Made by a program: the position numbers and the translations under genes | Source of the DNA: a virus | Length of the DNA stretch: 28,597 bases | IMG/VR virus record: IMGVR_UViG_3300042888_003148 | Coordinates: 1 to 28,597 of that record | Strand: one strand, 5' to 3' | The notes under the pieces: generated by a model | The model's input: the letters and a program-made list of their open reading frames with translations, nothing else | Databases searched by the model: none | Told to the model about the DNA's origin: nothing | Part shown: one piece after another, positions 1 through 28,597 of the stretch | Numbering within the stretch: the stretch's first letter is position 1 | How the letters are laid out: every line of letters begins with the position of its first letter

Positions 1-112
1 ACATTGGAACTTCTGTATGTAACCAGTGCGCTTGGTGCGCTTTAAGCCAGTAATCGTGTGCTTGTGGGTATTCAAATGGTTTGTAAACTATGCGTTCGTC
101 TTTTAGACTCAT
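1..112 (-). CDS. nrdB: Ribonucleotide reductase beta subunit, N-terminal fragment
   Basis: The gene starts at an ATG at 112-110 and runs off the left edge, so only 37 residues are visible. They include PFEYPQAHDYW and a segment reading QAHWLHTEVPM, which matches the conserved N-terminal helix of class I ribonucleotide reductase small subunits (a W-x-x-E-V-P-M type signature). The full protein would carry the di-metal/tyrosyl radical centre and, with NrdA, convert ribonucleotides to deoxyribonucleotides for phage DNA synthesis. It follows the helicase gene on the same strand after a 54-base gap, which fits a nucleotide-metabolism block downstream of the replication genes. The family call rests on a short stretch, but the motif is distinctive. 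Metal-site and radical residues lie outside the window. Confidence 0.75.
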   Translation of the reverse strand, partial: MSLKDERIVYKPFEYPQAHDYWLKAHQAHWLHTEVPM

Positions 113-166
113 ATTCGCTTTTTTTAATATTCGTTATAGATTATGACTGTAGAAATAAATAGGCTT

Positions 167-1519
167 TTAGAATGGAACTTGACTCTCCAACTCAAAGAAC
201 TTGTTAGCTATTTCTTTATAACTTCCTTTAGGTTTGTCGCCAGATTCGTCTAGTAACATGTTTCCTAAAATCTCAATATGACCATTATTTGTATCTACTT
301 TTGCATCCCAGGTCATACCATCCATTCCATATCTGTTCTTCATAACGTGAATTCTTCCCGTTCCTAAAACCTTATCTTCTTTCATTCTAGAAAGAGATAA
401 ACAAATATCTGCTACCATCATCTTGTCGTAAGAACCTGCTGCTTTATCTCCTTCGATAACAGAATCCTTAGCACCCATTCTATTAACTTGAGATGGTGTT
501 AGAATAGGAATTTGAAGTTCCTTAGCTAGTCCTTTTGCTCCAATAAACACATCATCTATTTCATCTTTTCTCTCTGTGAAACGAGATTTAGAAGGTGCTT
601 TTAAATAATCGACATAATCAATAATAACCATATCTGGTTTGTGATCCATATCGATACATTTCTGGATGTGAGATTTAATTGTATTGATTGAAGCTCCTTT
701 TGGTGGATACTCTTTTACAATTAATTTTCCTTTTAATTTACCTACAATCTTCTCAACCTCTCCTCTATGTTTATTTACTTCTTCAATTCCATGTCCTGTG
801 AAGTAACAGTCAAAACGTTTTCCTACATAATCTTCTCCTAGTTCTAGAGTATAGAAGTTTACATTGAATCCCATTAGTACTGCATGTGCTGCTGCTGCCA
901 CCATCGTCCAAGACTTTCCTCCTCCAGGATTACCAAACATAATAATTAAATCGCCAGGGCCCCAACCACCTCCAATGGTTTCATTCATAATCGGCCAAGG
1001 TGTTGGAATAGTTGGTCTGTAGTTTTCTCTATAACGACTCTCTACATCCTTATTATATTCATGACCCATATTCTTATCCATACCAGCTCTCATAGCTCTT
1101 TCAATCAATCCTCTAATTCCATCAAAGTCTCCTTGATTTAATAGGTCTGCTGAGTTTAGTAATGCTGCTTTAAGTTCTTGGTTTTTGGCAAAGGTAGTAA
1201 ATTCTTCTACAACGTATGCTAGATCCTCTTGAGTGGCTTCGTAACAGTTTCTTAATTCTGCTTTAACTGCTACTTGTAAGATATCATTCTCTACTTTCTG
1301 TAATTCAATTTTCAATGCTTCCAATGAAATTGTAGTATGATACTTATCATAATACTTGATAGTAGTTTCTAGGATCCACTTATGTGCATCTGAATCAAAA
1401 TAATCTGGTTGTAGTAAATCTCTTGTGTTAAGCAAGAATTTTTTGTCTGTTAGTAATGCTCCCAATACTTTTAATTGGAATCCTTTTCCGTAGGAAGATA
1501 ATTTTGCTAATGATGTCAT
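167..1519 (-). CDS. 41: Replicative DNA helicase, DnaB/T4 gp41-like
   Basis: The 450-residue protein has an N-terminal helical domain (about 1-150) and a RecA-like ATPase domain typical of hexameric DnaB-family helicases. Walker A is GNPGGGKS at about 196-203. Walker B is MVIID at about 297-301, followed by YVDYL. A TPSQVNR segment near 341-347 and a late HVMKNRYG segment near 391-398 match the sensor and arginine-finger region of the family. It should unwind DNA 5'-3' at the fork. It sits downstream of UvsX and the exonuclease in a compact replication cluster, as expected for a T4-type replisome. The ATG start is preceded by GTTAC and an A/T-rich leader, without a Shine-Dalgarno box. No gp59-type loader or primase was seen in the window. 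Confidence 0.93.
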   Translation of the reverse strand: MTSLAKLSSYGKGFQLKVLGALLTDKKFLLNTRDLLQPDYFDSDAHKWILETTIKYYDKYHTTISLEALKIELQKVENDILQVAVKAELRNCYEATQEDLAYVVEEFTTFAKNQELKAALLNSADLLNQGDFDGIRGLIERAMRAGMDKNMGHEYNKDVESRYRENYRPTIPTPWPIMNETIGGGWGPGDLIIMFGNPGGGKSWTMVAAAAHAVLMGFNVNFYTLELGEDYVGKRFDCYFTGHGIEEVNKHRGEVEKIVGKLKGKLIVKEYPPKGASINTIKSHIQKCIDMDHKPDMVIIDYVDYLKAPSKSRFTERKDEIDDVFIGAKGLAKELQIPILTPSQVNRMGAKDSVIEGDKAAGSYDKMMVADICLSLSRMKEDKVLGTGRIHVMKNRYGMDGMTWDAKVDTNNGHIEILGNMLLDESGDKPKGSYKEIANKFFELESQVPF

Positions 1520-1539
1520 GTAACTTATTTTATTATAAC

Positions 1540-2562
1540 TTATTTTTGATATGTTGAAAGCGGTCTAAAAATCTCTAACCATCCTTCAACGTTTTTGTTT
1601 AGAGCTTCGATTTGATCTGCCTCTAACATTTTTAAAAAAGTAACAACCTGTAAAGCAGGTATTGGCTCTTTTATCTTATCTAATATATGAACTATTTCGT
1701 AATCTCCCAACCTTGGCTCTAAAAGATTCATCAATTCATAGTTAGTTTTTACTTTATTCCAATCATACAGTATTTGTGCGAATATTTTCTTAGTCTGTAA
1801 TTTTTCATTACAAATTTTCTGAATATCACTTAATTCAAATAAAGGATCTTTTACTAGTCCTGGGAATTCTTTTATGAGTGTCTTAGGTCCTAATCCTTTT
1901 ATACCTGTAAGGTTATCTGAGTTATCACCTAATAGTGCTTTCATTATTAAATAATTCTCAGGGATCATTCCTATTTCTTCCTGTACCTCTTTTTTTCCGT
2001 AGGTTTTTTTCTTGATAGGGGAATAAACTTCTATATTTTCATCCACTATCTGTAAAAAATCTTTATCAGAAGAAACAATTGTTACCTTTTTATTATTAGC
2101 TGCAAATTTCTGAGCTAGATAAGATATAGTATCATCTGCTTCTATCTTATCAATAGAGATTAGAGTTAGAGGTAAGCACTGTAAGTATTCAACCAATCGT
2201 CCCATTTGCATTGTCATGCTTTGGAACTCGTCATCTTTATCATCGAATATTTCCCAATTGGTAATCCTCTTAATATTTCTATTTGCTTTGTATTCAGGAT
2301 CAATATTCTTTCTACTTGAAGAGGAAGCTTGTCCGTCAAATACGCAAATGATTCTAGTAGGGTCAATTGTTCTATTTAGAAAACCTAATGACCTTAAAAA
2401 ACCAACAAGACCACCGGTGTGATGGCCTTGTGGATTCATAGACTGTAGCATTGCAAAAGACCTTATAAAGGTATTCATACTATCTACAATCAAAACATGG
2501 TCGTTTAGTTTTCTGTCTGGTTTTTGTTCGATTTTATTTAGTATATCTAAATAACTACTCAT
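1540..2562 (-). CDS. rnh: 5'-3' exonuclease / RNase H (FEN family)
   Basis: The 340-residue protein has the PIN-like/FEN nuclease layout. The visible acidic metal ligands are D27 in LIVDSMN, D76 in CVFDGQ, E141/D143/D144 in IEADD, D166 and D168 in SSDKDF, and D213/D216 in GDNSDN. A helix-hairpin-helix element follows (GIKGLGPKT, about 220-228). In T4 the equivalent enzyme (Rnh) removes RNA primers and flap DNA during lagging-strand synthesis. The start codon overlaps the end of the uvsX-like gene by 8 bases, which suggests translational coupling. It lies between the recombinase and helicase genes. The family assignment is firm. Whether it acts only on RNA primers or more broadly cannot be read from the sequence. 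Confidence 0.9.
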   Translation of the reverse strand: MSSYLDILNKIEQKPDRKLNDHVLIVDSMNTFIRSFAMLQSMNPQGHHTGGLVGFLRSLGFLNRTIDPTRIICVFDGQASSSSRKNIDPEYKANRNIKRITNWEIFDDKDDEFQSMTMQMGRLVEYLQCLPLTLISIDKIEADDTISYLAQKFAANNKKVTIVSSDKDFLQIVDENIEVYSPIKKKTYGKKEVQEEIGMIPENYLIMKALLGDNSDNLTGIKGLGPKTLIKEFPGLVKDPLFELSDIQKICNEKLQTKKIFAQILYDWNKVKTNYELMNLLEPRLGDYEIVHILDKIKEPIPALQVVTFLKMLEADQIEALNKNVEGWLEIFRPLSTYQK

Positions 2563-3634
2563 CGAGCATTTCCATATCAGTTCTTAAGTCTTCTCCTACT
2601 TCGGCTTCGATTGTTACTGTAAAGTCTGTTGACCCTAACGTATTTGCCCAAGATCCTTTATGAGTGTCTTTATATGTATCAATTGCTTTCTTATCGTCTG
2701 CAATAAATCCATGACTGGTCATAATGATTGCTCCTCTAGATTGAATACCATCGATGTGGTTCTTTTCTATCTGAACTTTGGTTCTTTTAGCAAATTCAAA
2801 CTCTTTACCTTTTGTAACGGCTTTGATCTTACTTGTTCCTGAATTTGTAATATTTCCGAAGGTAATAATAACTGTTGCATCATACCACATTGTTTTTCCT
2901 CCTTTATTCTCCAATCGAGGTTGACCCATTGGATGTTCAGGTTTTGCAGTCCAAACTTTATTGATTGCTACTAGAGTGTTTGTATACTTGCTTGCTTCTT
3001 TTCTTGATAACATAATCTTTTGATTTACGTTATTTCCAAATTGAGTAGACATTGCTCCAGCATTCCATTCGTTATTATTCTTATTTGATCTTACTGATAA
3101 ATCACTTGGTACTGATCCAACTGAATCCCAGAAGAAACATAAATCGTAAGGAAGATTTCCTTTCTTTTGTTCATCGATTAAGTCCAAGATATAAACTGCT
3201 ACATCTTCTATGGTATTTAGAGTTCCTCTATCTGCATATAAGAAAAATCCTTTGTAGTCAGTTATTTCTCCTGTTTCCTCATCAACTACCTCTTCAACTT
3301 GAAGACCCATCATTTGAGCATGAGGCCAAGACCATTTCATCTCGGTAATAATGAATACCGGAAGTACTTGTCTCTTTTGTGCTTCAACTGCTGCTTCTAA
3401 TAGTAGAGTAGTTTTTCCTGTATCAGAATGTCCTCTTAAGAGGGTAATATGCCCCATAGGTATTCCTTTAAGGGATGTTACTTCTGAAAAAGCATCTGAG
3501 ACTTTAATCCAGTCTTGTTCTTTAAATTTTACAGAAGAATTACTAAACCCTTTGTTTTTCTTAAAGTTATCGAGACTGAAACCGCCTTTGATTATCTCGC
3601 TAGCGGTTTTAGGGGCTGTTTTTCTAACTGCCAT
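2555..3634 (-). CDS. uvsX: UvsX/RecA-like recombinase
   Basis: The 359-residue protein is close in length to T4 UvsX (about 390). Walker A is GHSDTGKTT at about 68-76 and Walker B is DLCFFWD at about 164-170, followed by SVGSVPS. The RecA core continues through NKVW and KGGKTMWYDATV segments. The C-terminus is acidic (EMLDE). The protein should coat single-stranded DNA and perform strand invasion for recombination-dependent replication and repair, working with the gp32-like SSB encoded just upstream. The gap to that gene is only 3 bases, and the end overlaps the exonuclease gene by 8 bases, so the three are probably one mRNA. A UvsY mediator was not recognised here; the unknown 151-residue protein upstream is one place to look. 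Confidence 0.92.
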   Translation of the reverse strand: MAVRKTAPKTASEIIKGGFSLDNFKKNKGFSNSSVKFKEQDWIKVSDAFSEVTSLKGIPMGHITLLRGHSDTGKTTLLLEAAVEAQKRQVLPVFIITEMKWSWPHAQMMGLQVEEVVDEETGEITDYKGFFLYADRGTLNTIEDVAVYILDLIDEQKKGNLPYDLCFFWDSVGSVPSDLSVRSNKNNNEWNAGAMSTQFGNNVNQKIMLSRKEASKYTNTLVAINKVWTAKPEHPMGQPRLENKGGKTMWYDATVIITFGNITNSGTSKIKAVTKGKEFEFAKRTKVQIEKNHIDGIQSRGAIIMTSHGFIADDKKAIDTYKDTHKGSWANTLGSTDFTVTIEAEVGEDLRTDMEMLDE

Positions 3635-3637
3635 TTC

Positions 3638-4489
3638 TTAGTTGAATAAATCGTCGAATTTATTTACTGTACTTTTGTTACCCTCAACTGCAGTCTCTAA
3701 AGTAAAGTCTGTCTTATTGCTTCCTAAAGCTCTATCTAAGTCAGTTGGTTCAGCTACTGCTGATGGAGTAGATACTGGTGCAATTGATTCTGCTGCTACT
3801 GGAGCTGCTGATGCTACTTCTTCTCCTGGATTTAAGTACTCTTGTAATTTTTTCTTGATGTATTCATAGTCGTACTGAGTTTGTACTTCTAAAGCGTTTG
3901 GTTGGTCTTTTAGCCAAGAGTTCACTTTACTATCGTCATCTGATAATGTAGTTTGTTTTGGTTTGATACGAACCGTAGTAGTTGGGAACTGACCTGGTCC
4001 TGCAGCTGGTGTGTTTTCAACAACCATATCCCATCCACTCATTACGTCTGTAAAATCTCCAATGTCTTCATCCTCTGCTAAAGCCAATAATGCTTTGTAG
4101 ATGTTAACTCCGAATGACCAAAGACGAACTCCTTTTTCTTCTTCTCCTCTTACAACAACAGGAGCAAAGAATCTAGATTTAGGTGATAGTTTTCCTGAAA
4201 GAGACCAATTGTCTTTGTCAGATGTTTTTCTTAATTCTTTTACGAATTCTTCGATTGGATCTTGTTTTCCGTAGTTTGAAAGAGACATCATAGGAAATTT
4301 CCCGATGTTGTAGTGTAGTTTCAACTCTGTGAAAGGATCTGCAGCATTGAATGCCGAAGGTACGATTCTAATAGTTGATTTTCCGTTTGCCGGTCTCCAG
4401 TAAATCTTATCGAAGTCTACTTTCTCACGGTCTTGATTTCCACCACTGTTTAGAGCGGCTAACTTTGATTTAATTGCGTTTAAATCCAT
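3638..4489 (-). CDS. 32: Single-stranded DNA-binding protein, gp32-like
   Basis: The 283-residue protein opens with a short basic/polar N-terminal arm (DLNAIKSKLAALNSG) and then a DKIYWRPANGKSTIRIVPS segment typical of phage gp32-type SSBs. A core follows, then a low-complexity Ala/Pro/Ser linker (about 225-250) and a short acidic/aromatic tip, NKFDDLFN. Such tips recruit partner replication proteins in both T4 gp32 and bacterial SSB. The protein contains no cysteine, so the zinc-binding subdomain of T4 gp32 is absent. It lies directly before the recombinase gene, as expected for a recombination-dependent replication module. The leader contains GTTAC just before the ATG. Family confidence comes from the N-terminus, the architecture and the context. 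Confidence 0.85.
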   Translation of the reverse strand: MDLNAIKSKLAALNSGGNQDREKVDFDKIYWRPANGKSTIRIVPSAFNAADPFTELKLHYNIGKFPMMSLSNYGKQDPIEEFVKELRKTSDKDNWSLSGKLSPKSRFFAPVVVRGEEEKGVRLWSFGVNIYKALLALAEDEDIGDFTDVMSGWDMVVENTPAAGPGQFPTTTVRIKPKQTTLSDDDSKVNSWLKDQPNALEVQTQYDYEYIKKKLQEYLNPGEEVASAAPVAAESIAPVSTPSAVAEPTDLDRALGSNKTDFTLETAVEGNKSTVNKFDDLFN

Positions 4490-4555
4490 AATGTAACTGA
4501 TTTTTAATTAAAACTTTTATTTATATAAGATAAGAAGAATATTTTAATATTCCAA

Positions 4556-5011
4556 CTATAATTCTAATATTCTAAATAATTTTGTGTTGACTCTTTTTAA
4601 TTCTGCTCCTTTTGTTAAAAGTATACAGTTTTGATAGTCATTCCATTCAACTCTGAAGTTTGTATCTAATACTCCTCCGTTTAGAGATTCAATTAGTCGA
4701 TTTAATGAATTGATTGTGTATAGGGTATTTGATTCTTTTTTTCTATGAACTAAAATAGTATTTTCTAGAAAATTAGAAACGTTTCCGAATTCTACGTTAT
4801 ATGTACAGATATATTCATCTTGGCTCTTTGAATAAAGAACGAAAATTTTATTATAAATGATCTTGTATTTGCCCTGTATCGTACTTAATATTTCCTCAAG
4901 ATTTTCTTCTGAGGAGAATGTACAGAAAAGTTTGTTGCTCATGTCAGCGTAATTGTAATTTGATTCGATATCGTAATCGAACATTGTTGGCGCTACATCT
5001 ATTTGTATCAT
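4556..5011 (-). CDS. Unknown protein in the replication cluster
   Basis: I do not recognise a named family. The 151-residue protein is acidic in its first half. It has a mixed alpha/beta pattern and a conserved-looking C-terminal section (TINSLNRLIESLNGG, then VEWNDYQNCILLTKG, then a basic NTKLFRILEL end). It lies between the polymerase-like gene and the SSB gene, and is co-directional with both. That position suggests a replication, recombination-mediator or translational-regulator role, but no motif proves any of these. The ATG at 5011 is only 1 base downstream of a TATTTATA motif, so a later start (Met10 or Met24) is possible if that motif is a promoter. Confidence 0.7.
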   Translation of the reverse strand: MIQIDVAPTMFDYDIESNYNYADMSNKLFCTFSSEENLEEILSTIQGKYKIIYNKIFVLYSKSQDEYICTYNVEFGNVSNFLENTILVHRKKESNTLYTINSLNRLIESLNGGVLDTNFRVEWNDYQNCILLTKGAELKRVNTKLFRILEL

Positions 5012-5012
5012 T

Positions 5013-5020
5013 TATAAATA
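5013..5020 (-). promoter_or_regulatory. TATTTATA motif, possible promoter
   Basis: The minus strand reads CATATTTATAAATG, the same core seen before several structural genes. Here it is only 1 base from the annotated ATG, unlike the 15-30 base spacing elsewhere. It is therefore either a chance A/T-rich match, a leaderless start, or a sign that the gene starts further in. Confidence 0.2.
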
Positions 5021-5030
5021 TGTTTTTATT

Positions 5031-6356
5031 TTACAAAACTAAGTTACTACTGTATTTGAATTTTATAGGGTACTTTCCTCCCTGATTCATTATTTTTTCT
5101 AGAGATTCTAACGTCTCTTTTCCATCCTCTTTGTCAAAATCAAATACAAAGGCATCGTAAGTATAAAGTGCTAAGCTGCTTTTCTTATCTTGAAGAAACA
5201 TAAGCACATCTTTTAATATAAGAATATTTCTTGAGGTTTCCAAGCTTTGCATCATATAATTCATAAGCTTCTGCGGATGCATTTCTGGAAGATCTTGTGT
5301 AAATCTTTTTCCTGATATTGGATCCTCTACGTATCCTTGTTCTTTAAATTGCTTCCAAAGACCGTTTATATAATTCTGTATCTTATCAAAGATTTCTAGG
5401 AAAGCATACTCAGGTGGAATCTTTCCGTAAATGGCATGGAAGTTAATTTGTTTTGCTTTTGCATACTCATCTTCAGCTATTTCATCCTTTCCAAAGTAAA
5501 GTCTTGCCAATTGAACGTGAGCTGACTCATCTGTTAATTCATATCCGATTTGCTCGCATAATAATCTTAAATGATATCCATCAAAGTCCATTTCAACAAA
5601 AACATCGTTCTGAGGAATAATTGCTTTTCTAAACTCAGGTGCTTTTGGAATTGCTGCAAAATTTACTGAATTAAAAGCATTTGTTGGACGAGAAGTTGTA
5701 TTATATAAATTATACGAAGTATATATGATATTGTTATCAATACTATAAACAGGATTGTTTGGTTTAAATAATTCTAAAAAAGATTGATAGGTTATTCTCA
5801 ATCCAGCTCTTTCAATCATAAAGAAAACAGACGTTGCAGTCTTATTGTAAAAATCAAAGCCATTGGGTATTGCAATATGCAATATCTTCCCTAAAGACTT
5901 ATAATTCTCTTCACATTTTTCAAATAACTTTGATATAGGAATTATAGCATTTATTTCTTTAAAATCATAAAAACGATTGTAATACCAATTGCAAGTTGAG
6001 TTAGATCTTGGAAGTTCAAGTCTATTATAAGAAGTCATTGAATGAAGCAAGGAAAGATCTATGACAGAAGGTAATATGAAGTGGTACATCAATTCTTTCT
6101 TATCAAATGTATAAAGTGTTGTGTATTCTTTTAATATGTCAGAGACACAGTCTTTTGTTAGATTTAATCCTTCATCATGACTTATTGGAATAATATACCC
6201 TTCAGGGTGATCTAAAGGTCTTAAGTAGACTGCTACGGTAGTTGTAAGAAGTGGATGATAGTTATCATTTGAAGAAATGACTTCCACATACCCTCCTTTC
6301 CTGCCTAAATTTTTTAGAAGCTGTATTTGCTCCTCTGTCTCTATAATATAGAACAT
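5031..6356 (-). CDS. Short family A (PolA-like) DNA polymerase
   Basis: The 441-residue protein has the ordered palm/fingers motifs of family A polymerases. A TSRPTN...VNFAAIPK segment (about 221-238) resembles the TGRLSS...PNLQNIP motif. Motif A is EMDFDGYHLRLL with Asp257. Motif B is KQINFHAIYG at about 302-311, and motif C is TYDAF with Asp401, where YD replaces the usual HD of HDE. Both metal-binding Asp residues and the motif B Lys remain, so polymerase activity is plausible. The N-terminal 200 residues have the position and rough pattern of a 3'-5' exonuclease domain, but I see no DxE triad, so proofreading is probably lost. T4 itself uses a family B polymerase, so this is a substitution in an otherwise T4-like module. 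The ORF starts 60 bases upstream of the transcript-terminating hairpin of the tail operon's end gene, i.e. just beyond it in transcription. Confidence 0.75.
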   Translation of the reverse strand: MFYIIETEEQIQLLKNLGRKGGYVEVISSNDNYHPLLTTTVAVYLRPLDHPEGYIIPISHDEGLNLTKDCVSDILKEYTTLYTFDKKELMYHFILPSVIDLSLLHSMTSYNRLELPRSNSTCNWYYNRFYDFKEINAIIPISKLFEKCEENYKSLGKILHIAIPNGFDFYNKTATSVFFMIERAGLRITYQSFLELFKPNNPVYSIDNNIIYTSYNLYNTTSRPTNAFNSVNFAAIPKAPEFRKAIIPQNDVFVEMDFDGYHLRLLCEQIGYELTDESAHVQLARLYFGKDEIAEDEYAKAKQINFHAIYGKIPPEYAFLEIFDKIQNYINGLWKQFKEQGYVEDPISGKRFTQDLPEMHPQKLMNYMMQSLETSRNILILKDVLMFLQDKKSSLALYTYDAFVFDFDKEDGKETLESLEKIMNQGGKYPIKFKYSSNLVL

Positions 6357-6383
6357 ATCTTATAACCTTTTCTTTAATATAAG

Positions 6384-6409
6384 AAAAAAGGCCTGCAAAA
6401 GCAAGCCTT
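6384..6409 (-). terminator. Intrinsic terminator between tail and replication genes
   Basis: On the minus strand AAGGCTTGC pairs with GCAGGCCTT (9 pairs including one G-U) around a TTTT loop. The second arm runs directly into a TTTTTT tract. It lies immediately after the stop codon of the 221-residue gene and before the polymerase gene, so it closes the tail transcript. The other strand lacks a T tract. Confidence 0.85.
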
Positions 6410-6416
6410 ATATGTT

Positions 6417-7082
6417 TTATTTTCTTAAATCGAAATTTGCTTTTCGAAAATTTTCTAGTTGTATATCTGGATCTTGTATTAGGAAGGTTTGTGCTTGATC
6501 TAAGGCCGATTGAGATACTGCTAGATTTTCTACTGTTGTAGTAGTAGTTGTAGTATCTTCCACCAGGTAGGTATAATCGGTTACAAAGGTAGAGATTCCC
6601 GGTAATGTAGTCTCTAGAGCTTGAATTGTTTTTTTATTCTTAGATTCTGCTCCTTCATATAAATATTCTCCAAACATTACATCATTGGCTGGTCCTCCTA
6701 TAATCCAATCTATTTCTGCAAATGCACTATTTACAAGACTTTCTTTAGCCTGGGCATATGTGTCTGGATCTGTTTCTATTATTTTGTTGTTGTTTTTATC
6801 CTGTATAAAATTTCTTTTTGTTACTCCTTTATCTTTTTCAGATTGAGTTGGTTTTTTTAAAAAGAATCCTGCTAGAAGTCCTAAAAGACCTAGCGGAAAT
6901 TTTATATCCTTTTTAATTTTTTCTAATTCAACTCCTCCCTCTTCAGGTGTTTTTCCTGCAAAAAACTTTCCTTTATAAGTTTCTATATAAAAACCCTTAT
7001 ACAGTTTTCTAGACTTAACTTCTACAAACTCTGTACCGTCAGTTGATTTAGGTTTTTTATATCTCGATTTAGGTATGTACAT
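6417..7082 (-). CDS. Unknown phage protein, last gene of the tail block
   Basis: The 221-residue product is not recognised by name. It starts with a basic stretch (MYIPKSRYKKPKS). An N-terminal segment with YKGFYIETYKGKFFAGKTP follows; it looks like a conserved phage domain and is rich in aromatic/beta residues. Next are a hydrophobic stretch at about 62-75 (PLGLLGLLAGFFLK), a polar middle, a run of seven threonines near residue 178, and a basic C-terminus. It follows the baseplate hub gene by 24 bases and ends at a strong terminator, so it is probably made with the late tail proteins. It could be a baseplate or virion accessory protein. The hydrophobic segment is too short to call a membrane span confidently. 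Confidence 0.7.
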   Translation of the reverse strand: MYIPKSRYKKPKSTDGTEFVEVKSRKLYKGFYIETYKGKFFAGKTPEEGGVELEKIKKDIKFPLGLLGLLAGFFLKKPTQSEKDKGVTKRNFIQDKNNNKIIETDPDTYAQAKESLVNSAFAEIDWIIGGPANDVMFGEYLYEGAESKNKKTIQALETTLPGISTFVTDYTYLVEDTTTTTTTVENLAVSQSALDQAQTFLIQDPDIQLENFRKANFDLRK

Positions 7083-7106
7083 TCTACTATATTTAATTTT
7101 TAAACT

Positions 7107-9788
7107 CTATGATGAGAAGACTGTCTGTCCTATCTGTATTCCACCTTTCTTTTTCAATGTGTCAAGATATGCTATATTAGTTCCTGCTCCATATGCTGCT
7201 CTATTTGCTGCTGTAAAGTTTATAATGGTTTTAGGTACATTCTTTAAAATACCTGTTGCAGCACCGTAAATGTTCTTTTCATTTACCTTATCTGGTCCAT
7301 TTCTGTAATTAGAACTTGGCTGACGTCCGTTACTTGCAGTCCCTGTTACTGATTGAAATTGATTCTTGGCTGTTAATATAGATGTTACTGTAGATTTAGC
7401 TACACGAGTTCTATTTAAAATAGTTGCCATTACGTAAGCTCTCTCTGTTTGATTTACTCCTGCTTCTGCAAAGGTTGCTCTTACCAGTTGATTCCACTCT
7501 GTATCACTAAGGTTTCTCCCTAAGTACTGTTCTGCTGCTACTTTAGCAGGTCCATTCTCTGCTTTAAAGTTTGTTATAGGAGTTAGTCCGGCTACTTCAG
7601 TTGTTGAAACTCCTGTTCCTGTAAAGCCATCTGAGTATGTTGGAACGCTTAGTTTCTCTGTTGTACCTTTTAGTACAATAGTTTGAGCTTTAAGATTAGT
7701 TACCCATCTATTCCCTGCAATGTTATGATCAATTCCTGTTACTATAAATCCAACTACTCCATCGTATTTTGCTGGCATTATTCCTTCGTTAATTTTAAAG
7801 GCTTGTCCAATTTTTATACCTGAGATTCCATCCATTTCAATTCCTACCTGGAAAGGTATGATGCCTGCTGGTCCTGCATTTCCCACATTGACTTTATCCT
7901 CTGCATAGAATTGTACGTAGTTTGTTGAATATGGTCCAAATTGAGCTCTTGCAACTGCTATTGCTTCACTGTCGTATTGTCCAGAATTATATACTTGTGC
8001 TAGTGCATCTTTAATTGTATTTCTTCTATCGGTCTGCTGAACATCTCTTTGTTGTTCCGGTGTTGGCTGTACAGCTGCTGTAGGTAGTGGAACTCCTGCT
8101 ATTGGAAAAGTTGTTGGAACAGTTGGAAAGGCTGGTTCGTCTACCTTCATAGACTTCTTAGTAATAATTCGATCCTCTAACCCTTCATTCCATCTTAGTA
8201 ATGCTCCTGCTTCTAGTCCTACATCTGTTGCTCCTGCTTGTGCTGAAATTGCACACATAGTTGTAATGGCTGGAGATAGCTTGGTTGTAAAGTTGAATTG
8301 TGAAACAGTTGATTTAAGTCCTGTAACATTTAGGATCGAAACGTCCTTTGTCTCAACTTGCACTTTTCTGTCTACTATGTAGTAGGTAAACTCCTCTTCT
8401 TCATACTGTAAACCTATATCGTTAATATCTCCTAGTACAGAGTTTATTTCTGCAAAGATTGGGTTCATTAAGTTTAGTAAATTCCTATCGCCCTTCTCTG
8501 GCATTGCAAGTAGGTTTGTCATTGCACTTTCAAGAAGGTTTACATTTACGTAAATATTTAAAATTTCATCAGTAGAGCCTTCTGCGTTTGATCGCATTTT
8601 AGCAAAAAGGTTCTCCTCATAAGGCCAGTTCTTAGACCCGTCGGTCATTAACATACAAACTCCTGGATCACTTGATGTATGGTTCTTGTAAGTTCTAAAT
8701 CTGCAGGTAGGTATTTTTGTATTATCCCCACCTTGACTATTTAACTTAAGTATGTCTGTATTTAGCCTTATCACGTTTTTTTTGTTATTATCTACTATAA
8801 TAACTGTATTGACTAATTCACAGAAGCTCTTCAGTGACATGTAGCTAAAACTCTGCCCTGTATCTGTGTTTATTGTTTCTCCTGTTTTTATGCTCCTTAA
8901 AAAGAATTTTACTACATCTAAAGTATCACGTCCCCCCACTGTTATGTGCTTAGAAGCAAATTGTGGGAATTTGGTTTTTATGTCTTTCCAAGAACCATTT
9001 GTAGGGCTTTCTTTAATGGTCTTTAAAACATTCTGCAGCATTGTAGCAGGTATTATTTTTGTTTTATCTCCTACTATGGTTGTAAGTGCCGGAGTATCTA
9101 CATCTATTGTTAGAGATTCCATAATTTCTCCTATAGAAACTAAACTAGTTGTACAGTCATATCCTCCATCTTGTCGATAGGTCCATGAAAAGTTTTTTAT
9201 AAAGCCGAACATACCTTCGTAGTTACATCCGCTTTCTTTCCTTAAGGCTTTTATTTCATTGTAGAGCTGCTCTTTGGAAGTGCCTGCATCAAAAAAAGAT
9301 CCAACAGTTTTTGGAGTTTTCTCAAACTCACCTTCTAATTTTGCATAGACAGTATGTCCCCATTCAAGTAATGCTGTAAATCCAGGTCTCATAAAAAGAA
9401 GTTCTAGTTCTGTTATTTGAGATCTATCCCAACAGTTAAAAGTGACTGTAGCTTCTTTTAATTGTCCGAATTGCCCTAATGAGTTTATTTGAACTCCAGT
9501 TATACCTGGCATTGGTCTAAAACCTTTTCCATTTTCTCCTGAAAAATTACTATAAGTATCTGTACCGGTTCTTCCTTTAACACCGCCAACCATTATATAC
9601 TTCTTGGCTAAAGCAGAAGAACCTCCTACATTAACTCCTGAGGTTAGTTTTACCCATCCTGTTTTTGATGTTAAATATATGAGTTCCTTATTCTCTCTAG
9701 TGGCTTTAGAAACAATCTTACTTCGTAAAGCTAACTGTGCTATAACTTCCTTGCTGAAGGGTCCTCCTATGATTTTACCATCCGCCAT
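7107..9788 (-). CDS. Baseplate hub protein with C-terminal cell-wall hydrolase
   Basis: The 893-residue protein has a long N-terminal part (about 1-550) resembling contractile-tail hub proteins (T4 gp27 / P2 gpD role). It includes a segment with FGQLKEATVTFNCWDRSQ and one with PGFTALLEWGH. A Pro/Thr-rich linker follows near 560-600. Next is a second hub-like beta domain (about 640-720, VGIEMDGISGIKIGQAF then GIDHNIAGNRWVTNL). The C-terminal domain (about 755-893) resembles SleB/Hydrolase_2 enzymes. It has EWNQLVRATFAEAG with candidate catalytic Glu775, followed by ATILNRT and NQFQSV. The protein should close the tube at the baseplate and digest peptidoglycan during injection, the job done in T4 by gp27 plus the lysozyme of gp5. 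It follows the LysM-like gene with a 4-base gap. Confidence 0.85.
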   Translation of the reverse strand: MADGKIIGGPFSKEVIAQLALRSKIVSKATRENKELIYLTSKTGWVKLTSGVNVGGSSALAKKYIMVGGVKGRTGTDTYSNFSGENGKGFRPMPGITGVQINSLGQFGQLKEATVTFNCWDRSQITELELLFMRPGFTALLEWGHTVYAKLEGEFEKTPKTVGSFFDAGTSKEQLYNEIKALRKESGCNYEGMFGFIKNFSWTYRQDGGYDCTTSLVSIGEIMESLTIDVDTPALTTIVGDKTKIIPATMLQNVLKTIKESPTNGSWKDIKTKFPQFASKHITVGGRDTLDVVKFFLRSIKTGETINTDTGQSFSYMSLKSFCELVNTVIIVDNNKKNVIRLNTDILKLNSQGGDNTKIPTCRFRTYKNHTSSDPGVCMLMTDGSKNWPYEENLFAKMRSNAEGSTDEILNIYVNVNLLESAMTNLLAMPEKGDRNLLNLMNPIFAEINSVLGDINDIGLQYEEEEFTYYIVDRKVQVETKDVSILNVTGLKSTVSQFNFTTKLSPAITTMCAISAQAGATDVGLEAGALLRWNEGLEDRIITKKSMKVDEPAFPTVPTTFPIAGVPLPTAAVQPTPEQQRDVQQTDRRNTIKDALAQVYNSGQYDSEAIAVARAQFGPYSTNYVQFYAEDKVNVGNAGPAGIIPFQVGIEMDGISGIKIGQAFKINEGIMPAKYDGVVGFIVTGIDHNIAGNRWVTNLKAQTIVLKGTTEKLSVPTYSDGFTGTGVSTTEVAGLTPITNFKAENGPAKVAAEQYLGRNLSDTEWNQLVRATFAEAGVNQTERAYVMATILNRTRVAKSTVTSILTAKNQFQSVTGTASNGRQPSSNYRNGPDKVNEKNIYGAATGILKNVPKTIINFTAANRAAYGAGTNIAYLDTLKKKGGIQIGQTVFSS
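7110..7526 (-). other. SleB-like cell-wall hydrolase domain of the hub
   Basis: This segment encodes residues about 755-893 of the hub protein. The signature is an acidic residue followed by E-A-G in TFAEAG, then the A-x-I-L-N-R-T and Q-F-Q-S pattern typical of Hydrolase_2/SleB enzymes. The Glu of AEAG (about 775) is the expected catalytic acid. Enzymes of this family cleave the glycan strand of peptidoglycan. Confidence 0.7.
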
Positions 9789-9792
9789 TTTT

Positions 9793-10089
9793 TTACTTAT
9801 TTACCTTATTGTAATTGTTTATGATTGTATCTATATTTCCTGGTATTCTAAGTTGAATTCCTGGTTCTACAATTAAAGAAGCTCTTTCTGAATTATTTGC
9901 TGATGCTATTACCCACCAAAGTGTATGATCACTGTAGAATTGATCTGCTAGATTATCATAACGATCTCCTGCAGTTGTAATAATATAATAGTCATTTTCA
10001 CTTATAGGAGTTTCTGGATAGATTGTTGTTGTTCTATACTGCTTTCCTTCTGGTGATTGTACTACTTTTATGTTCTCGTATCTTTTCAT
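9793..10089 (-). CDS. LysM-like baseplate wedge protein (gp53 / tail protein X type)
   Basis: The small 98-residue protein has a single LysM-like fold at about 36-83: ITTAGDRYDNLADQFY, then HTLWWVIASAN, then VEPGIQLRIP. This is the pattern of T4 gp53 and P2/Mu tail protein X, small baseplate proteins that link tail tube, hub and wedge. It sits between the tail-tube initiator candidate and the hub gene, the usual position in contractile-tail phages. The gaps are 9 bases on the upstream side and 4 on the downstream side, so it is translated from the same mRNA. LysM proteins can bind peptidoglycan, but baseplate versions act structurally. Confidence 0.82.
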   Translation of the reverse strand: MKRYENIKVVQSPEGKQYRTTTIYPETPISENDYYIITTAGDRYDNLADQFYSDHTLWWVIASANNSERASLIVEPGIQLRIPGNIDTIINNYNKVNK

Positions 10090-10098
10090 AAACCTACC

Positions 10099-11787
10099 CT
10101 ATATGTATGTATTTTCCGACCTTGTTCCTGCTGTGAAGAATTTCTTAAGTCCTGTCTCAGGTGTAAATGTATGAATTGGGGTAAAGTCTATACTACAATC
10201 CATTATCATTGGCAATTCCTGCATTTCTGCATCTCCTTGTACTCCTTCTGGCTCTAGCATTGCTATTTCCCAAGGATATTCTGTATTCCAAGTATAATTT
10301 ACACTATTTAAGACTCCGGGCAGTTCATAAATATAATCTCCTACTGTTATTTTTGTAATAGTTCCTCTCATAAACTGTCCTTCATTTGCATATGTTGGAG
10401 CAGTTGCTGAGGCTAGCCAAATCATTTTCTGATACAATGGTTTCATCTCTGACCTAGTAGCTGCTGCTATTTTAAAAGATAGTGAAATTTTTCTTTGAAA
10501 GCCACCATAGATTTGAAAATCTTCTGCTCTACCTAAATACTTTACTGGGTTCCATTGTCCTGAGTAGTTATCTGCGAACGAGTCTAGGAAGGCTCTGAAG
10601 TATAATATTTTTTCTTCTCCATCTGCTGTAAGAATATGAAATCTAAATTTAATTAGATCTCTACCAGCTGTGTTTCCATCTACTTTTGCATCCTTCACAC
10701 CTATTAGATTCATCTGATCAATCGCTAAAGATCCGCTTGGATTACGTTTATCTACATCTGATATGAACCAGTACTCGTTTTTCCTTCTTGCTGCTTTTTT
10801 ATCATCAAGCGCATCTCCTTGATCTCCTAATTTTATTCTAAATTCTTTTGTTACATTTCTGTTTAAAGTTCCAAATTTCTTTTCTTGCTCAAGATATGAA
10901 CCGGTTTCTGGTCCTGAGTATTTTGAGGTTGTTGGTTGAAATATCTTAAGAGTATCTGGACCATAACTACCTGTAGCTGTTAAGTTTGATATACCTAAGT
11001 TTCCTGGGCTGGCTGTGGTCTGCCTTAACGCACTACCTGATGGGGTAACTGTTATTACCTGCCCTGCTGTTGCATTATATGCAGCTAGTCTGTTTGCATC
11101 TCCTTCTGGTAGCGGTGTGTTATCTACTATGTTAGTATTTACTGTTCCGTAATCTTCTGTAAATACTTTTGCATCATAAGAAAGGGTTGAAGGTTTACCT
11201 GTTGTAGGGTTCTTAATGTCTCCGTTATTAACAGTACTTCCTTCTTTATAGAACTGTGTCTGTACATTAGTTGGTACAGTTTCTCCTCTTAGGGCATACT
11301 GTGCTCCTTCTACTCCACCTGCTCCAAAAAATGAAGCAAATGCTCCTGGTATTTTTTCATTTGCACCTGGTCGTAAATATGTGTCGGTTCTAAATCCTTT
11401 TAAGAAATGTGTACCTGTTCCATTTACAGGAACTTGTGCTAGAGTTGATCCTGCAATTTTTACTGTTGTAAGAAGTGTGCTTCCAGCTTGCTGTAAAACT
11501 GCTCCAACTAAAGATTTTCCTCCCTGTTGTGCTTTTTTAATTCTTTGACCTACGTTTACTTGCTGTAGTAATGCTTCGTTTAGTAGGTATTTTATTCCCG
11601 GCTTATTTACAAGCATTTGGGCAATACGGGAAACATCGTCAATGCGATGTGAAATTTCTGACCCTATTTGGCTACTTGGTGCATCTCCTATGTTTTTAGT
11701 AACATAAGGTTTATCACTTCCAAGAGGCATAGAGCCATACTTCAGACTTTTAAGGTCTGTGTTCTTTGTAATTAGTCCGCTTGCCAT
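10099..11787 (-). CDS. Tail-tube initiator / baseplate protein (gp48/gp54 or Mu N role)
   Basis: The 562-residue protein has a low-complexity first half rich in Gly, Thr and Asn. The second half (about 330-560) is more conserved-looking, with FRAFLDSFADNYSGQWN, RAEDFQIYGGFQRKISLSF and LNSVNYTWNTEYPWEIAM segments. These resemble proteins that cap the baseplate and start tube polymerisation. The gene lies after the tape measure and before the LysM-like and hub genes, where Mu gene N or T4 48/54 equivalents occur. The functional call rests on this order plus the pattern of the C-terminal region; no single motif is diagnostic. The start is an ATG 8 bases after the small upstream gene. Confidence 0.65.
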   Translation of the reverse strand: MASGLITKNTDLKSLKYGSMPLGSDKPYVTKNIGDAPSSQIGSEISHRIDDVSRIAQMLVNKPGIKYLLNEALLQQVNVGQRIKKAQQGGKSLVGAVLQQAGSTLLTTVKIAGSTLAQVPVNGTGTHFLKGFRTDTYLRPGANEKIPGAFASFFGAGGVEGAQYALRGETVPTNVQTQFYKEGSTVNNGDIKNPTTGKPSTLSYDAKVFTEDYGTVNTNIVDNTPLPEGDANRLAAYNATAGQVITVTPSGSALRQTTASPGNLGISNLTATGSYGPDTLKIFQPTTSKYSGPETGSYLEQEKKFGTLNRNVTKEFRIKLGDQGDALDDKKAARRKNEYWFISDVDKRNPSGSLAIDQMNLIGVKDAKVDGNTAGRDLIKFRFHILTADGEEKILYFRAFLDSFADNYSGQWNPVKYLGRAEDFQIYGGFQRKISLSFKIAAATRSEMKPLYQKMIWLASATAPTYANEGQFMRGTITKITVGDYIYELPGVLNSVNYTWNTEYPWEIAMLEPEGVQGDAEMQELPMIMDCSIDFTPIHTFTPETGLKKFFTAGTRSENTYI

Positions 11788-11795
11788 TTAGCTTC

Positions 11796-12020
11796 TTATC
11801 TAGGTAAATGATCCAAATATGGAAGTTGTTGTCCTGTAGGAGAGATAGTTGGTTTGATACCGTTTATGTCTAATGCAGAAGGGCTTTGATCGATGTTTGG
11901 TACATCGGTAATTGATGATTGATAGTGTAGGGTTGATGCTGGATTAGCACTTGGTATACGTGTTGGTGTTGCTCCGTCTAACCCTAAGTTAGATGTTGGT
12001 AGTAAATCTAATAGTCCCAT
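11796..12020 (-). CDS. Small unknown protein after the tape measure
   Basis: The 74-residue protein is unnamed. It is rich in Pro, Ser, Asn and Leu, begins MGLLDLLPTSNLGLDG and ends LPYLDHLPR. It has no cysteine, no clear helix or membrane segment, and looks largely extended or disordered. It has its own upstream TATTTATA motif and is followed 8 bases later by the tube-initiator gene, so it is probably a tail or baseplate assembly factor. The compact placement and independent ATG support it as a real gene. Confidence 0.65.
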   Translation of the reverse strand: MGLLDLLPTSNLGLDGATPTRIPSANPASTLHYQSSITDVPNIDQSPSALDINGIKPTISPTGQQLPYLDHLPR

Positions 12021-12041
12021 ATTAATTGTTTTTTATTTTAT

Positions 12042-12049
12042 TATAAATA
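12042..12049 (-). promoter_or_regulatory. TATTTATA candidate late promoter
   Basis: The minus strand reads CTATTTATAATAAAATA, with 21 bases between the core and the ATG of the 74-residue gene. It shares its core with motifs before the sheath, tube, tape-measure, chaperone and 130-residue genes. Confidence 0.45.
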
Positions 12050-12063
12050 GTTTGTTTATTTTA

Positions 12064-14754
12064 TTATCTCATTGGATGTAGGTTGATACCTATAGCTTCA
12101 TTTAGTTTATTTGCCCCTATGCTTATATTACCTCCTTCTTTAACTGCTGCTATCAACTCTCTTAATAAAGCTTCTACATTTCCTCCTCCAGTACCGCCAG
12201 TTGCGTTTCCTGTTAGACTAGTTCCACCCATTATTACATCGTCTTTTCTAAATTTAAGAGGTTTTTGTCCTGGACGTAGTATAAAGTCTTGCATCTCTTC
12301 TGGTTTCTCTCCTCTTTCTCCAAAGATTTTATCTCCTAACCAGTCTCCAGCCATGCTTCCTCCAATTCCGCCTGCGACTGTACCTACTCCTGGTGCTACT
12401 GCTGAACCTGCTAGTCCGCCAAGGAAAGCTCCACCTCCTGATAGTGCTGCTCTACTTAGTGATTCTACATTAAAGCCTCCTTCGGCTATTTCCATTCCTC
12501 CTCCTATTAGTGCACCTAACATTGGAATACTCTTTAGACCACCCTTTAGTAAACCTTTTCCTAATCCCTTCATCATGCTTCCTCCGCCGGAACGTCTTAG
12601 AGCTCTTCCCATTGCTTTTGGATTTTTAACTAAAGTTTTAAGTTGTTTTCCCATTCCTGCACTTTTTCCTCCTCCTAAAGATTCAGATACATCCCCTATT
12701 GTAGATGCAGCTCCACCGCCACCGCTTACGTCTTTGGTAAACATTGGTCTACCTACGCTTGAACCTCTACTTCCAAATAACATACTCTTTGCAGCACTTA
12801 TAGCCATTGCTCCTGCCATAACCCCTGCTAAAATAGCTGCTGCTCCTCCTGCTACTCCTAGCATTGCTTTTATTACAGGATTGGCTGCCATTGCTGCTAA
12901 TACACTTGCCAGTTTATCTGTTACACTAGCGAGAGGTCCTGCAATTGCTGATTTTAAAGATTCTTTAATAGAGCTTACTGATTTGTCAATTTTACTCTGG
13001 GTGTCTAATTCTTGTTCCGCTAGTGTAACGGTCTTATCCTGTAGTACTAGTTTTTCTAATTGAGATGCTTTTTCAAATTCTCCTGCTTTCTTCAGTGCAC
13101 TTACTCTTTCATCTAATGCTCTTTTTTGAACACCGTCTAGTTTATTTAACTGTTCTGCTTTTACTAATGAATCTGCTAATTCATCTGTAGACATTCCCAT
13201 AGATTTAGCTAATGCATCCTGCTGGAGAACATTCATGCTTTGGAACTTAGCTAAACCTCCTGTTTGTCTTAGCATTTCTGATGCTGCTTCTGCTGTCTTT
13301 CCTTGAAGAGCTAGTGCTCTTGCCTTTTCTAAGTTAAGTTCTTGTCCTGTTAGTAATTCTGCTTCTAATTCTGAAGAGATTGAATCTTCAAAGTTTAGTA
13401 ACCCGCTAGACATATTCTTAGCTTGCTGTAGGCTAATTCCTAACTTCTGTACCTGTACAACTGCTTTTCCAAGTAATTCTGGGTTGTTTTTATATTGTGC
13501 TGCTAATTGTCCACTTGTTTTTAGGACTTCTTGCATTACTTTCTTATTACTAAGGACTCCTTTATTTGTCTTACCCATTGAGTTATAGACCTGTTCTTGA
13601 GATTGCCCAGTAAGAAGTGAGTATTCGTAAATTTTAGCAGACTCTTCAGAGGTTAATCCTGTTACCTCCATCAACTTAGCCTGTGTTGTAAGCATATCTG
13701 CAGAAAAAGTTACTGATGTTCCTAAAGATTCATTTAGGTTTGCATTTGCAGCTGCTAGGTCTTTGTAGTTTGCATATATGTTATTTGTACTTTGCTGCAT
13801 GTTGTAGAACTCCTGGTTCATAGCTTTTGCTGCAGAAGTAGAAAGTCCTAATGATTTTTGTATTTCAAAAGTTCTTGCACTAAACTGTGAACCTATTTCA
13901 TATAGAGTCTTAAAATACTTTGTTACAAAGGCGATTTGAACAGCAGGATCTCTTAAACTTTCTCCTACCATTTGAAAAGTCCCTTTAATTGCTGTTCCTG
14001 CTGTCTTCCAAGCACTTCCAGTTTCTTTTGCTGTATCTCGAATTTTTTTATTAAGATCTTCTATAGCTTGAGACTCTACTCCTATTTTTTGAAGTGTTCC
14101 TGCAATTCCTTTAAAAGCCATTCCAGTAAGTCCAATTGTCTTTTGAATATCTCTTTCAATTTGGATTTCTCTTTCAGAATGCTTTACAATTTTATCAAGG
14201 TAACTATTCTTTAGATTTAAAGCTGAGTTTATTTCTTTGGTGTAGTTGGATAGTTCTTCAGAGTATCTTATCTCTGCTGCGGAAGCTTTACCGTACCTTA
14301 TCTTTGTCTGCAGTGCTTTCTGTTCTTCAGATGCTCTTTCTCGAGCTTTGTCTAAGCTTTGTATTTCTAAACCTAACTGCTTATTCAGATTACCTAACTG
14401 CTTTACAGTAAGTACGTTCTCATCATTTTTATGATCTGCTAATTTCCTAGCTATCCCCTCTACGCTATTTAACCCTCTTTTAAAAAGAGTAGTTGCCTTT
14501 GTTGACTTATCTAAATCTGCTACTACGTTTTTTATTGTAGTGGATATTGCTCCAAAGACATCTTCTAAATCATGAGCCTCCCTAGACATTAGTTCAAATA
14601 GCTTCGTAGCTCTAGCGGTGTCGCCTTGCATTCCCTTTAGCTCGTTAGTTAGATTTGGGAATCCATTTCCATCTAAACTTATAATTTTTTTGTTTAAGGC
14701 TTCTATTGCCTTTGCATAGTCGTCAAAAGTCTTTTGCGGTCCTTGATTTGCCAT
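12064..14754 (-). CDS. Tail tape measure protein
   Basis: This 896-residue protein sits between the tail chaperone frames and the baseplate genes. About 1-300 and 480-600 are rich in long charged helices. Around 605-655 is a strongly hydrophobic stretch (GPLASVTDKLASVLAAM then GGAAAILAGVMAGAMA), and about 741-805 is a Gly/Ala-rich hydrophobic region. A conserved-looking tail follows, DFILRPGQKPLKFRKDD (about 823-839). This arrangement is typical of tape measure proteins, which set tail length and insert into the host membrane during injection. In T4 the role is filled by gp29. The gene has its own TATTTATA motif 15 bases before the ATG, directly after a hairpin terminator. Confidence 0.88.
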   Translation of the reverse strand: MANQGPQKTFDDYAKAIEALNKKIISLDGNGFPNLTNELKGMQGDTARATKLFELMSREAHDLEDVFGAISTTIKNVVADLDKSTKATTLFKRGLNSVEGIARKLADHKNDENVLTVKQLGNLNKQLGLEIQSLDKARERASEEQKALQTKIRYGKASAAEIRYSEELSNYTKEINSALNLKNSYLDKIVKHSEREIQIERDIQKTIGLTGMAFKGIAGTLQKIGVESQAIEDLNKKIRDTAKETGSAWKTAGTAIKGTFQMVGESLRDPAVQIAFVTKYFKTLYEIGSQFSARTFEIQKSLGLSTSAAKAMNQEFYNMQQSTNNIYANYKDLAAANANLNESLGTSVTFSADMLTTQAKLMEVTGLTSEESAKIYEYSLLTGQSQEQVYNSMGKTNKGVLSNKKVMQEVLKTSGQLAAQYKNNPELLGKAVVQVQKLGISLQQAKNMSSGLLNFEDSISSELEAELLTGQELNLEKARALALQGKTAEAASEMLRQTGGLAKFQSMNVLQQDALAKSMGMSTDELADSLVKAEQLNKLDGVQKRALDERVSALKKAGEFEKASQLEKLVLQDKTVTLAEQELDTQSKIDKSVSSIKESLKSAIAGPLASVTDKLASVLAAMAANPVIKAMLGVAGGAAAILAGVMAGAMAISAAKSMLFGSRGSSVGRPMFTKDVSGGGGAASTIGDVSESLGGGKSAGMGKQLKTLVKNPKAMGRALRRSGGGSMMKGLGKGLLKGGLKSIPMLGALIGGGMEIAEGGFNVESLSRAALSGGGAFLGGLAGSAVAPGVGTVAGGIGGSMAGDWLGDKIFGERGEKPEEMQDFILRPGQKPLKFRKDDVIMGGTSLTGNATGGTGGGNVEALLRELIAAVKEGGNISIGANKLNEAIGINLHPMR

Positions 14755-14769
14755 AGTGTTTTATATACA

Positions 14770-14777
14770 TATAAATA
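14770..14777 (-). promoter_or_regulatory. TATTTATA candidate late promoter for the tape measure
   Basis: The minus strand reads GCTATTTATATG, with 15 bases between the core and the tape-measure ATG. It comes immediately after the hairpin that ends the preceding gene, so a terminator and a promoter occupy about 35 bases. Confidence 0.4.
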
Positions 14778-14779
14778 GC

Positions 14780-14805
14780 AAAAGGCATCATTTATTAGAT
14801 GCCTT
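14780..14805 (-). terminator. Hairpin terminator overlapping the stop codon of the second chaperone frame
   Basis: On the minus strand AAGGCATC pairs perfectly with GATGCCTT (8 pairs) around an 8-base loop, and the second arm continues into TTTT then GC. The TGA stop codon of the upstream frame lies inside the hairpin. The U tract is short, so termination may be partial. Confidence 0.6.
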
Positions 14806-15120
14806 CGTACTGTATGTTGGTGTCATTGCTTTTTGAACAATATCTGGTGGTGCTACTTTATTGCCGTTTTTAACTGGTTTAAGTTCATCATCATTTTCTG
14901 CATTTAACTTATCGTAATGTTCTTGCAGTGTGCTGAAGGTAAATCTCCTTAACCATACTGGCATATTGTAAACTGCCTCCCAATCATAACCTCCTTGTCC
15001 ATGAAAGACTATTTCATGTATTTGCCTAAAAATGTTTCCTCTAGTTTCCGGACTCAGGCCAAAAAAAGTTAGAATTAAATTGAATGTTGATGTCCTCCTC
15101 TTCACCAAACTCTGTTTCAA
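14788..15120 (-). CDS. Second tail-chaperone frame, likely made by frameshift
   Basis: The frame encodes FRQIHEIVFHG, YDWEAVYNMPVWLRRFTF and LQEHYDKL, a compact conserved-looking segment, then a polar tail. The frame is open from about 15135 to its TGA. It has no ATG before the conserved part, and the earliest candidates are TTG at 15120 and 15108 and GTG at 15105. It overlaps the end of the gp26-like gene by 80 bases or more. It lies between tube and tape measure, the place where lambda G/GT and Mu-type chaperones use a programmed frameshift. I infer that it is mainly expressed as an extension of the upstream protein, giving a fusion of about 334 residues, rather than as a free protein. The TTG start given here is only nominal. 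Confidence 0.7.
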   Translation of the reverse strand: MKQSLVKRRTSTFNLILTFFGLSPETRGNIFRQIHEIVFHGQGGYDWEAVYNMPVWLRRFTFSTLQEHYDKLNAENDDELKPVKNGNKVAPPDIVQKAMTPTYSTKASNK

Positions 15121-15790
15121 ATTTAATTTTTGTTTCTACTCCTGGGGATATCTGAGCATAGTATTCTCTGAATGCTCTAGAGTCTCTAGCTAAGAAGGCT
15201 GTATCTACAAACTGTCTCACTGTACCTCTTTCGTAGTTTCCGTTGATTGACAATATCATATACTTTAGACGTGTTGTCAATTCGTTATTAGCGTTCTTGT
15301 TTAGTTTTTTTAATCCCTCTAATTCAGCATCAATATCTCTATCGTCTTTTTGTGTTAATAGCCTGAAGGTGATATTATTATCTGTATTTGGAAGTTTATA
15401 TTCAAACTCATTCTTACCTTTTTCTTTTATTATACTTTCGTCTAATTCTTTAAGCTGTAATGTAGATAAATCTACTGTTACTTTTTCTCCTGCGTATTGA
15501 AAGTCATAATCTTTTCCGTACCCTAAAATACGTGCAGCCATCATAACTGCATCCTTATCCCCTATAAGCAGGTCTGAGTAGTTGATTGGTGAGATGATTA
15601 GTGATTGTAGTAATTTATCAATAACTACTCCTTGTCTAATGTAATTTGAATTTGTTAAAATATCTTCTTCCTTAGCGGTCATATATTTCATTTCAATTTT
15701 ACCTTCTGCTAGTGGGGAATCTTTTGGATAAAGAAGTCCTTTTGAAGGAAGGTCTACCGTTTCGGTTGGTAGGTTAAATTTGTTTTCCAT
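15041..15790 (-). CDS. gp26-like tail/baseplate assembly chaperone
   Basis: The 249-residue protein opens with NLPTETVDLPSKGLLYP, then MKYMTAKEEDILTNSNYI and GVVIDKLLQSLIISP. This is the recognisable pattern of the T4 gp26 baseplate-assembly family. The middle holds a QKDDRDIDAELEGL-type charged region. The last residues (NFFWPESGN) are read across a T7 run and end at a TAG that lies within the overlapping second frame. Between tube and tape measure, it occupies the tail assembly chaperone slot of contractile-tail phages. Such chaperones coat the tape measure during tail building and are usually not part of the virion. It has its own upstream terminator and TATTTATA motif. Confidence 0.8.
   Translation of the reverse strand: MENKFNLPTETVDLPSKGLLYPKDSPLAEGKIEMKYMTAKEEDILTNSNYIRQGVVIDKLLQSLIISPINYSDLLIGDKDAVMMAARILGYGKDYDFQYAGEKVTVDLSTLQLKELDESIIKEKGKNEFEYKLPNTDNNITFRLLTQKDDRDIDAELEGLKKLNKNANNELTTRLKYMILSINGNYERGTVRQFVDTAFLARDSRAFREYYAQISPGVETKIKFETEFGEEEDINIQFNSNFFWPESGN
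15061..15067 (-). promoter_or_regulatory. T7 run, candidate programmed frameshift site
   Basis: On the minus strand the end of the gp26-like frame reads AAC TTT TTT TGG, i.e. a run of seven T. A +1 or -2 slip here moves ribosomes into the second frame (TTT TTT GGC), bypassing the TAG stop about 5 codons later. A -1 slip would not give the right frame. An AGGAGG lies 26 bases upstream of the run. Confidence 0.5.
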
Positions 15791-15820
15791 AAATTTTATT
15801 TGTTAGTAACTTTTTCTATA

Positions 15821-15828
15821 TATAAATA
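15821..15828 (-). promoter_or_regulatory. TATTTATA candidate late promoter for the gp26-like gene
   Basis: The minus strand reads ATATTTATATATAG, with 30 bases between the core and the ATG. It follows the terminator at 15847-15877 by less than 20 bases. Confidence 0.45.
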
Positions 15829-15846
15829 TATGAATAAAACTTTTTT

Positions 15847-15877
15847 AAAACAACAAAGCCTGACGATTGCCAGGCTT
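15847..15877 (-). terminator. Intrinsic terminator after the tail tube gene
   Basis: On the minus strand AAGCCTGGC pairs with GTCAGGCTT (9 pairs, one G-U) around an AATC loop, followed by TGTTGTTTT. It lies just after the tube stop codon, so it should limit read-through from the abundantly needed sheath/tube messages into the chaperone gene. Confidence 0.75.
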
Positions 15878-15899
15878 GTTAATTTTTATTTGAATTTTA

Positions 15900-16388
15900 T
15901 TAGTAATTCAATACACAATAATCCATTGCTATTGAGATTCCTATCTCTACTACTCCGTCAGCAGAAGTCCAGTCAAATTGTCCAAAATCTCCTTTTGTTA
16001 AGAAAGCTCCTTTGATAATCCATTCCCCTACGATATCTCCTACAGGTCCTAGAATATTAAGAGTTAAATCTTTCTTATAGAAATCTGAATATCCAGCTCT
16101 ACCTGTTACTGATTCGTATCCTAGACGAGCCCATTCCATTACTGCTTGAGCACCTGAAGGTGTGATTGGTGAGTATAAAGTCATATCCATATTCTCCCAG
16201 TTTCTTTTTCCTCTTATTTTTCTGTAAGAGTTAATGTGATCAAGTTTGATCTCTGAATCTGTGAAGTTAGGAGCTTTCACGTTTTTAATCATGAAGGCTG
16301 GGATATTGTCTATATACATTACGAACCTGTGTTGAACCATTGGTTCGAAGGCTCTGAACATTATTTCATTCGGATCTAATACTGCCAT
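15900..16388 (-). CDS. 19: Tail tube protein (gp19-like)
   Basis: The 162-residue protein matches T4 gp19 (163 residues) in length. It has HRFVMYIDNIPAFMIKNVKAP near the N-terminus, then RKIRGKRNWENMDMTLYSP and the GPVGDIVGEWIIKGAFL and FGQFDWTSADG segments typical of contractile-tail tube subunits. It polymerises into the inner tube through which DNA passes. It follows the sheath gene by 44 bases with its own TATTTATA motif and is followed by a strong terminator. This arrangement would allow high, separately set expression. The family call is firm. Confidence 0.92.
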   Translation of the reverse strand: MAVLDPNEIMFRAFEPMVQHRFVMYIDNIPAFMIKNVKAPNFTDSEIKLDHINSYRKIRGKRNWENMDMTLYSPITPSGAQAVMEWARLGYESVTGRAGYSDFYKKDLTLNILGPVGDIVGEWIIKGAFLTKGDFGQFDWTSADGVVEIGISIAMDYCVLNY

Positions 16389-16408
16389 TTTATTTTTACT
16401 TATTTAAT

Positions 16409-16416
16409 TATAAATA
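16409..16416 (-). promoter_or_regulatory. TATTTATA candidate late promoter for the tube gene
   Basis: The minus strand reads GATATTTATAATTAAA, with 20 bases between the core and the tube ATG. Confidence 0.5.
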
Positions 16417-16432
16417 TCTGTTTTTCTAAATA

Positions 16433-18559
16433 TTATCCGAACGTTGCTCCTGTTGGTTCGATTGTGAAATCTAATACAACAAATTCAATTGTTTTAGCTG
16501 GTTGGATAAATATCTGTCCTATTAATTGATTTCTATCAACTACATCTGCTGTGTTGTTAGTATCGTCCATTACAACTCTGTATGCATAAAGACCTTGTCT
16601 TTGTACTACTGATTCAAGATATGGATTAACCGTCGCTAAGAACTTATTTCTAGTTGCTATAGTATTTTGTTCAAATACTAAGTTTCTTGCTTGGTCACCA
16701 ATGAACTTCTTAAGTTCTATAAGTAAACGTCTTACGTTAACTCTATCTAATGCTGATGCTTTAGTTTGTAATGTTTTTTGTCCGAATACTGATATACCTG
16801 ATCCTGGGAATGTAGCAATTGGATTAACTTTAGCTGAGTAAAGAGTATCTCTATCACCTTTAGTTAATTTTCTTTCTGCTTGAATTACTCCTCCGATTCC
16901 TCCTCTTACTAATCCTGCTGGTGCAAACCATGGTGCTGATGAAGCATCTGTGAATGCATATACTCCTGGAATTACTGTTCCTGCTGGAGTCCATTCGTTT
17001 CTACCTGTAGCAGATTTGATTTGTAACCAAGGCCAGTAAGTTGCTGCATATGAACTATTCAATGAAGCTGCTTCTGTTGTTACGTTAGCTACTACCTCTC
17101 CCTGTTCTACTAAGTCTACTACTGCAATACAATCTCCTCTATTTTCTGCTAAAGCAATAAATGCGTTTACTGTTGAAGTGAAAGCACTATTTTTGTAGAT
17201 TAAACCCGGTGTTGATACTATGTTGAATTGATATTCATCTTTATTTGCAAGTAATGATAGAGCTACTGTATAGTTTGCTGCTACTAATCCTTGTGCATCT
17301 GTAGATCCATTTGTAATATCTCCAAAGAATTTAGCTCCTGCTTTTACTGCTCCTAGTGCTCCTTGAAATGATCCTGAGTTTACTTGCGGTAAAGATGCTG
17401 CAAAAGTAATACCGTTAGCATCTGTATTAACTGTGATACCGTCATTTGCTAGGTAGTAGTTAGTTGGTAAATTAACTGCTGATACTCTAATATAGTTAGA
17501 AGCATTTGGATACTCACCTACTGGGTAGTTATAAGATGTTGAACCATCTGTACCTACTTCAATATGTTGGTTACCAATTACTTTCTCAATATAATTATCT
17601 GAGTTTGGATCAAGGTTTACATTAAATGTCTCTAGTATAGTTTTGTTATTTGTACTATCATTTCCCTGTCTTACTAGTATTGAGAATGTTCCTAATGCAT
17701 TATTTACATTTGCAATTTCCCATCTTACGTTATCTGCTGATCCTGATACTAAAGATCCGTCTGAGTTTAGTGCTCCTGAGTCTGTAGCTGATGTAGAGTT
17801 ATTGTAAAGAATTCCTTTTCCTAAAGTTTTTATTGCTATAGTAGTTGTTCCTGTTGCTCCACTGAAGTTTGTAGTAGTAGCCCCAACTACACTTGTATAT
17901 CCGTTTAGTGTACTTGATAAAGTGTTAGTTCCTACTAAAGAAGCAGTCGTATTGAAAAGCAATCCTGTAGTTCCAGATGCTGCTGCTTTAATATTCCCAA
18001 GTGATGCACTGTATAGTGCTACTGATGAGCTAAAATTAAAAGCTGTTACAATTGCTGTTATTGAATCTGCTGGTGTTGATCCTGAAGCTACAAAAAGAGT
18101 TGTTGGTGTATTTGCTGGAGGAGTGCTTCCTGTTACTGCAATGTTAATTCCATTAATTGAGAAAGATCCTGTTGGTGTAATAAATGGTGCTAAACTTGCA
18201 CTACTAATTGTAAGTGAAGCTGTTGTTGCAAGAATTCCACTTTGGATATTTGTACTAGTTGCTCCGTCATAAGTTCCTGATACAATTCTAGTTACTATAG
18301 CTGTTTGTCCACCATTTTGAAAATAGTTTTTTACTGCTACAGAAGTAAGGAATTCATACTGTCTGTTAGAAGCTGATAAAAAGGTTTCACCAAACTTTCT
18401 TACGTAGTCACTATATGATGTAACAATAAGAGGCTGATTGTCCGGCCCTTTAACTGTTGGTCCAACAAATGCTGCTCCTGCCTGAATTGGTGCTGGTGTG
18501 ATATAAGAGGTGTCGTTTTCTCTTGTATATACTCCTGGAGAGATAATTGATTCTGCCAT
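16433..18559 (-). CDS. 18: Contractile tail sheath protein (gp18-like)
   Basis: The 708-residue protein begins with the sheath signature SPGVYTRENDTS and AAFVGPTVKGP, and carries SYSDYVRKFGE near 47-57. The C-terminal third is the conserved sheath core, with YWPWLQIK, PWFAPAGLVRGG, INPIATF-like VNPIATFPGSG, RLLIELKKFIGDQARNLVFE and a final VVLDFTIEPTG. About 110-450 is a long Ser/Thr/Gly-rich insertion of beta-type sequence, probably outward-facing domains. T4 gp18 is 659 residues, so the size fits. Sheath contraction drives the tube through the host envelope. It has its own TATTTATA motif and follows a hairpin. Confidence 0.95.
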   Translation of the reverse strand: MAESIISPGVYTRENDTSYITPAPIQAGAAFVGPTVKGPDNQPLIVTSYSDYVRKFGETFLSASNRQYEFLTSVAVKNYFQNGGQTAIVTRIVSGTYDGATSTNIQSGILATTASLTISSASLAPFITPTGSFSINGINIAVTGSTPPANTPTTLFVASGSTPADSITAIVTAFNFSSSVALYSASLGNIKAAASGTTGLLFNTTASLVGTNTLSSTLNGYTSVVGATTTNFSGATGTTTIAIKTLGKGILYNNSTSATDSGALNSDGSLVSGSADNVRWEIANVNNALGTFSILVRQGNDSTNNKTILETFNVNLDPNSDNYIEKVIGNQHIEVGTDGSTSYNYPVGEYPNASNYIRVSAVNLPTNYYLANDGITVNTDANGITFAASLPQVNSGSFQGALGAVKAGAKFFGDITNGSTDAQGLVAANYTVALSLLANKDEYQFNIVSTPGLIYKNSAFTSTVNAFIALAENRGDCIAVVDLVEQGEVVANVTTEAASLNSSYAATYWPWLQIKSATGRNEWTPAGTVIPGVYAFTDASSAPWFAPAGLVRGGIGGVIQAERKLTKGDRDTLYSAKVNPIATFPGSGISVFGQKTLQTKASALDRVNVRRLLIELKKFIGDQARNLVFEQNTIATRNKFLATVNPYLESVVQRQGLYAYRVVMDDTNNTADVVDRNQLIGQIFIQPAKTIEFVVLDFTIEPTGATFG

Positions 18560-18586
18560 GTTTTATAAATTTGTTTTTTAATTTAT

Positions 18587-18594
18587 TATAAATA
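18587..18594 (-). promoter_or_regulatory. TATTTATA candidate late promoter for the sheath gene
   Basis: The minus strand reads GATATTTATAATAAATT, with 27 bases between the core and the sheath ATG. A small 6-pair hairpin (TGGTTT/AAACCA, 18600-18615) lies just upstream. Confidence 0.5.
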
Positions 18595-18653
18595 TCATCT
18601 GGTTTTGGGAAACCACCCTATAGTGCTAGGTTCTGTATTCCATAATAAATAGG

Positions 18654-18677
18654 AAAGGAGAGTCAAAACCCTCCTTT
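18654..18677 (-). terminator. Hairpin between the 90-residue gene and the sheath
   Basis: AAAGGAG pairs with CTCCTTT, extended by one G-U and one G-C pair on the minus strand, around a short loop. The minus-strand T tract after it is weak (CCTATTTATT). The plus-strand side has a better T tract, but no plus-strand genes exist here. It is probably a partial terminator or an mRNA end-stabilising hairpin. Confidence 0.5.
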
Positions 18678-18701
18678 TATTCTTTTTACTTTTAGTAGAA
18701 A

Positions 18702-18974
18702 TTACTCTACTACTTCAGCTTCTTCTTCGTAAGGAGTAAATTCTCCTTTTTCTAGATTGATAGACCCTTTTCCGTAAGCAGCTTCTAATGCTTCAGCTAA
18801 TGTTTTTTCTTCTTGTCCTAATTCTTTCAAGAATTCTTCTGCGTTAGCTCTTCTTGATTTTAATTGAATTTTTAATAATTCAATTTGCCCAAACTCTACT
18901 GTAATAGCTTGACTTTTGTTTTGAATGTCTTGAATTTGTTTCAATTCCTCTTGTGATAACTTTTTAGTTTCCAT
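18702..18974 (-). CDS. Small coiled-coil protein, paralogue of the 87-residue protein at 21743
   Basis: The 90-residue protein is a charged helix for most of its length (EELKQIQDIQNK... EEFLKELGQEEKTLAEALEAA) and ends YGKGSINLEKGEFTPY plus an acidic tail. The C-terminal block matches HGQGTINLEEKCFIPY of the 87-residue protein at 21743-22006, and both have the same length and helical layout, so they are paralogues. No named family is recognised. Its position just before the sheath gene suggests a tail assembly or regulatory factor. GTTAC precedes the ATG. Confidence 0.75.
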   Translation of the reverse strand: METKKLSQEELKQIQDIQNKSQAITVEFGQIELLKIQLKSRRANAEEFLKELGQEEKTLAEALEAAYGKGSINLEKGEFTPYEEEAEVVE

Positions 18975-19021
18975 TTGTAACGATTTTGTGTTTATTTAGT
19001 AATATATGAACTTATTTTTAA

Positions 19022-19414
19022 TTATGCAACTGATCCTGTTACATCTGCTGATCCTGTTACCTCTGCTAATAATATTACCTCTACTGAACCTGTTACTGGA
19101 GCACTGTAAAGTGGTCCTGTTATAGTTGTTGGGTTGATAAGTGAAGCTATTTGTGCTTCTAAACTTGTTTGCATAGTAGTTACATCTAGAAGATTTTCTA
19201 ACCATCCCTCTACATCTGCTGCTGTTATTCCATCATATGGAGTAAAGTCTTGTGGGTTTGGAGCACCTACTGCTGTTGCACTATATGTTTCAGCTGTTAC
19301 ACCGTTTTCATCTGTACCTCTGTATCTCCAGTGTACCACTTGGATTACGTCCGGTAATCCGTCTAAACTTACAGCTCTTTCTGTAGCTGAGATTGTCCAA
19401 TTAAATGTTGTCAT
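19022..19414 (-). CDS. Small structural-type protein, paralogue of the 106-residue protein at 24688
   Basis: The 130-residue protein begins TTFNWTISATERAVSLDGL, then VVHWRYRGTDENGVTAETY and a YDGITAADVEGWLENLL segment. The same scaffold occurs in the 106-residue protein at 24688-25008 (EITWNITDMKRD, then an LTQEEVLTWVKNKL segment), so they belong to one family. The end differs. This copy carries a Thr/Gly/Ser tail with a short internal repeat (VTGSADVTGSVA), while the other ends in GLPW. I know related small proteins near phage tail genes but no established function. The beta-rich first half and its location suggest a virion or tail accessory protein. Confidence 0.75.
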   Translation of the reverse strand: MTTFNWTISATERAVSLDGLPDVIQVVHWRYRGTDENGVTAETYSATAVGAPNPQDFTPYDGITAADVEGWLENLLDVTTMQTSLEAQIASLINPTTITGPLYSAPVTGSVEVILLAEVTGSADVTGSVA

Positions 19415-19430
19415 TGTATTTGTTTTTATT

Positions 19431-19438
19431 TATAAATA
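19431..19438 (-). promoter_or_regulatory. TATTTATA candidate late promoter
   Basis: The minus strand reads CATATTTATAAATAAAA, with 16 bases between the core and the ATG of the 130-residue gene. It lies between that gene and an (AAAAT)6 tract, which could act as an UP-like A/T element. Confidence 0.45.
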
Positions 19439-19450
19439 TGTGTATTTTTT

Positions 19451-19480
19451 ATTTTATTTTATTTTATTTTATTTTATTTT
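19451..19480. repeat. (ATTTT)6 pentanucleotide tract
   Basis: Six perfect tandem ATTTT units (AAAAT on the coding strand) begin within the stop codon of the DUF2061 gene and extend towards the TATTTATA motif of the next gene. The tract is the only perfect microsatellite of this length noticed in the window. Confidence 0.95.
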
Positions 19481-19680
19481 TTTAATCCGAATTTAATATA
19501 CCCATACCATACTCTTTCATGTAGAAAGTATATTACTGGTTTTATTATCAATTCCCCTAATCCTAATAAAGAAGCAACTTTAAGAGAACCTCCTATACAG
19601 TATGCAGCTATTATAGTTGTTAATGTTCCTAATATTCTGTAGGTAATAGTTTTAAGTAAATGTCTCTTATAATCTACCAT
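19474..19680 (-). CDS. DUF2061 small membrane protein
   Basis: The 68-residue protein begins with a basic KRHLLKTITYRILGTL segment and has two hydrophobic helices (about 12-28 and 34-52) ending LHERVWYGYIKFG. This is the recognisable DUF2061 pattern (R...LK...R...T...Y, then E...K...Y..HERVW). The protein should sit in the inner membrane. From memory, bacterial DUF2061 genes often neighbour sulfate-activation genes such as cysC/cysD/cysN, which fits the APS kinase encoded nearby; its function is not established. Its start overlaps the nucleotidylyltransferase gene by 14 bases, so the two are translationally coupled. Confidence 0.85.
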   Translation of the reverse strand: MVDYKRHLLKTITYRILGTLTTIIAAYCIGGSLKVASLLGLGELIIKPVIYFLHERVWYGYIKFGLKK

Positions 19681-20065
19681 CTTCTTTCATTTGTTTTCTG
19701 ATTTTGGTAGCAGATACTTCTCTAATAGCATCTGGTGGTATATGTTCTATTACGTCGTACCCTATTCCTCTTCCAATGTTTACAGATTCAATATCAGGTA
19801 TTACAATAATCTTTACTTTCCCCTCTTGTATTAAATCTTTTAATTCTTCATTTAGATTTAAAACTACTTCTTGGGCTGTCCAAGGATTTTTCTCATCAGG
19901 TTCAATATCTCTAATACAGATTAAAACATTTTTACCTTCCTCTAGTCTTTGGTCGATTAACCATCGATGCCCTGAATGCCATGGTTGCCAGCGTCCTATG
20001 TACATTGAGTATTTTATATCATTATACGATGATTGAAATGCGGCTTGTGCTAAATACTTTTTCAT
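19667..20065 (-). CDS. HxGH nucleotidylyltransferase (cytidylyl-/adenylyltransferase-like)
   Basis: The 132-residue protein has the signature GRWQPWHSGHRWLI at about 24-37. Its HxGH pair (HSGH) is the ATP/CTP-binding element of the nucleotidylyltransferase superfamily. A C-terminal SATKIRKQM segment matches the ISxTxIR phosphate-binding motif. It should transfer a nucleotidyl group from an NTP to a phosphorylated acceptor. The substrate cannot be read: CTP/sugar-phosphate, NMN or sulfate activation are all conceivable, because ATP sulfurylases share the HxGH fold but are much longer. It overlaps the HAD gene by 4 bases (ATGA) and the DUF2061 gene by 14, within the sulfation/glycan island. Confidence 0.8.
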   Translation of the reverse strand: MKKYLAQAAFQSSYNDIKYSMYIGRWQPWHSGHRWLIDQRLEEGKNVLICIRDIEPDEKNPWTAQEVVLNLNEELKDLIQEGKVKIIVIPDIESVNIGRGIGYDVIEHIPPDAIREVSATKIRKQMKEDGRL

Positions 20066-20400
20066 ATTCCTTTATTTCTTTCTAAGTTAATTGCTATTGC
20101 TCGTTCTCCTGGGTTGTTTGGATCCATATCATTAAGTAAATATCTAGGTCCTCTTTCAATCCCCATTACAAGTTGATTGAATGGTATATCATTTTCTTTT
20201 AATTCTTGTATAGTATGTTCTCTTAAATACTCAGGTCTTGCTGTTGTTAAAACAATACAATGTCCTTGTTGATGCTTTTCTTGAAGATATTGTTTTGTAG
20301 AATCAATGACTTGGACCTTACTAGTTTTATATGTTTCAAATTTGCGGTATATAAAAATGGTTCCGTCTATGTCTACAAAGTAGGTATTATTTTTTTCCAT
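20062..20400 (-). CDS. HAD-superfamily phosphatase
   Basis: The 112-residue protein is a small HAD phosphatase. Motif I is FVDIDGTIF with nucleophile Asp10 and Asp12. Motif II is VLTTARPEY around Thr52/Thr53, followed by an LLNDMDP motif typical of the acidic motif IV region, and it ends INLERNKGI. That ending resembles small HAD proteins found in surface-polysaccharide loci, where they dephosphorylate sugar phosphates. It has no cap domain, so a larger substrate or a partner protein is possible. The gene overlaps the APS kinase gene by 1 base (TAATG) and the nucleotidylyltransferase gene by 4 bases, indicating tight coupling of the three. Confidence 0.8.
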   Translation of the reverse strand: MEKNNTYFVDIDGTIFIYRKFETYKTSKVQVIDSTKQYLQEKHQQGHCIVLTTARPEYLREHTIQELKENDIPFNQLVMGIERGPRYLLNDMDPNNPGERAIAINLERNKGI

Positions 20401-20831
20401 TAAATTTGATTTATTATTTTTGATACTGATTGTTCAGGAGCATCTTCTGTTGTATCAATATCTATAAAATTTTCTAAAGGTGCTTGATACCCTTTTACTG
20501 CAAAATTATCTCTTTCTCTAGGTTCTGATGTGTGTATGTAAATTTCTACAATAGTATTTCCTAATAGTTGTTTGAATTCTTCTCTCTGATCAATATACGG
20601 AGATACTAGCGATACTATAACGTCATGTCCTTGGTTATGTAGATAATGTGATATCTTCTGTGCAGCATCAACATTCATGATTCTTCCTTTAATTGAAAAA
20701 TCCTTATTAGTAAATAAATCTCTTAAATCATCTCCATCTACTCTATATGCGTTAGGAAGTAGAGTTTCTTTTAACAAATCTGCTAAAATGGTCTTACCAT
20801 GTGATGGCTGTCCTGTAAACCAGTATATCAT
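20400..20831 (-). CDS. cysC: Adenylylsulfate (APS) kinase
   Basis: The 143-residue protein has the CysC pattern: a P-loop GQPSHGKT at about 7-14, VDGDDLRDLF at about 31-40, and VSLVSPYIDQREEF at about 73-86. A KGYQAPLENFIDID segment follows, and then EDAPE. APS kinase phosphorylates adenylyl sulfate to PAPS, the sulfuryl donor for sulfotransferases. It is shorter than typical bacterial CysC (about 200 residues), and the C-terminal lid region is compressed. Two sulfotransferase genes lie 2.4 kb upstream in the same operon-like run, giving PAPS an obvious use. APS itself must come from host ATP sulfurylase unless the neighbouring HxGH protein supplies it. The start is ATG, 12 bases after the GT9 gene. 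Confidence 0.88.
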   Translation of the reverse strand: MIYWFTGQPSHGKTILADLLKETLLPNAYRVDGDDLRDLFTNKDFSIKGRIMNVDAAQKISHYLHNQGHDVIVSLVSPYIDQREEFKQLLGNTIVEIYIHTSEPRERDNFAVKGYQAPLENFIDIDTTEDAPEQSVSKIINQI

Positions 20832-20843
20832 AGTTATATTTTA

Positions 20844-21719
20844 TTATTGTTTATCAATTGATTCTATAATTTTATTTATATCAAATACCTCACTTGTACT
20901 ATTATAAGGAATAGATGATATATCCTGAGATAGGTTGAAGGGTTGGTATATTGAGTTTTGTAGTTGTGGGGGTTTTGTGAAAGGGTTAGCTAAAACGTTA
21001 TCGTGTAGTTCATATCCAAATATCTTAGGATTTGTAGTGGACCAACATACAGTAGATTTTACTCCCATAGCGGCGGCTAGGTGTTGACCAAATGAATCTA
21101 TTAATAAACGTTTTTTAGATAATTGTAATAAAATAGCTATACTTCTAAATCCATCTAATGCTTGTAGAGTATCAGGATAAGTGTATTGATCCTCTCTCTT
21201 AATGTGAACTATTGTATAATCCTTCTTATAGTGTTGTATTACTTTATTAACAATAGATTCTGGTATATCTCTTGTCCATGCGTATTTGAATCCTTGTTCT
21301 TGCGGTCCTCCATTTGATTGGAGTACCATTATAGGCTTTTCCACATCATAGAAAGGTTTGTAATACTCTATTTCAGGTTGAGTTATGTATAATTCTGGTT
21401 GTTCATTATCGTACTGTAAATCATAAAGTTTACACCAGGTAGTAAGTAGATATTCTTTTTCAGTTATGAAAGAAGTATGGTGGTATGGATCTTGTACAAA
21501 GATTTTACAATCTTGGTTCTTAATGTACTTTAAGTACGCTCCTCTCATTTGGTCTATTTGAAAACATTCATTTAAGTTGGGGTCATTTAGAAATACATCA
21601 GGATATCCCGTAACAACTACAATATGGGCATCTTTGTGATGTTTTCTTATAACCTTAGTCATGGCTGTAGCCATAATGTTTTTTCCTAGACCTCCGTCTA
21701 TTTGGAATAATATATTCAT
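20844..21719 (-). CDS. GT9 / heptosyltransferase-like glycosyltransferase
   Basis: The 291-residue protein has a GT-B layout. It starts with IDGGLGKNIMATAMTKVIRK, the Gly-rich GLG element of GT9 enzymes. A late DSFGQHLAAAMGVKSTVCW then NPKIFGY matches the SGPMHLAAALG...DP nucleotide-sugar-binding motif of heptosyltransferase-type proteins. Such enzymes add sugars to lipopolysaccharide cores or other acceptors. Donor and acceptor cannot be read from the sequence. It is short for the family (about 330-350), and the usual Ser/Gly-Pro pair is replaced by SFGQ, so activity should be tested. It lies between the small coiled-coil gene and the APS kinase gene. Confidence 0.75.
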   Translation of the reverse strand: MNILFQIDGGLGKNIMATAMTKVIRKHHKDAHIVVVTGYPDVFLNDPNLNECFQIDQMRGAYLKYIKNQDCKIFVQDPYHHTSFITEKEYLLTTWCKLYDLQYDNEQPELYITQPEIEYYKPFYDVEKPIMVLQSNGGPQEQGFKYAWTRDIPESIVNKVIQHYKKDYTIVHIKREDQYTYPDTLQALDGFRSIAILLQLSKKRLLIDSFGQHLAAAMGVKSTVCWSTTNPKIFGYELHDNVLANPFTKPPQLQNSIYQPFNLSQDISSIPYNSTSEVFDINKIIESIDKQ

Positions 21720-21742
21720 CTATAACTGTATCTAAATTGTTT

Positions 21743-22006
21743 TTAGTTTTCCAAGTATGGAATAAAACATTTTTCTTCTAGGTTGATTGTACCCTGACCG
21801 TGCTTAATAGATATTGTTTCCAATAGTTTTTGTCTCTGATTTGTTAAGTCATTTTTTTTCATTTCTAGAATATACTCTCTTTGTTGGAGATTTAATTCTT
21901 CTATTTTTAGTAAACCCATCTGATATACTATCTCATTCCAATTGCTGTCTAGAGTAGTAAAATCAAAATATTCTTCTTCGGTTAATTGTACTGCTTGTTG
22001 TGTCAT
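21743..22006 (-). CDS. Small coiled-coil protein, paralogue of the 90-residue protein at 18702
   Basis: The 87-residue protein has a polar N-terminus (TEEEYFDFTTLDSNW), a long charged helix (LLKIEELNLQQREYILEMKK) and a C-terminal block HGQGTINLEEKCFIPY. This block matches YGKGSINLEKGEFTPY of the protein at 18702-18974. No function is known to me. It is inserted between two glycosyltransferase genes, separated from its paralogue by the whole left half of the island, which suggests that the duplication was involved in building the island. It starts at an ATG 2 bases upstream of where the glycosyltransferase stop lies. Confidence 0.72.
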   Translation of the reverse strand: MTQQAVQLTEEEYFDFTTLDSNWNEIVYQMGLLKIEELNLQQREYILEMKKNDLTNQRQKLLETISIKHGQGTINLEEKCFIPYLEN

Positions 22007-22008
22007 AT

Positions 22009-23262
22009 TTAATTTGTTATAAATGATTTTAAATTATTACTACTAAGGGAATAATGAGTAGCAAGAGTAATGGTTCTATCCCAGCTGGGTTGTATTGTTA
22101 TATTATAACTAGCCTTAGTATTCATTAATTCTAGGCAACATTCATGTAGTATATGAAATTGTACCTTTTCTAAATAAGCATGAAAATTTTTGTATTCTTC
22201 TCTATAGGAATTTACACTACTTTGTATAATTTCAATTCTATCCTCTTTTAGTAAATGTCTATTTTGTTTTAAATATTTTTTATAAAATAAAACTTTTGCT
22301 TCATCAAAAACTATAATCTTAATATAATCAAATTTCTCAAGTAAAGAAATATAATTTATTTGAGAAGAAAAAATCGAAACTAAATACTTGTCTTCTTCCT
22401 TTGTAGACTCTTTAACTTTATCAAAATGAGATGAATGTACACCTACTTCATTACCATTTTCATCTAAATGTCTACATAGAACTGATGGGATTAGTTTGAT
22501 TGTTTTACCCTGTTCTCTCATTTTATAACTTATATACCAGTCTGGTCCTTTTTTGTTGAATTCTTCTTCAACATCATTTAATGGAAGTATGTTTTTTAGG
22601 TATTCAGTTGGTAGAAGTATACAGCCATTTCCAACAAATCCTACCTCATTATTGTTGCAATCAATATCAACTAAATCATCTAAAGTACAACTTTGCCATT
22701 TCTCTGCTGATTTACTAACTACTAATTTTCTTTTAAGCTCTTGTTTTCCTTTTATTAAAGAAGGAGGAGTCCACCCTTTACAAAAATATAATCCAGATAC
22801 CATTCCTACTTCGGGATTGTTTAATAGTAGTTGACTCATCTTAGTTATACTAAAATTTGGCGGTATTGTGTCATCATCAACTATGTGTATGTATTTATTG
22901 TTATTAACTACTTCTGATATGCCTCTGTGTAGGTTTTCTGCTGTTGATTTATGTTTGTCAGTAGAATTTTCAATTCTAGTTAAGCTTTCCCACTGTTCCC
23001 AGGTACTTTCATTTCGTACTTTAGGTACTCCTTCTACTACCACAATATCCTTATACTTTTGTCTTAGTCCATACTGTTCAATTTTTTCTTTAAACAAGGA
23101 CTCAAAGTCTTTATTAAAACCTTTTACAAAATATAATGTTGGGGTATCAAATTGATGAGGTATTATAACTTCTTTAAAATAATCAAATAAAGGATCAATA
23201 CAATTTTCTCTACCTATAAGTACAGTTAATATTCCTAAAGTGTATTTATTTTCCAAATTCAT
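22009..23262 (-). CDS. GT-A-type glycosyltransferase
   Basis: The protein has about 417 residues. Features of GT-A/GT2-like enzymes are LGILTVLIGRENCIDPLF at the start, IHIVDDDTIPPNF with the metal-binding DDD at about 129-131, FVGNGCILLPTEY, DWYISYKMREQGK (acceptor/catalytic region) and VLCRHLDENG with a possible metal-binding His. The C-terminal 130 residues are helical and unassigned. A longer reading from a TTG at 23268 adds two residues; I chose the ATG at 23262 because it is canonical and overlaps the sulfotransferase end by 17 bases. It should transfer a sugar from a nucleotide sugar to an unknown acceptor, plausibly the glycan that is later sulfated. Confidence 0.75.
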   Translation of the reverse strand: MNLENKYTLGILTVLIGRENCIDPLFDYFKEVIIPHQFDTPTLYFVKGFNKDFESLFKEKIEQYGLRQKYKDIVVVEGVPKVRNESTWEQWESLTRIENSTDKHKSTAENLHRGISEVVNNNKYIHIVDDDTIPPNFSITKMSQLLLNNPEVGMVSGLYFCKGWTPPSLIKGKQELKRKLVVSKSAEKWQSCTLDDLVDIDCNNNEVGFVGNGCILLPTEYLKNILPLNDVEEEFNKKGPDWYISYKMREQGKTIKLIPSVLCRHLDENGNEVGVHSSHFDKVKESTKEEDKYLVSIFSSQINYISLLEKFDYIKIIVFDEAKVLFYKKYLKQNRHLLKEDRIEIIQSSVNSYREEYKNFHAYLEKVQFHILHECCLELMNTKASYNITIQPSWDRTITLATHYSLSSNNLKSFITN

Positions 23263-23863
23263 AACCAAAATAATCTATATCTTTTTTATACTTTTCTTCT
23301 ACTAAGGCTTTAGTTTCTTCAGTATAGTATTTCCAATAAGGTAAATGTTCTGTTTTATTTAAAACTGGGAGTGTTCTTCTTGGTAGGTTAATATTATCAC
23401 ATACTATATTAAAATCTTCTTGAAGATTTTCAAATCTACCTATAAAAATAGAAGGATCTATATTTCCATCTTTATATTCAATCCACTCTAATCCTGGTAA
23501 GTCCCAAAGATCAGTATTTTTGTGGTTTTCTTTAATATACTGAGTAAAGCTGGTATTGGGGATATCAGTTCTGTTTTTTTTTATATTAAAAAAGTAATCA
23601 GATAATTTTCTATCCCAAGGATTTCTTACAAAACAAAATTTAAAATAATTCTCCCAATTATTTTTTATTAAAATAGTTTCAGGATCATATTGGGCAATTT
23701 GAAGTCGTTCGTTAGGATGTATTTTACTATTATATCCTAATTCAAATAATTCTCTTACTGTAAGGTGGGATTTTACTCTTTGAAATAAGGAGGTTGATAT
23801 ACTTCTTCCTCCTGTTTTATTTATATGAATAAAAATGCATTTGTGTTCAGTTGATATAACCAT
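23246..23863 (-). CDS. Sulfotransferase, family 2-like
   Basis: The 205-residue protein has FIHINKTGGRSIS at about 11-23, the 5'-phosphosulfate-binding loop of the sulfotransferase family 2 type (K-T-G-G), and FCFVRNPWDRKLSDY at about 76-90, the 3'-phosphate-binding motif with Arg80 and Ser88. A further IFIGRFENLQEDF segment matches the conserved region that follows. The family transfers sulfate from PAPS to hydroxyls of carbohydrates. The acceptor is unknown. It is 9 bases from the second sulfotransferase gene and overlaps the GT-A gene, so sulfation and glycosylation genes appear co-transcribed. No signal peptide or membrane anchor is present, so it should work in the cytoplasm, unlike eukaryotic Golgi relatives. 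Confidence 0.87.
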   Translation of the reverse strand: MVISTEHKCIFIHINKTGGRSISTSLFQRVKSHLTVRELFELGYNSKIHPNERLQIAQYDPETILIKNNWENYFKFCFVRNPWDRKLSDYFFNIKKNRTDIPNTSFTQYIKENHKNTDLWDLPGLEWIEYKDGNIDPSIFIGRFENLQEDFNIVCDNINLPRRTLPVLNKTEHLPYWKYYTEETKALVEEKYKKDIDYFGYEFGK

Positions 23864-23872
23864 ATTAAGTTT

Positions 23873-24694
23873 TTAGTAATTACCCCATAAGTTCCAATCT
23901 AAATTAGGATACTCATTTTTTAATGAATTAACATCATTCTTAAAAATATTTGAAAAATTATCATAATATGAATTATTAAATTCCTCACTATATATTCTTT
24001 TATGATGAATTCCAAAAGTAACATCATTGGAAAATGGTTCACCTCCTAAAAATTCCATAATCTTATTGTGTTCCTCCAATGGATTAGCCAACATTGATTC
24101 TTGTAATAATACGTAAATATTATTAGGTGTAAAATATTCTTCCCATTTTTTTATTCTATGAAAATAAGTACTTCTTTTAATCAACTTATTTTCTTCATCA
24201 TTTACTTTTAGTGCATCTTCAAATGATATATTATAGTATTTTTCACCCCAAAAAGGATTTTGGTTTTGGATGTGATTCCAATGACTATAGGCTCGTTTTA
24301 AGGGATCTCTTAGAGAAATAATTAATTTAATATTACCTAAAGAAAATTTTATTCTAGAAGCTAATCCTTCTGGGTTGTAAAAATAGTTAGGACTAACTTC
24401 ACCTCTAAATGGTTTATCTACATCGAAAAGTTTTTCATAAAATTTGATTCCTTTTTCATAATTTACATTAAAAAAATCAATTTCTTTATTGTCAGGTCTA
24501 CTTAATCCTCCTTTAAAATCACTTATACTAAATTCACTATCGTTAATAACTCTTTGTTTAGTTTCTTCATCTGGGCAGTAGACTTGATGGTGTTGGTTTA
24601 GATTATGATGTAAAGCAGTACTCCCACATTTCATACCCCCTAATACTAAAAAGTTAGGTAAAGAAGTATTAATTTCTTCTTTATTTTCTACCAT
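23873..24694 (-). CDS. Sulfotransferase, heparan-sulfate-type fold
   Basis: The 273-residue protein has LVLGGMKCGSTALHHNL at about 16-32, the 5'-PSB loop with Lys22. It also has RGEVSPNYFY (about 97-106), and IISLRDPLKRAYSHW at about 125-139, with Arg129 and Ser137 for the PAPS 3'-phosphate. This is the pattern of NDST/3-OST-like carbohydrate sulfotransferases. It belongs to a different branch from the neighbouring 205-residue sulfotransferase, so two distinct positions or acceptors may be modified. The start overlaps the small gene upstream by 7 bases. The protein lacks a signal peptide and should be cytoplasmic. Confidence 0.88.
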   Translation of the reverse strand: MVENKEEINTSLPNFLVLGGMKCGSTALHHNLNQHHQVYCPDEETKQRVINDSEFSISDFKGGLSRPDNKEIDFFNVNYEKGIKFYEKLFDVDKPFRGEVSPNYFYNPEGLASRIKFSLGNIKLIISLRDPLKRAYSHWNHIQNQNPFWGEKYYNISFEDALKVNDEENKLIKRSTYFHRIKKWEEYFTPNNIYVLLQESMLANPLEEHNKIMEFLGGEPFSNDVTFGIHHKRIYSEEFNNSYYDNFSNIFKNDVNSLKNEYPNLDWNLWGNY

Positions 24695-25008
24695 GGAAGC
24701 CCTGTTTCTAAATTTAAGTTATTGTTCTGTATTTTGAAATTAATAACTTTATTTGTCAACCTATTTTCTATTTTTGTTACTCTTTCTTGACCTAATTTAT
24801 TCTTAACCCAAGTAAGTACTTCTTCTTGTGTTAAATCTTGGTAGTTAATTATTTCAGGAGAATCTGGTTTCCTTTCCACATTTAAGGTATAACTATACAC
24901 ATCCTCGTAGTTAGAGTCTGTATCTTTTACTGTTATAGAATAGTAAATAATTTTTACAACTCCCGATATGTCTCTTTTCATATCCGTTATGTTCCATGTA
25001 ATTTCCAT
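24688..25008 (-). CDS. Small structural-type protein, paralogue of the 130-residue protein at 19022
   Basis: The 106-residue protein begins EITWNITDMKRD, has a beta-rich middle with IIYYSITVKDTD, then YQDLTQEEVLTWVKNKLG and a final NLETGLPW. It shares its scaffold with the 130-residue protein at 19022-19414, including the tryptophan near the start and the L-T-x-x-(D/E)-V-x-x-W-(L/V) helix. The two copies bracket the sulfation/glycan island. No function is known to me; a virion accessory role is possible. It overlaps the sulfotransferase gene by 7 bases and follows the fibre-associated gene by a 98-base gap with no gene, which holds a weak 6-pair hairpin and no convincing terminator. Confidence 0.75.
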   Translation of the reverse strand: MEITWNITDMKRDISGVVKIIYYSITVKDTDSNYEDVYSYTLNVERKPDSPEIINYQDLTQEEVLTWVKNKLGQERVTKIENRLTNKVINFKIQNNNLNLETGLPW

Positions 25009-25106
25009 ATTGTAATGATTTATTAATTAATTTAATGTACGAATTATTTTTTACATTTCCAACTTACTTTTAATAAGTTTTTTATTTGTTTAAGATGTTC
25101 TATGTT

Positions 25107-25526
25107 TTATAAAGGACATAATTCAGCTCCTCCTCCTAACCATGCAGTTCCTGACCATTGTCTACTAGCAAACCCATTACTGTACCAATTAGCATTCGCA
25201 AAAGTAGTTAAACCTGCATTTGAATATAGGTTTTGACTAAAATTAAATTCATCTACAGCTTGATAATAAAAGTTGTCTGATGCAAAAAAACAAGCATCTT
25301 CGGCATTCTCACCAAATCCTAATAAATATTCATATGACTCTAAATCACTTCCGTTATAAAAATCACTAAATTTTATTTGCCCACTTGTTGGTATATTAAC
25401 ATTTGTACCTGTATTAGGTACATTTGCTCCACCTTTATAGTATTCTGATATAGCTATAGGATTTGAACCTCCAAACTCTGTTTGAATCATGCTGGAGCTT
25501 ATTGGACCACTACTTGGTAAAGCCAT
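25107..25526 (-). CDS. Small fibre-associated, probable receptor-binding protein
   Basis: The 139-residue protein has an N-terminal half of a type common in phage tail proteins: ALPSSGPISSSMIQTEFGG, ISEYYKGGANVPN, then IPTSGQIKFSDFYNG (about 46-60). The C-terminal half has two cysteines, aromatic residues and LYSNAGLTTFANANWYSNG followed by SGTAWLGG. This resembles small domains found at the ends of Bacteroidota adhesins and phage fibres. I infer a host-recognition tip or fibre-attachment role; no enzymatic motif is visible. Its ATG overlaps the fibre stop codon (TAATG), so it is translationally coupled to the fibre. Confidence 0.7.
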   Translation of the reverse strand: MALPSSGPISSSMIQTEFGGSNPIAISEYYKGGANVPNTGTNVNIPTSGQIKFSDFYNGSDLESYEYLLGFGENAEDACFFASDNFYYQAVDEFNFSQNLYSNAGLTTFANANWYSNGFASRQWSGTAWLGGGAELCPL

Positions 25527-28500
25527 TATAATTTAGATTTAAGTTCATCAATTTGTTTTTGCTGATCTTTAATTGCTTCAATTAATAGAGGGATAATTTT
25601 TTCATAATTAACAGCCTTATATCCATTATCTCTAGTAGTTACTGCTTCTGGTAATATTGCTTCTATTTCTTGGGCTATAACACCTACATCTCTACCTTTA
25701 TTTCCATGTATAGTTTGAATTTCTTCTTGGGTTAAAGGTTTCCAATCAAATGTGTTACCACTAACTCCTATTAATTTACATAAAGCATTTTTAATAGGTT
25801 GAATATTTTCTTTTAATCTATAATCAGAAGTTGCAAATGCTACAACATCATTACTAGCATCAATTCTACCAGTTGTAGTATTCATAGTAGTAGTTCCACC
25901 AACTTGTAAATGGCATGCTACTGTAGCATTGTTCATATAAGTAGTAGATCCACTAGTTGATGTTAAGCTAGATCCTATAGCAAAGGAACAGGCATGAGTA
26001 ACAGTGTTACTTAGTCCACCTAAAATACCAGATAAACTTCCTGACGCTATGTTACTTCCACCACCTCCTATAAAACTACATTCTCCTTTTGCTTGGTTGG
26101 AAACACCACCTCCTACTATTGAGTAACTTCCTGATGCTTGGTTACTATTACCACCTGCTATTGTTGATATATAACCTATTGCACAGTTAGCATTACCACC
26201 TGCTATTGTTGATATATAACCTGTTGCTTGGTTACTGACACCACCTCCTACTGTTGAGTAACTTCCTGATGCTTTATTAATGACACCACCTCCTACTGTT
26301 GAGTATTGACCTGATGCTTGGTTTAAAACTCCACCTAAAATAGAAGAAAATATTCCTGAAGCTAGATTTTTACATCCACCTCCTACTGTTGGGTAGCTTC
26401 CTGTTGCTTGGTTTTCATTACCACCTGCTATTGTTGAGTATTCACCTGTTGATTTATTAAGAAATCCACCTCCTACTGTTGAAAGTAATCCTGTTGCTGA
26501 ATTTGATTGACCACCTGCTATTGTTGCTGATTGGTTTGTTGCTCTGTTATTATAACCACCTCCTATTGTTGAGAGATAACCTGTTAATTGATTATCATAT
26601 CCACCTGCTACTGTTGAGTATTGATTTGTTGCTTGGTTATTTTGACCACCTGCTATTGTTGAGTATGTACCTGTTGCGTAGTTATTTTCACCACCTCCTA
26701 CTGTTGAGTAACTTCCTGATGCTTTATTAATGACACCACCTCCTACTGTTGAGTAACTTGCTGATGCTTGGTTACTTTGACCACCTCCTACAAAAGAGCA
26801 ATTTCCTGATGCTATGTTAGATACTCCTCCTGCTATTGTTGATGATGCTCCGGTATTGGTATGTCCAGAACCTATAGTTAATTTTGTAGAACCTAATATA
26901 TCTCCAACTACATGTAGTTTTGATGTTGGAGTTGTTGTTCCTATTCCTACGTTACCCCCAATATCAATCCTCATTCTTTCAGAACCTCCTGCTTTTACAA
27001 TAAAATTGTAAGAAGCTTCAATACCTTCCCAACCTAAACTTAGTGTTTGAGTTTGATTTAAAGGTCTTAATACAATAGCATCAAAACTATCGTTCGTTGA
27101 AGAAACTACGTCTAATCTTTTTAAAGGATTTATTGTTCCTATACCTACAGTACCATCTTGAGTAATAGTCATTTTTGTAGTTCCAGAATCGGCATTATTA
27201 TTCCAAGCACCTACGTAGAAATTCAATATGTTTTTATTTGCACCAGTTGCATATGATTCAGGTCTTATTTCAGCTAAATGTGAAATTGCATTTCCTCCTC
27301 CAACATTCATATCCCACAATAGTGAAGCACCGGCATCAATACCAGTTCCTGCAGCACTTAGTCTAATATTTCCATCAGTAGATGCTCTTAAACCTACTGT
27401 TAATTTACTATCAGGCGCCGTAGTACCAATACCTACGTTACCTGCTGAGCTTACTACTAATCTGGTATTCTGATTAGATCCATCAACATCTGCTGAAATT
27501 AGTGAGAATCCTGAGTTTGATATGCTTGCTATTCCTGTTCTCAGTATTGTATGACCTCCTTCACTGTTAACAATACTCATTTGAGAAGTTGTTGTAGACA
27601 GTGCTCCTAATGTTGTTAATCTTGAAAATGGTGATGTTGTTCCTATTCCTACTTCACCTGTAGTTTTTACTGTTAAAACCGGAGAGAATGTATTACTTGT
27701 TGATATAGTAGTACCGCTTGAAACTCTTAAATCAAAAGAACTCTGAGCAAATGCTAAGAAGGGTTGAGCTCCAGAGAGTTTAACAAATCCTAATCTAGGT
27801 GTTGCTTGGGCATCAACACCCATATATGACCCTTCTGAGTTTATGTTAACACTTCCTGAAACAGTTAATCTTTCTGATGGACTTGTTGTTCCAATACCTA
27901 CGTTACCACTAGAAGAAATAAACATTTTAGTAGAATTGTTTGTTTCAAACTGTAATGATTGATTATCATTGGTTCCTAGTGTTGCTATTGTACCAAAACT
28001 GTTTCCATTTTGTACAAATGCATTTGTACCTCCGTTTAAGAATGAAGATGTTAATGCAAATGAGGCAGTAGTTGTTAGTAGGTTTGTTGATGGGTTGTAT
28101 GTAAAAGTTGAAGTATCAATTTGAAGATTAGTATTCCCAGCCGCTTGTACAAAAACCGGGTAATAGGTACTACTAAAAGAAGGGTTATCAGTTATTTTTG
28201 AATTTACAGATACAGATGCACTTACTGCCCATGATGAAGTTCCAAATAAAGAACCTGTAAATGAAGTTGCATGTACGTTTCCACTTACTTGTAATTTCCC
28301 TAAGGTTGGAGTTGTTGTTCCAATACCTACGTTACCATTATTTAGTACGTGGACAACAACTGCATCAGTATTATTCTTTAGAGAGAAAATCGGACCTGAT
28401 CCTATATTTTGTGCTACTAAAGTTGAACTATTTACCGAATTATTTGTTGCAACTATTGAACTTGAGTTGGCAGCTCCAGCGTCTATTGTTGGACCTCCGT

Positions 28501-28597
28501 TTGAATAGGCGTATATTGCTGTACCGTTTATTCCTGTACCTGTTCCTGCACTTGTAACTGTAAGTCTTGCTGCTGGTGTTGTAGTTCCTACCATCAC
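25526..28597 (-). CDS. Tail fibre with S74 chaperone domain, 5' end outside window
   Basis: The frame is open to the right edge, so the N-terminus is missing; 1023 residues are visible. The first 580 contain at least seven V-G-I-G-T-x-x-P segments, each followed by a basic residue and a beta-strand (e.g. NVGIGTTTPTSKLHV), a layout common in Bacteroidota fibres. Residues about 585-869 hold 19 copies of a 15-residue repeat of the form STxGGGxxNxAxGxY. The C-terminal 100 residues are a peptidase S74 intramolecular chaperone with SDYRLKEN at about 924-931 (Ser924/Lys929 are the expected dyad) and the GVIAQEIEAILPEAV and NYEKIIPLLIEAIK segments. The domain trimerises the fibre and then cuts itself off before Ser924. 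Confidence 0.9.
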   Translation of the reverse strand: MMVGTTTPAARLTVTSAGTGTGINGTAIYAYSNGGPTIDAGAANSSSIVATNNSVNSSTLVAQNIGSGPIFSLKNNTDAVVVHVLNNGNVGIGTTTPTLGKLQVSGNVHATSFTGSLFGTSSWAVSASVSVNSKITDNPSFSSTYYPVFVQAAGNTNLQIDTSTFTYNPSTNLLTTTASFALTSSFLNGGTNAFVQNGNSFGTIATLGTNDNQSLQFETNNSTKMFISSSGNVGIGTTSPSERLTVSGSVNINSEGSYMGVDAQATPRLGFVKLSGAQPFLAFAQSSFDLRVSSGTTISTSNTFSPVLTVKTTGEVGIGTTSPFSRLTTLGALSTTTSQMSIVNSEGGHTILRTGIASISNSGFSLISADVDGSNQNTRLVVSSAGNVGIGTTAPDSKLTVGLRASTDGNIRLSAAGTGIDAGASLLWDMNVGGGNAISHLAEIRPESYATGANKNILNFYVGAWNNNADSGTTKMTITQDGTVGIGTINPLKRLDVVSSTNDSFDAIVLRPLNQTQTLSLGWEGIEASYNFIVKAGGSERMRIDIGGNVGIGTTTPTSKLHVVGDILGSTKLTIGSGHTNTGASSTIAGGVSNIASGNCSFVGGGQSNQASASYSTVGGGVINKASGSYSTVGGGENNYATGTYSTIAGGQNNQATNQYSTVAGGYDNQLTGYLSTIGGGYNNRATNQSATIAGGQSNSATGLLSTVGGGFLNKSTGEYSTIAGGNENQATGSYPTVGGGCKNLASGIFSSILGGVLNQASGQYSTVGGGVINKASGSYSTVGGGVSNQATGYISTIAGGNANCAIGYISTIAGGNSNQASGSYSIVGGGVSNQAKGECSFIGGGGSNIASGSLSGILGGLSNTVTHACSFAIGSSLTSTSGSTTYMNNATVACHLQVGGTTTMNTTTGRIDASNDVVAFATSDYRLKENIQPIKNALCKLIGVSGNTFDWKPLTQEEIQTIHGNKGRDVGVIAQEIEAILPEAVTTRDNGYKAVNYEKIIPLLIEAIKDQQKQIDELKSKL
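25529..25828 (-). other. Peptidase S74 intramolecular chaperone domain
   Basis: This segment encodes the last 100 residues of the fibre. The cleavage motif is SDYRLK, with cleavage expected just before Ser924. The last part is a coiled coil ending in DQQKQIDELKSKL, as usual for the trimeric release domain. Confidence 0.85.
25991..26845 (-). repeat. Nineteen tandem 45-base repeats in the fibre gene
   Basis: Nineteen units of 45 bases (15 residues) encode STxGGGxxNxAxGxY-type repeats, followed by a partial twentieth. The periodic V-G-G-G and N-x-A-(S/T)-G positions suggest a trimeric beta-roll like YadA-type adhesin heads. The segments at 26239-26305 and 26689-26755 are identical over 67 bases, exactly ten units apart. 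Confidence 0.9.

Follow-up and report, generated by a model that had tools for sequence, protein, structure and literature searches.

A run of genes in a 28,597-nucleotide stretch of viral DNA (the window; IMG/VR record IMGVR_UViG_3300042888_003148) probably forms a phage PAPS factory, in which a small HxGH nucleotidylyltransferase (NT) would serve as an ATP sulfurylase and sulfotransferases would build a sulfated glycan on a surface or virion. NT would convert ATP and sulfate to APS, as a third, previously unrecognized kind of ATP sulfurylase, and an overlapping short-lid APS kinase (APSK) would convert APS to PAPS. A HAD phosphatase may remove the PAP by-product, a small DUF2061 membrane protein may anchor the enzymes to the membrane, and PAPS would be consumed by two PAPS-dependent sulfotransferases (ST1 and ST2) together with one or two glycosyltransferases. 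The likely product would be a glycan that carries sulfate, either on the virion, given the location of the run between fibre and sheath genes, or on the host surface. The PAPS and sulfation logic proposed in the initial annotation was supported, and it became stronger because NT appears to be part of sulfate activation rather than an unrelated gene; from the gene content, we infer that the run may act on a virion glycan or on the host envelope.

All genes of the run lie on the minus strand at the coordinates initially given, with a fibre-like gene (25526-28597) on one side and the sheath gene (16433-18559) on the other. The reported overlaps were also recovered: TAATG joins APSK and HAD (20400), ATGA joins HAD and NT (20062-20065), NT and DUF2061 share 14 nt, and ST2 shares 17 nt with the adjacent glycosyltransferase gene if the latter starts at the ATG at 23262. 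Pfam families supported the assignments of APSK, both sulfotransferases, the GT-A-like glycosyltransferase, HAD, NT, and DUF2061. An 87-aa small coiled gene (21743..22006), absent from the initial annotation, also lies within the run; it is a paralogue of the gene at 18702-18974, with which it shares a BLAST cluster.

The conserved unit is APSK-(HAD)-NT-DUF2061, with sulfotransferases and glycosyltransferases varying between loci. In IMG/VR, 411 APSK-related stretches were found, and in 76 of the best 80 of these, NT lay downstream of APSK and shared its strand, a recurrence taken to be beyond chance; HAD was positioned between them in 38 of the 80, and DUF2061 followed NT in 66. Where NT was the immediate next gene in these 80 loci, it overlapped APSK in 36 of 37 pairs. 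Two viral loci (L068 and L070) had APSK without NT on contigs that continued beyond. The expectation that the gene set would be conserved as a unit thus held for this four-gene core and was ruled out for the entire run. Carbamoyltransferases and other modifiers were among the neighbors of the cassette, and a cultured Flavobacteriia phage, immuto, had no cassette gene in the 26 kb surrounding its sheath gene.

Two members of this core have putative accessory roles. HAD (20062..20400; 112 aa) matched PF08282 (E 9.6e-6) and, under the gathering score of 27.6, HAD_PNKP (PF25109; E 3.8e-5, 24.3 bits), and its profile matched Pnkp1 (E 8.7e-5), so by sequence it is possibly a PAP/3′-phosphatase. A function as a polynucleotide 3′-phosphatase was also considered; no partner kinase or ligase for RNA repair was seen in the run. 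The DUF2061 protein (19474..19680; 68 aa) matched PF09834 at E 1.6e-17 (64.1 bits versus a gathering score of 23.1). DUF2061 is fused to APS kinase in two cellular loci (L112 and L133) and lies immediately ahead of cysC at 4 loci out of 20 chosen among 77 Flavobacteriales genomes encoding both APSK and CysD; of the accessible papers listed for DUF2061, none had a title concerning sulfate.

The upstream half of the run encodes the predicted consumers of PAPS. ST1 (23873..24694; 273 aa) was over the gathering scores of PF00685 (E 1.3e-14, 54.7 bits) and PF13469 (E 6.9e-11, 43.2 bits), and phmmer against the PDB matched the sulfotransferase structure 3rnl (6.7e-14) as well as heparan sulfate 3-O-sulfotransferases. 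ST2 (23246..23863; 205 aa) was over the gathering score of PF03567 (E 9.1e-12, 46.1 bits) and, with no match in the PDB, matched the viral “Galactose-3-O-sulfotransferase” family phrog_3347 (E 2.6e-24), for which PHROGs covers a single enzyme and no PAPS-making cassette. The GT-A-like protein (22009..23268; 419 aa from a TTG start) resembles family 2 glycosyltransferases and matched PF13641 (E 2.3e-7). A further gene (20844..21719; 291 aa), initially labeled GT9, encodes a possible GT-B glycosyltransferase; that label was unconfirmed, as the window protein had no Glyco_transf_9 (PF01075) match at E ≤ 0.1, a single one of 10 family members matched (E 0.014), and the family profile had one PDB match (E 0.96). 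Homologues of this gene occurred in 16 of 82 clustered loci, counting the window.

Sulfotransferase families with Pfam support were found within 10 kb of the cassette in 23 of the 80 viral loci, or 34 of 80 when cluster c33 was added. This sulfotransferase-like cluster was counted apart because PDB and Pfam searches gave no firm sulfotransferase match (best PDB hits, 0.0074 to glucansucrases and 0.35 to the CurM sulfotransferase; no Pfam match for the one member searched). Among 22 large cassette-bearing records, 7 had a sulfotransferase over the Pfam cut-off and 15 had none, with 10 positive at E ≤ 1e-3; the comparison over the cut-off, 7 of 22 versus 0 of 8, was not significant (p 0.14). The closest large contig, L002, had no sulfotransferase, but it starts at APSK and therefore misses the region corresponding to the sulfotransferases of the window. 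A comparison with sheath relatives was redone with Pfam because the first HMMs were derived from cassette loci: PF13469 was present (E ≤ 0.001) in 3 of 3 records with the cassette, 1 of them over the cut-off, versus 0 of 39 without it. L198 was excluded from this control because its record also contains L064, which has the cassette. Six extra cassette-bearing records, hand-picked mostly for known sulfotransferases and kept outside the control count, gave sulfotransferase matches in 5 of 6 at E ≤ 0.001 and in 4 of 6 over the cut-off.

The presence of sulfotransferases near only part of the cassettes is what might be expected if PAPS were made for a use other than glycan sulfation, such as supplying host sulfotransferases, sulfur assimilation, or modification of a protein or small molecule. 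This explanation leaves the PAPS-making half of the pathway proposed above intact, and has perhaps a minor share of the probability; however, the run in the window holds two sulfotransferases plus glycosyltransferases, ST1 is close to glycan sulfotransferases, and an APSK-NT pair lies inside polysaccharide genes in two Marinimicrobia loci (L083 and L098).

APSK (20400..20831; 143 aa) matched PF01583 at E 6.2e-17 (62.5 bits versus a gathering score of 21.1), and its profile matched APS kinases in the PDB (best E 2.4e-14). Against the TIGR00455 equivalog it scored 64.1 bits, under the cut-off of 138.7. The catalytic motifs noted initially were partly as expected: alignment with canonical CysC showed that APSK retains the P-loop, DGDxxR, and R..N, which we take to be functional residues of APS kinases, with R..N as the APS substrate site, and that the usual lid segment (KGLYKKARxGEIxxFTG; about 19 residues) is missing. 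The absent lid, the many cassette records with no Pfam sulfotransferase, and the carbamoyltransferases and further modifiers nearby would fit activation by APSK and NT of some group other than sulfate as a 3′-phosphonucleotide, for another glycan decoration, by analogy with the phosphoramidate pathway of Campylobacter. Retention of the APS-site R..N makes this improbable, as do the occurrence of the NT family paired with or fused to canonical lid-bearing APS kinases (L105, L118, and L109) and its pairing with AprA and CysH, for which the substrate is APS or PAPS.

The assignment of NT (19667..20065; 132 aa in the window, about 115 to 130 aa across the family) is central to the proposed pathway. 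Its sole Pfam match at E ≤ 0.1 was PF01467 (E 9.1e-5), with no match to Sat models, including PF01747, in the same search. Across 56 relatives, GR.Q..H.GH, GR..GY, and S...IR were invariant. The best profile matches were to archaeal NadM, yet the score against the archaeal NMNAT model TIGR01527 was 41.4 bits versus a cut-off of 181.2 and covered the first half of the model only. A structure model from a wider alignment (pLDDT 89.7) replaced an earlier one (pLDDT 78) and has a HIGH adenylyltransferase fold nearest to CoaD/NadM, so that in both sequence and fold NT is nearer to these enzymes than to Sat. With the earlier model, there was no Foldseek match under E 0.001, and structure comparison listed ATP sulfurylase chains, the highest Z being 6.9 for a PAPS synthetase; such chains were not among the 50 matches listed for the wider-alignment model, which excludes nothing. 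NT shares with Sat the HIGH-superfamily fold and the HxxH and IS(G/A)T motifs, and hhalign aligned its IRD and ISAT onto the GRD sulfate loop and ISGT of Sat (probability 75%).

The case for ATP sulfurylase function comes from genomic association, given here as raw genome and locus counts in which shared ancestry is not weighted. At 74 of the 80 best cellular NT loci, an APS-type enzyme adjoined NT or was fused to it, namely APS kinase or a kinase fusion at 44 (an APSK-type gene upstream at 39, a kinase-NT fusion at 5), AprA at 26, and CysH at 4. The other six fell outside those classes, among them L084, which has an APSK HMM match. The kinase halves of two fusions (L105 and L118) passed the TIGR00455 cut-off, the remaining fusions (L102, L156, and L158) being outside that test. 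Among 117 Pelagibacterales genomes, 84 encoded NT, 83 had AprA over the cut-off, 78 had both (within 6 kb of each other in 36, not in 42), 6 had NT alone, 5 had AprA alone, and 28 had neither; classical Sat (PF01747) was found in 6 of the 117 and was also missing from the 5 with AprA alone. The SAR11 proteins (126 to 130 aa in the loci seen) fall on a very long branch of the NT tree. In a sample of 196 Flavobacteriales genomes, 84 had APS kinase over the cut-off (many of the genomes being incomplete), all six with NT had APSK and lacked CysD and Sat, and NT occurred in none of the 77 with both APSK and CysD. The six have their genes in the same order and probably are closely related, and two others (G200 and G234, the latter with a partial gene) had APS kinase with neither CysD nor NT. 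Overall, 41 of 50 NT genomes had neither Sat nor CysN over the cut-off, and NT and Sat coexist in four Nitrospirales genomes.

A NadR-like NAD or cofactor salvage cassette, with NT as an NMN-type adenylyltransferase and the kinase acting on nucleosides or nucleotides, would account for the NadM profile matches, the CoaD/NadM-like fold, and a kinase-NT fusion adjoining a NADAR gene in Stenotrophomonas phage Bhz60, but was rejected as quite unlikely given the low NMNAT score over half the model, the APS-enzyme context at 74 of 80 cellular loci, and the confinement of NT in the Flavobacteriales sample to genomes with APSK and without CysD. On balance, the evidence favors the broader reading that NT is a third, unrecognized ATP sulfurylase family, occurring on hundreds of viral contigs and in SAR11, Marinimicrobia, Nitrospirales, and some Bacteroidota, that would provide the step beside aprBA described as lacking in most SAR11 and that phages would have combined with APSK in a portable, minimal cassette that makes PAPS for sulfating glycans.

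Compared with known systems, the cassette is most like Sat or CysDN with CysC (as in bifunctional PAPS synthase) in its proposed order from sulfate to APS to PAPS, in adjacency or fusion, and in the HxxH and IS(A/G)T motifs, and differs in the small size of NT and its lack of a Sat-model match, in the lidless kinase, and in being phage-borne. With archaeal NadM/CoaD, NT shares the superfamily fold and the GRxQPxHxGH motif, and differs in its score under the NadM cut-off, the unmatched second half of the model, the motifs IRD and PDIxSxNYGRGVGY, and its APS-enzyme context. The Campylobacter phosphoramidate route also uses an APS-kinase-like enzyme (Cj1415, a CDP-amidate kinase) and a nucleotidyltransferase for glycan decoration; its nucleotidyltransferase is other than NT, and it is not known to include a sulfotransferase.

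If NT has the proposed activity, NMN-adenylyltransferase-like profile matches have masked a new family of enzymes that catalyze a central sulfur-cycle reaction, and hundreds of viral contigs carry their own sulfate activation. Phage-borne activation would make sense if hosts frequently lack it, as the Flavobacteriales counts for APS kinase may indicate. Sulfated virion or host-surface glycans would be predicted as a phage trait; judged by titles, no matching paper was found. Searches, in which subscription literature was poorly covered, also returned no paper that connects ATP sulfurylase with Nitrospira, nucleotidyltransferase, and sulfate assimilation, none on APS kinase, sulfurylase, and Marinimicrobia, none on adenylylsulfate kinase, phage genome, and sulfotransferase, and nothing for “novel ATP sulfurylase” and like phrases. 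Most SAR11 are described as lacking ATP sulfurylase (PMC10356861), a gap for which a single 126- to 130-aa protein would be a testable answer.

The PHROGs family phrog_10255 (“kinase”), found in cultured phages such as DLP6 and Bhz60, is a kinase-NT fusion with the same two domains and GRDVGY in its NT part. It differs from the cassette in that its kinase is from another subfamily and no annotated sulfation genes were seen in the 12 to 14 kb covered. Counting against the proposed role of NT, two Stenotrophomonas phages carry a distant kinase-NT fusion away from annotated sulfation genes, in one case beside NADAR and MazG genes.

Every gene of the sulfation run discussed here lies on the minus strand of the window, a 28.6-kb IMG/VR virus record carrying T4-like structural genes, whose sheath shares 61% identity with its counterpart in Flavobacterium phage immuto. 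Examined one by one against Pfam, PHROGs, and NCBIfam, the run genes encode two sulfotransferases (ST1, 23873 to 24694, and ST2, 23246 to 23863), a family-2-like glycosyltransferase, a possible GT-B enzyme (20844 to 21719), an APS kinase (APSK, 20400 to 20831), a HAD phosphatase (20062 to 20400), a CTP_transf_like nucleotidylyltransferase (NT, 19667 to 20065), and a DUF2061 membrane protein (19474 to 19680). The gene overlaps described in the initial annotation were right, and its "GT9" label for the possible GT-B enzyme was without support in this copy. An 87-amino-acid (aa) gene within the run (21743 to 22006) is a paralogue of a 90-aa gene before the sheath (18702 to 18974), which has a 73% match in the immuto phage, and this duplication is a possible sign of where the run was inserted. 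The gene at 25526 to 28597 looks fibre-like by eye, with numerous GG..N.A.G repeats and a C terminus of the S74 type.

An APSK-based scan of viral contigs returned 411 related stretches. In the best 80 of these, NT was downstream of APSK on the same strand in 76, HAD lay between the two in 38, and DUF2061 followed NT in 66; where NT was immediately next to APSK, 36 of 37 pairs overlapped. Four loci were missing an NT reading frame: two contigs end 387 bases (L060, where tblastn found a cut NT) and 720 bases (L080) after APSK, and two go on past APSK, yet have no NT (L068 and L070). Sulfotransferase and glycosyltransferase content differed among loci. Sulfotransferase families with Pfam support occurred within 10 kb of the cassette in 23 of the 80, or 34 if a cluster that resembles sulfotransferases but lacks Pfam support (c33) is added, in neighbor counts for which contig ends cut many loci. 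Conservation of the run as a whole, proposed earlier as a check, therefore held only for APSK-(HAD)-NT-DUF2061, which is kept as a unit; the sulfotransferases and glycosyltransferases are accessory and variable. Many cassette loci (L012, L026, L030, L033, L043, L053, and others) also adjoin queC-type (c15), thioredoxin-like, and carbamoyltransferase genes, a second modification island.

The idea under examination was that NT acts as a small ATP sulfurylase, converting sulfate to APS, from which APSK would make PAPS. The nearest sequence match of NT was the first half of archaeal NadM, scoring far under the family cutoff, and a structure model built from 56 relatives (pLDDT 89.7) has a predicted CoaD/NadM fold (Z scores of 9.9 for CoaD and 9.2 for NadM). 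NT retains GR.Q..H.GH, R52 (at least 90%), P61, a P(D)I block with GR..GY after it, and S...IR, and the core of this set is also retained in SAR11 copies. Profile alignment against seven Sat sequences (probability 75%) put NT "IRD" on Sat "GRD" and "ISAT.IR" on "ISGT.VR", a result that fits, but does not prove, a predicted sulfate site.

Cellular neighbors linked NT to APS genes. A scan across bacterial and archaeal genomes found 468 relatives, and among the best 80, an APSK-type gene was just upstream in 39 (seven with one intervening gene), a kinase-NT fusion occurred in 5, AprA was in the locus in 26 (all SAR11), and CysH preceded NT in 4, from Nitrospirales, including L108, where NT was absent from open reading frame calls and was counted from the genome-scan match. 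A strict script found no APS-type partner in 6 of the 80, one of which (L084) has an APSK HMM match. NCBIfam confirmed AprA, AprB, and CysH in a single representative of each, and it placed APS kinase over the cutoff in two NT fusions (L105 and L118) and a DUF2061-APSK fusion (L112); kinases of the SAR11 fusions (L156, 3116 to 3889, and L158, 7569 to 8342) are divergent and only putatively APS kinases. Both SAR11 fusions are downstream of a groEL-like gene, and the gene after the L156 fusion resembles a P-loop sulfotransferase by eye, with no Pfam match at 0.001. Six Flavobacteriales loci (L109, L113, L114, L122, L126, and L154) have two or three ST1-like genes near NT, and two Marinimicrobia loci (L083 and L098) place the APSK-NT pair among DegT, epimerase, polysaccharide synthesis, and hexapeptide genes.

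Among 50 NT genomes hand-chosen from the 80 cellular loci, 7 had Sat, 2 had CysN over the cutoff, and 41 had neither, absences that are soft because many are single-cell or metagenome assemblies. In 117 evenly drawn Pelagibacterales genomes, NT (E ≤ 1e-10; matches at 1e-5 to 1e-4, probably CoaD-like, were left out) was present in 84 and AprA over the cutoff in 83: 78 had both, 6 NT only, 5 AprA only, and 28 neither. In one NT-only genome (G145), the NT contig also carries a fragment of AprA. Of the 78 genomes with both genes, 36 have them within 6 kb of each other and 42 do not, so the co-occurrence is not explained by linkage alone. Sat was found in 6 of the 117, and a passage in PMC10356861 states that ATP sulfurylase is missing from most SAR11. 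Two Pelagibacterales genomes (L173 and L174) carry a short Sat variant of 344 to 351 aa with an HTRNVPH..H motif.

Of 196 Flavobacteriales genomes, 124 had CysD at E ≤ 1e-60 (110 over the cutoff), 84 had APS kinase over the cutoff, plus one partial, and 6 had NT. All six had APS kinase and lacked CysD; NT occurred in none of the 77 genomes carrying both APS kinase and CysD. The six, which share a common gene order, were known beforehand from the NT scan and not chosen for CysD absence. Two genomes had APS kinase (partial in G234) without CysD or NT (G200 and G234). Fisher tests, which ignore phylogeny, gave P values of 3e-16 and 6e-8 for the genome associations.

Phage APSK retains the P-loop, DGDxxR, and R..N, and its lid stretch is 19 residues shorter than in canonical CysC. 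The lid is also missing from the NT-partner kinases of Marinimicrobia L083, MGIII L101, L102, and L103, and lid-bearing kinases pair with NT in L105, L109, L118, L123, and L133. Because one NT family partners both kinds, it is simplest to assume a common substrate.

Fusions of DUF2061 to APS kinase occur in L112 and L133. In 20 loci hand-picked from the 77 genomes that have both APS kinase and CysD, DUF2061 sits immediately before cysC in 4 and within 3 kb in a fifth. These arrangements tie it to sulfate activation. The closest family of HAD is PNKP-type 3′-phosphatases, a likeness that would suit removal of the 3′-phosphate of PAP, a rather doubtful guess. ST1 is closest to a sulfotransferase from bacteria and to heparan sulfate 3-O-sulfotransferases. 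For sheath relatives whose records extend 3 kb or more upstream, all 3 that carry the cassette matched PF13469 at E ≤ 0.001 (one over the cutoff), compared with 0 of the 39 that lack it. PF13469 or PF03567 was over the cutoff in 7 of 22 large cassette-bearing records (10 at E ≤ 1e-3) and in 0 of 8 large control records without the cassette, a difference from 7 of 22 that is not significant.

The NT tree places 25 of the 28 phage copies in one cluster with two cellular rows (weak support, 87/57); the other three group with L085, and phage and cell labels need four changes. Given the long branch of the SAR11 copies, the reaction that they carry out may run in another direction or use another substrate. 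The cultured Stenotrophomonas phages Bhz60 (L275, 5596 to 6336, adjoining NADAR and MazG-like genes) and DLP6 (L274, 6638 to 7369) carry distant kinase-NT fusions that contain a YYGRDVGY motif and may have a role different from that of the cassette.
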